Below, one piece after another: positions 1-64,000 of a stretch of DNA of 64,000 nt. The stretch lies in contig JAPSGI010000014.1 in the NCBI GenBank assembly GCA_031177685.1, forward strand, positions 1 to 64,000. The letters are read 5' to 3'. The translations under genes and the position numbers were made by a program. The notes beneath the pieces were generated by a model. It was not told where the DNA came from. It worked only from the letters and a program-made list of their open reading frames with translations, and searched no databases. The stretch's first letter is position 1, and every line of letters starts with the position of its first letter. The stretch is from Solirubrobacteraceae bacterium (GTDB lineage: Bacteria > Actinomycetota > Thermoleophilia > Solirubrobacterales > Solirubrobacteraceae).

Positions 1-1
1 G

Positions 2-1009
2 CGGGGGGCGGGGGGGGTCCACCGGGGCGCCGGGGCGCCTGGGGTTACCGCCCCGGCTGGGGCGCCGCCCCCCCAGGCCGGACTCCAGCTCGACCTCCAC
101 GAGCTGGTCGTGGCCGAAGAACTCGCGGCGCACCACCCGCCCGTCGTGCGACGGGCGCCCGCCGCCGTCCGGTCGCAGCGACAGCGACACCGACTCCGGA
201 CGCACGACCACCTCGGCCGGGCCCGCGAAGCCCGCCTCCACCGGGAAGCGCCCCAGCTCGCACTCCACGTAGCCGTCGCCCGCCGTGGCGGCGGGAAAGA
301 CGTCGGCCTCGCCGAGGAACTCCGCCACCCAGCGCGTCGCCGGGCGCTCGTAGACCTCGTCGGGCGTCCCGATCTGCTCGATCCGGCCCGCGCGCATCAC
401 CGCCACCACGTCGGCCAGCGACAGCGCCTCCTCCTGGTCGTGGGTGACGAACAGCGCCGTCACCCCCGCGGCGCGCAGGATCGCGCGCACCTCACGGCGC
501 ACCTGCGCGCGCAGCGACGCGTCCAGGTTGGAGAACGGCTCGTCCAGCAGCACCACGTCCGGCGATCCGGCCAGCGCCCGCGCGATCGCCACCCGCTGCT
601 GCTGCCCGCCCGACAGCTCGTGCGGCCGGCGCGACTCGTGCCCCGACAGGCCGACCAGCGCGAGCAGCTCGCCCACGCGCCCGCCCCGGCGCTGGTCGCG
701 CCGCAGCCCGTACGCGACATTGCCGGCCACGTCGAGGTGCGGGAACAGCGCGTAGTCCTGGAACACCATCCCCACGCGCCGCCGTTCGGGCGCCACGAAG
801 GTCCCCGGCCCGGCGACGAGCTGCCCGCCCACGACGACGCTGCCGGCGTCCGGGCGCTCGAAGCCCGCCAGCAGGCGCAGCATCGTCGTCTTGCCGCAGC
901 CGCTGGGCCCGAGCAGGGCGGCGGTGGCGCCCGCCTCCACCCGGAGGTCGGCGCCGTCCACGGCGCGCACCGCGCCGAAGGCCTTGTGAAGTCCGCTCGT
1001 CTCGATCAT
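2..1009 (-). CDS. fbpC: Ferric iron ABC transporter, ATP-binding subunit (partial, runs off window)
   Basis: Cytoplasmic ATPase that powers import of ferric iron through the permease encoded just upstream. The ATG at 1009 overlaps the permease stop (ATGA). Walker A GPSGCGKTT lies at residues 34-42, the Q-loop is in VGMVFQDYALFPH near residue 84, the ABC signature LSGGQQQR is at 132-139, and Walker B VVLLDEP and the switch histidine VTHD follow. A TOBE-like region begins near residue 240 (VVVRPESVSL). Family members are about 340-360 residues, so most of the protein is present. The last 25 or so codons, at window positions 1-75, are G-runs and do not look like a TOBE domain; a frame error or the sequence edge may explain this. 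Confidence 0.88.
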   Translation of the reverse strand, partial: MIETSGLHKAFGAVRAVDGADLRVEAGATAALLGPSGCGKTTMLRLLAGFERPDAGSVVVGGQLVAGPGTFVAPERRRVGMVFQDYALFPHLDVAGNVAYGLRRDQRRGGRVGELLALVGLSGHESRRPHELSGGQQQRVAIARALAGSPDVVLLDEPFSNLDASLRAQVRREVRAILRAAGVTALFVTHDQEEALSLADVVAVMRAGRIEQIGTPDEVYERPATRWVAEFLGEADVFPAATAGDGYVECELGRFPVEAGFAGPAEVVVRPESVSLSLRPDGGGRPSHDGRVVRREFFGHDQLVEVELESGLGGRRPSRGGNPRRPGAPVDPPRPP

Positions 1010-2565
1010 CCGAGCCCTCGCCGGGCCGTCAGAATGTAGAGGGGCGGCGCCGAGACGGCGAGCAGCACGAGCGATGGGACGGCACCGCGCTCGAAGAACC
1101 CGACGCTCGTGGAGCGCCAGATGTCGGTGGCCAGCGTCTCAAAGCCGATGGGCGCGAGCAGCAGCGTGGCCGGAAGCTCCTTGACCGCGGTCAGGAAGAC
1201 CAGGGCCGCGCCGGCCAGGATCCCGCCCGAGGCCAGCGGCGCCGTGACCGTCGCGAACGCGACCGGCGCGCGCCGTCCCAGCCCGCGCGCGGCCTCCTCC
1301 AGGTTCGGCGAGACCTGCAGCAGCGCCGCCCGCGCCGGCCCCACCGCCTGGGGCAGGTACAGCAGGACGAACGCGGCCACCAGCATCGCCAGCGTCTGGT
1401 AGAGGGGCAGCGCGACCCGCGTGCCGAAGAACACCAGCGCCAGGCCGACCACCACGCCGGGCAGCGCGTGCGCCGCGTACGTCGCGCGCTCGATGGCGTG
1501 CGGCAGTGCGCCGCGGTAGCGCGCGGACAGCAGCGCCACGGGAAGCGCGCACGCCGCCGCGGCCCCCGCCGCCAGCGCCGCCGCAAGCAGCGAGCGTCCG
1601 GCCGCCGCGGTCGTGCCCGCCCAGTCGACCGAGCCGGCGAACGAGCGCGTCGTCCAGTAGCCCAGCACGCCGATGGGCAGCACCACGCCCAGGAACACGA
1701 CGGCCGCGCACAGCCCCACCGCCGGCCAGCGCCAGCGTCCCAGTGCCACGGTCGGCGCCGGGCGCGCGGTCCCGGGCCCCGTGCGGTGGTAGGCGACCGA
1801 GCGCCGCGCCCGCGCCTCCAGCCAGATGACCACCAGCGTGACGGCGACCAGCAGGCAGGCCAGCGAGGCGGCCTGCGCACGGTCGAAGCTCGCGCGGTAC
1901 GCGGTGTAGATCGCCCGCGTCAGCGAGTCGAAGCGCATCATCGAGACCGCGCCGAAGTCCGACAGGACGTACAGCGCGACCAGCAGCCCGCCGGCCCCCA
2001 CCGCGGGGCGCAGCTGGGGCAGGACCACGTCGGCGTAAGTGCGCCAGCCCGAACGCCCCAGCCCGCGCGCCGCCTCCTCCAGCTGGGGATCCAGCCGCCG
2101 CATCGCGCCGCGGACGGTCAGCAGCACGAGGGGATAGGTGAACAGCGTGAGGCTGAGCCACGCGCCCGCGAACCCGTACAGCGAGGGCAGCCTGTCCACC
2201 CCCAGCACGTCGCGCAGCAGGCCCGTCGGGCCCAGCGCGGAGATCAGCAGGTAGGCGCCGATGTAGGAGGGGATGACCAGCGGCAGCACGGTCAGCACGC
2301 TCCACATGCGACGGCCGGGCAGGTCGGTGCGCGCGGTCAGCCACGCCAGCGGCAGCGCCAGCGCGATCGCGCTCGCGGTGACCGCCGCGGCCAGGCCCAG
2401 GCTGCGTCCCAGGAGCCGCAGCGCCCGGTCGGCGAACGCCGCGGTCAGCGCGTCGCGCCCCGCGTCGGCGACCGTGATCGCCAGGTAGCCGATCGGCAGC
2501 AGTGCCGCCGCGCCGACGAGCCCGGCCAGCAGGAGCAGCGGGGCGGGGGCGCGGCGCTGCGTCAG
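1006..2565 (-). CDS. fbpB: Ferric iron ABC transporter permease (FbpB/SfuB type)
   Basis: Polytopic inner-membrane subunit of about 519 residues with two fused binding-protein-dependent permease domains. Each half carries an EAA-type loop (EEAARGLGRSGWR and EEAARGLGRRAP), which docks on the ATPase. It sits between the binding protein gene and the ATPase gene and overlaps both. The first helix (LLLLAGLVGAAALLPIGYLAI) begins well upstream of the first in-frame ATG (2307), and no ATG, GTG or TTG precedes it in frame. The best start is CTG at 2565, which overlaps the fbpA stop as CTGA and has a GGGGG stretch 6-10 bases upstream. The product is clear from the paired EAA loops; the start codon is inferred. 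Confidence 0.85.
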   Translation of the reverse strand: MTQRRAPAPLLLLAGLVGAAALLPIGYLAITVADAGRDALTAAFADRALRLLGRSLGLAAAVTASAIALALPLAWLTARTDLPGRRMWSVLTVLPLVIPSYIGAYLLISALGPTGLLRDVLGVDRLPSLYGFAGAWLSLTLFTYPLVLLTVRGAMRRLDPQLEEAARGLGRSGWRTYADVVLPQLRPAVGAGGLLVALYVLSDFGAVSMMRFDSLTRAIYTAYRASFDRAQAASLACLLVAVTLVVIWLEARARRSVAYHRTGPGTARPAPTVALGRWRWPAVGLCAAVVFLGVVLPIGVLGYWTTRSFAGSVDWAGTTAAAGRSLLAAALAAGAAAACALPVALLSARYRGALPHAIERATYAAHALPGVVVGLALVFFGTRVALPLYQTLAMLVAAFVLLYLPQAVGPARAALLQVSPNLEEAARGLGRRAPVAFATVTAPLASGGILAGAALVFLTAVKELPATLLLAPIGFETLATDIWRSTSVGFFERGAVPSLVLLAVSAPPLYILTARRGLG

Positions 2566-3569
2566 AGAGCCCCCGAGCTCTGTATCGCCTTCTCGGTGCC
2601 CTGCAGGTCGTCGAGGTCCGACAGGTCGATGCGCGGGGAGTCGATGCGCGCGAGCGGCACCAGCGCCGGGTCGGGCCGCACGCCCGCGGCCAGCGGGTAC
2701 TCCTTGGTCTCGCGGGCGAAGTACTCCTGGGCCGGTTGCGAGACCAGGTACTCCACGAAGCGCCGCGCGTGGGCGTTTCGGGCCGCCTCCTTCAGGATCC
2801 CCACGCCCGCGACGTTCACCAGCGAGCCCGCGTCGCCCCCGCGCGTGAAGTGGACGCCCACGGGGTACCCCGACCCCTCCTCGGCGATCGCCTCGGCCAC
2901 GTAGTAGTGGTTGATGAAGCCGACCTCGATCTCGCCCTTGGCGATCGCGTCGCGCACCGCGATGTTGTTCTCGTAGCGCTGCGGGTCGTTGGCCACGATC
3001 CCGCGCAGCCAGCGCTCGGCGGCCGCCTCGCCGCGTAGGCGCCGCAGCGCGGTGACGAACGCCTGGAAGGAGGCGTTCGTCGGCGCCCAGCCGATCTTGC
3101 CGCGCCAGCGGTCGCCGGCGAACGCGTCGATGCGATCGGGCAGCTCGCGCGCGCGCACCTTGCGCTTGTCGTAGGCGACGACGCGCGCGCGGCCGGAGAC
3201 GCCGAGCCAGCGCCCCTGCGGCGAGCGCCAGCGCGCGTCGACCGCGCGCAGGACCGCCGGCGGGAGCGGCGCGAGCAAACCCTCCTTCTGCAGCGCGCCC
3301 AGCGCGCCCGCGTCCTGGCTGAAGAACACGTCGGCGGGCGTGGCGTCGCCCTCCTCCAGCAGCGTCGCGGCCAGCTCCGCGCTGTCGCCGTAGCGGACGT
3401 CGACGTCGAGCCCCGAGGACTTCTCGAAGCGCTCGATCAGCGGGGCGACGAGCTCCTCGCTGCGCCCGGAGTAGACGACGAGGTCGGCGTCCGACCCTCC
3501 GCCGCAGGCGGCGAGGGCGGGGAGGACGAGGGCGGCGAGCAGCGCCGCGCCGGCGATTCGCTTGAGGAT
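2562..3569 (-). CDS. fbpA: Ferric iron-binding lipoprotein of ABC transporter
   Basis: Extracytoplasmic substrate-binding protein of about 335 residues, first gene of the fbpABC operon. The N-terminus reads as a lipoprotein signal: Lys-Arg, a hydrophobic run, then lipobox LAAC followed by GGGSDADLVVYSGRSE, the typical FbpA/AfuA opening. It continues with family-like segments such as ADVFFSQDAGALGAL and GEIEVGFINHYYVAE. No ATG, GTG or TTG lies between an in-frame stop upstream and the lipobox. An ATC at 3569 stands six bases after a good GGAGG Shine-Dalgarno, so ATC is the most likely start unless one base is wrong. Expression is probably iron-regulated from the palindromic operator about 30-60 bases upstream. 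Confidence 0.87.
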   Translation of the reverse strand: MLKRIAGAALLAALVLPALAACGGGSDADLVVYSGRSEELVAPLIERFEKSSGLDVDVRYGDSAELAATLLEEGDATPADVFFSQDAGALGALQKEGLLAPLPPAVLRAVDARWRSPQGRWLGVSGRARVVAYDKRKVRARELPDRIDAFAGDRWRGKIGWAPTNASFQAFVTALRRLRGEAAAERWLRGIVANDPQRYENNIAVRDAIAKGEIEVGFINHYYVAEAIAEEGSGYPVGVHFTRGGDAGSLVNVAGVGILKEAARNAHARRFVEYLVSQPAQEYFARETKEYPLAAGVRPDPALVPLARIDSPRIDLSDLDDLQGTEKAIQSSGAL

Positions 3570-3595
3570 GGCGGGCCTCCGGAGGCGGTCGGGGG

Positions 3596-3626
3596 TTAGG
3601 GTGCCCTAAGAGTTAGGGCGCCCTAA
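3596..3626. promoter_or_regulatory. Tandem palindromic operator, IdeR/DtxR-like iron box
   Basis: Two perfect 14-base palindromes, TTAGGGTGCCCTAA (3596-3609) and TTAGGGCGCCCTAA (3613-3626), are separated by GAG. The ends TTAGG/CCTAA match those of actinobacterial IdeR/DtxR boxes, although the classical box is 19 bp. The inner pair also forms CCCTAA-GAG-TTAGGG. The site lies between the divergent iron transporter operon and the RemA-like gene, so it may control both. That it is an operator is well supported by symmetry and position; the identity of the repressor is inferred. Confidence 0.8.
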
Positions 3627-3646
3627 TCGTAGAGCTTTGCGCGAGA

Positions 3647-3916
3647 ATGGGACGCATGGCCGCGCGGATGGTGCACCTCGGCTACGGCAAGTGGGTCCGG
3701 GCCGACCGGGTCTTCGCGGTGGTCCCGCTGGAGGCCGGGGAGCGCGGAGACCGGCGGCGGACCTACGTCCACGTCGAGGGTCTGGCCGAGCCGCTCGTCG
3801 CCTCGCGCTCCGAGCGCGCCATCCTGGCCGACGTCGAGGCGGCCGTGTCCGAGGCCGCCGGCGTGCCGCGCCGCCCGCGCCGGCGCACCGCCGGCCAGGA
3901 AGAGCTCTTCTCCTAG
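3647..3916 (+). CDS. DUF370/RemA-like small regulatory protein
   Basis: Protein of 89 residues (82 if the ATG at 3668 is used). The opening MVHLGYGKWVRADRVFAVVP resembles the DUF370/RemA family, whose members begin with a short NIGFGN-type strand and an R-V-x-A-I segment; Bacillus RemA is a DNA-binding activator of biofilm matrix genes. The C-terminus is basic (RRPRRRTAGQEELFS) and unlike RemA. It is transcribed divergently from the iron transporter, with the palindromic operator 20 bases upstream. Start choice is uncertain because three in-frame ATGs lie within 21 bases. The family assignment rests on a short motif and is moderate. Confidence 0.6.
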   Translation: MGRMAARMVHLGYGKWVRADRVFAVVPLEAGERGDRRRTYVHVEGLAEPLVASRSERAILADVEAAVSEAAGVPRRPRRRTAGQEELFS

Positions 3917-3919
3917 CCG

Positions 3920-4090
3920 CTACCGGCCGGAGTCGGACTCTCCGCCGCTCTCGGCGCCGGGGACGGCGGGGTCGCGCTGCTTGCGCTCCCACTCCGTCCG
4001 CGTCTGCTCGATGTGCTCGCCGAGCTCCTCGGACTCCTGCTCCATGTCGCGCAGGCTGCGCTCGGCGGCTCGCTCCTCGGGATGCTCCAT
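3920..4090 (-). CDS. Small charged coiled-coil-like protein, 56 residues
   Basis: Short frame starting at ATG 4090 and ending at TAG 3920-3922. The product begins MEHPEERAAERSLRDMEQES and continues with alternating acidic and basic residues to ESGGESDSGR. The composition predicts one long amphipathic helix of about 35 residues, then a disordered tail. Similar short Glu/Arg-rich proteins ending in a P-x-VPGA segment are common in actinobacteria and are annotated hypothetical. It runs convergently against the RemA-like gene with three bases between the two stop codons. No function can be assigned. Confidence 0.6.
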   Translation of the reverse strand: MEHPEERAAERSLRDMEQESEELGEHIEQTRTEWERKQRDPAVPGAESGGESDSGR

Positions 4091-4163
4091 GCGCGTCGAC
4101 TACCCGCGCGCGGCACGCGCGACTCCTCGTTTGGCTGCGCGAACGCGGGGAAACCACACACCC

Positions 4164-4376
4164 GTGTCCTTGCGAAAGAGCCGCAACCGCCGAAGCCCGA
4201 CCGCCAAGCCGCTGGCGCTGGCCGCCGGCCTCGCCGGTGTCGTGGGGCTCGCCGCGGTCCTGCGCAAGCGCAGGCAGGGCGACGACCTCGGCTACGGGCC
4301 GCCCAACGAGAGCCACCCCAGCCACGAGACGCTCGCGCCGGCGCGGGCCGCGGCCGGCGCCGAGAGCCGGGACTAG
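4164..4376 (+). CDS. Small single-helix membrane protein, 70 residues
   Basis: Starts at GTG 4164, with a purine-rich GGGGAAA about 12 bases upstream. The sequence has a basic N-terminus (KSRNRRS), one hydrophobic segment (LALAAGLAGVVGLAAVL, residues about 18-34), a basic stop-transfer LRKRRQ, and a polar tail. This predicts a single-pass protein with both flanks positively charged. The open frame extends further upstream but is unlike protein there. Its stop overlaps that of the convergent rhodanese gene by four bases. Function unknown. Confidence 0.5.
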   Translation: MSLRKSRNRRSPTAKPLALAAGLAGVVGLAAVLRKRRQGDDLGYGPPNESHPSHETLAPARAAAGAESRD

Positions 4377-4690
4377 TCGCGCTCGAGGTCCAGCCCGGCG
4401 GCCGACCAGGCCTCGATGCCGCCGGCCAGGTTGTAGGCGTCCCAGCCGGCCATCCGAAACGCCTCCGCGGCCATGCCCGAGCGCGCGCCCGTCCGGCAGG
4501 CGAACACGACCGGCCGGTCGCGGGGGATCGACTCGGCCTGCTCGTTGAGGTCGCCCATCGCGACGTGGCGCGCCCCGGGGAACCGGCCCTCTTCGAGCTC
4601 GGGCGGCTCGCGCACGTCGACGATCAGCCAGTCCTCCTCGCGCGCGCGCCGCGCGACGTCCCGCGGGTCCAGCTCGTGCTCTGAGGCCAT
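4373..4690 (-). CDS. Rhodanese-like sulfurtransferase, single domain
   Basis: Protein of 105 residues forming one rhodanese domain of the GlpE/PspE type. Characteristic segments in order are DWLIVDVREPPELEEGRFPGA (strand, helix and turn), the active-site loop CRTGARS with the catalytic cysteine near residue 65, and the closing GWDAYNLAGGIEAW motif. Such cytoplasmic enzymes transfer sulfane sulfur to thiol acceptors; the physiological acceptor cannot be told from sequence. It is monocistronic and convergent with the small membrane protein gene. Confidence 0.9.
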   Translation of the reverse strand: MASEHELDPRDVARRAREEDWLIVDVREPPELEEGRFPGARHVAMGDLNEQAESIPRDRPVVFACRTGARSGMAAEAFRMAGWDAYNLAGGIEAWSAAGLDLERD

Positions 4691-4702
4691 GCTTGCAGGC
4701 TA

Positions 4703-6130
4703 GTGGTCGCGCGCCGGATGGGCGAGAATCGCGTCGTGGGCGCATGGAACAGGCGGCCGCCGGCATGGCAGCTGGCGCTGGTGGGACTGGCGCTGCTGGC
4801 GGGCGCGGCGACGCTGCTCACCGCGCTGGAGCCGGCCACGCGCCTCGCGGAGCGCAACCTCGCCGTGCAGGCGTCGTACGAGACGGCGGCCGCCCTCGTG
4901 GCGTCGCTCGTCGCCTACCTGCTGGCCGGTCGCTACGGCCGCACGCGCGCCCGCCGCGACCTCATCCTGGCCGCCGCCGTTTCGGTACTCGCGCTGAGCA
5001 ACCTGCTGTTCACCGCGGTTCCGGACATGACGGGCGCGCGCGACGGTCCCTTCGCCGTGTGGGCCTCCACGCTCGGGACGCTGGTGGCCGCCAGCGCGCT
5101 GGCGCTGGGCAGCTTCGTGCCCGACCGCCGGCTGCCCTCCCCGCGCCGCGCCGCGGCGGTCGCGGTGGTCGCGGTGCTGGCGACCGTGGCGACGATCGCG
5201 GCGGTGACGGGCGCGCTGGAGGACACGCTGACGGTCGGAATCGATCCCGAGAAGGCGCCCGACGAGGCACGCGTGGTGGGAGGCAACGGCGTGCTGCTCA
5301 CCCTCAACCTGGTCGCCGGGATCGGGTACGCGGTGGCGGCGGCGGGGTTCCTGCGCCGCGCGGCCGGCGACGAGCTGCTGCGCTGGTTCGCCGTCGGGAC
5401 CCTGCTGGCGGCGTTCGCGCGGTTCAACTACTTCCTCGTGCCCTCGTCGCTGTCGGCCTGGCTGTCGACCGGCGACGTCCTGCGCATGGCCTTCTACCTC
5501 GCGCTGCTCGCGGGCGCCGTGCGCGAGATCGGCGCCTACCAGCGCGGCATCGCCGTCATGGCGATGCTCGACGAGCGCCGCCGCGTGGCGCGCGACCTGC
5601 ACGACGGTCTCGCGCAGGAGCTGGCCTACATCGCCACGGCCAGCGACCGCGCCGCGGCAGGGAAAGCGTCCCCCGCCGGCCTGAGCATGCTGGGCACCGC
5701 AGCGCAGCGGGCGATGGAGGAGGCCCGCATGCTGATCGACGCCCTGGCGGCCGACCCGGCGCCGCTGGAGGAGGCGCTCGCGGCCGCGGCCGGCGACGCC
5801 GCCGCGCGCGCGGGGATAGCGCTGCGACTGGAGGTCCCCGCCGGCCTCGATGTGCCGCCGCGCACCCGCGAGGCGCTCGCCCGGATCGTGCGCGAGGCGG
5901 TCAACAACGCCGCGCGCCACAGCGGCGCGCGCAACGTCCGCGTGACGCTCACCGCGCAGGACGCCCTCGTCCTGCGCGTGGTCGACGACGGCCGCGGCTT
6001 CGACCCGGCCGCGACCGACGGCGGCTTTGGGCTGACGAGCATGCGCGACCGCGCGAGCGCCGTCGGCGGCGAGCTGCGCATCGCCTCCCGGCCGGGCGGC
6101 GGAACGGAGGTGCGCGTTGCCATCCCGTGA
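4703..6130 (+). CDS. Membrane sensor histidine kinase, NarL/LiaS type
   Basis: Protein of 475 residues. About eight hydrophobic segments fill residues 20-280, giving a membrane-embedded sensor with no extracellular domain. A HisKA_3 dimerisation helix follows (DERRRVARDLHDGLAQE, phospho-acceptor His near residue 300), then a HATPase domain with the N-box AVNNAARHSGA, the G1 box DDGRGFDP, and G2 GFGLTSMRDRA. The end overlaps the start of the next gene by 14 bases, so the two are co-translated. The start could instead be ATG 4718 or GTG 4736. The signal sensed is unknown. Confidence 0.9.
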   Translation: MVARRMGENRVVGAWNRRPPAWQLALVGLALLAGAATLLTALEPATRLAERNLAVQASYETAAALVASLVAYLLAGRYGRTRARRDLILAAAVSVLALSNLLFTAVPDMTGARDGPFAVWASTLGTLVAASALALGSFVPDRRLPSPRRAAAVAVVAVLATVATIAAVTGALEDTLTVGIDPEKAPDEARVVGGNGVLLTLNLVAGIGYAVAAAGFLRRAAGDELLRWFAVGTLLAAFARFNYFLVPSSLSAWLSTGDVLRMAFYLALLAGAVREIGAYQRGIAVMAMLDERRRVARDLHDGLAQELAYIATASDRAAAGKASPAGLSMLGTAAQRAMEEARMLIDALAADPAPLEEALAAAAGDAAARAGIALRLEVPAGLDVPPRTREALARIVREAVNNAARHSGARNVRVTLTAQDALVLRVVDDGRGFDPAATDGGFGLTSMRDRASAVGGELRIASRPGGGTEVRVAIP

Positions 6131-6776
6131 GCGGCCGCCGCTGCGCGTCGTGCTGGGCGACGACCACGCCGCGATGCGCCGCGGGGTGCGCGCCGTGCTG
6201 GAGGACGCCGGCTTCGAGGTCGTGGCCGAGGCGCGCGACGCGGCGGGGACGGTGGAGGCCGCGCTGCGCGAGCGTCCCGACGTGTGCCTGCTCGACGTGC
6301 GCATGCCCGGCGACGGGATCGCGGCGGCCGCGCAGATCGTGCGCAACGTGCCCGACACGCACGTCGTGATGCTCTCCGTCTCGCTGGAGGAGGACGACGT
6401 GTTCGCCGCGCTGCGCGCGGGCGCATCGGGCTACCTGCTCAAGGACATGGACCCGCAGCGCCTCCCGCTCGCGATCCGCGGCGTGCTCGACGGTGAGGCG
6501 GCGCTGCCGCGCAAGCTCACGGCCCAGCTCATCGCCGAGTACCGCGGTCGCAGCCGGCGCCGGGCCCCGCGCACGCCCGGCGACCCGCTGACCGAGCGCG
6601 AGGCGGAGGTGCTGGACCTCCTGGCGGACGGCCGCCCGCCGGCGGAGACGGCGCGCCGGCTGGGCATCTCGCCGGTCACGGTGCGCCGGCACGTCTCGGA
6701 GATCGTGCGCAAGCTGCAGGCGGCCGACCGCGACGACGCGGTGCGGATCGCGCGCGAGGCGCGCGGCGACGGCTGA
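6117..6776 (+). CDS. LuxR/NarL-family response regulator
   Basis: Protein of 219 residues, partner of the upstream kinase. The receiver domain has the acidic pocket GDD near residues 14-16, the phosphorylated aspartate D60 in CLLDVRMPGD and the conserved lysine in YLLKDMD. The C-terminal helix-turn-helix (LTEREAEVLDLLADG, then ETARRLGISPVTVRRHVSEI) is of the GerE/LuxR type but has the less usual VRRH in place of VKxH. It starts at TTG 6117 inside the kinase gene. Its targets are not evident; no obvious regulated gene follows on this strand. Confidence 0.92.
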   Translation: MPSRERPPLRVVLGDDHAAMRRGVRAVLEDAGFEVVAEARDAAGTVEAALRERPDVCLLDVRMPGDGIAAAAQIVRNVPDTHVVMLSVSLEEDDVFAALRAGASGYLLKDMDPQRLPLAIRGVLDGEAALPRKLTAQLIAEYRGRSRRRAPRTPGDPLTEREAEVLDLLADGRPPAETARRLGISPVTVRRHVSEIVRKLQAADRDDAVRIAREARGDG

Positions 6777-6778
6777 GG

Positions 6779-7105
6779 TCAGCGGTCGCTGAGGAAGTCG
6801 GCCAGGCGCTGGCGCGAGCGCCGGCGCATGAGCGCACCGACGGCGTCTCGCACGTCGACGAGACGCTCCTCGAGCACCGTGAGCTCCTCGCCGATCTCCA
6901 TCACGGCGCGCGCGCCGTCCGGCTCGTCGAGGGAGCGCAGGAGCTCCTCGCGCCGCCGCGCCAGCCGCCTCATCTCGGTCTCGACGTGCAGCGCCTCGGC
7001 GCACCCGTCGGTGATCAGCGCGTCCAGCATCGCCAGTGCGGGCGGCTCGTCGGAGGCGAGCAGCCGCGCCGCGCGCCGCTGAAAGGCGAGGACCCCGTGG
7101 CTCAT
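6779..7105 (-). CDS. Conserved helical hypothetical protein, 108 residues
   Basis: All-helical, strongly charged protein beginning MSHGVLAFQRRAARLLASDE, with Arg/Glu-rich amphipathic helices through residue 95 and ending in SRQRLADFLSDR. It contains no cysteine pair, signal peptide or membrane segment, so a cytoplasmic coiled-coil protein is likely. It lies tail-to-tail with the response regulator gene, two bases apart. I do not recognise the family. Coding character is good: the third codon position is G/C-rich and the frame is uninterrupted. Confidence 0.6.
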   Translation of the reverse strand: MSHGVLAFQRRAARLLASDEPPALAMLDALITDGCAEALHVETEMRRLARRREELLRSLDEPDGARAVMEIGEELTVLEERLVDVRDAVGALMRRRSRQRLADFLSDR

Positions 7106-7163
7106 GCCCCGGCAGCGTCCCCCGTCCGGCGCAGGGGGTCAATGGGCCGCGAGGTCCTTTCTT

Positions 7164-7180
7164 CGTTCAGGCGATGAACG
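7164..7180. repeat. 17-base interrupted palindrome, copy 1
   Basis: CGTTCA-GGCGA-TGAACG, with six-base arms and a five-base spacer, lies four bases beyond the stop codon of the minus-strand response regulator gene. An almost identical copy (loop GGAGA) lies in the same relative position downstream of the carboxylase gene at 10570-10586. As RNA it would form a small 3' hairpin. It is too weak for a classical terminator, and there is no T-run. Confidence 0.6.
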
Positions 7181-7184
7181 CGCG

Positions 7185-7850
7185 TCAGACGACGTCCTGG
7201 CGCACGGCGTAGACGGCCGCCTGGACGCGGTTCTCGAGCCCCAGCTTCTCCAGCAGGTTGGAGACGTGGTGCTTGACGGTGGTGGTGCCGAGGTGCAGCC
7301 GCTCGGCGATCTGGTGGTTGTCCAGTCCCTCGCCCAGGAGCCGCAGGACGTCGCGCTCGCGCTCGGACAGCGCGGACGGTGGCACCGCCGCCGCCGGGGC
7401 CTCGTGGCGCGCGCGCTCGCGCAGGCGCTCGAGCACCTGCTCGGTGACCGCCGGGGAGAGGAGCGAGCGCCCGCTCGTGACGGTGCGGATCGCCGACACG
7501 ACTTCCTCCAGCGAGGAGCCCTTGGGCATGTAGCCGCAGGCGCCGGCCAGCAGCGCGTCCAGCACGTCCTGGGAGTCGGTCGAGACGGTCAGCATGATCA
7601 CGCGCGCGTCGGGGCTCGCCGCGAGGACGCGCTGCGTAGCCTCGATCCCGGACATGCCGCCCATGTGGACGTCCATCAGCACGACGTCGGGCTTGGCGCG
7701 GGCCACCAGCGCAACACCGTCCTCGCCGCTCGCCGCCCCGCCCACCACCCGCATGCCCTCCTCCTCGAGCATCTCCTTCAGCCCGGCGCGGTAGAGGTCG
7801 TGGTCCTCCACGAGGACGACGCGGATGGGGTCGGGCGGCAGGGCATCCAT
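7185..7850 (-). CDS. LuxR/NarL-family response regulator
   Basis: Protein of 221 residues. The receiver domain opens with VVLVEDHDLYRAG, the phospho-acceptor is D60 in VVLMDVHMGG, and the conserved lysine is in GYMPKGS. A linker of about 25 residues leads to a GerE-type HTH (LSERERDVLRLLGEG; HLGTTTVKHHVSNLLEKLGL). The open frame extends upstream, but ATG 7850 is the sensible start because the receiver fold begins there. It lies 20 bases after the stop of the large Ig-like protein gene on the same strand, so the two are probably co-transcribed. No cognate kinase is adjacent. Confidence 0.9.
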   Translation of the reverse strand: MDALPPDPIRVVLVEDHDLYRAGLKEMLEEEGMRVVGGAASGEDGVALVARAKPDVVLMDVHMGGMSGIEATQRVLAASPDARVIMLTVSTDSQDVLDALLAGACGYMPKGSSLEEVVSAIRTVTSGRSLLSPAVTEQVLERLRERARHEAPAAAVPPSALSERERDVLRLLGEGLDNHQIAERLHLGTTTVKHHVSNLLEKLGLENRVQAAVYAVRQDVV

Positions 7851-7870
7851 GCCCCTGATTGTGACGCTCC

Positions 7871-10480
7871 CTACTTCGTGAACTTGAAGTTGGCGCGCTT
7901 GACGCTGCCGTCCGCGAGCTCGACGACCAGCTGACGGCACCCCGTCCAGGCCTTGTCGGTCTTCCAGACGTAGACCCACTGGTCGGCCGTCGCGTCGTAG
8001 GTGAGGCTGCTGCTGCCCGCGGTCGTCGTCTCGCTGAGCGCGTCCGTTGGCGCTTCGGCGTTGCACGCCATTGCCGCCGACCTCGCCGTGGCCACCGTCG
8101 TCTCGGCTCCCTTGCCGGACGTGTTGCTGCCGCTCACCGGGGCCCCGTCCAGGCTGAACTTCACCGGGACGGCGGAGCCCGCCTTGACGACGTTCAGCGT
8201 CGGCGTGGCGTCGACCGGCCGGAAGAACCCGGCGAAGTCGTACAGCACGTCGTACGTGCACGTGTCGGTCTCGGTGAGCCCGACCTTGTCGGCGACGGTC
8301 GTGCTCGCGATCTTGCCCGTCCCGAACGTCGCGGTGTCCAGCGGCACCGTTCCAGTCGCCGCACCGTCCAGCTGGGAGTGCGCGTCCGAGGCCGTCCAGC
8401 TCGCGGTGGCGGCCGAGCCGGCCTTGACCGGCCCGCTCGGGCAGGTCAGTTCCACGTTGGGCTTGGTCGCATCGACCTTGACGTCGCCCGCGGTGGCCGC
8501 GGAGGTGTTGTCCGCGTAATCGATCGCGGTGCCGGAGTAGGCGTGCGTGCCCGACGAGTTGAAGGTCGGGTTGGGGGTGACCGACTTGACGCCGCTCCCG
8601 GCCTGCCCGCTGGCCAGGTTCGGGTCGCCGTTGTCGCTGAACAGCACGGTCACGGAGTCCTTGAACCAGCCGCCGGCCGCGTCCTCGGGGAAGCGGTCAG
8701 TCACCGCGTTGGGAGCGGTCGGCGCCGTCTTGTCGATATTGATCCCCGGCACCGTGGCCGAGTCGCCGTTGCCGGCGTTGTCCGTCGCCGTCGCGCTCGC
8801 CGACTGGTTGCGGCCCTCGCCGCTCAGCGTCTGCGGCGTCGGGCCGCAGGTGGCGATTCCGGACGCGAGGTCGTTGCACGCGAAGGCGACCGTGACGCCG
8901 GTGTTGTTCCAGCCGTCGGCGTTGGCGGCCGGGCTGGCGGAGCCGCTGATCGTGGGCTTCGTCCCGTCCACCTTGACGGTGACCGACTCGGCGTCCGCGA
9001 CGTTACCCGCCCGGTCGGCGCAGGTCCCGCTGTTGCCGACGTTCACGCCGGCCGCCGGAGTGTCCGACGACTGCGTGCCGCCGCCGCCGACCGTGTTGTC
9101 GCCCGCGGCGACGCCGGACTGCACGGCCCCGGTGTCGGCGCACGAGAAGGACACGGTCACCGGAGTCTGGCTCCACGTCCCGGACGTGTAGCCGCCGGTG
9201 TGAGCGGTGATGACGGGCTTGGTCTTGTCGATCTTCACCGGCCCGAAGCTGGCGGAGGCCGGGCTGGCCTCGTTGCCGGCGACGTCCTCGCACGCTCCCT
9301 GGCTGGGAACCGAGTGGTTGTCGCCCTCGGTGGTGACGTCGGCGCCCGTGAGCGCGGAGGTCGTGCCGCTTCCGCCGTCGTTGCAGGCGAACGACACCCG
9401 CACGTCGTGCTTCGTCCACGTGTCCGCCACGTAGGCCGGGCTGCCGGCGATCAGCTCGACGGCGCTGGAGGAGATGGTCGGGCGCGTGGAGTCGATCTTG
9501 AACGGCCCGGCTTCGATGCCGGGATTCGTGTTGCCGGCGTTGTCCTTGACCGCGCCGGAGGCGATCTGGATGGTGTCGCCCTCGGTGGCGCTCGTCTTGG
9601 TGAACGAGGCCTGCGTGGCGTCGGCCAGGCCGGACGGCGCGTCCGAGGCGCTGAACCCGGCGGTCTGGATCCCGCGGCACCAGCCGAGGGAGCCCGGCGC
9701 GGAGCAGGAGTCCGTGCCACGGACGATCGACGGCGCCGTCGCGTCGCGCTTGATGCTCACGTTCACGGGCCCGGCGCTGCCGCCGGTGCTCGTCGCGGAG
9801 CAGGAGTACGACGTGCTCGCCTGGTTCGCCGTGACGTTCTGGTCGACGCACCCCGTCTTGACCAGCGACGCGGGCGACTCGTTCTCGGTGACGCTCCAGG
9901 TCAGGCTGACGTTGCTCGTGTACCAGCCGTTGTCGCCGAGCGTCCCGACCACGCTGTGGCCGATCACGGGCGGCGTGCTGTCCGAGGCGACCACGCGCAC
10001 GTGGCCCTGGTCAGGCGACTTGTCTGCGGTGAGCTGCTGGTCGCCGGTCATCGCGACGGTCAGCGTGCCAGTGGTCCCGACGGGGGTCCCGTTGGCGACG
10101 TTCAAGTTCGCGCTGACCTCGAACGGGTTGCCAGCGCATCCCTTGGGCGGCGAGGCGCCCCCGCAGTCGTTGGTGTAGTGGCGCGGTTGGAACTCCACCG
10201 CAGTGGTCGAGGCGCCGGCGGAGATCGCGCCGCCCGTCGCCATCGAGTATGCGTTGACGACGTGCGCGGTGCGCACGTTGTCGAGGTTGCCGGTGGCCCA
10301 GATCTTGATCTGGAAGGCGTTGTTGCCCACCTTGACCTCCGTCGGGGCGACGACGTTCGAGCTCAGGCTCGCGTCGGAGTCGAGGTCGGCCGCGAGCGCC
10401 ACGGCGGCGAAGGACATGGCGCATAGGGACGCGACGGCGACTGCCAGGGGCCAGCGCTGGAGCTTCTTGAACGTCTGCAT
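7871..10480 (-). CDS. Secreted multi-repeat Ig-like protein with C-terminal PxKF domain
   Basis: Protein of 869 residues. ATG 10480 follows AGGA at a good distance and gives a textbook signal peptide (KKLQRW, hydrophobic core, AALAAD cleavage near residue 32). About six Ig-like repeats of 75-90 residues follow. Each starts with a KPTI- or KPVI-like segment and contains W(N/Y)NTGVTVAFACND-type strands with paired cysteines and a DNAGN or DVAGN turn. The final 120 residues (FFRPVDATPTLNVVKAGSAV, PVKFSL, QWVYVWKTDKAW, CRQLVVEL, RANFKFTK) match the PxKF domain of large extracellular proteins. There is no LPXTG or membrane anchor. A role in adhesion or surface structure is likely but inferred. Confidence 0.85.
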   Translation of the reverse strand: MQTFKKLQRWPLAVAVASLCAMSFAAVALAADLDSDASLSSNVVAPTEVKVGNNAFQIKIWATGNLDNVRTAHVVNAYSMATGGAISAGASTTAVEFQPRHYTNDCGGASPPKGCAGNPFEVSANLNVANGTPVGTTGTLTVAMTGDQQLTADKSPDQGHVRVVASDSTPPVIGHSVVGTLGDNGWYTSNVSLTWSVTENESPASLVKTGCVDQNVTANQASTSYSCSATSTGGSAGPVNVSIKRDATAPSIVRGTDSCSAPGSLGWCRGIQTAGFSASDAPSGLADATQASFTKTSATEGDTIQIASGAVKDNAGNTNPGIEAGPFKIDSTRPTISSSAVELIAGSPAYVADTWTKHDVRVSFACNDGGSGTTSALTGADVTTEGDNHSVPSQGACEDVAGNEASPASASFGPVKIDKTKPVITAHTGGYTSGTWSQTPVTVSFSCADTGAVQSGVAAGDNTVGGGGTQSSDTPAAGVNVGNSGTCADRAGNVADAESVTVKVDGTKPTISGSASPAANADGWNNTGVTVAFACNDLASGIATCGPTPQTLSGEGRNQSASATATDNAGNGDSATVPGINIDKTAPTAPNAVTDRFPEDAAGGWFKDSVTVLFSDNGDPNLASGQAGSGVKSVTPNPTFNSSGTHAYSGTAIDYADNTSAATAGDVKVDATKPNVELTCPSGPVKAGSAATASWTASDAHSQLDGAATGTVPLDTATFGTGKIASTTVADKVGLTETDTCTYDVLYDFAGFFRPVDATPTLNVVKAGSAVPVKFSLDGAPVSGSNTSGKGAETTVATARSAAMACNAEAPTDALSETTTAGSSSLTYDATADQWVYVWKTDKAWTGCRQLVVELADGSVKRANFKFTK

Positions 10481-10569
10481 GACGGGGGTTCCTCCCATTC
10501 CGTTGGTGCTTCGGCGCACAGGTTCCCGGCGCAAAGCTGCACGGACCATTGGTCACACGGGCCAATTTG

Positions 10570-10586
10570 CGTTCAGGAGATGAACG
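10570..10586. repeat. 17-base interrupted palindrome, copy 2
   Basis: CGTTCA-GGAGA-TGAACG lies five bases past the stop of the minus-strand carboxylase gene and about 90 bases upstream of the Ig-like protein start. Arms are identical to the copy at 7164-7180. Together the copies bracket the Ig-protein/response-regulator unit. Confidence 0.6.
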
Positions 10587-10591
10587 CCCGT

Positions 10592-12163
10592 CTACGGCCG
10601 CAGACCGCGCGACCTGGGGCCCGCGGGGAGTTCCTGGAGCACCAGTTCGTGCGCGCGCTGCGCCCAGTCGCACAGCAGCGGGCGGGTGTCGCGCGGGTCG
10701 ACGACGTCCTCGACGCTGAAGCGCTCGGCGGTGCGGAACGGGGAGCGGACGGCGTCCAGGCGCGCGCGGATCTCCTCGCGCAGGGCGGCCGGGTCGTCCG
10801 CCGCCTCCAGCTCGCGGCGGTAGGCCGCCTCGATGCCGCCCTCGATCGGCAGCGAGCCCCAGTCGCCGCTGGGCCACGCGTAGCGCAGGTTCAGTCGCGA
10901 GCCGTCGCCGTGGCCCGCGCCGGCGACGCCGAACACCTTGCGCACGAGGATCGACGCCCACGGCACGCGCGCCTGGTGCACGGCGAACAGGGCGCGCGCG
11001 CCGCGGCGCATCGTTCCCGCGCGCTCGGCCTCGGTCCCGATCACGAAGCCCGGCTGATCGACGAAGTTCACGACCGGCAGGTGGAACTGGTCGCACAGGT
11101 CGACGAAGCGCGCGAGCTTGTCCGACGCCGCGGCGGTCAGGCCGCCGCCGTAGTGCATGGGGTCGGAGGCCAGGACGCCGACCGACCGCCCGTCCAGCCG
11201 TCCCAGCGCGGTGATCAGCGAGCGTCCGTGCTGGCGGCCCATCTCGAAGAGGGAGCCGCGGTCGAGCACGGCGTCCAGCACGTCGCGCATCTTGTAGGGC
11301 TGGCGGCGGTCGCGCGGGACGACCGACAGCAGCGACTCCTCGCGGCGGTCCGCGGGATCGGTCGACTCGGTCATTGGTGGCGGCTCCCACACGCTGGTCG
11401 GCAGGTAGGAGAGGAAGCGCCGCAGCTGGTCGAACGCGTCGTCCTCGTCGGCCGCCTCGTTGTCCACGGCGCCCGCGCGCGTCTGCGCCCGCGCGCCGCC
11501 GAGCGTCTCCTTGTCGGGCGTCTCGCCCATCGCCGCCGCCACCACCGGCGGCCCGGCGACGAACAGCTGCGCCGTGCCGCGCACGATCACGCTGAAGTGC
11601 GAGGTGACCACGCGCGCGGCGCCCAGCCCGGCGGTGGGGCCCAGCGCGGCGGCGACGACCGGGACGCGGGACAAGTTCTCGACGACCAGTTCAAAGCCTG
11701 GAAGCGGCGGCACGTAGGAGAAGCCCATGGTCTCCAGCGTCTTGACGCTGCCGCCGCCGCCGGTCCCGTCCACCAGCCGCACCAGCGGGATGCGCAGGTC
11801 GTGCGCCGCGCGCTCGGCCCACACCATCTTCTGCCAGATCGCCGCGTCGGCGGCGCCGCCGCGGACCGTGAAGTCGTCGGCCTGGACGGCGGCGCGCCGG
11901 CCGTCGATGCGGCCCGTGCCCACCAGGCAGTTGGCGGGGAGGAAGTCGGTCAGCTCGCCGTCCTCGCCGTAGGTCGCCGCGCCCGCGAGTGCACCCGTCT
12001 CGTGGAAGGAGCCCGCGTCCAGCAGGCGGTCGATTCGCTCGCGCACGGTCAGGCGCCCGCTGGCGTGCTGGCGCGCCACCCGCTCCTCGCCGCCCATGCG
12101 CCGGGCGAGCTCCTCGCGGCGGCGCAGCTCCTCCAGCTCCGGCTCCCACGTCACGGGCGGCAC
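10592..12163 (-). CDS. Acyl-CoA carboxylase, carboxyltransferase (beta) subunit
   Basis: Biotin-dependent carboxyltransferase of 523 residues, the family's usual size (AccD5/PccB/MCC beta). Typical segments are GRLTVRERIDRLLDAGSF near residue 38, VQADDFTVRGGA, LVDGTGGGGSV forming the acyl-CoA oxyanion loop, and in the C-terminal half NFVDQPGFVIGTEAE and GAGHGDG, the biotin-side oxyanion region. It transfers carboxyl from carboxybiotin to an acyl-CoA; propionyl-, methylcrotonyl- or geranyl-CoA cannot be separated by eye. No biotin carboxylase/BCCP gene is adjacent, so the alpha subunit must be encoded elsewhere. Confidence 0.9.
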   Translation of the reverse strand: MPPVTWEPELEELRRREELARRMGGEERVARQHASGRLTVRERIDRLLDAGSFHETGALAGAATYGEDGELTDFLPANCLVGTGRIDGRRAAVQADDFTVRGGAADAAIWQKMVWAERAAHDLRIPLVRLVDGTGGGGSVKTLETMGFSYVPPLPGFELVVENLSRVPVVAAALGPTAGLGAARVVTSHFSVIVRGTAQLFVAGPPVVAAAMGETPDKETLGGARAQTRAGAVDNEAADEDDAFDQLRRFLSYLPTSVWEPPPMTESTDPADRREESLLSVVPRDRRQPYKMRDVLDAVLDRGSLFEMGRQHGRSLITALGRLDGRSVGVLASDPMHYGGGLTAAASDKLARFVDLCDQFHLPVVNFVDQPGFVIGTEAERAGTMRRGARALFAVHQARVPWASILVRKVFGVAGAGHGDGSRLNLRYAWPSGDWGSLPIEGGIEAAYRRELEAADDPAALREEIRARLDAVRSPFRTAERFSVEDVVDPRDTRPLLCDWAQRAHELVLQELPAGPRSRGLRP

Positions 12164-12177
12164 GTTACAGTCGGCGC

Positions 12178-13488
12178 ATGTGGCGCAACTGGGCGGGAGA
12201 CCAGCACTGCGCCCCGGTCGCGCAGATGCGCCCCGGGTCCCGCGACGACGTGGTCGCAGCGGTCCGCCGCGCCGCCGACGAGGGCCGCACCGTCCGCGCG
12301 GTGGGCGCGGGGCACTCGTTCAGCGACGTCGCGCTGACCAACGGCTACCAGCTCTCGCTCGACGCGCTGGACGCGGTCCTGGACGCCGACCCGGCCGGCG
12401 GCCTGGTCCGCGTGCAGGCGGGCATCACGATCCACGCGCTCAGCCGGCGGCTGTGGGACCTCGGCCTGGCGGTGGAGAACCTCGGCGACATCGACCGCCA
12501 GTCGATCGCCGGCGCCATCGCCACCGCGACCCACGGGACGGGCGCGAAGCTGACGAACATCGGCGCAAACGTCGTCTCCGCCGAGGTCGTGACGGGCGAC
12601 GGCGAGGTGATGGAGCTGGACGGCGGCGACGAGCTGCTGGCGGTCCGCGCGAACGTCGGCGCGCTGGGGATCGTCACCGCGGTCACGCTGCGCGTCCCGC
12701 CCGCCTTCGTGCTGGAGGGCATCGACCGCCCGGAGCCGCTGGAAGAGGTGCTGTCCTCGCTGGACGAGCGCTTCGACGCCAACGACCACTTCGAGTTCTA
12801 CTTCTTCCCCTACTCGGACATCGCGCTCACGCGCACCAACAACCGCGTCGACGAGGCGCCCCGCCCGCGCTCGGCGCGCAAGGCGTGGGTGGACGACGTG
12901 CTCGTCGGCAACCACGTCTTCCACGCCGCCTGCCTGGCGGGCCGGGTCGCGCCGGGCGCCATCCCGGCGATCAACCGGTTCGTCGCGCGCCAGGTCCGGC
13001 CGACGCGCCGCGTCGACCGCTCCTACGAGATCTTCGCCTCCCCGCGGCTCGTGCGGTTCACCGAGATGGAGTACGCGGTCCCGCGCGAGCGCGTCGCGGA
13101 CGCGGTCCGCGCGGTGCACGACCTGGTCCGCCGCGAGCGCCTCGCCGTTCCGTTCCCCTGCGAGTGCCGGATCGTCGCGCCGGACGACGCGCTGCTCTCA
13201 ACCGCGAGCGGCCACGCCACCGGCTACGTCGCCGTCCACATGTTCAGGGGGATGGAGTGGGAGCCCTACTTCCGCGCCGTGGAGCGGGTGATGGACGAGC
13301 TCGACGGGCGCCCGCACTGGGGCAAGCGCCACTTCCAGACGGCGGACACGCTGCGTCCCCGCTATCCGGGGTGGGACCGCTTCCAGGCGGTGCGCGCGCG
13401 GCTGGACCCGGAGGGCCGCTTCGCCAACGCCTACACCGACCGCGTCCTGGGACGCGTGGGCGTCGCGGAGCGAGCGCCGGCCGCCTAG
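12178..13488 (+). CDS. FAD-linked oxidoreductase, D-arabinono-1,4-lactone oxidase family
   Basis: Protein of 436 residues. The FAD-binding PCMH half includes RAVGAGHSFSDVALT (residues about 41-55), the region of the flavinylated histidine in aldonolactone oxidases, and IAGAIATATHGTG, the pyrophosphate loop. The C-terminal ALO domain ends with HWGKRHF and a YPGWDRFQAVRARLDPEGRF motif, typical of the family. ATG 12178 is chosen because the domain starts at once with WRNWAGDQ; the frame stays open upstream. It is divergent from the carboxylase and overlaps the stop of the convergent amino acid deaminase/aldolase gene. That pairing recurs in actinobacteria, but the substrate is unknown. Confidence 0.88.
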   Translation: MWRNWAGDQHCAPVAQMRPGSRDDVVAAVRRAADEGRTVRAVGAGHSFSDVALTNGYQLSLDALDAVLDADPAGGLVRVQAGITIHALSRRLWDLGLAVENLGDIDRQSIAGAIATATHGTGAKLTNIGANVVSAEVVTGDGEVMELDGGDELLAVRANVGALGIVTAVTLRVPPAFVLEGIDRPEPLEEVLSSLDERFDANDHFEFYFFPYSDIALTRTNNRVDEAPRPRSARKAWVDDVLVGNHVFHAACLAGRVAPGAIPAINRFVARQVRPTRRVDRSYEIFASPRLVRFTEMEYAVPRERVADAVRAVHDLVRRERLAVPFPCECRIVAPDDALLSTASGHATGYVAVHMFRGMEWEPYFRAVERVMDELDGRPHWGKRHFQTADTLRPRYPGWDRFQAVRARLDPEGRFANAYTDRVLGRVGVAERAPAA

Positions 13489-14702
13489 AGGAACGTGCGG
13501 CCCTCGCCGCGGTAGGTCGGCAGCTCCTCCACGATCGCGTCGCCGGAGACGGCGTACAGCCGGTCGAAGCGCTCGCACAGCTCGCCCGCCTTGGCGTGAC
13601 GCAACCACACGCGGTCGCCCGCGCCCAGGTCGCGCGCCGGCCCGCCGAGCAGCGGCGTCTGGACCTCGCCGGCCCCCTCCTGGGCGTCCAGGCGCAGCCC
13701 GGCGGGGAGATGGGGGCGGGGGAGCCGCGCCGCGTCGGCCGGCCCGGAGGCCAGATAGCCGCCGCCGAGGGCGGTGGCCAGCGACGGCGCCGGCTTGCGC
13801 ACGACCGGCAGCGCGAACAGCGCCGCCGGACGCGGCGTGAACGCGCGGTAGGCGTCGAACAGCGTCGGCCCGTAGAGGCCCGAGCCGGCCGCGATCTCGG
13901 TGACCGCCGGTTCGCGCGTGGTGGTGTGCAGGCTGCCGGTGCCGCCGCCGTTGACGAAGCGCAGGGGCGCGACCTCGCTGACCGCGGCCACGATCGCCGC
14001 CCGCCGCGCGGCCAGCTCGCGCGCCGACAGCCGCTGGATCGCCTGCAGCGCCAGGCCGCGCACGGGCCGCCCGGGCGGGCGGTCGCCCACGCCGGCGATC
14101 TGCGCCTCGTAGGCCATCAGGCCGTCGAGCTCCACGGCCGGGTGCGCGACGATCGCGCGCGCCAGGTCTGCCGCCTCGGCGGGCGTGCGCAGCGGCGAGC
14201 GCTTGGCGCCGATGCGCACGCGACCGCCCAGCGGCGCCCAGCCGGCGTCCACGTCGATGCAGACGCGCACGGGCGGCGTGCCCGCGCCGGCCGCGCTCGC
14301 GATCCAGTCGAGGTGCGCCACCGAGTCCACCATCACCGAGATCCGCGCGCGCGCCTCGCCGCGCGCGAGCTCGCGCAGGGCCGCGCGGTCCACCGTGGGG
14401 TAGGCGACCACCAGGTCGTCGAACCCCTCCGCGGCCAGCCACAGCGCCTCGGGAAGCGTGAAGGCGAGTGTCCCGGCCCAGCCCTCGCGGGCCAGCACGC
14501 GGGCCTGCAGCGGCCGGCAGCGCACGGACTTCGAAGCGAGGCGGATCGGCTTGCCGCCCGCCCGGCGCTCCATGTCGGCGGCGTTGGCCCACAGAGCGTC
14601 GAGGTCGACCGCCGCGAAGGGCGGGTCCAGCTCGGCGGTCGCGCCGTTCAGGCGCTCCAGGTCGCCGAGGGCCGTGCCGGGCGTGCGGACGGCGGTCGCC
14701 AC
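13485..14702 (-). CDS. PLP-dependent amino acid deaminase/aldolase (alanine racemase-like fold)
   Basis: Protein of 405 residues, starting at GTG 14702. The N-terminal TIM-barrel domain has the PLP-lysine region PIRLASKSVRC (Lys near residue 57), CIDVDAGW, and the phosphate-binding FVNGGGTGS loop, as in fold-type III D-threonine aldolase/D-serine dehydratase-like enzymes. The C-terminal part contains WLRHAKAGELCERF, a possible metal-site region. It probably deaminates or cleaves a beta-hydroxy amino acid; exact substrate unknown. The stop overlaps the FAD oxidoreductase stop tail-to-tail. Confidence 0.82.
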   Translation of the reverse strand: MATAVRTPGTALGDLERLNGATAELDPPFAAVDLDALWANAADMERRAGGKPIRLASKSVRCRPLQARVLAREGWAGTLAFTLPEALWLAAEGFDDLVVAYPTVDRAALRELARGEARARISVMVDSVAHLDWIASAAGAGTPPVRVCIDVDAGWAPLGGRVRIGAKRSPLRTPAEAADLARAIVAHPAVELDGLMAYEAQIAGVGDRPPGRPVRGLALQAIQRLSARELAARRAAIVAAVSEVAPLRFVNGGGTGSLHTTTREPAVTEIAAGSGLYGPTLFDAYRAFTPRPAALFALPVVRKPAPSLATALGGGYLASGPADAARLPRPHLPAGLRLDAQEGAGEVQTPLLGGPARDLGAGDRVWLRHAKAGELCERFDRLYAVSGDAIVEELPTYRGEGRTFL

Positions 14703-14768
14703 GCCTTGACAGTACCGTTGCGTGGGGGGTGAGGAGACGTAAAGGCGGCTAGTATCGGCGCCTCGGGC

Positions 14769-15833
14769 ATGCAAGACCTCGATCGATCGGCCGCCCCGGC
14801 AGGGGAGCGGCGCAGGCGCATCGTGACGCTGTCCGTCGCGGGAGCGCTGTTCGCGGCCATCTTCGCCGTCCGCCTGCTCGTCGAGAACCCCGCCGAGCCG
14901 ATCATGTTCCTGCTGGCGCTTCCGATCGCGCTGGTCGGCTTCGAGCTGGGGATGGGCGCGGGGGTGCTCGCGGGCGCCCTCGGACTGGGGCTGTTCGCCG
15001 CGTGGAACGAGCTGGGCGAGAACGAGCTCGGGGCCTTCGACTACGCCGTGCGCGCCGCGACCTTCGTCGTGGTGGGCGGCGGCATCGGCCGGATGTCCGA
15101 GCACCGGCGCGAAGCCGTCGACGCCGTCGAGCGCTCCAACGCGAGCCTGCGCCACGCCAACGAGGACCTCGACCACTTCGCCTCGATGGCCGCGCACGAC
15201 CTGCGCGCGCCGCTGTCCGTGGTCGCGGGCTTCGGCGCGCTGCTGCGCGACCGCTACTCCGACCGCCTCGACGCGCAGGGCGTCGAGTTCCTCGGCTACA
15301 TCGCGGATGGGGTGGCGGAGATGCAGGAGCTGATCGACGGGATGCTCCAGATCGCGCGCAGCGGCGCGGCGGGGCTCGAGGTGACCGACGTCGACACGCG
15401 CCAGCTGGTCGGCGACGTGGTGGCGGGCTTCGACGACGAGCTGGCCGGTCGCGACGTCCGCGTCGCGGTGGAGGAGCTGCCGGTCGTGCGCGCGGACCCG
15501 CAGCGGCTGCGCCAGGTGTTCGTGAACCTGCTGTCCAACGCGCTGAAGTTCGCCGACGATCCCGCGCTCGTCGAGATTCGCGCCGAACGCAACGGACGCG
15601 CGTGGAAGTTCGAGGTGCAGGACAACGGCATCGGCGTCCCGCCCGAGCACGCCGAGCGCATCTTCGATCCGCTGCACCGGGTCGAGACGGACCGCCGGGG
15701 CGTGGGCATCGGATTGGCGGTGTGTCGGCGCATCGTGGAGGCGCACGGCGGGGACATCGGCGTGCGGCCGGCGCCCGAGGCGGGCAGCGTGTTCTCGTTC
15801 ACGCTGCCGGACGAGCCCACCGTCGCGCCGTAG
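14769..15833 (+). CDS. Membrane sensor histidine kinase, HisKA type, orphan
   Basis: Protein of 354 residues. Four short hydrophobic segments lie in residues 20-105 with little between them, then a helical linker leads to HisKA (DHFASMAAHDLRAPLSVVAGF, phospho-acceptor His143). The HATPase domain carries the N-box NLLSNALKFADD, DNGIGVP, the F-box IFDPLHRV and G2 GVGIGLAVCRRI. The arrangement resembles phytochrome-like kinases but without a photosensory domain. No response regulator gene is adjacent. The next features downstream are the riboswitch and NlpC/P60 gene on the same strand. Confidence 0.9.
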   Translation: MQDLDRSAAPAGERRRRIVTLSVAGALFAAIFAVRLLVENPAEPIMFLLALPIALVGFELGMGAGVLAGALGLGLFAAWNELGENELGAFDYAVRAATFVVVGGGIGRMSEHRREAVDAVERSNASLRHANEDLDHFASMAAHDLRAPLSVVAGFGALLRDRYSDRLDAQGVEFLGYIADGVAEMQELIDGMLQIARSGAAGLEVTDVDTRQLVGDVVAGFDDELAGRDVRVAVEELPVVRADPQRLRQVFVNLLSNALKFADDPALVEIRAERNGRAWKFEVQDNGIGVPPEHAERIFDPLHRVETDRRGVGIGLAVCRRIVEAHGGDIGVRPAPEAGSVFSFTLPDEPTVAP

Positions 15834-15851
15834 CTTTCGCTAGGCTTTCGC

Positions 15852-16008
15852 GCTCGAAACCAGCCGAATCCCGCCTGCCACGGCACGCGGGAACGGGGGA
15901 ACCGCAGGACCCGACGGGTCCGGGGCGAATCGCAACAACGGTTGCGTAGCGCGATCTCTTTCCGCGCGAGCCCGACAGCTAACCCCGTAGGCGCCGGAAG
16001 AGAAGGGG
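15852..16008 (+). ncRNA. Cyclic di-AMP riboswitch (ydaO/yuaA type)
   Basis: The leader of the NlpC/P60 gene holds the conserved ydaO blocks in the right order: CAGCCGAATCCCGCC (15861), GGGAACGGGGGAACCG (15889), GGGGCGAATCGC (15922) and CGAGCCCGACAGCTAACC (15966), ending CCGTAGGC before GGAAGAGAAGG. In actinobacteria this class typically turns off cell-wall hydrolase and resuscitation-factor genes when c-di-AMP is high. The Shine-Dalgarno of the downstream gene lies at the 3' edge, but whether control acts on transcription or translation cannot be told. Confidence 0.9.
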
Positions 16009-16014
16009 TTTCAA

Positions 16015-16818
16015 CTGTTCCGAGACAGCCGGGTCCCGCGCCGTGCGGCATTCGCCGCAACCGTCGCCCTGCTCGCGGTGGCGCTGCTGCCCACGGCCGC
16101 GCAGGCCGGGCTGGGCGACCGCAGCCTGCGCGTGGGCAAGCGCGGCGCGGACGTCCGCGCGCTGCAGGGGTACCTGGACGCGGCCGGCTACACGCTGACC
16201 CAGAGCGGGCGCTACGACCGCCGCACCCGCGCGCGCGTGCAGGCTTTCCAGAACGACCACGGCCTGCGTCCCACCGGCGTCGTCACGCGGCCGCTGGCGC
16301 GCATGATCCGGCGCGCGGCCACGGCACCCCCCGGGTACGGCGGCACGGCCTTCGACCCCGATCCGCCCAAGCCGTCCGGGCCGGTGCCCGCCGACCTGAA
16401 GATCGTGCCGGGCAACCGCGCGAAGGTCCTGCCCGACGGGACCGCGGCCGCGCCCGCCAACGCGCCGGCCGAGGTCAAGCGGGTGATCGCCTCGGGCAAC
16501 GAGATCGCCACGCTCCCCTACAAGTGGGGCGGCGGTCACGGCAGCTGGCGCGACACGGGCTACGACTGCACGGGGTCGGTGACGTACGCCTTCCGCACCA
16601 CCTTCCGCCGCGGTCGCTACCCCACCTTCGGCTACTCGGACTGGCAGCTGCCGGGCGAGGGGAAGTGGGTCACCGTCTACTCCAACAGCGGCCACGTGTA
16701 CGCCGTCATCGCCGGCCTGCGCTTCGACAGCAGCGGCCTGCGCGTCGCCGGCTCGCGCTGGACGAGCCAGGAGCGCTCGGCGGCGAGCTTCGTCGCCCGC
16801 CATCCGGCGGGCTTCTAG
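16015..16818 (+). CDS. Secreted peptidoglycan-binding NlpC/P60-like protein
   Basis: Protein of about 267 residues. A signal peptide with RRAAFAATVALLAVALLP and AAQAG cleavage is intact only if translation begins at CTG 16015, which follows GAGAAGGGG by six bases; the next accepted start (GTG 16078) would cut the signal peptide in half. A PG_binding_1 domain follows (LRVGKRGADVRALQGYLDAA to GLRPTGVVTRPLARM). The C-terminal NlpC/P60-like domain has the Cys in GYDCTGSVTYAF and the His in SGHVYAVIAG. It probably cleaves or remodels peptidoglycan outside the cell. It is controlled by the c-di-AMP riboswitch immediately upstream. Confidence 0.85.
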   Translation: MFRDSRVPRRAAFAATVALLAVALLPTAAQAGLGDRSLRVGKRGADVRALQGYLDAAGYTLTQSGRYDRRTRARVQAFQNDHGLRPTGVVTRPLARMIRRAATAPPGYGGTAFDPDPPKPSGPVPADLKIVPGNRAKVLPDGTAAAPANAPAEVKRVIASGNEIATLPYKWGGGHGSWRDTGYDCTGSVTYAFRTTFRRGRYPTFGYSDWQLPGEGKWVTVYSNSGHVYAVIAGLRFDSSGLRVAGSRWTSQERSAASFVARHPAGF

Positions 16819-17030
16819 ACGCGCGGCGGCTGGCGCGGAGGGACCGCGGCGTCGTCGCGCCGGTCGGCGACGATGAACATCCACACCAGGGAGAGGATCA
16901 GCCCGACGATCCCCACCAGCATGAGGATGAGACCCACGGTTTCGATGTTGACGTCCTGCGGGTTCCAGGTCACCGCGTAACGGAGGATCGCCCCCACGGC
17001 GACCAGGAAGAGGGACGCGCCGATGCTCAT
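16815..17030 (-). CDS. DUF6458-like small membrane protein
   Basis: Protein of 71 residues with two transmembrane helices: SIGASLFLVAVGAILRYAV (residues 2-20) and VGLILMLVGIVGLILSLVW (about 30-49), separated by TWNPQDVNIE. This matches the actinobacterial DUF6458 pattern, in which MSIG-type openings and a VxLxTVG loop are typical. ATG 17030 is preferred over a start seven codons upstream because the first helix begins at once. Convergent with the NlpC/P60 gene, overlapping it by four bases. Function unknown. Confidence 0.7.
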   Translation of the reverse strand: MSIGASLFLVAVGAILRYAVTWNPQDVNIETVGLILMLVGIVGLILSLVWMFIVADRRDDAAVPPRQPPRV

Positions 17031-17065
17031 GGCCGGAGCGTACCCCGGCATTAGGATGGGAACCC

Positions 17066-18223
17066 ATGGAAGCGCTCGCCGACCTGTACGCGGTGCCGCA
17101 GGAGCACCTCGACTTCCGCGACACGATCCGGCGGATCGCGCGCGAGCGGGTCGCCCCGCGCGCGGCCGAGATCGACGAGAACGCCGAGTACCCGCACGAC
17201 ATACGCGAGCTGTTCGCCGAGCACGACCTGTTCGGTCTGCCCTTCGACGAGGAGCACGGCGGCACCGGCACCGGGACGCTGATGCTCAACATGGCGATCG
17301 AGGAGATCGCCAAGGTGTGCGCGTCGAGCGCGCTCATGCTGATGGTGCAGGAGCTCGGGACGCTGCCGATCCGCCTGTTCGGCTCGGACGAGCTCAAGGA
17401 CCGCTTCCTGCCGCGCTGCGCGTCCGGCGAGTGGACGCCCGCCTTCGCGCTCAGCGAGCCGGAGGCCGGCTCGGACCCGGGCGGGATGATCACGCGCGCC
17501 GTGCGCGACGGGGACGAGTGGGTGATCGACGGCACGAAGAACTGGATCACCAACCTCGGCATCGCCGACTTCTACGTCGTCTTCGCCGTCACGGACCGCG
17601 AGGTCGGCCACTCGCACGGGATCACCGCCTTCGTGGTGGAAGCCGACCGGCCCGGGTTCTCCGTGGGCAAGCTCGAGCACAAGCTCGGGATCCGCGGGTC
17701 GCCGACCGGCCAGCCGATCTTCGACGGCGTGCGCGTCCCCGCCGAGAACCTGATCGGGAACGAGGGGGAGGGGTTCAAGGTGGCGATGGCCACGCTCGAC
17801 CACTCGCGCCTGGGGGTGGCCGCGCAGGCGCTGGGGATCGCCCAGGGCGCGGCCGACTACGCCGCGGCCTACGCGCAGGAGCGCCGGCAGTTCGACAAGC
17901 CGATCGCGGCGTTTCAGGCCATCGCCTTCAAGCTGGCCGACATGGAGACGCAGTGCGCGGCCGGGCGCGAGCTGCTCTACAAGGCGTGCGCCAAGGTGGA
18001 CCGCCACGAGCCCGACATGGGCAAGTACAGCGCGATGGCCAAGCTGTTCTGCTCGGACACCGCGATGAGCGTGACCGTGGAGGCGGTCCAGGTCCTCGGC
18101 GGCTACGGCTACGTCAAGGAGTACCCGGTGGAGCGCTACCTGCGCGACGCCAAGATCACCCAGATCTACGAGGGCACCAACGAGATCCAGCGGCTCGTGA
18201 TCTCGCGCTCGCTCTCGCGCTGA
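17066..18223 (+). CDS. Acyl-CoA dehydrogenase
   Basis: Flavoenzyme of 385 residues, the standard size. The N-terminal helical domain is followed by FALSEPEAGSDPGG (first family signature) and WITNLGIADFYVVFAV. The C-terminal part has RRQFDKPIAAFQAIAFKLADM and QVLGGYGYVKEYPVERYLRDAKITQIYEGTNEIQ (second signature, in which the glutamate of YEGTNE is the usual catalytic base). It oxidises an acyl-CoA to the enoyl-CoA with electrons going to ETF. Chain length cannot be read from sequence. It is first of three same-strand genes. Confidence 0.94.
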   Translation: MEALADLYAVPQEHLDFRDTIRRIARERVAPRAAEIDENAEYPHDIRELFAEHDLFGLPFDEEHGGTGTGTLMLNMAIEEIAKVCASSALMLMVQELGTLPIRLFGSDELKDRFLPRCASGEWTPAFALSEPEAGSDPGGMITRAVRDGDEWVIDGTKNWITNLGIADFYVVFAVTDREVGHSHGITAFVVEADRPGFSVGKLEHKLGIRGSPTGQPIFDGVRVPAENLIGNEGEGFKVAMATLDHSRLGVAAQALGIAQGAADYAAAYAQERRQFDKPIAAFQAIAFKLADMETQCAAGRELLYKACAKVDRHEPDMGKYSAMAKLFCSDTAMSVTVEAVQVLGGYGYVKEYPVERYLRDAKITQIYEGTNEIQRLVISRSLSR

Positions 18224-18236
18224 AGGGGACTACGCG

Positions 18237-18869
18237 ATGCGGCCGGTGACTCCAAGGGCGATCGCGGGATCGGCCGCGGCGGCGCTGTGCTTCGGGATCG
18301 CCTTCATCTCGCTGGCCAACGGGTTCTCGTCCTCGTTCCCCGTCCAGCTGGTGCAGTGGGCGGCGGTCCTCGCGGCCGGCGCGCTCGTGATCGCGTTCCC
18401 GCTGGTGACGATCGCACTGCGCATGGCCGACTGGCGCGACCCCGCCTCCGAGCGGGAGTTCGAGGCGATCGTGCAGCGCTCCGAGCGCCTGGCGCGCGAC
18501 GACCTGGCGGTGGAGCCCGACGAGATGGACTTCATGGACCTCGATCCCTACGACGACGCGGAGTTCGAGGAGCTGGTCGGCGACGCGCTGGACGAGCTGC
18601 CCGACTGGGCCCGCCGCGCCCTGGAGCGCAACGTCGCCATCGTGATCTCCGACGGCGGCAGCCGCGCCGGCGCCTACGGGCTCTACCACGGCGACGGGGT
18701 GGCCCGCGACGACGTGGCCGACCGCATCGTCATCTACCGCGACACCCTGCGCCGCGACTTCGGCCACGACGCCGATGCGCTGCGCGCGCAGGTGGTGCGC
18801 ACGGTCCGCCACGAGCTGGCCCACCATCTCGGCTGGGACGAGCTGGGGGTGCGGGACCTCGGGCTGTGA
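18237..18869 (+). CDS. Membrane-anchored minimal zinc metallopeptidase (Zincin_1-like)
   Basis: Protein of 210 residues. The first 65 residues hold two transmembrane helices; then comes an acidic linker (DEMDFMDLDPYDDAEFEE). The domain from about residue 100 (ELPDWARRALERNVAIVI to the end) resembles the PF06262 zincin family, with IVIYRDTLRRDFG and the zinc site HELAHHLG near residue 195. Most family members are soluble proteins of 110-140 residues, so the membrane extension is unusual. Its stop overlaps the start of the DAHP synthase gene (TGATG), implying translational coupling. Confidence 0.8.
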   Translation: MRPVTPRAIAGSAAAALCFGIAFISLANGFSSSFPVQLVQWAAVLAAGALVIAFPLVTIALRMADWRDPASEREFEAIVQRSERLARDDLAVEPDEMDFMDLDPYDDAEFEELVGDALDELPDWARRALERNVAIVISDGGSRAGAYGLYHGDGVARDDVADRIVIYRDTLRRDFGHDADALRAQVVRTVRHELAHHLGWDELGVRDLGL

Positions 18870-19888
18870 TGGTCGTGATGACACCCGACGCCGGCGAGGC
18901 GGAGATCCAGGCCGTCGTCGAGCGGCTGGAGACGACCGGCGTCCACGTGATGGTGCTGCCGGGCGAGCTCACCACTGCGATCGGTGCGATCGGCGACCCG
19001 GAGGGCGTGGCCGAGCTGGGCCTGGAGGGGATGGCGGGCGTGGACCGGGTCGTGCCGATCTCGCGGCCTTACAAGCTGGCGTCCTCCGAGCTGGCCCACC
19101 ACGAGCCGACGGTCGTGGAGGTCGACGGGCGCCGGGTGGGCGGCGGCGACACGTTCTGCCTGATCGCGGGGCCATGCACGGTGGAGTCCTCGGAGCAGAC
19201 GCTGGCGGTCGCGGAGACCGTGGCCGCCTCCGGCGCCTCGCTGCTGCGCGGCGGGGCGTTCAAGCCGCGGACCTCTCCGTTCGCCTTCAAGGGGCTGGGC
19301 GTCGAGGGGTTGTCGATCCTGGCCGCCGCCCGCGCGGCGACCGGGCTGCCCGTCGTCACCGAGCTGCTCGACAGCGCCCACGCGGACGCGATCCACGAGT
19401 ACGCGGACGTGGTGCAGATCGGGGCGCGCAACATGCAGAACTACGCGCTGCTGGAGGTGGCGGGGAAGCTGGGAAAGCCGGTCCTGCTCAAGCGCGGGCT
19501 GTCCTCGACGGTCGAGGAGCTGCTGCAGGCGGCGGACTACATCCTCAAGGAGGGCAACGAGGCGGTGATGCTGTGCGAGCGCGGCATCCGGACCTTCGAG
19601 ACCGCCACGCGGTTTACTTTGGATCTCTCGTCCGTGCCGTGGCTGAAGCTGCACTCGCACCTGCCGGTGATCGTGGACCCCTCGCACGCCTCGGGCGACC
19701 GGCGGCTCGTGGAGCCGTTGTCGCGCGCCGCGGCCGCGGTGGGGGCGGACGGCGTGATGGTCGAGGTGCACACGGACCCGGAGGCGGCGGTGTGCGACGG
19801 GCCGCAGGCGCTGTACGCCTCCGCCTTCGCCTCGTACGCCGCCTCCGTCGCGGCGCATGCTTCACTGGTTGGGAAGCGGCTGGCGTAG
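18869..19888 (+). CDS. aroF: 3-deoxy-7-phosphoheptulonate synthase (AroF/type I-beta)
   Basis: First enzyme of the shikimate pathway, condensing phosphoenolpyruvate and erythrose 4-phosphate. The protein is 339 residues. An N-terminal ferredoxin-like regulatory domain (residues 1-75) is followed by the barrel with CLIAGPCTVES, RGGAFKPRTSPFAF, VLLKRGLSST, CERGIRTFE and the metal-site segment VDPSHASGDR. This is the Thermotoga/Bacillus-like domain order. Translation is coupled to the metallopeptidase gene. The start could shift three codons to a second ATG. Confidence 0.93.
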   Translation: MVVMTPDAGEAEIQAVVERLETTGVHVMVLPGELTTAIGAIGDPEGVAELGLEGMAGVDRVVPISRPYKLASSELAHHEPTVVEVDGRRVGGGDTFCLIAGPCTVESSEQTLAVAETVAASGASLLRGGAFKPRTSPFAFKGLGVEGLSILAAARAATGLPVVTELLDSAHADAIHEYADVVQIGARNMQNYALLEVAGKLGKPVLLKRGLSSTVEELLQAADYILKEGNEAVMLCERGIRTFETATRFTLDLSSVPWLKLHSHLPVIVDPSHASGDRRLVEPLSRAAAAVGADGVMVEVHTDPEAAVCDGPQALYASAFASYAASVAAHASLVGKRLA

Positions 19889-20103
19889 GTCCTCTTAACG
19901 GGGTAACGGCGGCATTCAGGGGTTGGGTCCGGGGGTGGCGGCCGACCCGCGCGCTCGCCGCCCCGCGCAACGCCCGGATTCCCCCGCGCTCCCCCCGCGC
20001 GCAACACGCGATTTCCCCGGGTGTCGGGTCTCCGCGGCTGGCCGAGGGCGTTTTGTTGCAGAGGCGTGTTGTTTCGGCGCGCGGGCTTTTGGATGCTGCG
20101 GGC

Positions 20104-20274
20104 ATGGCCACGGTCGACCGTCATGCCGCCGCGGAGAGTCACATGCGCCGCCTTCTCGAATCCGAAGGGCTCCCGCCGCCGGACGAGGTCGAGCACCGCG
20201 AGACGGAGATCGTGCTGCTCTGGAACGGGCCCGAGGTGGCGGTGGTCATCGAGCTCGACGAGCTACCCGGCTGA
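20104..20274 (+). CDS. Small acidic hypothetical protein, 56 residues
   Basis: Starts at ATG 20104. The product opens MATVDRHAAAESHMRRLLES and ends with LLWNGPEVAVVIELDELPG, predicting one helix then a beta hairpin. The C-terminal pattern of alternating hydrophobics and acidic residues looks like a genuine fold. Its end overlaps the tail of the convergent DUF559 gene by 29 bases. The preceding 215 bases (19889-20103) show no gene, RNA motif or clear promoter. Family not recognised. Confidence 0.5.
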   Translation: MATVDRHAAAESHMRRLLESEGLPPPDEVEHRETEIVLLWNGPEVAVVIELDELPG

Positions 20275-21148
20275 GGGTCGCCTGGACGTCGTCCGGCTCG
20301 TGCGCGACCTGTTCGTGCGTGAAGCGCAGGACGGTCAGGCCGGCGGCGGCGTGCGCCTGGTCGCGGCGGCGGTCGCTGGACTGCTGGGACGGCGTGCGGT
20401 GGTAGCGCAGGCCGTCGGTCTCGACGATCAGGCCGAGGTCCGGCCAGTGGAAGTCGACGGTGTATCCGTTCACTCGCGCGCCGGTGTCCGGCAGCGGCAG
20501 CCCTGCCCGGCGCGCGAGCGCCAGGAATCGCCGCTCGAGCTCCGACTCGGTCAGTGCGAACGTCCGGCGGTCGAGGATTCGCCTCAGCGCGGCGGTCCCG
20601 GGCCGCTGAACTCCGGCATCCAGGGCGGCCCGGAGCGTCTCGGGGTCGATGAGGTCTCGCTTGTCGGCCTCGTTGATCGCCCTCTCCAGCCGCCCGCGGT
20701 CGAGCGCGGCGGCCAGGTCGATCAGGGTGGCCGGCGGGGTGGTGACGGGGATGCCGGCGCACCGCGTCACTTCGCTCTCGCCGAGGGCCGTCCGGCGGTG
20801 CACCCGGATGCCCACGCGCCGCTTCGGCCGCCGCCCGGATGGCACCGAGACGTCAATCTCCCGCGTCCGCTGCGGCGCGATCTCCCACAGGGCCGCGGCG
20901 CTCCCATGGCTCAGTACGGCCCCGTCCCCACACGTCAGAACGGCCGCCATCCATTGGCCGTGCGCCGTCAACTCCGGCCGCCCGACCGCGTACACGTCCG
21001 GCCGGACCGGGTGCAGCCGCCCCCGCTCCACCCTATGCCGGATCGCTTCGCGCCCAAAGCCCATCGCACCAAGCTGCGCCCGACTCACCACCCCGTGCTG
21101 GGCCCGGACCAGCGCCCACACGGACGATTGGAGCGTTTTGGGGGTCAT
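20246..21148 (-). CDS. AbiEi-like/DUF559 domain protein
   Basis: Protein of 300 residues. The N-terminal winged-helix region (HGVVSRAQLGAMGFGREAIRHRVERG, then LHPVRPDVYAVG) resembles the AbiEi_4-type antitoxin DNA-binding domain. The C-terminal part (GYTVDFHWPDLGLIVETDGL, RRRDQAHAAAGLTVLRFTHEQV) matches DUF559, related to very-short-patch-repair-like endonucleases with an E-x-D centre. Such fused proteins occur in many copies in Thermoleophilia and usually lack an AbiEii toxin partner, as here. Whether it acts in defence or regulation is unknown. ATG 21148 is the first start in the conserved part. Confidence 0.78.
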   Translation of the reverse strand: MTPKTLQSSVWALVRAQHGVVSRAQLGAMGFGREAIRHRVERGRLHPVRPDVYAVGRPELTAHGQWMAAVLTCGDGAVLSHGSAAALWEIAPQRTREIDVSVPSGRRPKRRVGIRVHRRTALGESEVTRCAGIPVTTPPATLIDLAAALDRGRLERAINEADKRDLIDPETLRAALDAGVQRPGTAALRRILDRRTFALTESELERRFLALARRAGLPLPDTGARVNGYTVDFHWPDLGLIVETDGLRYHRTPSQQSSDRRRDQAHAAAGLTVLRFTHEQVAHEPDDVQATLSRVARRAR

Positions 21149-21223
21149 AGCCCCCAATAGGGTCCAGTGACTGTGGATTCGCCCCGGCGCTAGGGTTCTC
21201 CGCCTACGAAAGGGGAGGGCTCT

Positions 21224-22426
21224 ATGGCCGAAGCAGTGATCGTCGATGCCGTTCGGACGCCGATTGGGCGTGCTTTCAAGGGGTCGTTGCGTCATGTGCG
21301 CGCGGATGAGCTGGCGGCGGTGCCGCTGCGGGCGCTGCGCGAGCGCAATCCCGAGGTGGACTTCGGCGAGACCGATGACCTGATGATGGGCGCAGCCTCT
21401 TCGATCGGCGAGCAGGGCTACAACGTGGGGCGCAACGCGGGGCTGCTCGCGGGCATCGACCACCACGTGCCGGCGACGACGGTCAACCGTTTCTGTGCCT
21501 CCTCGCTGCAGACGATCCGCATGGCGTTCCATGCGATCCAGGCCGGGGAGGGGGACCAGTACGTCGCGGCGGGCGTGGAGTCGGTGTCGCGGGCCGGTCT
21601 GGGCGCGGGGATGCCCGACGAGGCCAAGCACCCGCAGCTCGCGGGCGGCGACGGTTCGCTGTTCGACGTCTACATCCCGATGGGCCTGACGGCGGAGAAC
21701 GTCGCGCAGCGCTGCAACGTCAGCCGCGAGGCGCAGGACGAGTGGGCCGTGATCTCGCAGAACCGCGCCGTGGACGCGCAGGAGTCCGGGCACTTCGACA
21801 AGGAGATCGTGCCCGTCGACACGCCGGCCGCCACGGAGAACGACAAGGAGGGCAACGAGGTCCAGGTCGAGGCCGGCACGATGACCAAGGACGACGGCCC
21901 CCGCCCCGGCACCACGATGGAGAAGCTCGCGGCGCTGAAGCCCGCCTTCCGCGAGGACGGCACGGTCACCGCGGGCAACGCCTGTCCCCTCAACGACGGC
22001 GCCGCCGCGGTCCTCGTGATGTCGCGCGAGAAGGCCGACGGCCTCGGCCTGAAGCCCAAGGCGCGCATCGTCGCCTCCTCGGTCGCCGCCATCCGTCCGG
22101 AGATCATGGGCCTCGGCCCGCTTCCCGCGGTGGAGAAGGTGCTCGCCCAGGCCAACATGACCATCGACGACCTGGACGTGCTCGAGCTCAACGAGGCGTT
22201 CGCCGCCCAGGTCGTGCCGTGCCGCGACGAGTGGGGCATCGACCCGGACAAGCTCAACCCGTTCGGCGGCGCGATCGCGCTCGGCCACCCGTTCGGCATG
22301 ACAGGCGCGCGGATCATGACCACGCTGCTCAACGACCTGGAGACGCTCGACGGGACGATCGGCCTGGAGACGATGTGCGTGGCCGGCGGGATGGGCCAGG
22401 CGATGATCGTCGAGCGGCTCAACTGA
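21224..22426 (+). CDS. Acetyl-CoA C-acyltransferase (thiolase)
   Basis: Thiolase of 400 residues. It has the opening VDAVRTPIGRAFKG, the acyl-accepting cysteine in NRFCASSLQ (Cys91), NEAFAAQ, the His motif GHPFGMTGAR, and the C-terminal catalytic cysteine in ETMCVAGGMGQAM. Cys and His catalytic residues are all present; GHPFG and CVAGGMG are mild variants of GHPxG and CxGGGxG. It probably cleaves 3-ketoacyl-CoA in beta-oxidation. A strong Shine-Dalgarno (AAAGGGGAGGG) precedes the ATG. Confidence 0.93.
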   Translation: MAEAVIVDAVRTPIGRAFKGSLRHVRADELAAVPLRALRERNPEVDFGETDDLMMGAASSIGEQGYNVGRNAGLLAGIDHHVPATTVNRFCASSLQTIRMAFHAIQAGEGDQYVAAGVESVSRAGLGAGMPDEAKHPQLAGGDGSLFDVYIPMGLTAENVAQRCNVSREAQDEWAVISQNRAVDAQESGHFDKEIVPVDTPAATENDKEGNEVQVEAGTMTKDDGPRPGTTMEKLAALKPAFREDGTVTAGNACPLNDGAAAVLVMSREKADGLGLKPKARIVASSVAAIRPEIMGLGPLPAVEKVLAQANMTIDDLDVLELNEAFAAQVVPCRDEWGIDPDKLNPFGGAIALGHPFGMTGARIMTTLLNDLETLDGTIGLETMCVAGGMGQAMIVERLN

Positions 22427-22486
22427 GTCTCGAAACACAGACGTTTATCTGAGACCGATCGATGGTAGGTCGGGTAGTGGTCCGCC

Positions 22487-23581
22487 ATGGCCGAACGCGG
22501 CGCCACACCTCAGGTCTCTCCGACGCGCAGGCGGGCGCTGAACGCGGTCCGTTCGCTGTTCAGCCCCCTGCTGCCGGACGACTACCTCGAGCTGATCAAC
22601 CCGCTGTGGTCCACGCGCGAGCTGCGGGGGCGGATCGAGCACATCCGCCCGGAGCGGGGAAACGCCGTGACGATCGCGATCCGCCCGGGTCACGAGTGGC
22701 CGGGGCACCGCCCGGGCCAGTACCTGCGGGTCGGCGTGGTCGTCGACGGCGTCTTCCACTGGCGCGCGTACTCGCTCACCTCGGAGCCGAAGAGAGACGA
22801 CCGCTGCATCGCGATCACGCCGAAGCTGGTCGAGGCCGGCAAGGTCACGCCCTACCTCGTCAACCACGCCAAGCCGGGCGAAATAGTCCGCCTGGGCGGC
22901 GTCGAGGGCGACTTCACACTCCCTGACCCGCCCCCCAGCCGGCTGCTGTTCATCAGCGCCGGCAGCGGCATCACGCCGATCATGAGCATGCTGCGCGCCC
23001 TGGACCGCGCGGACGCCATCGGCGACGCCGTCCTCCTGCACTCGGCCCGCACCGAGCGCGACATCATCTTCGGCGACGAGCTCGAAGCGCTCGACCACAA
23101 GCACCAAAACCTGCGCCTGCACCTCCAGCTGACCCGCACGGCAGGCCGCCTGCACCCCACCGACCTCGACGACCTCTGCCCCGACTGGCGCGAGCGCGAG
23201 ACTTTCGCCTCCGGCCCCGGCGAGCTGCTCGATGCGCTCACGGAGCACTGGGAGCGCGAGGGCGACCCGCAGCGCCTGCGCATGGAGCGCTTCCAGCCCA
23301 AGCTCGGGCTCGCCGAGGAGGGGGAGGGGGGCACGATCCGCTTCCTGGAGAGCGATTGCGAGGTCGAGTCCGACGGCGCCACGCCGATCCTCGTCGCCGG
23401 GGAGGAGGCGGGCCTGGAGCTGCCCTACGGCTGCCGGGAGGGCATCTGCCACACGTGCGTGGGCAAGTTGCGCTCCGGCCGCGTACGGGACATGCGCAAC
23501 GGGAAGGTCTACGGGTCGGAGGGCGAGACCGTCCGCACCTGCATCAACGCACCCGAGGGACGACTGGAGATCGAACTGTGA
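22487..23581 (+). CDS. Flavodoxin reductase-type oxidoreductase with 2Fe-2S domain
   Basis: Protein of 364 residues with an FNR-like module then a plant-type ferredoxin. The FAD motif is HWRAYSLTSEP; NAD(P)-binding is at FISAGSGITPIMSMLRAL; the C-terminal cluster has Cys in YGCREGICHTCVG and, about 30 residues later, VRTCIN. This is the arrangement of mycobacterial Rv3230c, the electron donor of the DesA3 stearoyl-CoA desaturase. The stop overlaps the desaturase start (GTGA), which supports the same partnership here. Confidence 0.9.
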   Translation: MAERGATPQVSPTRRRALNAVRSLFSPLLPDDYLELINPLWSTRELRGRIEHIRPERGNAVTIAIRPGHEWPGHRPGQYLRVGVVVDGVFHWRAYSLTSEPKRDDRCIAITPKLVEAGKVTPYLVNHAKPGEIVRLGGVEGDFTLPDPPPSRLLFISAGSGITPIMSMLRALDRADAIGDAVLLHSARTERDIIFGDELEALDHKHQNLRLHLQLTRTAGRLHPTDLDDLCPDWRERETFASGPGELLDALTEHWEREGDPQRLRMERFQPKLGLAEEGEGGTIRFLESDCEVESDGATPILVAGEEAGLELPYGCREGICHTCVGKLRSGRVRDMRNGKVYGSEGETVRTCINAPEGRLEIEL

Positions 23582-24939
23582 CGACCACCGAAGTGCAGAG
23601 CCCACTGGCGCGCCTGACCGACGAGCAGCTGGAGGAGCTGGGCCGCGAGCTCGACGCGATCCACGACGAGGTCTACGACGACCTGGGCGACCGCGACCGC
23701 CGCTACATCACTGCGATGATCGACCTGCACCGGCGGCTGGCCGTCCTGGCTCGCGTGTCGCTGCTGGCCGCTCGCTTCAAGCCGGCGTGGGTCCTCGGAA
23801 CGACCGCGAACTCCGCGGCCAAGATCCTCGAGAACATGGAGCTGGGCCACAACATCCTGCACGGCCAGTGGGACTGGATGAACGACCCGCACATCCACTC
23901 CACGACGTGGGACTGGGACACCGCGTCGACCTCGGAGGCGTGGAAGCACTCGCACAACTACGTGCACCACACCTACACGAACATCCTGGGCAAGGACAAG
24001 GACCTCGGCTACGAGATCATGCGGATCGATCCGCACCAGCGCTGGAACCCGGTCTACCTGCTGCAGCCCTTCTACAACCTGGTGCTGATGGCGCTGTTCG
24101 AGTGGGGCGTCGCCCTGCACGACCTCGACTTCGAGGCGATCCGCAAGGGCGAGAAGCCCAAGGAGAAGGTGGTCGAGGAGCTCAAGGGCATCGCGGGCAA
24201 GGCGCGCAGCCAGATCGTCAAGGACTACGTCGCGTGGCCGCTGATCTCCGCGCTGGCCGCCGGGGCGACGGCCGCCGGGGTGGAGCACGTGCGCGCGACG
24301 CGCCGGCGTCGCGGCCTGCGAGGGCGGCTGCGGCGCGGCAACCCGCTCGCGGAGGCCGTCGCGGCCGGGCTCACGGAGGCCCGCCGCACGTTCCGCGCCA
24401 CCGCCAAGGCCAACGCGACCGCCAACGTGGTGCGCAACGTCTGGGCCTACGCGATCATCTTCTGCGGGCACTTTCCCGACCAGACGTACACCTTCACCCA
24501 GGAGGAGGTGGAGGACGAGTCCCGCGGCGGCTGGTACGTGCGCCAGCTCGTCGGGGCGGCCAACATCGACGGCGGCCCGTTCTTCCACGTGGCCAGCGGC
24601 AACCTGGGCTTCCAGGTGGAGCACCACCTGTTCCCCGACATGCCCAGCACGCGCTACGCGGAAATCGCGCCGCGCGTCAAGGACGTCTGCGAGCGCTACG
24701 AGCTGCCGTACAACTCGGGACCGTTCTTCAAGCAGATCGGCATGGTGCAGCGCACGATCCTGCGGCTCGCCTTCCCGGGAGGACGGCCGCGCCCCAAGCC
24801 GGGCCCCTACCGGCGCGAGCACGGGCGGACGGCGTCCGTCGAGGGCAACGGGTCGCGGCCCCAGCGCCACCAGGCGCCGGGACCGGACGGCGCCGGCCCC
24901 GAGCAGCGCGACGCCGGCGTGCGCGTCGAGATGCCCTAG
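23578..24939 (+). CDS. Membrane fatty acid/acyl-CoA desaturase (DesA3-like)
   Basis: Diiron membrane desaturase of 453 residues, starting at GTG 23578 inside the reductase stop. The three histidine boxes are ELGHNILHGQWDW, HSHNYVHHTYTN and, near the C-terminus, FQVEHHLFPDMP. Hydrophobic segments lie between the second and third boxes, although the stretch around residues 235-280 is Arg/Ala-rich and less typical. It introduces a double bond into a fatty acyl chain, taking electrons from the adjacent reductase. The Pro/Arg/Gly-rich C-terminal tail of about 50 residues is likely disordered. Confidence 0.92.
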   Translation: MTTTEVQSPLARLTDEQLEELGRELDAIHDEVYDDLGDRDRRYITAMIDLHRRLAVLARVSLLAARFKPAWVLGTTANSAAKILENMELGHNILHGQWDWMNDPHIHSTTWDWDTASTSEAWKHSHNYVHHTYTNILGKDKDLGYEIMRIDPHQRWNPVYLLQPFYNLVLMALFEWGVALHDLDFEAIRKGEKPKEKVVEELKGIAGKARSQIVKDYVAWPLISALAAGATAAGVEHVRATRRRRGLRGRLRRGNPLAEAVAAGLTEARRTFRATAKANATANVVRNVWAYAIIFCGHFPDQTYTFTQEEVEDESRGGWYVRQLVGAANIDGGPFFHVASGNLGFQVEHHLFPDMPSTRYAEIAPRVKDVCERYELPYNSGPFFKQIGMVQRTILRLAFPGGRPRPKPGPYRREHGRTASVEGNGSRPQRHQAPGPDGAGPEQRDAGVRVEMP

Positions 24940-26309
24940 CCCGTCAGCTCGGCCAGCGCCTCGTCCAGCGCCGCCGCGGCGTCGTCCACCGGCGGGTCGA
25001 GCTCGCGGTCGGCCAGCAGCCCGAAGAACACGCCGCCGTCGTAGGAGAGGATCCCCACCGACAGACCCTGATTGGGCGGGTTCAGGGGGACCGCGGGGAA
25101 GACCTCGCGCATCTGGCAGCCGCCCAGGTAGAAGGGCTGCTGGGGTCCGGGGACGTTGGAGACGACCAGGTTGCAGGCGCGCACGCCGCCCATCGCCCGG
25201 ACCATCATGGCCGAGATCGCGGGCGGCGCCCAGCCGGTCGCGCCCACGATCATCGCCCCGGCGCGCACCGCGGGCGAGTCCTTGAGCTCCTTCATCGTGC
25301 GCGAGACGGCCCGCAGCCGCTCCACCGGGTCGGGCTCGCCGACCGGCAGGTCGGCGAACACCGTCGAGATCCGGTTGCCCAACTCGCCCTGCTCGTCGGG
25401 ACGCCGCACCGAGACGGGCACCAGCGCCACGGGCTCCCCCTCGATGCCCGCCGTTCCGGAGAACAGACGACGCAACATGCCGGCGACGACGGCCAAGAGC
25501 GCGTCGTTGACCGTGCCCCCGGCGGCCTTGCCGGCCGCCTTCAAGGGCGCGAGCTCAGAGCGGGCGACCGCGAAGCGCCGGTTCGGCGAGATCGGCCGGT
25601 TCAGCGGCGTCATCGGCGCCTGCGGGCGCGTCCGCGCCAGCTCGGTGGCCAGCTCGGTCGCGCGCATCAGGTCCTCGGCCGCCTTGCGCGGGCTGGTGTC
25701 CAACGCGCGCCTGGCGGTCTCCAGCGTCAGGCGCTGGGCGCGCACGAACGGCGTCGCGGCCAGCCGCGCCAGGTGGCGGCGGCGATCGTAGGGGCGCGGC
25801 TCCCACTCCCCCGGCCCCTCGACCTCCATCGGCTCGGGGGTGGGGTCGAGCAGCACGGTGCCCACGTCCACGGCGGCCACCCCGTCCACCAGCGCGTGGT
25901 GCATCTTGGGCACCAGCGCCACCCGACCGCCGGCCAGGCCGTCCACGACGTGCAGCTCCCACAGCGGGCGCGAGCGGTCCAGGCGCCGCGACAGCTCGCG
26001 CCCCACGAACGCGCCCAGCTCCGCGTGGCCCCCCGGCGCGGGCAGGGTCGTCTGCCGGACGTGCCACTCCAGGTCGAAGTCGCGGTCGTCCACCCACACG
26101 GGCTGGGTGAGGCCGCCCGGCAAACCCTCCTCGAGCCGCTGCCGGTAGCGCGGGATCAGGTGCAGGCGCTCGCGCAGGCGCTCCAGCACCGCCGCCGGCG
26201 CCACCCCCGGCCCGCCATCGAAGACCAGCGCCGCCGCGACGGCCATGTTCACCGGGCCGCGCTCCGCCGCGAGCGAGGCGCGGTCGGAGGGGGAGAGCGG
26301 CTCCGCCAT
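24936..26309 (-). CDS. Wax ester synthase/diacylglycerol acyltransferase (WS/DGAT)
   Basis: Protein of 457 residues, normal for the family. The catalytic motif HHALVDG is at residues 137-143, after PLWELHVVDGL. Downstream are the family blocks NRPISPNRRFAV, GGTVNDALLAVVAGMLRR, PVSVRRPDEQGELGNRIS and NLVVSNVPGPQQPFYLGG. It esterifies acyl-CoA to diacylglycerol or fatty alcohol, forming storage lipid at the membrane. Convergent with the desaturase gene (four-base overlap) and nine bases after the SDR gene. Confidence 0.93.
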   Translation of the reverse strand: MAEPLSPSDRASLAAERGPVNMAVAAALVFDGGPGVAPAAVLERLRERLHLIPRYRQRLEEGLPGGLTQPVWVDDRDFDLEWHVRQTTLPAPGGHAELGAFVGRELSRRLDRSRPLWELHVVDGLAGGRVALVPKMHHALVDGVAAVDVGTVLLDPTPEPMEVEGPGEWEPRPYDRRRHLARLAATPFVRAQRLTLETARRALDTSPRKAAEDLMRATELATELARTRPQAPMTPLNRPISPNRRFAVARSELAPLKAAGKAAGGTVNDALLAVVAGMLRRLFSGTAGIEGEPVALVPVSVRRPDEQGELGNRISTVFADLPVGEPDPVERLRAVSRTMKELKDSPAVRAGAMIVGATGWAPPAISAMMVRAMGGVRACNLVVSNVPGPQQPFYLGGCQMREVFPAVPLNPPNQGLSVGILSYDGGVFFGLLADRELDPPVDDAAAALDEALAELTG

Positions 26310-26318
26310 GGGCCCGCG

Positions 26319-27080
26319 TCAGCGGGGAGGCATCCGCAGCGCGCCGTCGAGGCGGACGACCTCGCCGTTGAGCATCCGATTCTCGGCGATGTGCTGGACC
26401 AGCGCCGCGTACTCCGCGGGCGCACCGAGGCGCGCCGGGAACGGCACCTGGCGGCCCAGCTCGTCGCGCTGCTCCTGCGGCAGCGCGGCCAGCAGCGGCG
26501 TGTCGAAGAGGCCCGGCGCGATCGTGCACACCCGCACGCCGGCCGGCGCCAGGTCGCGAGCCGCCGGCAGCGTCATCCCCACCACGCCGCCCTTGGAGGC
26601 CGAGTAGGCGATCTGCCCGACTTGGCCGTCGAAGGCCGCGATCGATGCCGTGTTGACGCACACCCCGCGCTCGCCGTCCTCCTGTGGCTCGTTGGCCAGC
26701 ATCGCCGTGGCGGCGAAGCGCAGGACGTTGAACGTCCCGATCAGATTGATCCGCACGACGGTCTCGAAGGGCAGGCTCTGGTGCGGACCGCGCTTGCCGG
26801 CGATCTTCTCCGCCCAGCCGACCCCGGCGCACGAGACGGCGATGCGCAGGCCGCCGTCGCGGCCGGCCGCGGCGGCGACCGCCGCCTCGACCTCCTCCTC
26901 GTTGGTGACGTCGGCCTTGACGAACTCGGCGCCCAACTCGTCCGCCAGCGCGGCGCCCTTCTCCTCGTTGACGTCGGCGATCGTCACCGCGGCGCCCAGC
27001 TCGGACAGGCGCCGCGAGGTCGCCTCGCCGAGTCCCGACGCGCCGCCCGAGACGAGCGCGCTCGCGTTCTCGATCCGCAT
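26319..27080 (-). CDS. Short-chain dehydrogenase/reductase (HSD10/3-hydroxyacyl-CoA type)
   Basis: Rossmann enzyme of 253 residues. It has the NAD-binding loop [11 protein letters not shown] (residues 10-20), Asp in IADVNEEKG favouring NAD(H), the catalytic Ser in VNTASIAAF, and YSASKGG. The long insertion [20 protein letters not shown] and the [21 protein letters not shown] segment resemble type-2 3-hydroxyacyl-CoA dehydrogenases (HSD17B10). The position beside WS/DGAT fits lipid metabolism. ATG 27080 is used because the Rossmann fold begins there. Confidence 0.87.
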
Positions 27081-27091
27081 GGAGCCGGACC

Positions 27092-28060
27092 CTATACCGC
27101 GCGCGCGAGGGACAGGCCGAACAGCGTCTCCGCGTCCGTCCAAGTGCGCTCGAGCTCCATCCCGGCCGCCGCGCAGTCGGCGCGGATGCGCGCGGGCGTG
27201 AACTTCGCGCTGATCTCCGTGCGCAGCTCCTCGCCCGCGGCGAACTCCACGCGCAGGTCGAGGTCGCGCACCCACACCGAGCAGCGCTCGCGCGCGCGCA
27301 GGCGCATCTCCACCCACTCCTGCTCGCGGTCGTAGAACGCCACGTGGTCGAAGGCGTCGGGGTCGAAGTCGGCGCCAAGCTCGCGGTTGATCACGTGCAG
27401 GACGTTGCGGTTGAACGCCGCGGTGACGCCGCCGGGATCGTCGTAGGCGGCCTCGATCGTGGCGGGGTCCTTGACCAGGTCGGTGCCCACGAGGAAGCGG
27501 TCGCCGGGGCGCAGCATCGCGCGGACCTCGCGCAGCAGTCGGCGCCGGCCCGCGGGCGGGAAGTTCCCGATGGTGCCGCCAAGGAGGGCGACCAGGCGCG
27601 GTGCCGCGCCGCCGGGCGCCGGCACCTCGTGCAGGTGGCGCTCGAAGTCGCCCACGACGCCGTGCACGACGAGGCCGGGGTAGTCGGCCACCAGCTCGGC
27701 CGCGGCCTCGCGCACCATCCGCTCCGAGACGTCCACCGGCACGTAGCGCCGGGCCGGGTCCATCGCGTCCAGCAGCATCCGCGCCTTCAGGGCGGACCCC
27801 GATCCCAGCTCCACCAGCTCGCCCGGCCCGCCCGCCGCCGCGACGATCTCCCCGGCGCGCGCCGCGAGGATCGACCGCTCGGCCCGGGTCGGGTAGTACT
27901 CGGGCAGCTCGCAGATGCGCTCGAACAGCTCGGACCCGCGCGAGTCGTAGAAGTGCTTGGGCGGGATCTCCTTGAAAGGGCGCGTGAGCCCGTCGCGCAC
28001 GTCGTCGGCCAGCCGGCGCTCGGCTGCCGCGTCGAGGTGGACGTCGACGACGGGGTTCAC
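27092..28060 (-). CDS. egtD: L-histidine N-alpha-methyltransferase
   Basis: Protein of 322 residues that trimethylates histidine with SAM to give hercynine, the first step of ergothioneine synthesis. Family features: [25 protein letters not shown]-type opening, the SAM loop [39 protein letters not shown], the histidine-binding region around [18 protein letters not shown], and the closing AEISAKF-like segment (here TEISAKFTP). Start GTG 28060 overlaps the egtB stop by four bases. The size equals characterised EgtD. Confidence 0.94.
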
Positions 28061-29181
28061 GCGTCCCTCGCGATCCGCACGCCGGCGAAGATCTGGCGGC
28101 GCTGCGGGTGGTCCCAGTTGCGGAAGGTCGGCGTGGCCACGCGCCGCGCGCTGGCCCAGGAGCCGCCGCGCAGCACCCGGTAGCCGTCGCCGAAGAAGAC
28201 CTCGCTGTACTCGCGGTAGGGGTGCGCCGCGAAGCCGGGGTAGCCCCCGAACTCGCTCGCCGTCCACTCCCAGACGGAGCCGACCAGCTCCAGCGTCCCC
28301 CGGTCCCAGGTCGCCGCCCTCTCCCACTCGGCCTCGGTGGGAAGGCGGACCCCGTGCGCTCTGGCGAAGGCGTCGGCCTCGAACCAGGAGACGTGGACGA
28401 CGGGCCTGTCGGGGTCCAGCGGCTCCCAGCCGCCGCCGCGCCACTCGCGCCCGTCGCCCGACCACTGGAGCGGGTGCGTGATGTCGTACTGCTCCTTCCA
28501 GTGCCACGCCTCGTCGCTCCACCACTCGCGGCGCTCGTACCCGCCGCCCTCGGCGAAGCTCAGCCACGTGGCGTTGGTGACCGGCGTGCGCCCGATGCGG
28601 AAGGGCGCCAGCCGCACCGGATGGCGCGGGCGCTCGTTGTCGTAGGCGAATCCCTCGGGACCGGCGCCCATCGCGAACGTCCCACCCGGGACGTCGACCA
28701 GCTCCAGCCCGGTTCCGCGGGCGTGCACGCGCGCCTCGCGCTCGGCGGGGCACTCCAGCCGCGCCAGGCCGAGCGTCTGGAGCATCGTCTCGTTGTGCTG
28801 CAGCTCGTGGCGGAGCGACAGCTCGTGCAGCACGCCGTCGCGGGGGCCGTGGCGCTCGGTCGCCTCCAGCGCGCGGCCGCGCACGTCGTACAGATACTGG
28901 CGCGCCGCGGGTGGGCGCAACAGCGGCAGCTCCCCGCGCAGCGGGCGCGGGGTCTCGAAGGCGTCGTAGACGTCGGCGAGGTCGCGACGGACCATCGGCT
29001 CGCCGCCGAAGCGGTGCACCAGCCACAGGTCCTCGAAGGCGGCGATGTGTCCCAGGTCCCAGACGAGCGGGCTCATCAGGCTCGAGTGCACGCGCTCGAG
29101 CTCGGCGTCGGGCAGACCGTCCACCAGCCCCAGGGTCCGTTCGCGCGCCCGCTGCAGCGCGTCCACGACCTCGACCGTCAT
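28057..29181 (-). CDS. egtB: Ergothioneine biosynthesis iron-dependent sulfoxide synthase
   Basis: Protein of 374 residues. The N-terminal DinB_2 four-helix domain supplies the three iron ligands: H45 in [11 protein letters not shown], and H125 and H129 in [10 protein letters not shown]. The C-terminal formylglycine-generating-enzyme-like domain runs from about residue 160 with [33 protein letters not shown] and VLRGGSWA. The enzyme joins hercynine to a cysteinyl thiol using oxygen. It overlaps both neighbours (egtD and the RibD-like gene) by four bases, so the three form one operon. Confidence 0.94.
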
Positions 29182-29930
29182 GCGCGCACTATCTCGTATC
29201 GCAGGAACAGCTCGCCACCCGCCTCCAGGACGCAGACCGGATGCAGCGCGAGCGGCTCGGGCAGTGGCACGCCCTCCACGGCGGTCGGCGCGGCCGCCCC
29301 GCCGGCCAGCTTGGGTGCGAGTGTGAGGAACAGCTCGTCCACCGCCTCCTCGGCCAGCAGCCCGCCCAGCACGGTGGGGCCGCCCTCGCACAGCACGGAG
29401 CGCACGTCCCAATCCGCCGCCAGCCGGCGCAGGACGCTGCGGAAGGTGAGGTCGGCCGCCGGGACGCACACGACCCGCACGCCGGGCCCCGCGCCGTCCA
29501 GCCGCTCCCCGGCGGACGTGAACACGACGGTCTCCTGGTCGGGGTCCTGCAGCAGGCCGCTGTCCACGGGGAGCTCGAGCGTGCGCGTGACGATGCAGGC
29601 GAGCGGATCGGGGCGCAGGCCCTCGCGCTCGCGCGCCGCCCGCAGCTGCGGGTCGCGCACCAGCCGTCCGTAGCGCTCGACGCGCACGGTCCCGCTCCCG
29701 ACCAGCACCGCGTCGACCTGCGTGCGCAGCCGGTGGAAGACGGCGCGGTCGGCCTCACCCCCCAGCGGCCCCGAGCGTCCGCCGAAGGACGCCTTCCCGT
29801 CGGCGCTGGCGACCATGTTGGCCACGACGTAGGGTCGCCGCGCCGTCGCGCGCTCGCCCAGCCGCAGACCGGCGACCGCTTCCTCCGTCGTCGTCGTCCC
29901 CGGCTCCGGCAGCAGGCGCCGCATCTGCAT
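29178..29930 (-). CDS. RibD C-terminal domain/dihydrofolate reductase-like protein
   Basis: Protein of 250 residues resembling the reductase half of RibD. Conserved segments are RPYVVANMVASADGKASFGG near residue 34, VDAVLVGSGTVRVERYG, LCEGGPTVLGGLL and DELFLTLAPKLAGG. Family enzymes use NADPH to reduce ribosylamino-pyrimidines or related substrates. Without the deaminase half or other rib genes nearby, a role in riboflavin synthesis is unproven. It begins an operon with egtB and egtD. Confidence 0.82.
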   Translation of the reverse strand: MQMRRLLPEPGTTTTEEAVAGLRLGERATARRPYVVANMVASADGKASFGGRSGPLGGEADRAVFHRLRTQVDAVLVGSGTVRVERYGRLVRDPQLRAAREREGLRPDPLACIVTRTLELPVDSGLLQDPDQETVVFTSAGERLDGAGPGVRVVCVPAADLTFRSVLRRLAADWDVRSVLCEGGPTVLGGLLAEEAVDELFLTLAPKLAGGAAAPTAVEGVPLPEPLALHPVCVLEAGGELFLRYEIVRA

Positions 29931-29945
29931 GGCGAAGGAGCCTAG

Positions 29946-30443
29946 ATGACGATAGGGTCGTGGCCGGTGAAGCTTGGAAACCTGAGCCGGGGGGAGTGGA
30001 TCGCGATGCTGGGGGGCCTGCTCCTCGGCATCTCCGTGTTCGTCAAGTGCTACGAGGCGCGGCCCGAGAACCCCAACGCCACCCTGGACGCCGGCGCCGG
30101 CGGCGTGTGCGGCGACCACACGTGCTCCTACTTCCAGGTCCACGGCATCGCGCGCTGGCTGATACTCGCGGCGGCGATCGCGCCGTTCATCCTGGCCTGG
30201 ATCATCGTGCGCGAGCACCAGCTGTCCTGGCCCCGCGGGCAGATGACCTCGGTCGTCGCCATCGCCGCGCTGGGCATCGTCTTCTACATGGGCATCGTGG
30301 ACCGCCCGGGCGAGCCCTCCGGCGACATCGAGCTGGAGATCGGCTGGTACGGGATGATGCTGGGCGCGCTGCTCATGCTGGCCGGGTCGGTCATGCGCCA
30401 GCAGGAGAGCGAGATCAAGCGCAAGCCACCCGGCACGCTTTGA
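29946..30443 (+). CDS. Four-helix membrane protein of unknown function
   Basis: Protein of 165 residues with about four transmembrane segments: WIAMLGGLLLGISVFVKCY, WLILAAAIAPFILAWIIV, MTSVVAIAALGIVFYMGIV and WYGMMLGALLMLAGSVM. The first loop contains CGDHTC with two cysteines, which may form a disulfide on the outer face. The tail is basic (KRKPPGTL). It faces the RibD-like gene divergently across only 15 bases. A TTG start with GTG/ATG alternatives downstream leaves the N-terminus unsettled. Family not recognised. Confidence 0.7.
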   Translation: MTIGSWPVKLGNLSRGEWIAMLGGLLLGISVFVKCYEARPENPNATLDAGAGGVCGDHTCSYFQVHGIARWLILAAAIAPFILAWIIVREHQLSWPRGQMTSVVAIAALGIVFYMGIVDRPGEPSGDIELEIGWYGMMLGALLMLAGSVMRQQESEIKRKPPGTL

Positions 30444-30444
30444 C

Positions 30445-30458
30445 GGTTCGCGCGAACC
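30445..30458. repeat. 14-base perfect palindrome before glpX
   Basis: GGTTCGCGCGAACC lies directly after the membrane protein stop and ends one base before the TTG start of glpX. As RNA it could fold into a short hairpin over the translation start; as DNA it could be an operator. Nothing identifies a binding protein. Confidence 0.4.
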
Positions 30459-30459
30459 C

Positions 30460-31473
30460 TTGATCCCTCCCGACCCCTCAGGGCGCCGGCCGGACCGCAA
30501 CCTGGCCCTGGAGCTGGTGCGCGTCACGGAGTACGCCGCGCTGGCCGCTGCGCGGCTGGTCGGCATGGGCGACAAGGAAGCGGCCGACCAGGCCGCCGTG
30601 GACGCGATGCGGATGATGCTGGAGACGGTGCGCATGGACGGCGTCGTGGTGATCGGCGAGGGGGAGAAGGACGAGGCGCCGATGCTCTACAACGGCGAGC
30701 ACATCGGCGACGGGTCCCCGCCCGAGGTCGACATCGCCGTGGACCCGCTGGAGGGAACGCGGCTGACCGCCCAGGGCCGCCCGGGCGCCCTGGCCGTGAT
30801 CGCGCTGGCGCCCCGAGGGACCATGTTCGACCCCGGGCCGATCGTCTACATGGAGAAGCTGGCCGGGTCCTCGGAGGTGGCGGACCTGCTCGACCTCGAC
30901 CGCCCGCTGGGCGAGACGGTGTCGCTGGTGGCCGAGCGCAAGGGGATCGACGTGCGCGACGTGATGGTCGTCGTCCTGGACCGCGACCGCCACCAGGACG
31001 GGATCCGCGAGATCCGCGAGGCCGGCGCGCGCGTGCGCCTGATCACGGACGGCGACGTCTCGGCCGCCCTGACCGCGGTCAGCCGCGACACGCCGGTGGA
31101 CCTGCTGTGGGGCATCGGCGGTACGCCCGAGGGCGTGCTGGCGGCGGCGGGCATCAAGGCGATCGGCGGCCAGCTGGTGGGGCGGCTGTGGCCACGCGAC
31201 GACACCGAGCGCCAGGCTGCCCTGGACGGCGGCTACGACCTCGACCGCCAGCTGGGCGTCGACGAGCTGGTCGCCGGGGACGACGTGTTCTTCTCCGCCA
31301 CCGGCGTGACGGAGGGCGACGTCCTGCAGGGCGTGCGCTACGAGGGCCGCGGCGAGCACGCCACGACCGAGTCGATCGTGATGCGCTCGCGCTCGGGCAC
31401 GGTGCGCCGGATCCACGCGCGCCACGACCGCCCGAAGCTGCGCGAGATCACCGGCGGGCAGCTGTACGGGTAG
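30460..31473 (+). CDS. glpX: Fructose-1,6-bisphosphatase class II
   Basis: Protein of 337 residues, the usual GlpX length. Metal and substrate motifs are present: VVIGEGEKDEAPMLYNGE, the DPLEGT lithium-sensitive phosphatase motif in VDIAVDPLEGTRLTAQG, LITDGDVSAAL and LWGIGGTPEGVLAAA. It dephosphorylates fructose-1,6-bisphosphate in gluconeogenesis, the standard enzyme type of actinobacteria. The likely start is TTG 30460; a downstream start would cut into the conserved RNLALELVRVTE opening. Confidence 0.95.
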   Translation: MIPPDPSGRRPDRNLALELVRVTEYAALAAARLVGMGDKEAADQAAVDAMRMMLETVRMDGVVVIGEGEKDEAPMLYNGEHIGDGSPPEVDIAVDPLEGTRLTAQGRPGALAVIALAPRGTMFDPGPIVYMEKLAGSSEVADLLDLDRPLGETVSLVAERKGIDVRDVMVVVLDRDRHQDGIREIREAGARVRLITDGDVSAALTAVSRDTPVDLLWGIGGTPEGVLAAAGIKAIGGQLVGRLWPRDDTERQAALDGGYDLDRQLGVDELVAGDDVFFSATGVTEGDVLQGVRYEGRGEHATTESIVMRSRSGTVRRIHARHDRPKLREITGGQLYG

Positions 31474-32149
31474 GCGCGAAGCGCCCGACCCGCGACTGCG
31501 CCAGGTCCAGCCGCGCCAGCGAGCGCAGGAACCCGTGCGTCACCACGACGTGGACGCGCGACTGCGTGTTCGCGTAGACCAGGCGCGATAGCCGCGAGGC
31601 GATCGCCGGGTAGAAGTTCGCCACCTCGACCGTGACGTGCACGGTCACCTCGCCGCCGTCCGAGGGCGCGGAGCGGCGCACGTCGATCTCCAGGTACCCG
31701 TCGCCCGAGCGCCCCCGGCGCGCGACCAGCAGCCCGCGGTCGATGCGCCAGCGCACGCGGCCGCGCGTGCCGTCCATCTCGTACTCGGGCGCCCGGAAGC
31801 GCAGCAGCGCGAAGGGCCGGGTGAGCAGCACGACGAAGCGCTCGGCCGGCGTGTACTCGACCCGCACCAGCCCGAGCGTCACCCGCGAGAGGAAGCGCCA
31901 GTAGGTGCGCGCCAGTCGCTCCAGGTGCTCCGGCGTCCAGATCTGGTTCACCCGGTCGGCCGGGAGCACCAGCTCGGCGGCCTGGACCGAGCGCACCGCG
32001 CCGCGCGCGTCGGTCTCGGTGTGCTGGGGCGCCGTCACGATCCGCGCCCGCGCCACCACCGGGTGGCGCAGCATCCGCACGACCGCCACGGCCGTCCGGG
32101 CGGCGACCAGCCCGGCGGCCGCGAGCGCGACGATCACCCATCCCGACAT
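31448..32149 (-). CDS. Hypothetical protein with N-terminal membrane anchor
   Basis: Protein of 233 residues. One N-terminal hydrophobic helix (VIVALAAAGLVAARTAVAVV) anchors a soluble domain rich in beta strands: ALLRFRAPEYEMDG, GRVRWRIDRGLLVARRG, GYLEIDVRRS, VTVHVTVEVANFYPAI, SRVHVVVTHGF. The tail LDLAQSRVGRF is basic. The pattern of a polar, Arg-rich beta domain on one helix resembles uncharacterised actinobacterial proteins, but no named family is recognised. The 3' end overlaps the convergent glpX end by 26 bases. Confidence 0.65.
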   Translation of the reverse strand: MSGWVIVALAAAGLVAARTAVAVVRMLRHPVVARARIVTAPQHTETDARGAVRSVQAAELVLPADRVNQIWTPEHLERLARTYWRFLSRVTLGLVRVEYTPAERFVVLLTRPFALLRFRAPEYEMDGTRGRVRWRIDRGLLVARRGRSGDGYLEIDVRRSAPSDGGEVTVHVTVEVANFYPAIASRLSRLVYANTQSRVHVVVTHGFLRSLARLDLAQSRVGRFAPTRTAARR

Positions 32150-32179
32150 GCGGGCGGGAGCATCGCAAGCCGGCGCGGC

Positions 32180-33406
32180 CTACGCGACCGCGACGAGATC
32201 TTCGACCGGCGGGAGGTGCGGGCGCGAGAGGTGGTAGCCCTGGCCGAAGGCGACGCCCAGCTGGCGCAACGCCCGCAGCTCCGCCGCGGTCTCGATCCCC
32301 TCGGCCACGATCGTGGCGCCGATCTCCGCCGCGAAGGAGATCAGCGCGGTGGCGAGCGCGCGGCGCGGCCGGTCGCGGTGAACGCCGCGCACCAGCGACT
32401 CGTCGAGCTTGATCATGTCGGGCTCCAGGCGCAGGATGTGGCGCAGGCTGGCGTACCCGGCGCCCGCGTCGTCGACGGCGATGCGCACGCCCGCCTCGCG
32501 CAGGTGGCGCAGCGCCGCGTTGAGCTGATCGTAGTCCTCCACCGGCGCCTGCTCGGTGATCTCCAGCACCAGGCGCTCCTGGTCGAGGTCGCACAGCGCG
32601 TCCAGCAGCCGGTCGGGCTGCAGCGCGGTCTCCGGGGAGACGTTCAGCGAGACCCAGATCGCCTCGTCGAGCTCGTGCGCCGCCAGCCCGGTCGCCCGGA
32701 CGGCCGCGAGCTCGAGCTCGGTGCGCAGGTCCACGCTCGCGGCGTCGTCGAACCACGGCACCGGGCTCTCGACCAGCCCGGCGTCGAAGCGCGCGAGGGA
32801 CTCGACGCCCACCACGCCGCCATCCTCCAGCCGTACGACCGGCTGGAACACCGCCACGGGACCGCCGCCGGCGATCGCGCCGCGGATGCGCCGCTCGCGC
32901 CGGCCGAACTCGTCGTCGTGCCGGCGCTGGTGCTCCAGGCGCGACGCGAGCTCGCTGACCACGTCGCGCGCGACCGGTCCCGAGAGGCTGGACTCGCCGC
33001 GCATGGCGGCGTGGACGGCCGCGACGATCTCCTCCAGCGCGGAGCCCTTGACGACGTAGCCGACGGCTCCGGCGCGCAGCATCTCCAGCGCGATGGCCGG
33101 GTCCTTGTGCGCTGTGAGCGCGACCACCCGCGTCTCGGGCGCGCACGCGCGGATGCGCTCGGTCGCCTCGACGCCGCCGCCGCCCGGCATGCGAACGTCC
33201 ACCAGCGCCACGTCCGGGCGCTCGCGCTCGGCCATCACGACGGCCTCGGCGGCGTCCGCGGCGGACGCGACGAGCCGCAGCGCGGGGTCGCCCGCGACGA
33301 CCTCGCCCAGCATCGCGCGGAAGCGGGGGTCGTCCTCGGCGATCAGAACGCGTACCGGCTCCGTCACCCGTCCGTTCCCTTCCTCCCGGTTCCCCTGCGA
33401 CTCCAT
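32180..33406 (-). CDS. Response regulator with EAL c-di-GMP phosphodiesterase output
   Basis: Protein of 408 residues. The receiver domain has acidic residues EDD, phospho-acceptor D70 in VALVDVRMPGG and Lys in YVVKGSA. The EAL domain starts near residue 160 and carries all usual catalytic elements: VESLARF (E in place of the EAL glutamate, variant ESL), SLNVSP, LEITEQ, DDAGAGYASL, KLD, AEGIET and GQGYHLSRP. It therefore should hydrolyse c-di-GMP. ATG 33406 follows AAGGAGG by seven bases. No kinase gene is adjacent; next to it are MoeA and, beyond, a degenerate GGDEF protein. Confidence 0.9.
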   Translation of the reverse strand: MESQGNREEGNGRVTEPVRVLIAEDDPRFRAMLGEVVAGDPALRLVASAADAAEAVVMAERERPDVALVDVRMPGGGGVEATERIRACAPETRVVALTAHKDPAIALEMLRAGAVGYVVKGSALEEIVAAVHAAMRGESSLSGPVARDVVSELASRLEHQRRHDDEFGRRERRIRGAIAGGGPVAVFQPVVRLEDGGVVGVESLARFDAGLVESPVPWFDDAASVDLRTELELAAVRATGLAAHELDEAIWVSLNVSPETALQPDRLLDALCDLDQERLVLEITEQAPVEDYDQLNAALRHLREAGVRIAVDDAGAGYASLRHILRLEPDMIKLDESLVRGVHRDRPRRALATALISFAAEIGATIVAEGIETAAELRALRQLGVAFGQGYHLSRPHLPPVEDLVAVA

Positions 33407-33474
33407 CCGTGGCCTCCTTCCTCGGATGCCGTCGGCTCCTTGGCGGGAGATTGAAGCACCGGAGCAGGCGTTTG

Positions 33475-34671
33475 TCACATGCGCAACAACGCGACCGTGG
33501 AGCCGGCCGCGAGCGGGCCGTCCCCGGGCGGGACCAGCGCGAGGCCGTCCGCCCCCACCAGCGAGGACAGGATGTGCGAGCCCTGGGGGCCGGTCGGAGT
33601 CGCGACGAGCACACCGGAAGGGTCCGTCGTTAACGCGACCCGGACGGCCTGCTCGCGGTCGCGCGAGCGCTGGACGTCCGCGGCGAGCCGCGCGCTGCGC
33701 GGCGCCTCGGGCTGCGCCCCCTGCAGCGCGCGCAGGGCGGGACGCGCGAACAGCGAGAAGCAGACGGCGGCCGAGACGGGGTTGCCGGGCAGGCCGAACG
33801 CCAGCTTCCCGTCCCGCACGCCGAACCAGACCGGCTTGCCGGGCTTCAGCGCGACGCGCCAGAAGCGCTCCTGCACGCCCAGGGCGTCCAGCGCCGCCTT
33901 GACGTGGTCGTGGCGACCCACCGAGACGCCGCCGGAGATGACGAGCAGGTCGGCCGCCTGCAGCGCGCCGCCCAGCGCCGCCTCCGTGGCCGCGCGGTCG
34001 TCGCCGACGTGCCGCGCGGCGACGATCTCCGCGCCCGCGGTGGCGGCCAGCGCCGTGAGGACGGTCGCATTGGAGTTGTGGATCTGTCCGGGGGCGAGAG
34101 GCGCGCCGGGCGCGACGAGCTCGTCGCCCGTGACGACGATCGCCAGCCGGGGGCGGCGCGCGCAACGCAGGGTGGCCCGTCCGGCCGCCACGGCGGCGCC
34201 CAGCTCGCCGGGGCCGAGCGTCGTGCCGCGTGCCAGCACGACCTGTCCCGCGCGCACGTCCTCGCCGGCGCGGCGCACGTTCGCGCCCGCGGCCACGTCG
34301 CGGTCGAGGACCACGGCGCCGTCGCGCTCCTCGCTGACGTGCTCGAGCGGCACGACCGCGCCCGCGCCGGCGGGCACCGGCGCGCCGGTGGAGATCCGCA
34401 CGGCCTCGCCCTCGGCCGGACCGCGCGCGGCCGGCCGCCCGGCGCGCGCCTCGTCCACCACCCGCAGCGCCCGGCCGGCGGGCCCGGGACGGACCGCGAA
34501 CCCGTCCATCGCCGAGTTGTCGAAGGGCGGGACGTCGGCGCCGGCCGTCACGTCCTCGGCCAGCACGCGGCCGAGGGCGTCGCCCGCCGCGAGCTCCTCG
34601 TCGCCGAGCGGCGCCGGCACCGCCGCGGCGACGGCGGCTCGCGCCTGCGCCAGTGTCAGGAGCCCGCTCAC
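33475..34671 (-). CDS. moeA: Molybdopterin molybdenumtransferase
   Basis: Protein of 398 residues. It has the N-terminal PPFDNSAMDGFAVR motif, RISTGAPVPAGAGAVVPLE, the MoCF fold segments LAIVVTGDELV, QIHNSNATVLTALA and LLVISGGVSVGRHDHVK, then KPGKPVWFG and LPGNPVSAAVCFSLF, and a beta-rich C-terminal domain. It inserts molybdate into adenylylated molybdopterin. No other molybdenum-cofactor gene or molybdoenzyme lies in the window. GTG 34671 is the start; it is divergent from the next gene by about 60 bases. Confidence 0.94.
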   Translation of the reverse strand: MSGLLTLAQARAAVAAAVPAPLGDEELAAGDALGRVLAEDVTAGADVPPFDNSAMDGFAVRPGPAGRALRVVDEARAGRPAARGPAEGEAVRISTGAPVPAGAGAVVPLEHVSEERDGAVVLDRDVAAGANVRRAGEDVRAGQVVLARGTTLGPGELGAAVAAGRATLRCARRPRLAIVVTGDELVAPGAPLAPGQIHNSNATVLTALAATAGAEIVAARHVGDDRAATEAALGGALQAADLLVISGGVSVGRHDHVKAALDALGVQERFWRVALKPGKPVWFGVRDGKLAFGLPGNPVSAAVCFSLFARPALRALQGAQPEAPRSARLAADVQRSRDREQAVRVALTTDPSGVLVATPTGPQGSHILSSLVGADGLALVPPGDGPLAAGSTVALLRM

Positions 34672-34734
34672 AGCGGCATTCTCGCGCGCGAACCGCCCCA
34701 CGGCGTCCCCGTCCGCTGCGATGATCGTGTCCCG

Positions 34735-35733
34735 ATGCTCGCTCGCTCCGGTCCTCGACGCCCCCGTCCGCTCGCCGACCCCGTCGTCGCGGCGCTCGCC
34801 GCCCGCACGGACGACGTGGCGCGCCGCTGGCTCGTCGCGCTGGTCGAGGGCCGCCCGCTGGAGGATGCGGCCGCCCTTCCGCTCGGCGAGATCGCCGCCG
34901 CCGGTCCCGCGCTGTGCGAAGCCGTCCTCGACGCGGTCGCGTCCGATCCGGCGCTGGCCGCCCTGGCCGAGGGTGCGGGCGAGGACCATGCCGCGCTGTT
35001 CGCGCGTCTCGCCGGCGCCGGCGGCGGTCCTGCGCTCGTCGGCGCGGCGGAGGCGCTGCGGCGCGCCGTGCTGCAGTCCGCGGAGGACGAGCTGTCGCGC
35101 TCGGAGTCGCACGTCCTCGCCGACCTCTCCGACCGCCTCGCGCACGTCTGCGCGCACCTGGCCGCCGCCGCGATGGGCGCCGGCGCGACGGACGGCAAGG
35201 TCGCGTCGCCGCGCCCCGTCGACCTCGTGCCGACGCAGCCGGAAGAGCCGCCGGCCTCCGCGCCGCTCTGGCTGGCCGCGCTCGAACGCCGCCTGGCCGA
35301 CGGGGGACGCTTCGCGCTGCTGCTGGTGGAGCTCGACGGCGCCGAACGGCTGCGCCTGGCCGAGGGCGAGGAGGCCGCGCGCGAGCTGTTCGCGCGTACG
35401 GGCCGCGCCGTGCGCGGGGCCCTGCGCCGCGTCGACCTGCTGGCGCACGAGGACGACGGGCGCATGTGGGTGATCGCCCCGGACGCCGCGCGCGCCGGCG
35501 CGGGCGCCCTGGCGGACCGTGTGGCCACGGCCGTGGAGAGCGCCGCCTCGGCGCGCGGCGTCCCGCTCACGGCCTCGATCGGGATCGCGCTGTTCCCCGA
35601 CGACGGTCGCGACGCCGCCGCGCTCACGGGCCACGCCGAGGAGGCCACCCTGGCGGCCCGCGCCGCCGGGGTTCGCGTGGCGGGCGAGCCCGACGACCGC
35701 CCGTTCGCGAGCGGCCCGCGGCTCGTCCACTGA
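34735..35733 (+). CDS. Degenerate GGDEF-domain protein
   Basis: Protein of 332 residues. An all-helical N-terminal part (residues 1-150) has no known sensor motif. From about residue 180 the sequence follows the diguanylate cyclase fold: FALLLVELDGAERLR in place of the LDxDxFKxxND segment, then LRRVDLLAHEDDGRMWVIAP where the GGDEF signature should be, and PLTASIGIALFPDDGRDAAAL, the well-conserved GIA block. With HEDDG instead of GGDEF it is unlikely to make c-di-GMP. It may bind nucleotides or act in protein-protein signalling, perhaps with the nearby REC-EAL protein. Confidence 0.7.
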   Translation: MLARSGPRRPRPLADPVVAALAARTDDVARRWLVALVEGRPLEDAAALPLGEIAAAGPALCEAVLDAVASDPALAALAEGAGEDHAALFARLAGAGGGPALVGAAEALRRAVLQSAEDELSRSESHVLADLSDRLAHVCAHLAAAAMGAGATDGKVASPRPVDLVPTQPEEPPASAPLWLAALERRLADGGRFALLLVELDGAERLRLAEGEEAARELFARTGRAVRGALRRVDLLAHEDDGRMWVIAPDAARAGAGALADRVATAVESAASARGVPLTASIGIALFPDDGRDAAALTGHAEEATLAARAAGVRVAGEPDDRPFASGPRLVH

Positions 35734-35746
35734 AGGACGGCCGGGG

Positions 35747-36478
35747 TCAGCGCGCGCGTTTGAGCGCGACGCGGCCGACGGCGATGGCGCCGACGTAGTC
35801 CTTGCCGTTGAAGCGCAGCGCGCGCGACGCGGGCATCGTCAGGTCCCACGCGGCGCCGTTGGCGTAGGGGCCGCGGTCGACCACGGGCGCGCGGATCGTG
35901 CGGCCGCGGTAGTAGAACTCGATCAGCGTCCCGCAGGGCAGCGTCTTGTGGGCCACGCCCACGGTCGCGCGCGTCAGGATCGTCCCGCAGGCCGTCCGCG
36001 TCCCGTAGAAGCCGGGACCGAAGTGCGTCGCGATGGCGGCGCCGTACACCGTCATCCGCGCCGTGGGCGCGGTCGCGCTCGCGGCGGCGGCCGCCCCGGA
36101 GGCGATGGCGCGCAGCGTCACGCGTCCCATCCGGTCGGCCTTCCAGGCGGCGGCGAAGGCGCCGCGAGACCCGGCGCGCGCCGTGGCGACGGTGACCCAG
36201 CCCGCGGCGGGATCGCGGCGCTGGACCAGGACCGTGGTCCCGGCGCGCGCCGCGTCGAGGTGCCCCGAGATCCGCTGCCGGCGTCCGAGCAGCGCGCCGC
36301 GCGCAGCGCGCAGCGAGCCGGCGGCCGCTTCTCGTGCCGGAGCGTCGCCAGACTGGCTCGCGGCGCCGGGCTCGGGCGCCGCCGTGCCGCCGTGGGCGGG
36401 GGCGGCGGCGGGCAGGGCGGCGCCGGCGCTCAGGCAGAGCGCGGCGGCCAGCGTCGCTTTCGCGGTGCGCGTCTTCAT
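35747..36478 (-). CDS. Secreted RlpA-like double-psi beta-barrel protein
   Basis: Protein of 243 residues with a clear signal peptide (KTRTAKATLAAALCLSAGAALPAAAPAHG). Residues about 60-130 form a beta-rich domain, then the RlpA-like DPBB domain: ATHFGPGFYGTRTACG, VAHKTLPCGTLIEFYYRG, VVDRGPYANGAAWDLT. The Asp in VDRGPY is the catalytic residue in lytic transglycosylase members. It is likely a septal or cell-wall remodelling protein. Expression is controlled by the c-di-AMP riboswitch just upstream. Confidence 0.86.
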   Translation of the reverse strand: MKTRTAKATLAAALCLSAGAALPAAAPAHGGTAAPEPGAASQSGDAPAREAAAGSLRAARGALLGRRQRISGHLDAARAGTTVLVQRRDPAAGWVTVATARAGSRGAFAAAWKADRMGRVTLRAIASGAAAAASATAPTARMTVYGAAIATHFGPGFYGTRTACGTILTRATVGVAHKTLPCGTLIEFYYRGRTIRAPVVDRGPYANGAAWDLTMPASRALRFNGKDYVGAIAVGRVALKRAR

Positions 36479-36494
36479 TCGCTTGTGCTCTCGT

Positions 36495-36650
36495 TCCTGC
36501 CTACGGGGTGAGCTGACGGGCTCGCGCGCACGCCTCTCGAGGCGCGGGCGCTACGACACGACAGGTGTCGATTCGCCCCGGCGGACCGCATGGTCCGCAG
36601 TGGGTCCCCCGCCCGGCGCGCCCAGGGACGCACCGGTTCGGCTGGAGCGC
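36495..36650 (-). ncRNA. Cyclic di-AMP riboswitch (ydaO/yuaA type)
   Basis: On the minus strand the leader of the RlpA-like gene has the ydaO core in order: CAGCCGAACCGGTGCG, GGGCGGGGGACCCA, a GCGGACC-AT-GCGGTCCGC hairpin, GGGGCGAATCGACACC, and GCGAGCCCGTCAGCTCACCC followed by CGTAGGC. A TATACT -10-like box at 36660-36655 precedes it by a few bases, suggesting transcription starts right at the riboswitch. It ends about 20 bases before the ATG. Confidence 0.88.
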
Positions 36651-36687
36651 GGCAGTATACGTAACCCCTGGACGGGAAGCCCGGCGG

Positions 36688-37017
36688 CTACGGGCGGGGG
36701 AGGCGCTTCACGGCGCCGCGCAGCGCCTTGGCGCCGAACTTCAGGCCCAGCTCGGCGAGCTCGCCCGCCGCCTGGATCGCGGTGCCGACCAGCTCCACGC
36801 CCTCGGGCGGGCTGGCGGGCCGCTCGCCCGGCGTGGAGCTCGCCGCGTCCGTGGCCGCGGACGGCCGCACGCCCCGCAGGCGCGCCTCCGGCTTCGTCGC
36901 AGGCTTGGTCGGGGGCTTCGGGGTCTTCCCGTCGCGCCGAGCGCTGCGCCGCTGCGGGCGCTTGGCGGGCAGGCTGCCGAGGACCTCCCCGCCGCGCTGA
37001 TCGTCGCGATCGGTCAT
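36688..37017 (-). CDS. Hypothetical basic protein with helical C-terminus
   Basis: Protein of 109 residues from ATG 37017 (116 from ATG 37038). The first 70 residues are Lys/Arg/Pro-rich and likely disordered (KRPQRRSARRDGKTPKPPTK). The last 40 form an amphipathic helix region, GVELVGTAIQAAGELAELGL followed by KFGAKALRGAVKRLPRP. Comparable proteins in Thermoleophilia are uncharacterised. A TTGACG at 37057-37052 could be its -35 box. Coding is supported by the conserved-looking hydrophobic helix; function unknown. Confidence 0.55.
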   Translation of the reverse strand: MTDRDDQRGGEVLGSLPAKRPQRRSARRDGKTPKPPTKPATKPEARLRGVRPSAATDAASSTPGERPASPPEGVELVGTAIQAAGELAELGLKFGAKALRGAVKRLPRP

Positions 37018-37157
37018 CCGCGACACATCATCGCGCAAAGAGCGGGTACTCCGTCAAGCGGACCCTGGTCGTTGCCGATTGGGAGAAAGATGCTGCACGG
37101 CGAGGCGCAACTTGAAACGAAGTACCGCGTTGCACGTAGTGGATACAAGGCGCCTCG

Positions 37158-37186
37158 TTGACTTCAAAAAGTAAAGCGCCTATCAT
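37158..37186 (+). promoter_or_regulatory. Near-consensus sigma-70 promoter of rpoD
   Basis: TTGACT (37158-37163), a 17-base spacer and TATCAT (37181-37186) make a housekeeping-type promoter in an AT-richer stretch that stands out from its surroundings. The transcript would start near 37193 and give a leader of about 100 bases ahead of the sigma factor gene. This is the clearest promoter in the window and suggests autoregulated, high-level transcription. Confidence 0.75.
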
Positions 37187-37292
37187 GAGAACGTATGTTT
37201 GAGTGGGGCGGACTGGCTTCAGCCGCCACCTCTCATTGACCCCCCAGCCGTGACGCGCGCGCACCAGCGCCCGGCTCGAGAAACGGAAAGCG

Positions 37293-38396
37293 ATGTCTGT
37301 AGCGGAACTGCAAGAACTGGAAGAGATCAAGGGGCTGATCGTCAAGGGCCAGCAGCTCGGCGTGCTCACGCACGCCGAGGTCGATCAGGCCGTGGCCGAG
37401 CTCGACGTGGACGAGGGGGACGTCGAAGAGCTCAAGGGCTGGCTGGAGCGATCGGAGATCGAGCTCGTCGACGACGTGGACCCGGCGCTGGCCGCGGCCA
37501 ACGAGGTCGAGCGCGCCCCCGACAAGCGCGGGCGCCGGCGCGCCAAGACGCCGCTGGACCTCAAGCCGGACATGACGACCGACTCCCTTCAGCTGTTCCT
37601 GAAGGACATCGGCAAGGTGCGGCTGCTGACGGCGCAGGAGGAGGTCGACCTGGCCAAGCGCATCGAGCGCGGGGACCTGGACGCCAAGCAGAAGATGGTC
37701 GAGTCCAACCTGCGGCTCGTCGTCTCGATCGCCAAGAACTACCGCAACCAGGGTCTGCCGTTCCTGGACCTGATTCAGGAGGGCACGCTGGGCCTGGTCC
37801 GCGCGGCGGAGAAGTTCGACTACCGCAAGGGCTTCAAGTTCTCCACGTACGCGACCTGGTGGATCCGCCAGGCGATCGCGCGCGCCCTGGCCGACAAGGC
37901 GCGCACGATCCGCATCCCGGTCCACGTCGTCGAGAAGCTCAACAAGATCGGCCGCGCCGAGCGCAAGCTGGTCACCGAGCTGGGGCGCGAGCCGACCGCC
38001 GAGGAGATCGCCGACGTCACCGGCATCGAGCCCGAGGAGGTCGACTCGATCAAGCGCTCCGCGCAGGCCCCGGTCTCGCTCGAGAAGCCGGTGGGCGACG
38101 AGGAGGAGTCCGAGTTCGGCCAGTTCATCGCCGACGAGCGGGCCGAGTCGCCCTACGAGCGGGCCGCCGAGATCCTCACCAAGGAGGCGCTGCGCGAGGC
38201 CCTGGAGAACCTCTCCTACCGCGAGCGGCGCGTGCTGGAGCTGCGCTACGGGCTGGGCGGGGAGCACCCGCGCACGCTCGACGAGGTCGGGCGGACGTTC
38301 AACGTCACGCGCGAGCGCATCCGCCAGATCGAGAACCAGTCGCTCAAGAAGCTGCAGTCGCTGGCGGAAGCCCAGAAGCTGCGCGACGTCGCGTAA
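37293..38396 (+). CDS. rpoD: Primary RNA polymerase sigma factor
   Basis: Protein of 367 residues. The N-terminal region 1.1-like segment (residues 1-85) is acidic. Region 1.2 is [32 protein letters not shown], quoted here only as its position near residue 93. Region 2 carries [37 protein letters not shown] and the -10-recognition helix [16 protein letters not shown]. Region 3 and region 4 follow, with [11 protein letters not shown] and the -35 helix-turn-helix [20 protein letters not shown]. This is the full essential-sigma layout of SigA. It is followed at once by pilT and aim24 on the same strand. Confidence 0.96.
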
Positions 38397-38445
38397 GCGC
38401 GTCCAAATACGTCCAGGGGGCTAAGGCGCTCGTGGCCGGGCGCCG

Positions 38446-39597
38446 ATGCTCCCTGCGATGTTCGACGTAGACGCCTGCCTGCACCACCTGATCCAGGTCG
38501 AGGGCTCCGACCTGCACCTCAAGGTGCCGCTGCCTCCGCACGTGCGCGTGCACGGGCGCCTGGCGCCCATCCCGGACACCGAGCCGCTCACCCCCGACGA
38601 CACCAACGGGGCACTGCGCAAGATGCTCACCGACTCCGAGCGCTTCGACGAGTTCGACCGCGAGGGCGAGGTCGACTTCGCCTACGCGATCCCCGGCCTG
38701 GCGCGCTTCCGCGTCAACGCCTTCCGCCAGCGCGGCTCCATCTCGCTCGTGTGCCGCGCGATCCCCTTCTCGATCCGCTCGGTGGCCGAGCTCAACCTGC
38801 CGCCGGCGATCACGGAGCTGGCCGAGGAGGAGCGCGGCATCGTCCTGCTCACCGGCACCACCGGCTCGGGGAAGTCGACGACGCTGGCCGCGATCGTCGA
38901 CCACATCAACCGCAACCACTCGCGCCACATCGTCACGATCGAGGACCCGATCGAGTACCTGCACCGCGACCGCACCTCGATCGTCAACCAGCGCGAGGTC
39001 GGCTTCGACACGACGAGCTTCAAGCGCGCCCTGCGACGCGTGCTGCGCCAGGACCCCGACGTGATCCTGATCGGCGAGATGCGCGACGAGGAGACCGTCC
39101 ACGCCGCGCTGTCGGCGGCGGAGACCGGCCACCTCGTGCTCTCCACGGTGCACACCGTGGACGCCACCGAGTCGATCAACCGCCTGCTGGACTTCTTTCC
39201 GCCCCACCAGCACGACCAGGCGCGGGCGATGATCGCGGGCACGCTGAAGGGCGTCGTCTCGCAGCGCCTGGTGCCGACCGTCGACGGGAACGGCCGCGTG
39301 GCGGTCTGCGAAGTCCTGCGCATGACCGGGCGGGCCCGGGACATGATCAAGGACCCGGCGCAGACCAATCGCCTTCACGAGGTGATCGAGGAGGGCGAGT
39401 ACTACGGGATGCAGACCTTCGACCAGGCCCTGCTGGAGCACCTGCAGGCCGGCCGCATCTCGATGGAGACGGCGCTGCGCGCCGCGACGTACCCGCACGA
39501 CTTCAAGCTGCTCGTCTCCGCCGACGGGCGCCGCGGCACCTCGATGGACGACCTCCAGGACGCCACCGAGCGCGCCGCCGCCGTCCCGTCCTCTTGA
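38446..39597 (+). CDS. pilT: PilT-type twitching/secretion ATPase
   Basis: Hexameric ATPase family protein of 383 residues. The N-terminal PAS-like domain (GSDLHLKVPLPPHVRVHGRL) leads to Walker A GTTGSGKST (137-145), the Asp box IVTIEDPIEYLH, Walker B VILIGEMRDEET and the His box AETGHLVLSTVHTVDA. The AIRNLIRE motif typical of PilT is replaced by a divergent C-terminus. No pilin, pilB, pilC or pilM gene is nearby. The alternative start ATG 38458 would remove four residues. It probably shares transcription with rpoD and the AIM24 gene. Confidence 0.9.
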   Translation: MLPAMFDVDACLHHLIQVEGSDLHLKVPLPPHVRVHGRLAPIPDTEPLTPDDTNGALRKMLTDSERFDEFDREGEVDFAYAIPGLARFRVNAFRQRGSISLVCRAIPFSIRSVAELNLPPAITELAEEERGIVLLTGTTGSGKSTTLAAIVDHINRNHSRHIVTIEDPIEYLHRDRTSIVNQREVGFDTTSFKRALRRVLRQDPDVILIGEMRDEETVHAALSAAETGHLVLSTVHTVDATESINRLLDFFPPHQHDQARAMIAGTLKGVVSQRLVPTVDGNGRVAVCEVLRMTGRARDMIKDPAQTNRLHEVIEEGEYYGMQTFDQALLEHLQAGRISMETALRAATYPHDFKLLVSADGRRGTSMDDLQDATERAAAVPSS

Positions 39598-39638
39598 CGT
39601 ACCCTCCGGGGAAACGTCTCGGAAAGGACTGATCTCGC

Positions 39639-40358
39639 GTGCAGACGACCCTGGCCCAGTTCAACGAAGTCGAGTCTCAGAACGCCTTCAGCCTGCAGAA
39701 CTCCAAGCTGCTGAAGGTCGAGCTCAACCAGGTCACGATCCAGGCCAAGCTGGGCTCGATGGTGGCCTACCAGGGCGCCGTCACGTTCGAGCACGCGGGC
39801 TCCGGGGGCATGGGGCGGATGCTCAAGAAGGCCGTCACCGGCGAAGGCCAGAGCCTCATGAAGATCACCGGGGAGGGCGAGGTCTTCCTGGCCGACCAGG
39901 CCCAGGACATCCACCTCATCTACCTCGAGGACGACTTCATCACGGTGAACGGCCCCAACCTGCTGGCCTTCGACACCGGCATCGACTGGGACATCAAGCG
40001 GGTCGAGGGCGCCAGCGGGATGATGGGCGGCGGGCTGTTCAACACGGAGCTCAAGGGCACGGGCTGGGTGGCGATCCTGTCCGACGGCCCGCCCGTGCTG
40101 CTGAACGTGGCGAGCGCGCCGACCTTCGCCGACGCGCAGGCCGCCATCACGTGGTCCTCGGGCGTGACGACGTCGATCAAGACCGACGTCAACCTCAAGA
40201 CGCTCGTCGGCCGCGGCTCGGGCGAGACGATCCAGATGGCCTTCGCCGGCCAGGGCTGGGTGCTCATGCAGCCCTCCGAGGGGCGCATCGCCGCGGCGGC
40301 CACGGCGGGCGGCGGCGGCGGCGCGGGCGGCGGCCTGGGCAAGCTGCTCAGCGGCTGA
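39639..40358 (+). CDS. AIM24 family protein
   Basis: Protein of 239 residues starting at GTG 39639. It follows the AIM24/TIGR00266 beta-rich fold: LLKVELNQVTIQAKLGSMVAYQG, a glycine-rich loop GSGGMGRMLKKAVTGEGQSLM, GEVFLADQAQDIHLI, FDTGIDWDI and the repeated LKGTGWVAILSDGPPVLL. The C-terminus is a glycine run (AGGGGGAGGG) then LGKLLSG. Family members are widespread and uncharacterised in bacteria. It sits 41 bases after pilT and is likely its operon partner. Confidence 0.88.
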   Translation: MQTTLAQFNEVESQNAFSLQNSKLLKVELNQVTIQAKLGSMVAYQGAVTFEHAGSGGMGRMLKKAVTGEGQSLMKITGEGEVFLADQAQDIHLIYLEDDFITVNGPNLLAFDTGIDWDIKRVEGASGMMGGGLFNTELKGTGWVAILSDGPPVLLNVASAPTFADAQAAITWSSGVTTSIKTDVNLKTLVGRGSGETIQMAFAGQGWVLMQPSEGRIAAAATAGGGGGAGGGLGKLLSG

Positions 40359-40372
40359 AGGGCCGCGCCGGC

Positions 40373-40825
40373 TCAGGCGAGCGAGCCCGCCGGGGCCAGC
40401 CACACGGACTCGAACTCCATGACGTCGGCGAGCGTGTCGTAGTCGCGGTCGTAATGCAGCACCGCGGCTCCGATCTCCTGTGCCGCGGCGGCCACGATGT
40501 AATCGACGAGCGGGATGCGTTGCGCGCCGGCGGAGCGGCGCGCCAGCGTGCGCATCGCCGCCTCTGCGGCACGCAGGACCGCCCGGGTAAGCGGCGCGGG
40601 CCGCACCGCCGAAAGCGCTTCTGCCAGGCTGTCGAAGCTCTCGCCGCTGCGCGCGGCGAGCAGGATCTCGAGCCGTACCGCCGGAGACAGGCGCAGGCGG
40701 TCGGCGAGGATCGCCTCCGTCCACCTGCCGCGCACCTCTGCGTGATGGCCGCGCGACCACGCTGAAGTGTCGACGACGAGCGGCAGCTCGCCCCACGGAT
40801 CGGGGCTACTCGGCCCGCCAGGCAC
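40373..40825 (-). CDS. VapC-like PIN-domain ribonuclease toxin
   Basis: Protein of about 150 residues. PIN acidic residues are present: D19 in LVVDTSAWSRG, E in VRLEILLAA, D in PLVDYIVAAAA, and D in HYDRDYDTLA. These build the metal site that cleaves RNA. It overlaps the upstream antitoxin gene by about 20 bases if translation starts at GTG 40825; no other accepted start lies near the fold, though CTG at LPLVVD is possible. Arrangement, size and order are those of VapBC modules. Confidence 0.85.
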   Translation of the reverse strand: MPGGPSSPDPWGELPLVVDTSAWSRGHHAEVRGRWTEAILADRLRLSPAVRLEILLAARSGESFDSLAEALSAVRPAPLTRAVLRAAEAAMRTLARRSAGAQRIPLVDYIVAAAAQEIGAAVLHYDRDYDTLADVMEFESVWLAPAGSLA

Positions 40826-41087
40826 GCCGCTTGCCTTCGCGCAACGCAGCCCAATCGATCGGCGCGGCGCCGGGCTCCTCGAAGGTGCGTGCGAGGCGCT
40901 CGAGGAGAGCGCGCCGCGCCGACTCGGAGGGCGCCGCACCCGACAGCTGGCGCGCCCCGGCGATCGCAAGGTCCCGCACCTGCCGCGAGCGGGACAGCCC
41001 GGCCGGAAGATGAGGCCGTGCCTCGCGCAGCGCACGCGAAAGCTCGCCATCCTCGGTGACCTGGATCCGGCGGTGTCGCGTCGGCAC
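40806..41087 (-). CDS. VapB-like antitoxin
   Basis: Protein of 93 residues starting at GTG 41087. The opening PTRHRRIQVTEDGELSRAL is compatible with a ribbon-helix-helix or similar DNA-binding dimer. The C-terminal part, LARTFEEPGAAPIDWAALRE, is the region expected to thread into the PIN toxin active site; it ends KRRAWRAE. The assignment rests mainly on gene order ahead of the toxin. It is preceded by direct repeats likely used for autoregulation. Confidence 0.72.
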   Translation of the reverse strand: MPTRHRRIQVTEDGELSRALREARPHLPAGLSRSRQVRDLAIAGARQLSGAAPSESARRALLERLARTFEEPGAAPIDWAALREGKRRAWRAE

Positions 41088-41095
41088 GGCAGAAG

Positions 41096-41114
41096 TGTAC
41101 CACCCCTGTACCAC
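41096..41114. promoter_or_regulatory. Direct repeat operator of the VapBC module
   Basis: TGTACCAC occurs at 41096-41103 and again at 41107-41114, a spacing of one helical turn (11 bp). The pair is 9-27 bases upstream of the antitoxin start, where autorepressor sites of toxin-antitoxin operons usually lie. A further related GGTAGGTGG follows. Confidence 0.5.
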
Positions 41115-41163
41115 CGCGCTGGTAGGTGGCCAGTTTAAAGGGCGGGTCCGTCCGGTGAGCAAA

Positions 41164-41187
41164 CTACGCTCGCGATCGCGAGCGTAG
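41164..41187. repeat. Perfect 24-base palindrome
   Basis: Arms CTACGCTCGCGA and its exact complement meet with no spacer. It lies about 75 bases upstream of the VapBC start, at the edge of the lower-G+C accessory zone. It could be a bidirectional terminator stem, an operator, or a recombination site; there is no adjoining T-run long enough for a standard terminator. The following 172 bases, to 41359, contain no gene I can support. Confidence 0.6.
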
Positions 41188-41359
41188 AAATTCCATCCGG
41201 CGCTCGTAGCATTGTGTATGCGCCCACCCGGCGGGCTTCACAGGTAGGCGCAAGAGCATGACGGTTCCCCCCACGACGACACCTACGCACTGCGGACTCT
41301 TTGCGACCCGGTTTAACGCCGACGGCCCCCGACCGGTGGTCGAGGACCGCGAGCGCTGT

Positions 41360-41560
41360 CTACGCCGCCTGGACTTCTTCGGTGGCGAGAGCCACCAGAA
41401 CCCACCAGAGCGGACCGTCGTCATCCGCTGCCGCGAGCGGCAGCCTCTCGCCCTGAGAACACGTTGCGGCAAGGCCCTTGGGCTCGCCGTAGTGTCCGAC
41501 CAGGACGTACGTCCCACGCAACGGGGCTGTCTCCCCCGGAGCGTGGCGCAGCACTGGCAT
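41360..41560 (-). CDS. Small hypothetical protein, 66 residues
   Basis: Starts at ATG 41560, five bases after an excellent Shine-Dalgarno GAGGTGAT. The product contains LRGTYVLVGHYGEPKGLAAT and DDDGPLWWVLVALATEE, suggesting a small beta sandwich. The opposite strand also has an open frame here (41258-41584) but with no ribosome-binding site and a basic, low-complexity product. A large stem-loop lies 30 bases upstream. Function unknown. Confidence 0.55.
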   Translation of the reverse strand: MPVLRHAPGETAPLRGTYVLVGHYGEPKGLAATCSQGERLPLAAADDDGPLWWVLVALATEEVQAA

Positions 41561-41590
41561 ACGCCATCACCTCGTTTCGGCTGATGGTCA

Positions 41591-41630
41591 CCCTGGTCCG
41601 TTGGCGGGTTGCACCGCTGACGGACCAGGG
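41591..41630. repeat. Inverted repeat, 11-base arms
   Basis: CCCTGGTCCGT (41591-41601) is matched exactly by ACGGACCAGGG (41620-41630), with an 18-base loop. Directly beyond lies a second small inverted pair, CACC-CGTTT-GGTG. The structure sits just upstream of the 66-residue gene and may be a regulatory leader hairpin or operator; it has no T-run. Confidence 0.55.
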
Positions 41631-41777
41631 GCTAACACCCGTTTGGTGCGGGAAGGCGCGTATCGTCTAATTGGCGTCGGACGTGTTCGCGTCGAGCTAT
41701 CTCGCGCAGCGTCCATCGCTGGTCCGCGACTCCGCCGTGGCGGGAGTCGTGCCGATCGTCTGCTGGACCCTGGCGAA

Positions 41778-41936
41778 GGGTCGGGATCGCCCTTGAGGAC
41801 GCGCGACTTGGTGCCGTTGCAGACCGGGGGGCTGTAGCGCCCCTCCGAGCCTTGCTCAGGGCCGTAAATCTTCTGTAGCTGCGCGTGGTCGATGTCCGGA
41901 CCGAAGGTCAGGCCCACCGCCGTCGAGTAGATGCTT
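41778..41936 (-). pseudogene. Remnant of an IS1-like transposase
   Basis: About 53 codons on the minus strand read IYSTAVGLTFGPDIDHAQLQ, then KIYGPEQGSEGRYSPPVC and GTKSRVLKGDPDP. This resembles the internal part of IS1-family DDE transposases, where an AFGADVDYA-L-KIYG segment is followed by RYSP and a G-x-PDP turn. The expected continuation (STSYVERQNLTMR-like with the catalytic glutamate) is missing: after GDPDP the frame becomes Ser/Arg-rich. Upstream sequence to 42141 does not restore the N-terminus. Judged a decayed fragment; homology is from memory of the family. Confidence 0.5.
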
Positions 41937-42141
41937 GAGTGGCCAGACGGAACCGCTGCAGGACGCAGGCTGCGAGCGCCAACAGCCGAAGAACTGGCGC
42001 AACGGTGCTAACGGTCCGTGCAGATGTGCCCGGCGACGTTGTTCACCGCTGGGCACTCAGGTAGCCTGTCGTTACGAACACTTGAAGTCGGGCTATACGT
42101 GTGGTATATGCGCCGATCTCTCGTATGGAGGTGATCGTCGA

Positions 42142-42345
42142 ATGACCGTTGAAGACTTGGTCCAGGCCGAAAGGCGTCTTGGCGACACCCTCGACCAATA
42201 TCCTGGCGAATGGGTTGCCGTGCGCGATCACGAAGTGGTCGCTCATGACGCCACGCTAGAGGCCCTTCTTGAGCAGATCGAAGCCAGCGAAGAAGTCGAG
42301 GTCTTCCAGGTCGCGGAAGACCCCCACGTCGCCTGCTTCTACTAA
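42142..42345 (+). CDS. DUF5678-like small protein, 67 residues
   Basis: ATG 42142 follows GGAGGTGAT at a proper distance. The product contains LDQYPGEWVAVRDHEVVAHD and EALLEQIEASEEVEVFQVAE, the two-strand plus helix pattern of the DUF5678 family (short proteins with PGEWVA then VVAHG). Codon use is less G+C-biased than in neighbouring core genes. It overlaps the retropepsin-like gene; such proteins are often found next to retropepsin-like aspartyl protease genes, which supports both calls. Molecular role unknown. Confidence 0.75.
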   Translation: MTVEDLVQAERRLGDTLDQYPGEWVAVRDHEVVAHDATLEALLEQIEASEEVEVFQVAEDPHVACFY

Positions 42346-42793
42346 GCCTGCCGAGAACAAGAAGGGCCCACCGCGCTCGAAGGAGTTTCCCTATCGAGGG
42401 ATGTCGGGCGCTTGCCTTATCCCAGCCGTCCCTATCGCGGTGGTCTGCCAAGACGGAACCATGACCCCCAAGACGCCGGCCGTCGTGGACAGCGGTTGCG
42501 ACGTGACTAGCTTCCCGAAGGGCTGGGCCGCAACGCTCGGGATCGAGTTCGACAAGTGCGATCAGTTCGCGGGGGTAACGGCCGCAGGCCAAGACGATCA
42601 GAACAAGCCCGCGAACCTGCCCCGGAGATACGCGCCGGGCGTTGACGCCCTGGTGATGGGCCACAAGGTGCATCTAGAGGCCGTCTTCCGTCCAGGGCTC
42701 CCGGTCATCCTCCTGGGACGCGAGGACTTCTTCCAAGAGTTCAAGGTCTTCTTCGATCAGCGAAAGAAGACCTTTCGGCTGGAGCGGTACTAA
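42269..42793 (+). CDS. Retropepsin-like aspartic protease
   Basis: Protein of up to 174 residues. After a basic, low-complexity leader come EFPYRG, IPAVPIAVVC and the catalytic motif AVVDSGCDVTSFP (D74), where retropepsins have D-T/S-G. The second half has MGHKVHLEAVFRPGLPVILLGREDFF, matching the psi-loop ILG-R segment of single-lobe proteases, which act as homodimers. The start TTG 42269 (SD-like AGAGG) lies inside the DUF5678 gene; ATG 42401 is the alternative but would remove the FPYR motif. No signal peptide. Confidence 0.72.
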   Translation: MSRSKPAKKSRSSRSRKTPTSPASTKPAENKKGPPRSKEFPYRGMSGACLIPAVPIAVVCQDGTMTPKTPAVVDSGCDVTSFPKGWAATLGIEFDKCDQFAGVTAAGQDDQNKPANLPRRYAPGVDALVMGHKVHLEAVFRPGLPVILLGREDFFQEFKVFFDQRKKTFRLERY

Positions 42794-42999
42794 GAAGATC
42801 GCCAGCGAGCGCGCGCGGCCTGGCGGGCAATCTCGGAGCGCTGCACGGCGTTCCCGCCCTTGAGTCTGCCCTTGCGTCCTGCGGCGGCCTGCGGGCTCTC
42901 AGGCTCCGGTGGGCTCTCGTCGGTCGCCTCCCCGACGATGTTGGCCGCAAGCGCGTTGAGGTCCCGGGGGCTTGCGCGACCGCTCCTTCGCCATGACAT
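42790..42999 (-). pseudogene. KGG-type small basic protein, apparent frameshift
   Basis: The C-terminal part (NALAANIVGEATDESPPE, AAAGRKGRLKGGNAVQRSEI, ARQAARARWRSS) follows a widespread bacterial family with xLAxxIVxxAT and GRKGGLKGG motifs ending in RSEIAxKAAxARW. In this frame the N-terminus reads MSWRRSGRASPRD, unlike the family. In the next frame ATG 42994 gives MAKERSRKPP, the expected basic start. Removing one base in the run at 42963-42970 would join the two. This is either a sequencing slip in a C/G run or a true null mutation. Function of the family is not established. Confidence 0.55.
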
Positions 43000-43066
43000 G
43001 CTCGTAGCGCCCGCCCCGGCCCGCTAGCTGAGCTGCCTACGGTCTTTGTGAACGGGTGAGAGGGAA

Positions 43067-43128
43067 TGTCCGGCCTCCGACGGAGGCTTCGGTCAGCGAC
43101 GACTGAGGGTCCGAAGGAGGGCCGGACA
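43067..43128. repeat. Inverted repeat flanking the transposase leader
   Basis: TGTCCGGCC at 43067-43075 is matched by GGCCGGACA at 43120-43128, ending on the first base of the transposase ATG. As RNA it would hide the Shine-Dalgarno AAGGAGG (43114-43120), a common way to limit transposase translation. Confidence 0.55.
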
Positions 43129-44089
43129 TGGAAGACGGTAGATGCAAGCTCGGACTGGCGGGCAGGTTGGAGCTGGTTCGGTTGGTTGAGTCGGGTGTGT
43201 CGTTGAGGGCCGCCGCGGTGGCCCTCAACGTCGCGCCGGCGACGGCGCATCGCTGGTGGCATCGCTGGCGGGCGGCCACCGATGCCGAGCGCGCGTCGCG
43301 GTCGTGTTGGGAGCGCGTCCGCCGGTGCCGCGCTCTTGTCCTTGGCGGCTGAGCGACGGCGAAGAGCAGCGCATCCTGCAGGCGCGAGCGCGCACGAACT
43401 ATGGGCCGGCGCGCCTGGCGGGGCTCGTGGGTTATCGGCGCTCGACGGTATGGAAGGTTCTGGCTCGTCACGGCTGCTCGCGGCGTGCTCGCGGGCCGCG
43501 CCAGTCGTTTCGGCGCTATGAGTGGGCGCAGCCCGGCGCGTTGTTGCACCAGGACACCAAGCGCCTGCAGCGCTTCCACGAGCCCGACCACTGGGCCACC
43601 GGCGACCGGCGCGAGATCGCGCGCAACCGCGGGTCGGGCTATGTCTATGCCCATTGCATGGTCGACGACCACAGCCGCCTGGCCTACGTCGAGCTGCACA
43701 GCGCCGACAGCACTCAGGCCGCCAGCGCGACCCTGCAGCGCGCGATCGCGTGGATGCGCGAGCAGGGCTGCGGCCCGCCCGAGGCGGTCATGACCGACAA
43801 CGCCTTCGTCTATCGCTACGGCCGCGCCTACCAGCAGCTGCTGGCCGACTACCAGGCCCGCCACATCCTCACCCCGCCCTACACGCCGCGCTGGAACGGC
43901 AAGGTCGAACGCTTCATCCAAACCCTCGACCGCGAATGGGCCCACCGTCGCCTGTGACCTAACAGCACCACACGCGACCGCAGCCTGGCATCCTGGCTTC
44001 GCTACTACAACCGCCGCCGACCCCACACCTCACTCGGCGACCGGCCACCCATCACCCGCGTTCACCAAGACCGAGGGCACGACAGCTAG
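43128..44089 (+). pseudogene. IS481-family transposase, broken by frameshift and nonsense codon
   Basis: The N-terminal HTH is in one frame (KLGLAGRLELVRLVESGVSL, ATAHRWWHRWRAATDAERAS). Near 43300 the reading changes frame, and the rest (LSDGEEQRILQARARTNYGP, GYRRSTVWKVLARHG) continues to 43957. The DDE residues are present: D in LLHQDTKRL, D in VMTDNAFVY, E in GKVERFIQTL. A TGA at 43955-43957 interrupts the frame, but the same frame then gives NSTTRDRSLASWLRYYNRRR, HTSLGDRPPITRVH and a TAG at 44087, the normal family C-terminus. Two lesions imply an inactive copy. Confidence 0.85.
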
Positions 44090-44340
44090 AGCGCGATCTG
44101 CGCCGAGCGCACGGCCGCACGAGTAGCGAACACGAACTCGCCGCAGCGATGGATTAGTCCCGCGCCGTAGAGACTGGCCGATGCCGTCTTGGCGTCGCGG
44201 CGCGGTCCCCGATCTCGCGGGCGAACTTCATCGACCGACCACAACACGTCTTGGAGGTAGTACCTCCTATGCCACGGCCCCGGGGCGTTTGCGCGTCGCC
44301 GGGGCCAAGTAGGGTCTTGGACCGGGCGAAGCTGGAGCAC
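44086..44340 (-). CDS. Possible small winged-helix-like protein or its relic
   Basis: Open frame of 84 codons. The C-terminal half (SASLYGAGLIHRCGEFVFAT, RAAVRSAQIAL) looks like the last helix and wing of a small winged-helix protein, and WSVDEV may be the start of an earlier helix. The stretch between, EVRPRDRGPRRDAKT, is odd; a neighbouring frame there reads FAREIGDR, which would suit a helix, so the gene may carry compensating frameshifts. It abuts the transposase stop tail-to-tail. A GGAGGTACTACCTCC palindrome lies in its 5' part (minus strand). Confidence 0.4.
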   Translation of the reverse strand: MLQLRPVQDPTWPRRRANAPGPWHRRYYLQDVLWSVDEVRPRDRGPRRDAKTASASLYGAGLIHRCGEFVFATRAAVRSAQIAL

Positions 44341-44424
44341 GATTAGCCCGACTGCCAGACTGACCCACTACCACCGCGATCACATACTTCATTTCCTGAA
44401 GTCTTGCGCTACCCTTTGGTGGGG

Positions 44425-44790
44425 ATGACGGATCGCAACGCCAACTGCCCGGTCTGCCGCACGGCCGAGATCGTGTGCTCGAAGTGGACGATGCTCGTGA
44501 TCCGGGACCTCGCCGAGGGCCGGTCGCGCTTCTGCGAGCTCGAGCGCTCGCTGGAGGGCATCAGCCCCCGCACGCTCTCCCTGCGCCTGCGCGCGTTGGA
44601 GGAGGAGGGCATCGTGGAGCGCCGGACGTTCCCCGAGGTGCCGCCGCGCGTCGAGTACGCCCTCACCGAGAAGGGCCGCGCGCTCGCGCCGCTGATCGAG
44701 GACATGCGCCGCTACGGCATGAAGTGGCTCAACGCCGACGGCTGCGTGCAGGACACGCCGGCCGAGCCCGCGGGCGCGGTCGCCGCTTAG
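44425..44790 (+). CDS. HxlR-family transcriptional regulator
   Basis: Winged-helix protein of 121 residues (128 from TTG 44404). The opening NCPVCRTAEIVCSKWTMLVI carries the HxlR hallmark of a cysteine ahead of the first helix followed by KWT. Next come RFCELERSLEGISPRTLSLR, LRALEEEGIVERRTF and the wing VEYALTEKGRALAPLI. Such regulators respond to thiol-reactive or electrophilic compounds in some species. It is followed 38 bases later by a large unknown gene on the same strand, the only evident target. Confidence 0.88.
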   Translation: MTDRNANCPVCRTAEIVCSKWTMLVIRDLAEGRSRFCELERSLEGISPRTLSLRLRALEEEGIVERRTFPEVPPRVEYALTEKGRALAPLIEDMRRYGMKWLNADGCVQDTPAEPAGAVAA

Positions 44791-44828
44791 CAGGAGGACC
44801 CCGCGCACGGGCGGCGAACGCCTCGCCC

Positions 44829-46100
44829 ATGCGCAACCGGACACTGCACGCGTCGCTCCGCGACTTCTCCGAGCAGGCCGCCTTCCAGCTCGAGGCCGAC
44901 GCGGCCGGCGGCGTCGAGATCCCCTTCGAGGTCGTCGAGTCGCCCGGCGCCCGCGCGCCGCTGTACTGCTACCGGCCGCTGACCGGACAGTTCATCCGCG
45001 AGCGGCTGGGCGTGCTCGCGCGCCTGCCCACCTACGGCCCCGCCAAGGCCGCGATCGCGTCGCTGGGCGGGGTGGACGCCTACCTGCGCGTGCGCGGGGA
45101 GCCCCGCGTGCCGCAGGACGCGAGCGAGCTGGCCGACGCGGCGCTGCGCTCCTTCCTCGCCGCGATGTACGCGGAGGCCAGCCAGTTCGAGTTCTCCGCC
45201 GAGCGCTTCGCGCGAGCGTACGGCGAGCTGGAGGCCGCCGTCTACGAGACGCGCTCGCTCGCCGCGGTGATCGTGCCGCTGCACGGGCTGCAGCTGGTCT
45301 CCGACGAGGTGCCGATCGCCGAGGGGCTCGCGCTGGTGCGCGGGGACACCGTGCAGGACGCTCCCGCCGAGGCGGTCTGGAGCCGGCCCGTCCCGGACGA
45401 CGCGCCCAACGTGCTGGCGTCGCTGACGCTCGAGCGGGCGCCGGGAGAGCCGCCCCCGATCGGGGTCGCACGGGCGCGCTTCGCGGCCCTGCTCACCGCG
45501 CTGCGCCTGGTCGACGCCGGCGGCTTCGCGCTGGGGTCCTCCGCCTGGGCGCGCACCGATGCCGGTCCCTGGCAGCTGGTCGCCCTGGGCGTGGGCGGCG
45601 GCGTGCCCGCGGGACCGCCCTACCGCGTGGAGCCCGACGAGGAGGACGAGCTGCGGGGCTTCTGCAACCTGGTGGCGCGGCGGGCCGAGTCGGCCCGCGG
45701 CGAGGTCGGCTTCGCGCTGCGGCGCTTCGAGATGGGGTGCGGGAGCGACGACCCCTTCGACGGGCTCACCGACCACCTGCTGGCGCTGCGCGCGCTGCTG
45801 GAGCCCGAGGGTCCCGCGAGCGGCCGGCTGGCCCAGCGGCTCGCGGCGATCTGCGCCATGCCCGAGCAGCGTGCGGCGCTGGCCGAGCGCACGGCCCACG
45901 CGATCTCCCTGGAGCGCGCGCTCGTAGCCGGCCTGGAGCCGGCGGCGCCGGACGCCGAGGCGCTCGTCGCCGACACCGCGCACCACCTCCGCGCGCTGCT
46001 GCGCGACGTCCTGTGCGGGCACCTCGACGACGACCTCGTGGCGGTCGCCGACGGTCTGCTGGCCGAGGCGGCGACGGGCGAGCGCGAAGTCCTGGTCTAG
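44829..46100 (+). CDS. Hypothetical protein, 423 residues
   Basis: Starts at ATG 44829; an AGGAGG lies about 30 bases upstream, too far for normal use. The sequence is soluble and mainly helical, with LYCYRPLTGQFIRERLGVLA near residue 40, LPTYGPAKAAIASLGGVDAY, and a long acidic helical C-terminus (DTAHHLRALLRDVLCGHLDD). There is no signal peptide, membrane segment or known active-site motif. Strong third-position G+C bias and lack of interruption show that it is a real gene. It follows the HxlR regulator. I do not recognise the family. Confidence 0.72.
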   Translation: MRNRTLHASLRDFSEQAAFQLEADAAGGVEIPFEVVESPGARAPLYCYRPLTGQFIRERLGVLARLPTYGPAKAAIASLGGVDAYLRVRGEPRVPQDASELADAALRSFLAAMYAEASQFEFSAERFARAYGELEAAVYETRSLAAVIVPLHGLQLVSDEVPIAEGLALVRGDTVQDAPAEAVWSRPVPDDAPNVLASLTLERAPGEPPPIGVARARFAALLTALRLVDAGGFALGSSAWARTDAGPWQLVALGVGGGVPAGPPYRVEPDEEDELRGFCNLVARRAESARGEVGFALRRFEMGCGSDDPFDGLTDHLLALRALLEPEGPASGRLAQRLAAICAMPEQRAALAERTAHAISLERALVAGLEPAAPDAEALVADTAHHLRALLRDVLCGHLDDDLVAVADGLLAEAATGEREVLV

Positions 46101-46315
46101 AGGAGCTCCATCGGCGAGTTCGGGTGCGCGCGGACGGGCATGTCGGTCTGGGCCAGGCGCTCGCCCAGGTCCTCGGGGCCCTCCGCGTAGACGACCTGCT
46201 CGCTCGGCTCGAGCGGGACCGGGTCGCGGTCCTCGAGCCTCGCCCCGGCGGCCTCGACCTCCTGGCGCAGCGATTCCAGGTCGACGTCGGCCGATGTCGT
46301 CAGCAGCCACTTCAC
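46097..46315 (-). CDS. Small protein resembling a peptidase I9-type propeptide/inhibitor
   Basis: Protein of 72 residues from GTG 46315. Predicted strand-helix-strand-helix-strand order: KWLLTTSAD, VDLESLRQEVEAAGARL, EQVVYAEGPEDLGERLAQ, then MPVRAHPNSPMELL. The last segment parallels PGVRVWPNSDLTLYE in the N-terminal domain of the subtilase encoded 23 bases upstream on the same strand, including an identical PNS. I9-type domains end in just such a strand that sits on the protease active site. Hence a stand-alone, possibly trans-acting inhibitor or chaperone is suggested; this is inference from a short match. Confidence 0.6.
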   Translation of the reverse strand: MKWLLTTSADVDLESLRQEVEAAGARLEDRDPVPLEPSEQVVYAEGPEDLGERLAQTDMPVRAHPNSPMELL

Positions 46316-46338
46316 GCCACAAAGCGTGGCACAGTCGC

Positions 46339-47670
46339 TCAGACGCGTTCGGGCGCCAGCGCGTCGAAGGCGCGGGCCGCGTTGACGACGCCGCGCCCGA
46401 AGTCCGGGTCCCACTCGGCATCGACGGTCCTGGACGCGCCCTGCACCAGCGCCGTGCGCAGCCGCTCGGGCGTGAGGTCCGGGAACGCGCTCAGCAGCAG
46501 CGCGGCCACCCCCGCCGCCACCGGGGTCGCGGCGGAGGTGCCGTTGTCGAACGGCTGCTCGTCGCCCCCCGGGCGCCCCGGCCCGAAGTTGGCGAAGACG
46601 TGGCTGTAGGCGGCGAGGTCGGGCTTCTGTGGCTCGAACATGCCGGGGCCCTGCGACGAGTAGCCGATGCGCTCGTGGCGGCTGTTGACCGCCGCGATCG
46701 TGATCGTCTCGGCCAGGCTGTTGGCGGCGTGGATCGAGCGCCCGGCGCCGATGCCGCTCGGGTGGCACGCGCCGCTCGGGCAGTCCGCTCCGCAGTTGCC
46801 GGCCGCGAAGAAGGCCGGGGCTCCGGAGGCGACCACCTCGCGCACCTTGCGGTGCAGCGGGTGGGTGACGTCCCAGATCTCATGGTTCGGCGCGTCCTCG
46901 CGGTCGGGCACGCCGACGAAGCCGTAGCTGTTGTTGGAGAGGTGCGGCGTGCCGTCCAGGCGGCGCTGCTCGAGCAGCGCCTGGAACATCGCCAGCGCGT
47001 CGCCGGAGTTGGTCGGGCCCAGGAACGGGTAGTCGAAGATCTCCGCGTCGGGCGCCGCGATCAGCACGTCGGCCGCGCACATCGAGCCGTGCGAGGTGAC
47101 CGGCGCCGTGCCGGGCCGGGAGGAGGGCTGGCCCTTCAGTCCGCCCGTCACCGGGTACGTGTCGCCGTCGACCCCCTCGTCGATCACCGCGACCTTCACG
47201 CCCGCCCCGCGCGCGCCCGTCTCCCAGACGCGCTCCACGCCGAGCAGCTCCCGGATCTCCTCGATCGACGCGCCCGGCCGGAAGGGACGGCAGTCGACGT
47301 GGGCCTGCGCGGTCTCGTACAGCGTCAGGTCGGAGTTCGGCCACACCCGCACGCCCGGGCGCGCCTGCAGCTCCTCCAGGCGCTCGCTGCTCGCCTGCGC
47401 CGCCACCACCATCGTGCGCGACGCGACGTCCGGGTTCTCCTCGGTCGTGGCGAAGGCGGTCAGCGCGCCGGCCGGGGCCGGCTGGTCCGCGGCGCTGAAC
47501 ATCGGCACGGGGATGAGCTGCTGGACCTCCAGCCCCAGCCCGGCGACCCGGTCCATGAGCGCGCCGACCTGGCTCTCGGCCTCCGACTCGGACTCCAGGG
47601 CCGCCGTGAACAGTCCGAAGCCACGCTCCTCCGGGGCGTCGAACTCGAGCAGCACGTTGACGTTCGCCAT
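46339..47670 (-). CDS. Intracellular S8-family serine peptidase (subtilase)
   Basis: Protein of 443 residues. The triad is D164 in VAVIDEGVDGD, H194 in VTSHGSMCAAD and S379 in NGTSAATPVAAGVAALLL; the oxyanion Asn is N292 in AAGNCGADC. DEG in place of DTG/DSG is a mild variant. Residues 1-120 form a separate N-terminal domain with an I9-like ending (VRVWPNSDLTLYE). There is no signal peptide, so it should act in the cytoplasm, unless exported by another route. The 72-residue gene follows directly. Confidence 0.9.
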   Translation of the reverse strand: MANVNVLLEFDAPEERGFGLFTAALESESEAESQVGALMDRVAGLGLEVQQLIPVPMFSAADQPAPAGALTAFATTEENPDVASRTMVVAAQASSERLEELQARPGVRVWPNSDLTLYETAQAHVDCRPFRPGASIEEIRELLGVERVWETGARGAGVKVAVIDEGVDGDTYPVTGGLKGQPSSRPGTAPVTSHGSMCAADVLIAAPDAEIFDYPFLGPTNSGDALAMFQALLEQRRLDGTPHLSNNSYGFVGVPDREDAPNHEIWDVTHPLHRKVREVVASGAPAFFAAGNCGADCPSGACHPSGIGAGRSIHAANSLAETITIAAVNSRHERIGYSSQGPGMFEPQKPDLAAYSHVFANFGPGRPGGDEQPFDNGTSAATPVAAGVAALLLSAFPDLTPERLRTALVQGASRTVDAEWDPDFGRGVVNAARAFDALAPERV

Positions 47671-47722
47671 GGGACGCCGAGTCTCTGCGACCGCGCGCCG
47701 CTAGTCAACCGCTTTGAAGTCT

Positions 47723-48864
<1,142 letters not shown>

Positions 48865-48868
<4 letters not shown>

Positions 48869-49797
48869 AGCGCCACCTCCAGCTCCCGGGAGAGCCACTC
48901 GAGCTGCTCGACGCCCAGTTCGGGCTCGAACACGAACGGCAGCCGGGCGGGCTCGCGGCCGGTGGCCTCCTCCAGGCGGGCCACCTGGTCGCGCTGGGCG
49001 CGGGCACGGCGGTGCTCGGACAGCGCGGCGCGCAGCGCGGCCCGCGCCACGGGCGTGCCGGCCGTCTCGGCCGCGCGGGCCAGCGCGCCGGCCTGCCGGG
49101 GCCCGAAGCGCTCGGGATACAGCGCGTTGACGATCACGCGGTCCAGCGGGCGGCCCAGCTCGCGGCGCAGTCGGGCGCGCAACTCGAGCGTCTCGGCGAC
49201 GGGCATCTCCTCGGGCAGCGCGACCGCGACCACGCCCGTGTGGCGCTCGTCCACGATCGTCTCGTGGATCGCGCGCCCCTGCTGGGCGACCGGCCCGACC
49301 CGAGCCGCGTTGGCGAAGGTCAGCGGCGTGCGCAGGATGGCCAGCCCGTGCCCGGTGGAGGGCGCGTCGACGATCACCAGGTCGTAGCGCTCCCCGCCGC
49401 GCGTGCGCCGCTGGAGCTGCGCGAGCTCCCAGATCTTGCCCATGGTCACCAGCTCGCTCATCCCCGGGGTGGCGACGGCGAAGTACCCGAACATGCGCGA
49501 GCCCGACACGAGGTCGGCCAGCGGCTTGACCCGGATCTGCATGTGCAGGTACTCGTCCAGGGCCTGCTGGGGGTCGATGGAGATCGTCCACAGCCCGCCG
49601 GCGAGCTCGACCTCGCGGAAGTGCGAGTCCTCCCCGTGGAAGGCGCGCGCGATGCGGTCCTGGTGGGCGACCTCCACGACGATCGTCCGCCGCCCCTGGC
49701 GTGCCGCAACCATCCCCAGCGCGGCGGCCACGGTGGACTTCCCGACGCCTCCCTTTCCGGTCACGAAGAGCAAGCGCTTGTCGAGCAGGTCGCCCAT
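48865..49797 (-). CDS. ArsA/Get3-family ATPase, second of a pair
   Basis: Protein of 310 residues with P-loop VTGKGGVGKST (residues 12-22), VEVAHQDRIARAF, LVIVDAPSTGHGLAILRTP and VIVNALYPERFG. It resembles Rv3679. Partners of this kind form a heteromeric Get3-like complex reported in mycobacteria; its client is uncertain. As first gene of the two-gene unit it begins at ATG 49797. Confidence 0.9.
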
Positions 49798-49862
49798 GAC
49801 GGCGCCAGGAGCCTACCCGCCATCCGCCGGCGGCCCATCGACTAGATTCGCATGCGAGGGGC

Positions 49863-51035
49863 ATGGCGCGGTCCGCACCGGTCGTCGTGGTGGGAGCAGG
49901 CGCCGCCGGCTTGTCGGCGGCGGCGGAGCTGCGCCGCCGCCGCATGCCCGCGGTCGTGCTCGAGCGCGCGGCCATCGGCTCGAGCTGGCGCGCGCGCTAC
50001 GACAGCCTGGTCCTCAACACCCCGCGCGTCACCTCGACGCTCGGCGGCTACCGGATGCCGCGCCGCTACGGGCGCTGGCCCTCGCGCGACGCCATGGTCG
50101 AGTACCTCGAGGAGTACGCGCGGCGCGCCGAGCTCGACGTGCGCTGCGGCGTCTCCGTGCAGCGGCTGGACCGCCGCGACGGCGGGTGGTCCGTGACCAC
50201 CTCGCAGGGCGTGCTGCACGCCCCGCAGGCCGTGGTGGCCACCGGGCACGACATCCACCCCGTGATCCCGCCGTGGCCGGGCCGCGACGAGTTCCCCGGC
50301 CCGCTCGTGCACAGCGCCGAGTACCGCAACGCCCAGCCGTTCCGCGGGCTCGACGTGCTGGTCGTCTCGGCGTCCAACAGCGGGTCGGAGATCGCGTGCG
50401 AGCTGGCGCGCGACGGCGCGGGTCGCGTGTGGACGGCGCGGCGCAGCTCGCCACCCATCTTCCCGCGCGAGTGGCCGCGCGGGTTCCCGGTCAACCCGGG
50501 GGCCTGCCTGCTCGACCTGTTCCCCGACCGGGTGGCCGACGGAGTGACGCGGGTCGCGCAGCGAGTCATGTACGGCGACCTCTCGCGCTACGGGCTGCCG
50601 CGTCCCGACGTGGGCGCCCAGACGCGGGCGAAGCACCTGCGCCAGGGTGCGCTGGTCGACGCCGGCTTCGTCAAGGCGGTGAAGGCGGGGCGCATCCAGA
50701 TCGTGGCCGCGCTCGAGCGCTTCGAGGGCCCCGAGGCGATCCTGGCCGACGGCACGCGCCTGCGTCCCGACGCGGTGGTCGCCGCCACGGGCTACGTCCG
50801 CGACCTGGAGCCCCTGGTCGGCCACCTCGGCGTGCTCGACCCCAACGGCCACCCGACGGTGACGGGGGGCCGCGCCCACCCGGCCGCGCCCGGGCTGTAC
50901 TTCAACGGCTTCCACGGGACGATCAGCGGGCAGCTGCGCTACATGCGCAAGCACGGCCGCGCGATCGCCCGCGCCATCGCGCGCGAGCGCCGCGCGGCGG
51001 GCTCGGGAAGGAATGTCGCAGGTGGTTGCGAATAA
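49863..51035 (+). CDS. Flavin-containing monooxygenase-type NAD(P)/FAD oxidoreductase
   Basis: Protein of 390 residues. Two dinucleotide-binding folds are seen: VVVVGAGAAGLSAAAEL (FAD) and VLVVSASNSGSEIACELA (NADP; the Gly-x-Gly-x-x-Gly motif reads SASNSG, as in several plant YUCCA/actinobacterial relatives). Between are SSWRARYDSLVLNTPR and VVATGHDIHPVIPPWPGRDEFPG, the FMO-identifying region; ATGYVRDLEPLV is the C-terminal ATG motif. It probably N- or S-oxygenates a small molecule. The substrate cannot be inferred from neighbours. Confidence 0.9.
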   Translation: MARSAPVVVVGAGAAGLSAAAELRRRRMPAVVLERAAIGSSWRARYDSLVLNTPRVTSTLGGYRMPRRYGRWPSRDAMVEYLEEYARRAELDVRCGVSVQRLDRRDGGWSVTTSQGVLHAPQAVVATGHDIHPVIPPWPGRDEFPGPLVHSAEYRNAQPFRGLDVLVVSASNSGSEIACELARDGAGRVWTARRSSPPIFPREWPRGFPVNPGACLLDLFPDRVADGVTRVAQRVMYGDLSRYGLPRPDVGAQTRAKHLRQGALVDAGFVKAVKAGRIQIVAALERFEGPEAILADGTRLRPDAVVAATGYVRDLEPLVGHLGVLDPNGHPTVTGGRAHPAAPGLYFNGFHGTISGQLRYMRKHGRAIARAIARERRAAGSGRNVAGGCE

Positions 51036-51054
51036 CCCGCTCCAATGGGTTTTC
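51034..51054 (+). terminator. Weak intrinsic terminator after the monooxygenase gene
   Basis: AACCC-GCTCCAAT-GGGTT followed by TTT lies across the end of the monooxygenase gene and before the ParA start. The stem is only five pairs, so termination would be partial at best. Confidence 0.3.
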
Positions 51055-51076
51055 CCCGCGCACATCGGAGCTTCTC

Positions 51077-51841
51077 GTGACCGAGCACGCCAAGGTCATC
51101 GCCTTCGCCAACCAGAAGGGCGGCGTCGCCAAGACCACCACCACCCTGAACGTCGCCGTCGCCTTCGCCGAGAAGGGCCACCGCGTCCTGTGCGTCGACA
51201 TGGACCCGCAGGGCAACCTCACGATGTCCCAGGGCATCGACCCCGACACCGTCGAGAAGTCGATGTACGACGTGCTGGTGCACCACACGTCGATCCGCGA
51301 GGTGATCCGCAAGCGCGAGATCGACATCGCCTGCTCGTCGATCGACCTCGCCGGCGCGGAGATCGCGATGTCCACGCAGATCGGCCGGGAGCGCTCGCTG
51401 GAGAAGGGCCTGGCGGCCGTTCGGGAGGACTACGACTTCGTCTGCATCGACACGCCGCCGAGCCTGGGGCTGCTCACGATCAACGCCCTGACGGCCGCGG
51501 ACAAGGTGATCGTCCCCGTCCAGTGCGAGTATCTCTCGATGCGCGGGCTCATCCAGCTGCAGAACACCCTGGCCATGATCCGAGAGAACCTGAATCCCGA
51601 CATCGAGATAGAGGGGATCTTGCCGACGCTGGTCGACTCGCGTACGGTCCACGCGAAGGAGGCGATCGAGATTCTGGAGGAGAACTTCGGCGATCGCGTC
51701 TTCGCGTCGCGCATCCGCAAGACGGTGCGGTTCGCGGAGGCTCCGGTGAAGGGAATGTCCGTGCTCAAGTACGACCCTGACGGAACGGCCGCCGCGGCCT
51801 ATCGTCAGCTCGCCGAGGAGGTTCTCAATGGAAAGGGGTAA
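51077..51841 (+). CDS. ParA/Soj-family ATPase
   Basis: Protein of 254 residues from GTG 51077. The deviant Walker A is [13 protein letters not shown] with the signature lysine K14; switch segments are [15 protein letters not shown] and [32 protein letters not shown] follows. The C-terminus ([20 protein letters not shown]) is typical of Soj/ParA rather than MinD, since no amphipathic membrane helix is present. There is no parB downstream. Instead its end overlaps the ftsZ start by 14 bases, so it may position the division ring or share its regulation. Confidence 0.9.
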
Positions 51842-53234
51842 GCGGGCGAGCATGCGCGAGGGCCCCCTCGCGGCGCTGTTTCGCAAGACGGAGGAGGAGG
51901 GCGTCGAGCCCAAGGAGGCCGAGGCCACGCCGCCGCCCGCGCCGGAGCCGCCTCGCGCCGAGGAGCCCCGCGTCGAGGAGCCCCCCGCGGCGCCGCCGGC
52001 GCCGCGCGAGCGCCTGCGCCACGTCTTCTCCTCGGAGATCCCGGAGAACATGCTCGAGCGCGAGGCCGCGACGCCGCGCGCGCCCGAGCCTCCGGCCGCC
52101 CCGCCCCCGGCGCCGCGCGAGGAGCACGACGCCTACGCCGCTCCGCGGTCGGTCGGCACCCCGGTCCTGCGCGTCATCGGCGTCGGCGGCGCCGGCGTCA
52201 ACGCGGTCAACCGGATGATCGAGGCCGAGGTCGAGGGCGTCGAGTTCATCGCCGTGAACACCGACCTGCAGTCGCTGCAGCAGTCCTCCGCGCACGTGAC
52301 GCTGCACATCGGCGCGGGCGTGACCCGCGGCCTGGGCTCGGGCTCCAATCCCGAGCTGGGCAAGCAGGCCGCGATGGAGGAGTACGACAAGATCAAGGCG
52401 CTGCTCAAGGGCTCGGACATGGTGTTCGTCACCGCGGGCTCGGGCGGCGGCACCGGCACCGGCGCCGCGCCCGTCGTGGCGCGCATCGCGCGCGAGTTGG
52501 GTGCCCTGACCGTGGGGATCGTGACCAAGCCGTTCGGCTTCGAGGGCTCGCGCCGGCGCGAGCAGGCCGACGAGGGCGTGGACCAGCTGGCGGCCGAGGT
52601 CGACACGCTGATCGTGGTGCCCAACAACCGGCTGCTGTCGGTGCTGGACAAGGGCACCTCGATGGTGGAGGCCTTCCGCGTGGCCGACGACGTGCTGCGC
52701 CAGGGCGTGCAGGGGATCTCGGACCTCGTGACGCTGCCCGGTCTGATCAACCTCGACTTCGCCGACGTGCGCACGATCATGGAGGAGGCGGGCAACGCGC
52801 TCCTGGGCATCGGCATGGGCACGGGCGAGCGCCGGGCGATCGACGCGGCCGAGCAGGCCGCCGCGTCGCCGCTGCTGGAGACCAGCATGGAGGGCGCGCG
52901 CTCCATCCTGCTGTCGATCACGGGCGGCCGCGACCTCTCCCTGTGGGAGGTCAACGAGGCGGCCAAGGCGGTCGCCGAGGCCGCCCATCCCGACGCCAAC
53001 ATCATCTTCGGCGCCATGGTCGACGAGAAGCTCGACGACGCCGTGTGGGTGACGGTCGTGGCCACCGGCTACGGCGAGCCGCGTCCGCGCCGCCGGCTCG
53101 AGGAGCCGGCGGGCGAGCCGCGCATCCGCCGCGCCGAGCGCCCCGCGCCGCGCGAGCGGCCCGAGCCCGTGCGCGCGGAGCGCCGCGCGGGCCTGGGCGA
53201 GCTCGACGTCCCGGAGTTCATCCCCAAGGGGTAG
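51828..53234 (+). CDS. ftsZ: FtsZ with long N-terminal extension
   Basis: Tubulin-like cell-division GTPase of 468 residues. ATG 51828 follows GAGGAGG by seven bases. Residues 1-110 form a Pro/Glu/Arg-rich tail not found in usual FtsZ, which starts near [18 protein letters not shown] (here residue 113). The tubulin signature GSGGGTGTG is at 204-212, and the catalytic T7 loop is NLDFADV. The C-terminus has a basic linker and the conserved tail peptide [10 protein letters not shown], which binds FtsA/SepF-type partners. No mur or ftsQ/W genes surround it, unlike the standard division cluster. Confidence 0.93.
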
Positions 53235-53238
53235 GTCC

Positions 53239-54702
53239 GTGGGCGGCGCGATCGCCGCCGGGCATCCGGAGACGGCGCGAGCCGGCGCCGCGATCCTGCG
53301 CGCCGGCGGCAACGCCGTGGACGCCGCGATCGCCGCGGTGTGCGTGTCGCTGACCGCCGAGTCCGGGCTCACCTCGCTGGGCGGCGGCGGCTACATGCTG
53401 GTCGCCGCGCCGGGCGGCGAGCAGGTGCTCCTGGACTTCTTCGTCGAGGCGCCGGGCCGGGGCGCGGACGTCGCGAGCCGGTCCGAGCTGCTTCCCGTGA
53501 CGCTGTCGTTCGGCGACGCCGTGCAGGTCTTCAACGTGGGGCCGGCGTCGGTCGGCGTCTACGGGCTGCCCGCCGGCATCTGCGAGGCCGCGCGGCGCTT
53601 CGGCTCGCGCCCGCTGGCCGAGCTGGTGGCGCCGGGCGCCGCGGCGGCCCGCGCCGGCGTGGCGCTGACGCCCGAGCAGGCGTACGTGGTGGAGATCCTG
53701 GCCCCGGTCTACTCGACCACCGCCGAGTGCCGCGCGCTGCACCGGCTCGACGAGGGCCTGCCCCCGGCCGGCTGCGTGCTGCGCAACGAGCAGCTCGGCG
53801 ACACCCTGGACCTCCTGGGGGAGGAGGGCGAGCGCCCGTTCTACGAGGGGGAGATCGCCGCCGCGGTGCTGGCGCGCCTGGAGGGCGAGGGCTCGCTGCT
53901 CACCGCGCGGGACCTGGCCGCCTACCGGGCCACGCCCCTGGAGCCGCTGCACACCCGCTACCGCGGGCGCGACGTGCTGACCACGCCGCCGCCGTCGGCG
54001 GGCGGGATCCTGATCGCCTACGCGCTCGCGCTCCTGGAGCGCTCGGACGGCGCCGCCACGGTGCAGGAGCTCGTCGCGGTGATGGAGGCGGCGCAGGCCG
54101 AGCGCACCGCCGAGTTCCTCGACGGCCTCGCCGACCCCGAGTTCGTGCTGCGCTTCGCCGCCTCGCGCCTGGGCGGCACCACGCACATCTCCGTGCTCGA
54201 CGGCGACGGGATGGCGTGCTCGGTGACCTGCACCAACGGCGAGGGCAGCGGCATCCTCGTCCCGGGTTCGGGCATCCACCTCAACAACATCCTGGGCGAG
54301 CAGGACCTCAACCCGCTCGGCTTCCACCGCCACCCGCCCGGGCGCCGGCTGCCCAGCATGATGTCCCCGACCGTGGTGATGCGCGAGGGGGCGCCGGAGC
54401 TGGTGATCGGCAGCGGCGGCTCCAACCGCATCCGGTCCGCCATCCTGCAGACCGTGGTCAACGTGCTCGACCGGGGGATGGCGATCGACGAGGCGGTCGC
54501 GGCCCCGCGCCTGCACTTCGAGGACGGCGTCGTCTACGCCGAGCCGGGCATCGACCTGTCCTCCGTCGAGGCGACGGGTCACACGATCTCGCGCTTCCGC
54601 GGCCTCAACCTCTTCTTCGGCGGCGTCCACGCCGTCCAGGCCGGCGACCCGCCGGTCGGCGGCGGCGACCCGCGGCGCGGCGGAACCGTGATCGTCGCGT
54701 GA
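53239..54702 (+). CDS. ggt: Gamma-glutamyltransferase
   Basis: Protein of 487 residues, starting GTG 53239 four bases after ftsZ. Family segments: AAGHPETARAGAAILRAGGN, AIAAVCVSLTAESGLTSLGG, GYMLVAAPGG; the autocleavage site and nucleophile are Thr314 in LGGTTHISVLDGDG, and GSGILVPGSGIHLNN, RRLPSMMSPT and IGSGGSNRIRSAI form the substrate pocket. The proenzyme would split into about 313 and 174 residues. No signal peptide is apparent, so a cytoplasmic location or a truncated N-terminus is possible. It hydrolyses or transfers gamma-glutamyl groups. Confidence 0.91.
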   Translation: MGGAIAAGHPETARAGAAILRAGGNAVDAAIAAVCVSLTAESGLTSLGGGGYMLVAAPGGEQVLLDFFVEAPGRGADVASRSELLPVTLSFGDAVQVFNVGPASVGVYGLPAGICEAARRFGSRPLAELVAPGAAAARAGVALTPEQAYVVEILAPVYSTTAECRALHRLDEGLPPAGCVLRNEQLGDTLDLLGEEGERPFYEGEIAAAVLARLEGEGSLLTARDLAAYRATPLEPLHTRYRGRDVLTTPPPSAGGILIAYALALLERSDGAATVQELVAVMEAAQAERTAEFLDGLADPEFVLRFAASRLGGTTHISVLDGDGMACSVTCTNGEGSGILVPGSGIHLNNILGEQDLNPLGFHRHPPGRRLPSMMSPTVVMREGAPELVIGSGGSNRIRSAILQTVVNVLDRGMAIDEAVAAPRLHFEDGVVYAEPGIDLSSVEATGHTISRFRGLNLFFGGVHAVQAGDPPVGGGDPRRGGTVIVA

Positions 54703-55088
54703 TCTTGCTGGCCCTGCTCGCGGTCCTCGCCGGGTGCGGGAACCGGCACTCGCCGGACCTGTTCGTGCTCGACCGCTTCGGCGAAGTGCCCGGCGCGCAG
54801 CTGCGACTGCGCGTCTACGACGACGGTCAGGTGCGCTGCAACGGCGGCGAGCGCCGCCGGCTGCCCGACCAGCTCGTGCTCGACGCGCGCGAGATCGCGC
54901 GCGAGCTCAACGAGCTGGCGCCGCGCACGCTGCGCCCGCGGGCGCGCTCGATCCTGCGCTACCGGCTGCGCCTGGAGGAGGGCACGGTCCGCTTCGCCGA
55001 CAACTCGCGCGGCCAGGCGCCCGCGATGTCGCTCACCCAGGCCTTCACCCGCCGCGTGGCGCGCGACGTCTGCGGTCTGCGGCGCTAG
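54699..55088 (+). CDS. Small lipoprotein, 129 residues
   Basis: Starts at GTG 54699, overlapping the gamma-glutamyltransferase stop (GTGA). The N-terminus ILLALLAVLAGCGNRHSPD is a short signal peptide with lipobox LAGC, so the mature protein is lipid-anchored outside the membrane. The domain has LRLRVYDDGQVRCNGGERRR and ILRYRLRLEEGTVRFADNSR, a strand-rich pattern as in uncharacterised actinobacterial lipoproteins. Role unknown; translational coupling suggests a link to the transferase. Confidence 0.7.
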   Translation: MILLALLAVLAGCGNRHSPDLFVLDRFGEVPGAQLRLRVYDDGQVRCNGGERRRLPDQLVLDAREIARELNELAPRTLRPRARSILRYRLRLEEGTVRFADNSRGQAPAMSLTQAFTRRVARDVCGLRR

Positions 55089-55708
55089 CCGAAGCGCACC
55101 TTGCCGTTGGAGCGCGCCCGCTCCTGCGCGCGCTCGGCGAAGGCCAGCCGCTTGACCGCCGAGCGGAACAGGCGCGTGAGCAGGCGCAGGCGCGCGTTCT
55201 CCGAGCGCAGGTCCAGCAGCCCCTGCTTGGCATCCAGGCCGAAGTCCACGGTGGCCGCCATGTCGTAGGAGCCCATGGTCAGCAGCTCGGACTCCTCCGG
55301 CCGCTGGTCGGTGGCCTGCTCGACCAGCCCGGCGTACACCTCGTGGGCGGCCGCCAGCAGCTCGCCGTCCAGCTCCTCCTCCTTATCGGCCAGGAACTCG
55401 ACCTCGCCGGCCGGGTAGGGCAGGTCGTCCTGGCGGGCGAGGATGCGGAAGGGGCGGGTGCCGCGCGCGAGGAGGTTCATGCGCCCGTCCTCGGCGCGGT
55501 CGAGGATCTCGCTGATCTCGCACGCGCAGCCCACGTTGCGCAGCCCGTCGTCGGAGAGCCACACGATGCCGAACTCCTGCTCGTGCTCCAGGCACACCGC
55601 GACCATCGCCTTGTAGCGCTCCTCGAAGATGTGCAGGGGAACGACCTCCGACGGCAGGGCCACGATTCCCAGCGGAAACAGCGGGAAGTCGCGCACGGTG
55701 GGCCCCAT
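55085..55708 (-). CDS. LON N-terminal (substrate-binding) domain protein
   Basis: Protein of 207 residues consisting only of the Lon N domain. The opening FPLFPLGIVALPSEVVPLHIFEERYKAM is characteristic, and the beta fold continues through IVWLSDDGLRNVGCACEISE, MNLLARGTRPFRIL. A helical second half follows (ELLAAAHEVYAGLVEQATDQ). It lacks the AAA and protease domains, so it may be an adaptor that recognises unfolded proteins. Its stop overlaps the convergent lipoprotein gene by four bases. Confidence 0.9.
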   Translation of the reverse strand: MGPTVRDFPLFPLGIVALPSEVVPLHIFEERYKAMVAVCLEHEQEFGIVWLSDDGLRNVGCACEISEILDRAEDGRMNLLARGTRPFRILARQDDLPYPAGEVEFLADKEEELDGELLAAAHEVYAGLVEQATDQRPEESELLTMGSYDMAATVDFGLDAKQGLLDLRSENARLRLLTRLFRSAVKRLAFAERAQERARSNGKVRFG

Positions 55709-55761
55709 CGCGCCAAGTCTACGAGCGCCGAGCCGTCCGGCCCGCCGGGTCTCATTGCGGC

Positions 55762-56847
55762 ATGGACGAGCTCGCGGCGTACGAGCGCGACTTCCGGCGC
55801 GCGGGGCTGCCGCTGCTGATCGAGGACTACTCGGCGCGCGAGGACGTGTTCACGCGCGCCGTGCCGCTGCTCTCGCTGGTGTTCCTCGCCGAGGCGTTCG
55901 GCGCCATCGACCTGGACTGGTCGCTGCCGGCGAACGTCGCGGCGGTGGCGGCCGGCCTGGCCATCGTGCTGGTCGCGCTGGGACTGGTCAACCGCGCCCG
56001 CGGCCGGCCCTTCCTCTCCCGGCCGCGCGACGTCGGGCCGCCCGAGCTGGCCGGGTTCGTGATCGTGCCGGCGCTGCTGCCGCTGGTCTTCGGCGGCCAG
56101 TGGCGCAGCGCGCTGGTCACCGCGGCCGGCAACCTCGCGCTGCTCGGGCTGATCTACGGAGTCGTGGGCTACGGGCTGCTGTCGATCCTGCGCTGGGCCG
56201 CCACGCGGATGGTGGGCCAGCTCGTCGCCTCCCTGGACCTGCTGGCCCGCGCGCTGCCGCTGCTGCTGATCTTCGCCCTCGTGCTGTTCGTCAACACCGA
56301 GATGTGGCAGGTCTTCGCCGACGTACCGGACGGTTTCCTGGCGGCGATCTTCGGACTCTTCGTGGTGCTCGGCGTCCTGTTCTTGGCGGGCCGCCTGCCG
56401 CGGGAGGTGCGGGCGCTGGAGCGCGACGTGGGCGGCGGCGGGCCGGCACTGCAGCCGCGCCAGCGGCGCAACGTGGCGCTCGTGCTGTTCATCTCCCAGG
56501 CGCTTCAGGTCCTGGTGGTCGCCGCCTCGACCGGGCTCTTCTTCGCCCTGTTCGGCGCCCTGGCCGTGACCGGCGCGGTCCAGGAGAGCTGGGTGGGCCG
56601 CCCGCCCGACGAGCTGCTCTCGCTGGACGTGTTCGGCGGCACGGCGCTGGTGACGGCCGAGCTGCTGCGCGTGGCGGCCGGCATCGCCGCGTTCTCCGGC
56701 CTGTACTACGCGATCGCGGTGCTGACCGACTCCACGTACCGCGAGGAGTTCCTGGAGGAGCTGACAGACGAGATGCGCTCGACGTTCGAGGCGCGGGTAC
56801 GCTACCTGGCGCTGCGAACTACGCCGGCTTACGCGCCGCCAGCATGA
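55762..56847 (+). CDS. Polytopic membrane protein of unknown function, 361 residues
   Basis: About seven to eight transmembrane segments, beginning AVPLLSLVFLAEAFGAIDL and including VAAVAAGLAIVLVALGLV, LPLLLIFALVLFVNTEMWQV, FGLFVVLGVLFLAGRLP, and a C-terminal IAAFSGLYYAIAVLTDSTYR. The segment LLLIFALVLFVNTEMWQVF with following VPDGFLAAIFGLF recurs in uncharacterised actinobacterial membrane proteins. Charged loops (RLPREVRALERDV) are cytoplasmic by the positive-inside rule. Its 3' end overlaps the convergent methyltransferase gene by 29 bases. Confidence 0.75.
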   Translation: MDELAAYERDFRRAGLPLLIEDYSAREDVFTRAVPLLSLVFLAEAFGAIDLDWSLPANVAAVAAGLAIVLVALGLVNRARGRPFLSRPRDVGPPELAGFVIVPALLPLVFGGQWRSALVTAAGNLALLGLIYGVVGYGLLSILRWAATRMVGQLVASLDLLARALPLLLIFALVLFVNTEMWQVFADVPDGFLAAIFGLFVVLGVLFLAGRLPREVRALERDVGGGGPALQPRQRRNVALVLFISQALQVLVVAASTGLFFALFGALAVTGAVQESWVGRPPDELLSLDVFGGTALVTAELLRVAAGIAAFSGLYYAIAVLTDSTYREEFLEELTDEMRSTFEARVRYLALRTTPAYAPPA

Positions 56848-57736
56848 GGTTGTAGAAGACCTCGGGAGGCAGCCGGCGCTCCAGTACGCGGCGGTCCAGG
56901 CGCTGCAGGAGCAGGTACCCGCGGTAGGCGTACTGGCGCCACAGCCACGGCACCTCGTCCGGATCGGCTGTGGCCTCCAGCGTGCGGTTGGCCCAGCCGA
57001 ACCAGGAGGCCAGGAGCTCCTCGCCGCGCACGCGGACGTCCTCGAAGCCGGCGTTCGCCGCGAAGTGGCGCAGCTGCGCGGGAGCGAAGGCGTGGACGTC
57101 GACGAACGCCTCCAGGCCGTGGTCGCCGTTGGCCGCGCCGTTCCCCGCGACCCGCTCGGGATGGGGGCGCGCGCCGACGGCGGCGCGCCACACCGGCGCC
57201 AGCGCCGCGGCGCCGCGCTTGGGCACGCTGGCCAGGCGGTCGCCGTAGCGCGACGGCTCGCCGGCGAAGGCCAGCCACCCGCCCGGGCGCAGCACGCGCC
57301 GGAACTCGGCGAAGGCGCGGTCGAGGTCGGGGATGTGGTGCAGGACGGCGTGGCCGAAGACGAGGTCGAAGCTCGCGTCGGGCAGCGGCAGGTCCTCGGC
57401 GTCCGCGGCCACCGTCGCGACCTCCAGGCCCAGGCCGTCCGCATTGGCCCGCAGCGTCCCCAGCATGCCCGGCGAGATGTCCATGCACGTCGCCTCGCCG
57501 ACGATCCCCGCCTGCATCAGGTTCAGCGAGAAGTAGCCGGTGCCGGCGCCGACCTCCAGCGCACGGTCGAAGCGCTCCGGCTCCCGGCCCAGCGCCTTGC
57601 GCAGCTTCGTGGCGACCTGGTCGCGCCCCACCTCGCCGAAGTCGATTCCCCACTTGGCGTCGTAGCCCGCCGCCGCGGCGTCGTGGTAGCGGGCGTTGAC
57701 GTCGCGGATCTGCTCTGCGGTCGCGGGAGCCGCCAT
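56819..57736 (-). CDS. SAM-dependent methyltransferase, class I
   Basis: Protein of 305 residues. Motif I is ALEVGAGTGYFSLNL (near residue 61), post-I is TCMDISPGMLGTL, motif II FDLVFGHAVLHHIPDL and motif III RVLRPGGWLAFAGEPS. The C-terminal 140 residues contain FVDVHAFAPAQLRHFAANAGFEDV and PWLWRQYAYRGYLLLQRLD, seen in UbiE-like small-molecule or lipid methyltransferases. It is divergent from the polysaccharide-trio methyltransferase by about 30 bases. The substrate is unknown. Confidence 0.88.
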   Translation of the reverse strand: MAAPATAEQIRDVNARYHDAAAAGYDAKWGIDFGEVGRDQVATKLRKALGREPERFDRALEVGAGTGYFSLNLMQAGIVGEATCMDISPGMLGTLRANADGLGLEVATVAADAEDLPLPDASFDLVFGHAVLHHIPDLDRAFAEFRRVLRPGGWLAFAGEPSRYGDRLASVPKRGAAALAPVWRAAVGARPHPERVAGNGAANGDHGLEAFVDVHAFAPAQLRHFAANAGFEDVRVRGEELLASWFGWANRTLEATADPDEVPWLWRQYAYRGYLLLQRLDRRVLERRLPPEVFYNLMLAARKPA

Positions 57737-57764
57737 GGGCGCCGGAACTGTAGCGTTAGCCTGC

Positions 57765-58538
57765 GTGCCGGAGGCCTACCTCCAACGCGACCAGCCGCCC
57801 GGCGTGCCGCCGCTGGAGCTGACCGGGGAGCGGACGCTGCCCGACGTGCCCGAGGAGAACTACTGGTTCCGCCGGCACCTGGTCGTCTACGAGTGGACCG
57901 CGGCGCGCGTGCGCGGGCTCGACGTCGTGGACATGGCGTGCGGCGAGGGCTACGGCGCCGACGCGCTCGCGCGGGCCGGGGCGCGCAGCGTCGTCGGGGT
58001 GGACGCGAACCCGGAGGCACACGAGCACGCGCGGCTGCGCTACGGAGGCGAGGGGCTGCGCTTCGACCGCGACCTCGTGGACGGCTGGGAGGGCGAGGTG
58101 GACGCCGTCTGCTTCCTGCAGACGATCGAGCACGTCGAGGAGCCCGGAGCGGTCCTGGAGCACTTCAAGCGCCTGTTGCGCCCGGGCGGGACCGCCTACG
58201 TCTCGACGCCGAACGTCCTGACGCTTGCCCCGAAGGGCGCGGAGCGCTCCGGTAACCCGTGGCACGTGCGCGAGTACCGCGCCGAGGAGTTCGCCGGACT
58301 GCTGTCCGCCCACTTCTCCCACGTCGAGCTGCACGGGCTCTTCCACGCGCGCAAGCTGCGCCTCCACGACTGGGCGCTGAAGGCCGGCTGGGACGCGGTG
58401 CACCCGCGCGTCGGCCTGACCGGGTGGTTCTACGGCTGGTTCACGCCGGCCATCTCCGTGCGCGACTTCCGCCTGCGGCCCGGCTCGCCGGCGCAGCTGC
58501 AGAAGGCGCTGGACTTCGTGGCGGTGTGCCGGCCGTGA
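57765..58538 (+). CDS. SAM-dependent methyltransferase, Rv3030-like
   Basis: Protein of 257 residues from GTG 57765 (267 if ATG 57735 is used). It opens with LTGERTLPDVPEENYWFRRH, then SAM motif I VVDMACGEGYGADALA, VGVDANPEAHEHAR, VCFLQTIEHVEEP and LLRPGGTAYVSTPNVLT. The GERTxP and ENYW segments are typical of the actinobacterial methyltransferases next to GH57 and GT4 genes, as in Rv3030-Rv3031-Rv3032, which are linked to 6-O-methylglucose polysaccharide. It overlaps the GH57 gene (GTGA). Confidence 0.87.
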   Translation: MPEAYLQRDQPPGVPPLELTGERTLPDVPEENYWFRRHLVVYEWTAARVRGLDVVDMACGEGYGADALARAGARSVVGVDANPEAHEHARLRYGGEGLRFDRDLVDGWEGEVDAVCFLQTIEHVEEPGAVLEHFKRLLRPGGTAYVSTPNVLTLAPKGAERSGNPWHVREYRAEEFAGLLSAHFSHVELHGLFHARKLRLHDWALKAGWDAVHPRVGLTGWFYGWFTPAISVRDFRLRPGSPAQLQKALDFVAVCRP

Positions 58539-59920
58539 CGCCGCGCGGCGAGCTGGCGCTCGTCCTGCACACCCACATGCCCTACGTCGAGGGCTTCGGG
58601 ACCTGGCCGTTCGGCGAGGAGTGGCTGTTCGAGGCGATGGCCGGGTCCTACCTGCCGCTGCTCGACGTGCTGGAGCGCGCGGACGGTGCGATCACGCTGT
58701 CGCTCACGCCGGTCCTGGCCGACCAGCTGCAGGCGCCGGGGCTGGACGAGCGCTTCCGCGCCTTCGTGGACGGGGTGCGCGAGGAGAGCCACGGCCGCGA
58801 CATCGCGGGGCTGCGCGCGGGCGGGCACGACCAGCTGGCCGCCGAGCTGGAGCGCTCGCGCGCCGACTACCGCGCGGCGCGAGAGCGCTTCGACGCGCTG
58901 GACGGCGACCTGCTCGGCGCGCTGGCGCCCCACGCCGCATGGACGTCGGCCGCCACGCACGCCGTCCTGCCGCTGCTGGCGTCGGCCGCGGGCGCGCGCC
59001 TGCAGATCCAGCTGGGAATCGAGGCGCACCGGGCGCGCTTCGGCGCCTGGCGCGGCGGCTTCTGGCTGCCCGAGTGCGCCTACGCGCCCTGGCTCGATCC
59101 CCTGCTCGAGGAGGCGGGCGTGCACGCCACCTGCGTCGACCTCACCGACGTGCTGGGGCCCGGTACCCCCGACCACCTGCGCCCGCTGCGCAGCGCGGAC
59201 GGTCCCCTGCTGGCGCCCGTGGACCGTTCGGTCGTCGAGCTGGTGTGGAGCGACGCCGGCTACCCGGCGCAGGGCGTGTACCGCGACTACCACCACCACA
59301 CCGTCCACCACCACCGTCCCTGGGACAACGCCGGGCGGCCCTACGACCGCGACGCGGCGGCGGCGCAGGCGCGGGCCGACGCCGCCGACTTCGTCGGGCG
59401 CGTGCGCGAGCGCGTGGCGGACGGCGGTTTGTGCGTATGCGCGCTGGACACCGAGCTGCTGGGCCACTGGTGGCACGAGGGCCCGCTGTGGCTGGAGGCG
59501 GTGCTCGAGGAGGCGGCCGCGCAGGAGCTGCGGCTCACCGGCCTGGACGACGCGCTGGAGCGCCACGCGGCGATGCCCGCGCCCGAGCTGCCGATCACCA
59601 CCTGGGGCACGCCGCGCGACCTCTCCACGTGGTCCGGTCCCCGCGTCGCGGACCTCGCCTGGCGCGCCCGCGACGCCGAGCTGCGCGTGGTGCGCGCCGG
59701 ACCGGCCGCCGGGCCGCGGGCGCTGCGCGAGCTGCTGGCGCTGCAGTCCTCCGACTGGGCCTTCATGGTCACGCGCGAGCTGGCCGGGCCGTATCCGCGC
59801 GAGCGCTTCGAGGGCCATGCCGGCGCGCTCGACGAGGCCCTACGGCTAGGCTCCGAGGCCGAGCCCGCCCTGCGTAACCTGGCGCCATCGCTGTCCGCGT
59901 CCGCGCTGCCCGAGCCGTGA
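58535..59920 (+). CDS. GH57 family 1,4-alpha-glucan branching-type enzyme
   Basis: Protein of 461 residues, starting GTG 58535. The N-terminal HTHMPYVEG is the first GH57 region. The nucleophile is E180 in GFWLPECAYAP; the acid/base is D305 in CALDTELLGHWWHEG. A helical C-terminal domain ends in SSDWAFMVTRELAGPYPRERF. The family cleaves and re-forms alpha-1,4 and alpha-1,6 bonds. Relative to Rv3031 (526 residues) it is shorter. It is co-translated with the methyltransferase and lies 21 bases before the glycosyltransferase gene. Confidence 0.9.
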   Translation: MTPRGELALVLHTHMPYVEGFGTWPFGEEWLFEAMAGSYLPLLDVLERADGAITLSLTPVLADQLQAPGLDERFRAFVDGVREESHGRDIAGLRAGGHDQLAAELERSRADYRAARERFDALDGDLLGALAPHAAWTSAATHAVLPLLASAAGARLQIQLGIEAHRARFGAWRGGFWLPECAYAPWLDPLLEEAGVHATCVDLTDVLGPGTPDHLRPLRSADGPLLAPVDRSVVELVWSDAGYPAQGVYRDYHHHTVHHHRPWDNAGRPYDRDAAAAQARADAADFVGRVRERVADGGLCVCALDTELLGHWWHEGPLWLEAVLEEAAAQELRLTGLDDALERHAAMPAPELPITTWGTPRDLSTWSGPRVADLAWRARDAELRVVRAGPAAGPRALRELLALQSSDWAFMVTRELAGPYPRERFEGHAGALDEALRLGSEAEPALRNLAPSLSASALPEP

Positions 59921-59941
59921 GCCACGCGCCCTCCTCGCCCT

Positions 59942-61126
59942 GTGAGTAACGTCCTGATTCTCTCCTGGGAGTACCCGCCGATCGTCGAGGGCGGCCTCGC
60001 GCGGCACGTCCGCAAGCTCTCCGAGCAGCTCGTGCCCCACGACGTCGAGGTGCACGTGCTCTCGCGCGGGGACGAGTCGATGCCCGCCGAGGAGGAGGTC
60101 GACGGCGTGCACGTGCACCGCGTGCGCGAGCCGCGCCGCCCGCGCGATCTGGGGGAGTTCGTGACGTGGGTCGAGCACATGAACGCCGACATGCTGGCGG
60201 CCGGGGTGGAGCTCGGCGACCGCTACGACTTCGACGTCGTCCACGGCCATGACTGGCTCGTGGCGGTGGCCGGCGACCATCTGGCGCGGCGCTTCCGCTG
60301 CCCGCTGGCCGTCACGATCCACGCCACCGAGTACGGCCGTCACCAGGGCTGGGTGGACAAGCACCCGCAGTCCTACATCCACGGCGTCGAGCGCTGGATG
60401 GCCAACCGGGCCGACGTGGTGATCACCTGCTCGCACTACATGCGCGAGCACGTGTGCGACGTCTACGACCTCGAGGAGTCCCGGGTGCGCGTGATCCCCA
60501 ACGGGATCGACCCGCTCGACCTGCAGCCGGTCGACGACCTCGACCGCCTGCGCTCACGCTTCGCAACGCCCGGCGAGCGGCTGATCGTGCTGGTGGGCCG
60601 CCTCGTCTACGAGAAGGGGTTCCAGCTGGCGCTGGCCGCGCTGCCGGGGCTGGTGCAGCGGCTGGGGAACGTGCGCTTCCTCGTGGCCGGCTCGGGGACC
60701 CACGAGGAGGAGCTGCGCCGCCAGGCCGCGGAGCTGGGCCTGGACGAGTACGGCACGTTCCTCGGCTGGATCGGCGACGACGTGCTGCACTCGCTGTACC
60801 GGATCGCCGACCTGTGCGTGATCCCCTCGCTGTACGAGCCGTTCGGGCTGGTCGCCCTGGAGGCCATGGCCTCGGGCTGCCCCTGCATCGTGGCCGACAC
60901 CGGTGGGCTGCGGGAGATCGTGCCCGAGGACGAGCGCGTCGGGCTGCGCTTCAACGGCGGCGACGCCGAGCACCTCGCGACGATGGTCGAGCGCCTGCTG
61001 ACCGACGACGCGCTGCGCGAGCGGCTGGTGGCCGAGGCCTCCGAGCACGTGCTGCGCTTCGACTGGGCGGACGTCGCGCGCCGCACCGCCGAGGTCTACG
61101 CGGAGCTGCGGCGCGCCCCGGTGTGA
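59942..61126 (+). CDS. GT4 glycosyltransferase (glycogen synthase-like, Rv3032-like)
   Basis: Protein of 394 residues starting GTG 59942. The N-terminal Rossmann half has LILSWEYPPIVEGGLARHV, which forms the nucleotide-sugar loop, and FDVVHGHDWLVAVA. The C-terminal half has VLVGRLVYEKGFQLALAA, VIPSLYEPFGLVALEAMASG with the E-x7-E motif, and ADTGGLREIV. In mycobacteria Rv3032 elongates alpha-1,4-glucan for methylglucose lipopolysaccharide and capsular glucan. It completes the three-gene unit and overlaps the next gene by four bases. Confidence 0.92.
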   Translation: MSNVLILSWEYPPIVEGGLARHVRKLSEQLVPHDVEVHVLSRGDESMPAEEEVDGVHVHRVREPRRPRDLGEFVTWVEHMNADMLAAGVELGDRYDFDVVHGHDWLVAVAGDHLARRFRCPLAVTIHATEYGRHQGWVDKHPQSYIHGVERWMANRADVVITCSHYMREHVCDVYDLEESRVRVIPNGIDPLDLQPVDDLDRLRSRFATPGERLIVLVGRLVYEKGFQLALAALPGLVQRLGNVRFLVAGSGTHEEELRRQAAELGLDEYGTFLGWIGDDVLHSLYRIADLCVIPSLYEPFGLVALEAMASGCPCIVADTGGLREIVPEDERVGLRFNGGDAEHLATMVERLLTDDALRERLVAEASEHVLRFDWADVARRTAEVYAELRRAPV

Positions 61127-62913
61127 GGCGGGCGGCGGGGACCGCGCTCGCCCTGGCCGCCCTCGCCGCGCCCGCTCCCGCAGGCGCGGCCGCGCCCGAC
61201 CCGCTCGCCGCACTGAAGGCGTCGTGCACGGTGCGCACGAGCGCGGACAAGCCGCCGCGGCGCGCGGCGCGCTACCGGATCTGCGAGGCGCCGGTCGCCT
61301 CCTTCGACGGCACGAAGCTCGACACGACGCTCACGCTCCCCGAGCGGTCCGCCGGACGGCTCCCGCTCGTCGTCTTCCTGCACGGCTTCCTCAACACCAA
61401 GCGCGAGCAGCTCAGCGCGACGCGCGCGGGCGACGGGCCGGATCGCGGCGCCGAGGCCTACAAGACCGTGCGCTGGAACAACGTGTGGCTGGCCGATCGC
61501 GGCTACGCCGTGCTCAACTACACCGCGCGCGGCCACGAGGGCTCGGAGGGCTCGATCGAGCTGGCCTCGCGGCACTTCGAGGTGCGCGACACGCGCCACC
61601 TGACGGGCCTGCTCGCCGACGACGCGGCGCTGCCGATCGACTCGCGGCGCGTGGCCGCGGTGGGCGGCTCCTACGGCGGCGGGCAGGCGTGGCTGCTGCT
61701 GACCACGCGCGAGGACACGCGCCTGCAGTACGGGGAGTGGCGCAGCCCGCGAGGGGAGCTGGTGCGGCTGGCCGCGGTCGTCCCGCAGTACACGTGGACG
61801 CACCTGCTCTATTCGATCGCGCCCAACGGGCACCACCTCTCGACCGGGGTCGACCCGAGGACGGCGTCCACGCCGTTCGGCGTGGTCAAGGCGACCGTGC
61901 TCAACGGCTTCCTGGCCACGCTGGGCAACCGCATCACGCCCCAGATCGCCTCCTATCTGGCACGGGCGGACGCGGGCGAGCCCTACGACGGCGATCCGGC
62001 GGTGGAGGAGGCCAAGCGCAACCTGGCCCGCGACCACTCGGCGTTCCACCAGGACGCGTTCTTCGAGGCGCTGCGCGAGCGCCGCCAGCGCCGCGTGCCG
62101 GTGTTCGCGCTGCAGGGCTGGACCGACCCGATCTTCCCCGCGATCGAGGCGCTGCGCATGTACCGGCGCCTGCGCGACGCCGACCCGCGCTACCCGATCG
62201 GGCTCTACCTCGGCGACTTCGAGCACCTCTCCGCGCAGGTCAAGGTGCCCGACCTCGTCTACGGCCACGGCCTGGCGTCGCGGCTGCTGGACCACTCCCT
62301 CCGCGGGCGATTGCTGCGGCCACGCTTCGACGTGCGCGCGGCGGTGACCAGCTGCGACCGCCGGCGCGTGGGCCCGATCGTCCGCGCCCCGGCGTGGGAG
62401 CGCCTCGCTGCAGACCGCCTGACCTTCGCGTTCGCCGAGCCGCGCGCGACGACCTCGCCGGTCTTCGACCCGCGCGGCCCGGATTCCGATCCCGTGCTGG
62501 TCTCCCAGTCGCGGGGCCGCGGATGCCTCGTTGCCAGCGGCGCGTCCAGCCCGGGCGTGGCGGCGTGGGAGGCGCCGATCACGCGCGACTTCACGCTGCT
62601 GGGACTGCCGCGCCTGGAGCTGTCCTTCCGCGCGGCCGCGCCCGACGTGCAGCTCAACAGCCGCCTGTGGGACGTCGCGCCGGACGGCACGCAGACGCTG
62701 ATCGACCGCGGCGCCTACCGCGCCCTGAACCCGGACCCGTCCGGAGCTCGCGCCGTCTACGAGCTGTTCGGCAACGCGTGGCGCCTGCGCGCGGGCCATC
62801 GCCTGCGCCTGGAGGTTCTGCAGTCCGACGCGCCCTACCTGCGGACGAGCAACTTCGCCTCCGGGGCCACCGTCGACGCCGTCCGCCTCGACCTCCCCGG
62901 CCGCTTCGGCTAG
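61123..62913 (+). CDS. Secreted CocE/NonD-like (peptidase S15 fold) hydrolase
   Basis: Protein of 596 residues from GTG 61123 with a signal peptide (RRAAGTALALAALAAPAPAGAAA). The alpha/beta hydrolase core has LVVFLHGFLNTKREQ, the nucleophile elbow VGGSYGGGQAW (Ser183), Asp in LQGWTDPIFPA and His in DFEHLSAQ. The C-terminal jelly-roll domain (ITRDFTLLGLPRLELSFRAA; LRLEVLQSDAPYLR) is as in X-Pro dipeptidyl-peptidases and cocaine esterase. It probably acts on an extracellular acyl ester or peptide. Overlap with the GT4 gene suggests shared expression with the polysaccharide unit. Confidence 0.87.
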   Translation: MRRAAGTALALAALAAPAPAGAAAPDPLAALKASCTVRTSADKPPRRAARYRICEAPVASFDGTKLDTTLTLPERSAGRLPLVVFLHGFLNTKREQLSATRAGDGPDRGAEAYKTVRWNNVWLADRGYAVLNYTARGHEGSEGSIELASRHFEVRDTRHLTGLLADDAALPIDSRRVAAVGGSYGGGQAWLLLTTREDTRLQYGEWRSPRGELVRLAAVVPQYTWTHLLYSIAPNGHHLSTGVDPRTASTPFGVVKATVLNGFLATLGNRITPQIASYLARADAGEPYDGDPAVEEAKRNLARDHSAFHQDAFFEALRERRQRRVPVFALQGWTDPIFPAIEALRMYRRLRDADPRYPIGLYLGDFEHLSAQVKVPDLVYGHGLASRLLDHSLRGRLLRPRFDVRAAVTSCDRRRVGPIVRAPAWERLAADRLTFAFAEPRATTSPVFDPRGPDSDPVLVSQSRGRGCLVASGASSPGVAAWEAPITRDFTLLGLPRLELSFRAAAPDVQLNSRLWDVAPDGTQTLIDRGAYRALNPDPSGARAVYELFGNAWRLRAGHRLRLEVLQSDAPYLRTSNFASGATVDAVRLDLPGRFG

Positions 62914-63593
62914 CGCCAGCGCAGCGTGCGCGGCGCCTCGCGCATGCGGATGACGCGCGCGGGGACGCCGCCGACGACAGCGTTCTCCGGCACGTCCCGG
63001 GTCACCACCGCGTTGGTGCCCACGATCGCGTTGTCGCCGATCGCCACGCCGCGCAGCACGCACGCCCCGTAGCCGATCCAGCAGTTGTGGCCGACGTCCA
63101 CGTCGCGCTTGTAGATGCCCTGCAGGCGGATGGGCCGCTCGACCTCCACGACGCCGTGGTCGAAGTCGATCAGCATCACGCGGTCGGCGATCACGCACTC
63201 GCGGCCGAGCGCGACGTGCTGGTAGGCGGAGATCGTGCACTCCTGGCCCATCACGGTCTTGGCCCCGATGCGCACCTCGCCCTCGTGCACCCGGATCTTC
63301 GTGCCGTCGCCGATCCACGACCAGCGGCCGAGCACCAGGCGCGCGTCGCGGCCGATCTCCAGCTTCACGTGCGGCCCGACGAAGCACAGCCCGTCGGTCA
63401 CCAGCCGCCCCCGCCAGCGCAGCTTCAGCCGGGCCAGGCGGACTGCCAGCCGCGCGTACTTGAGGTTGAACATCCCGTGGCGGCGCAGGAAGCGCACCAG
63501 CACCAGCGGGCCTCCGCGGCGGGGCGGCGGCTCCCCCCGCACGGCGGCCGGCACCGCGCCGACCTCGGGCGGCGAGTCGACGGCGGGCTCCAT
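62910..63593 (-). CDS. Left-handed beta-helix acyltransferase (hexapeptide repeat)
   Basis: Protein of 227 residues from ATG 63593. The N-terminal 60 residues are basic and helical (LVLVRFLRRHGMFNLKYARL). From about residue 75 there are hexapeptide repeats: KLEIGRDARLVLGRWSWIGD, KTVMGQECTISAYQHVALG, and the C-terminal VDVGHNCWIGYGACVLRGVA, IGDNAIVGTNAVV, GVPARVIR, typical of WcaF/LacA-like O-acetyltransferases. The acceptor may be a sugar of the neighbouring polysaccharide, which is only a guess from position. Its end overlaps the hydrolase stop by four bases. Confidence 0.9.
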   Translation of the reverse strand: MEPAVDSPPEVGAVPAAVRGEPPPRRGGPLVLVRFLRRHGMFNLKYARLAVRLARLKLRWRGRLVTDGLCFVGPHVKLEIGRDARLVLGRWSWIGDGTKIRVHEGEVRIGAKTVMGQECTISAYQHVALGRECVIADRVMLIDFDHGVVEVERPIRLQGIYKRDVDVGHNCWIGYGACVLRGVAIGDNAIVGTNAVVTRDVPENAVVGGVPARVIRMREAPRTLRWR

Positions 63594-63631
63594 GACGCCG
63601 AAGCGTACCGGGGGCAATATCGTCCCCCGCC

Positions 63632-64000
63632 GTGCCCAACGATCTCGCCCAGCGCCTCCTGGACGGCGACAAGCGCGCCCTGGCACGCGCGATCTCGCTG
63701 GTGGAGGACGACGACCCCGCCGGCTGGGAGCTGGTGCGCGAGGTCTACCCGCAGACCGGTCGCGCGGCCGTGATCGGGTTCACCGGGCCGCCCGGCGTCG
63801 GCAAGTCCACGCTGATCGGCGCGCTCACGAAGGCCGAGCGGGCCAAGGAGCGCGACGTGGCGGTGCTCTCGATCGATCCGTCCTCGCCCTTCACTCACGG
63901 CGCCCTGCTCGGCGACCGGATCCGCCTGTCCGAGCACTTCCTCGACCCGGGCGTCTTCATCCGCTCGATGGCCAACCGCGGCGCGCTGGGCGGCCTGAGC
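63632..64000 (+). CDS. meaB: MeaB/ArgK-family GTPase (partial, runs off window)
   Basis: The first 123 residues are present, from GTG 63632. The helical opening LAQRLLDGDKRALARAISLV is followed by the G1 P-loop GFTGPPGVGKSTLIGAL, VLSIDPSSPFTHGALLGDRI (base and switch region) and RSMANRGALGGLS, all diagnostic of the G3E GTPase that protects and reloads methylmalonyl-CoA mutase with cobalamin. The rest lies beyond the window. It fits with the propionyl-CoA-type carboxylase subunit at 10.6 kb, though the two are far apart. Confidence 0.92.
   Translation, partial: MPNDLAQRLLDGDKRALARAISLVEDDDPAGWELVREVYPQTGRAAVIGFTGPPGVGKSTLIGALTKAERAKERDVAVLSIDPSSPFTHGALLGDRIRLSEHFLDPGVFIRSMANRGALGGLS

Follow-up and report, generated by a model that had tools for sequence, protein, structure and literature searches.

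The window, the whole stretch of 64,000 nucleotides of a Solirubrobacteraceae bacterium that was analysed, carries on its minus strand a pair of genes which we consider likely to form a two-gene module, in which a subtilase that is apparently cytoplasmic is inhibited in trans by a free propeptide-like protein. The observations behind this are the gene pair itself, the homology between the small protein and the N-terminal domain of the subtilase (N-domain), the conserved linkage of the two genes, purifying selection on the smaller one and the predicted fold of its product. The features of the pair are:

47317..47670, minus strand: N-terminal propeptide-like domain of the subtilase, residues 1-118, ending WPNSDLTLY; homologous to the small protein
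46339..47670, minus strand: S8 subtilase, 443 amino acids, catalytic triad D164/H194/S379 and oxyanion N292; no evident signal peptide
47179-47181, 47089-47091 and 46534-46536: codons for D164, H194 and S379 of the subtilase triad, respectively
46316..46338, minus strand: intergenic gap of 23 nt between genes on the same strand, the small gene being downstream of the subtilase
46097..46315, minus strand: free propeptide-like protein, 72 amino acids, GTG start at 46315, Leu72 C-terminal; proposed trans inhibitor

The larger gene clearly encodes a member of the peptidase S8 family. Its only Pfam match is Peptidase_S8 (PF00082, residues 155-427; 92.1 bits against a cut-off of 21.8), and the Asp-His-Ser triad and oxyanion Asn are in place. 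The initial annotation had put a subtilase lacking a signal peptide at 46339-47670; the coordinates are right and an N-terminal hydrophobic segment is indeed absent. The highest 10-residue mean hydropathy at the N-terminus is 1.20, compared with 2.73 in secreted pre-subtilisin E, and the first 35 residues stayed under the secreted pre-subtilisin value in all ten subtilases examined (L046 being intermediate, 1.92 vs 2.73), as judged from a simple hydropathy comparison, which is different from a signal-peptide predictor. As strand 1 of the N-domain starts within the first few residues in aligned family members, there is scant space for a signal peptide. Judging from its N-terminus, the enzyme is apparently cytoplasmic.

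Several cysteines are a feature of this subtilase (Cys127, Cys293, Cys297 and Cys302), with the motif AAGNCGxxCPxxxC found family-wide immediately C-terminal to the oxyanion Asn and a further conserved Cys immediately past the N-domain across the family. It is possible that they form a metal site or a redox link between the segment following the propeptide and the active-site loop.

A 72-residue open reading frame had also been described 23 bases downstream on the same strand, and both reading frames are present at these positions; the two genes are probably expressed as one transcript. The GTG start is backed by relatives that start with MKW, MRW, MDW or MDQW at the corresponding position. 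No clear Shine-Dalgarno sequence was found upstream of this GTG. The small protein has no family in Pfam, NCBIfam, PADLOC or PHROGs, and searches of PDB sequences with the single sequence or a profile gave no significant match (a propeptide chain, 8c4z, ranked second, E 2.1).

The end of the small gene is overlapped by 4 nt by a convergent gene of about 425 codons (44823-46100, plus strand) with no Pfam match. Upstream of the subtilase, on its strand, are two ArsA/Get3-like ATPase genes (47723-49797), the nearer of which ends 52 nt before the subtilase; a Pfam match (ArsA_ATPase) was obtained for the farther gene only and the nearer one was assigned by eye. These ATPase genes are absent from the other loci compared. 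An IS481-type transposase-like sequence, in two overlapping frames and also assigned by eye, lies at 43128-43957 (plus strand).

The small protein is homologous to the N-domain of the subtilase. Their C-termini are alike (VRVWPNSDLTLYE and VRAHPNSPMELL), and a hidden Markov model (HMM) built from 12 small proteins not only recovered, from the full set of six-frame ORFs of the loci, small genes left out of its building but also hit family subtilases, in most cases where the N-domain ends (best E 3e-5). Alignment of 18 small proteins with 16 N-domains by hhalign gave a score of 52.3 (E 2e-9), compared with no more than 14.3 in 150 column permutations and 13.1 for a reversed profile. The C-terminal likeness pointed out in the initial annotation is therefore above chance by both methods. 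It is strongest in the last strand and tail, and the N-domain has a long insertion between strands 2 and 3. The description of the small protein as a trans copy of the enzyme's own propeptide is correct as regards homology, but the two have diverged and fall short of near-identity.

Scanning a single genome for each species turned up three relatives of the subtilase (in Mesorhizobium, a Rhodobacteraceae bacterium and a Gemmatimonadetes MAG), to which were added those from the class and phylum of the window genome, an alphaproteobacterial class and the phylum Gemmatimonadota, while plasmid records contributed relatives from Streptomyces akebiae and Nonomuraea. The family is patchy, occurring in 5/396, 4/399, 4/130 and 2/240 genomes (one of the last two being an outgroup), and one copy of the pair sits on a Streptomyces plasmid. 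That the small gene is kept beside homologous subtilases, as the reading in the initial annotation required, is true of 20 of the 21 family members, from Actinomycetota, Alphaproteobacteria and Gemmatimonadota, a count in which one genus supplies five loci, another genus two and one phylum four, close relatives being included. In 15 loci the small gene follows the subtilase on the same strand after approximately 1 to 100 nt; in all four Gemmatimonadota loci it is convergent, on the opposite strand; and in one locus (L022) it is upstream of the subtilase. No ORF other than those of the pair was found to be common to all the distant loci compared. An oxidoreductase gene neighbours the pair in both L026 and L066, which are actinomycete loci.

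The single unpartnered subtilase (L025) comes from Nonomuraea, and its paralogue in the same genome has the pair. Since Nonomuraea gerenzanensis has two family subtilases (L025 and L066) with an adjacent partner beside one only, one free protein might serve both. For two more distant subtilases, a search of the whole plasmid carrying L024 (Sinorhizobium) matched only the enzyme's own N-domain and no separate partner, and a partner search of the genome carrying L041 (G913) found nothing. Among the genomes of the window's class, a search with the small protein yielded one clear relative (G301), matches at E 0.002-0.009 being treated as chance.

The small gene is under purifying selection, with dN/dS of about 0.07 to 0.45 in six pairs. 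Distances between small proteins correlate with those between catalytic domains (Mantel r 0.90, p 1e-4), a result which shared descent alone can yield.

Assignment to the I9 family, which the initial annotation had suggested for both the N-domain and the 72-residue protein, failed on a profile search. The small protein of the window does not reach the gathering score of Pfam Inhibitor_I9 (PF05922), for which the best of 18 relatives gave E 0.22, and none of the 16 N-domains matches it (one has a Fervidolysin_NPro-like match at E 0.15). Elsewhere in the window genome this Pfam model does detect a canonical I9 domain (E 4e-9), located in a 521-residue open frame (L051, contig C12 of G000). Using hhalign against seven I9 sequences, including BPN', subtilisin E, POIA1, PBI2 and proteinase K, scores were 13.8 and 14.4, near those of reversed controls (11.4 and 14.5) and non-significant. 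As neither part passes the Inhibitor_I9 profile, membership of I9 is not claimed.

With regard to fold, the same annotation fared better for the small protein, which is of propeptide type by prediction. Its AlphaFold2 model (pLDDT 90) has the order E-H-E-E-H-E; a model of the full-length subtilase, built from only four sequences, had a pLDDT of 41, too low for the fold of the cis N-domain to be read from it. On re-alignment of Foldseek candidates with VIA-align 2, the BPN' prosegment (1spb_P) came first (Z 8.2, rmsd 2.5, 67 residues), and pro-subtilisin E, Tk-subtilisin propeptides and POIA1 were also among the matches. However, unrelated ferredoxin-like proteins (mitoribosomal) reach Z 8.0, within 0.2 of the prosegment, and Foldseek's own order, in which POIA1 was only 39th, does not favour propeptides, so fold alone is not proof. 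The case for a propeptide-like protein is made jointly by the predicted fold, the homology to a domain preceding an S8 enzyme and the anatomy of the tail. Taken together, these suggest that the small protein most likely works like an I9 inhibitor, yet it is not filed in I9. The alpha/beta model, which is not Ig-like, and the lack of a BsuPI match in Pfam speak against membership of the Bacillus IPI family (PF12690, BsuPI).

Tail anatomy was compared with that of BPN', where Asp71 is a helix cap (PMC6993865) and P1, Tyr77, is six residues past it. The N-domain of the window subtilase ends N112-S-D-L-T-L-Y118 and the small protein N66-S-P-M-E-L-L72, Leu72 being its last residue. By this spacing, Tyr118 would be P1 of the N-domain with Asn112 as its cap, and Leu72 and Asn66 would have the same roles in the small protein. 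The structural alignment independently stops at model residue 72 and prosegment residue 77, the P1 position. POIA1 (whose sequence matched a PDB entry in full) and PBI2 likewise stop exactly six residues past the capping Asp. The tails of the Mesorhizobium pair are NSPMALF and NSEMKLY-stop. In the register adopted here, the window and Mesorhizobium small proteins terminate at the putative P1, and many other relatives have 1 to 13 extra residues. All 16 N-domains tabulated have a hydrophobic P4. Type-B N-domains lack a conserved P1, and type-B small proteins often have I-E-P-F, with Pro at P2 and a tail beyond P1, in a register taken from the alignment. Gemmatimonadota partners (L019, L043, L044 and L045) are set apart from the other groups by ending QEPA(S/G), in which P4 is polar.

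From these data we infer how cleavage, docking, inhibition, a shared transcript and the cell biology of the pair may fit together. The cis N-domain would aid folding of the subtilase and block its active site until cleavage, probably after Tyr118. The downstream gene would supply a separate relative of this domain able to rebind the mature enzyme, docking where the cleaved propeptide would, with its sheet packed on two surface helices and Asn66 capping a helix. The C-terminal MELL might then fill subsites S4-S1, placing Leu72 in S1 and inhibiting the enzyme in the manner of a product. Being a product of the same locus, yet not covalently tied to one enzyme molecule, such an inhibitor would set a threshold: the protease would act only once active enzyme outnumbered inhibitor, or once the latter had been degraded or titrated. 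The protease would thus be locked twice, by the cis N-domain while it folds and by the free relative afterwards.

The small protein might instead be the antidote to a cytoplasmic protease that is harmful when uncontrolled, and be released on a trigger such as phage infection, in a toxin-antitoxin-like or abortive-infection module that would act as a switch, possibly in defence, once the free inhibitor is lost. This overlaps with the preferred explanation at the molecular level, and a self-contained two-gene unit that is patchy across several distant phyla, has one copy on a Streptomyces plasmid and encodes an apparently cytoplasmic enzyme would suit it. We nevertheless regard it as unlikely: no defence or mobile context supports it, PADLOC matches are generic subtilase ones only, no relative was found in a scan of 2.9 million viral contigs and the protease gene comes first in most loci. 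A role as a trans folding helper, in which the small protein serves as an additional domain of intramolecular-chaperone type and not as an inhibitor that stays bound, is a degree less probable again. The propeptides of subtilisins act as chaperones as well as inhibitors (PMC6993865; PMC10580911), and homology of the small protein to the N-domain fits this role too; however, termini at the putative P1 suit product-like inhibition, and a second helper looks redundant as the enzyme already has its own N-domain.

Binding away from the active site, as an adaptor, substrate or structural subunit, has in our view a slim chance. The binding functions of ferredoxin-like folds are diverse, and the model is matched about as closely by ribosomal S6-type proteins, but homology to the cis N-domain, concentrated as it is in the last strand and tail, favours the propeptide site. 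It is scarcely credible that the small gene is a chance ORF or what is left, without function, of a duplicated propeptide. Its shortness and the lack of a clear Shine-Dalgarno sequence would be in keeping with this, yet it is conserved in three phyla, has dN/dS well under 1 and has kept its linkage despite rearrangement. Trans inhibition of the subtilase by its propeptide-like neighbour is the preferred reading.

The initial annotation had said that this would be a little-described control system. No bacterial stand-alone propeptide mimic beside a subtilase was found in the open-access papers searched (few of them from subscription journals or preprint servers), although Plasmodium SUB1-ProM is a known analogue (PMC6993865). 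The recurrence of the pair in distant bacteria suggests a two-part lock on the protease, in cis and in trans. It offers a simple two-gene bacterial system in a field where trans propeptide mimics have so far come mainly from fungi, plants and parasites, and, because protease, N-domain and free relative lie side by side in three phyla, it allows a direct test of how a trans inhibitor arose from a cis propeptide. A further question is what a doubly locked subtilase in the cytoplasm does for a bacterium.

Among known systems, IetS of the IetAS defence system is a cytoplasmic bacterial S8 protease. PADLOC matches of the subtilase to IetS are weak (E 0.0024 and above), and, unlike IetAS, the window locus has no identified IetA-type ATPase, the farther upstream neighbour matching ArsA_ATPase. 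Isp1 of Bacillus subtilis is likewise a bacterial cytoplasmic subtilisin with a proteinaceous inhibitor, the Ig-like IPI (BsuPI), whose gene is not near that of Isp1 (PMC3901451). In contrast to the N-domain of approximately 118 residues in the window subtilase, Isp1 has a propeptide of only 18 residues (PMC3901451).

POIA1 (Pleurotus), PBI2 (yeast) and SPI-1 (Arabidopsis) resemble the small protein of the window in size and predicted fold, and the first two in ending six residues past the cap, which is Asp in these and Asn66 here. They differ in being eukaryotic, and the window protein has no significant profile match to them. We know of no pairing of any of the three with the gene for its target. 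Stand-alone propeptide mimics are proven inhibitors in eukaryotes and, for subtilases, have been described from fungi, plants and apicomplexans; MEROPS I9 holds three well-characterised examples, also eukaryotic, and TgMIC5 and SUB1-ProM came later (PMC6993865). Plasmodium SUB1-ProM is encoded beside subtilisin-like genes and inhibits its subtilase (PMC6993865). It is like the window protein in being a free propeptide-like protein beside a subtilase, its core likewise a four-stranded sheet bearing two helices, and unlike it in being eukaryotic and probably located in the parasitophorous vacuole; the analysis gave no sequence link between them. The propeptides of BPN', subtilisin E, Tk-subtilisin and pernisine share with the N-domain a position before the S8 domain, and the BPN' prosegment is the best re-aligned match to the small protein. 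Those propeptides act in cis, and their enzymes are secreted; in the window, an enzyme without an evident signal peptide is accompanied by a second relative with a gene of its own.
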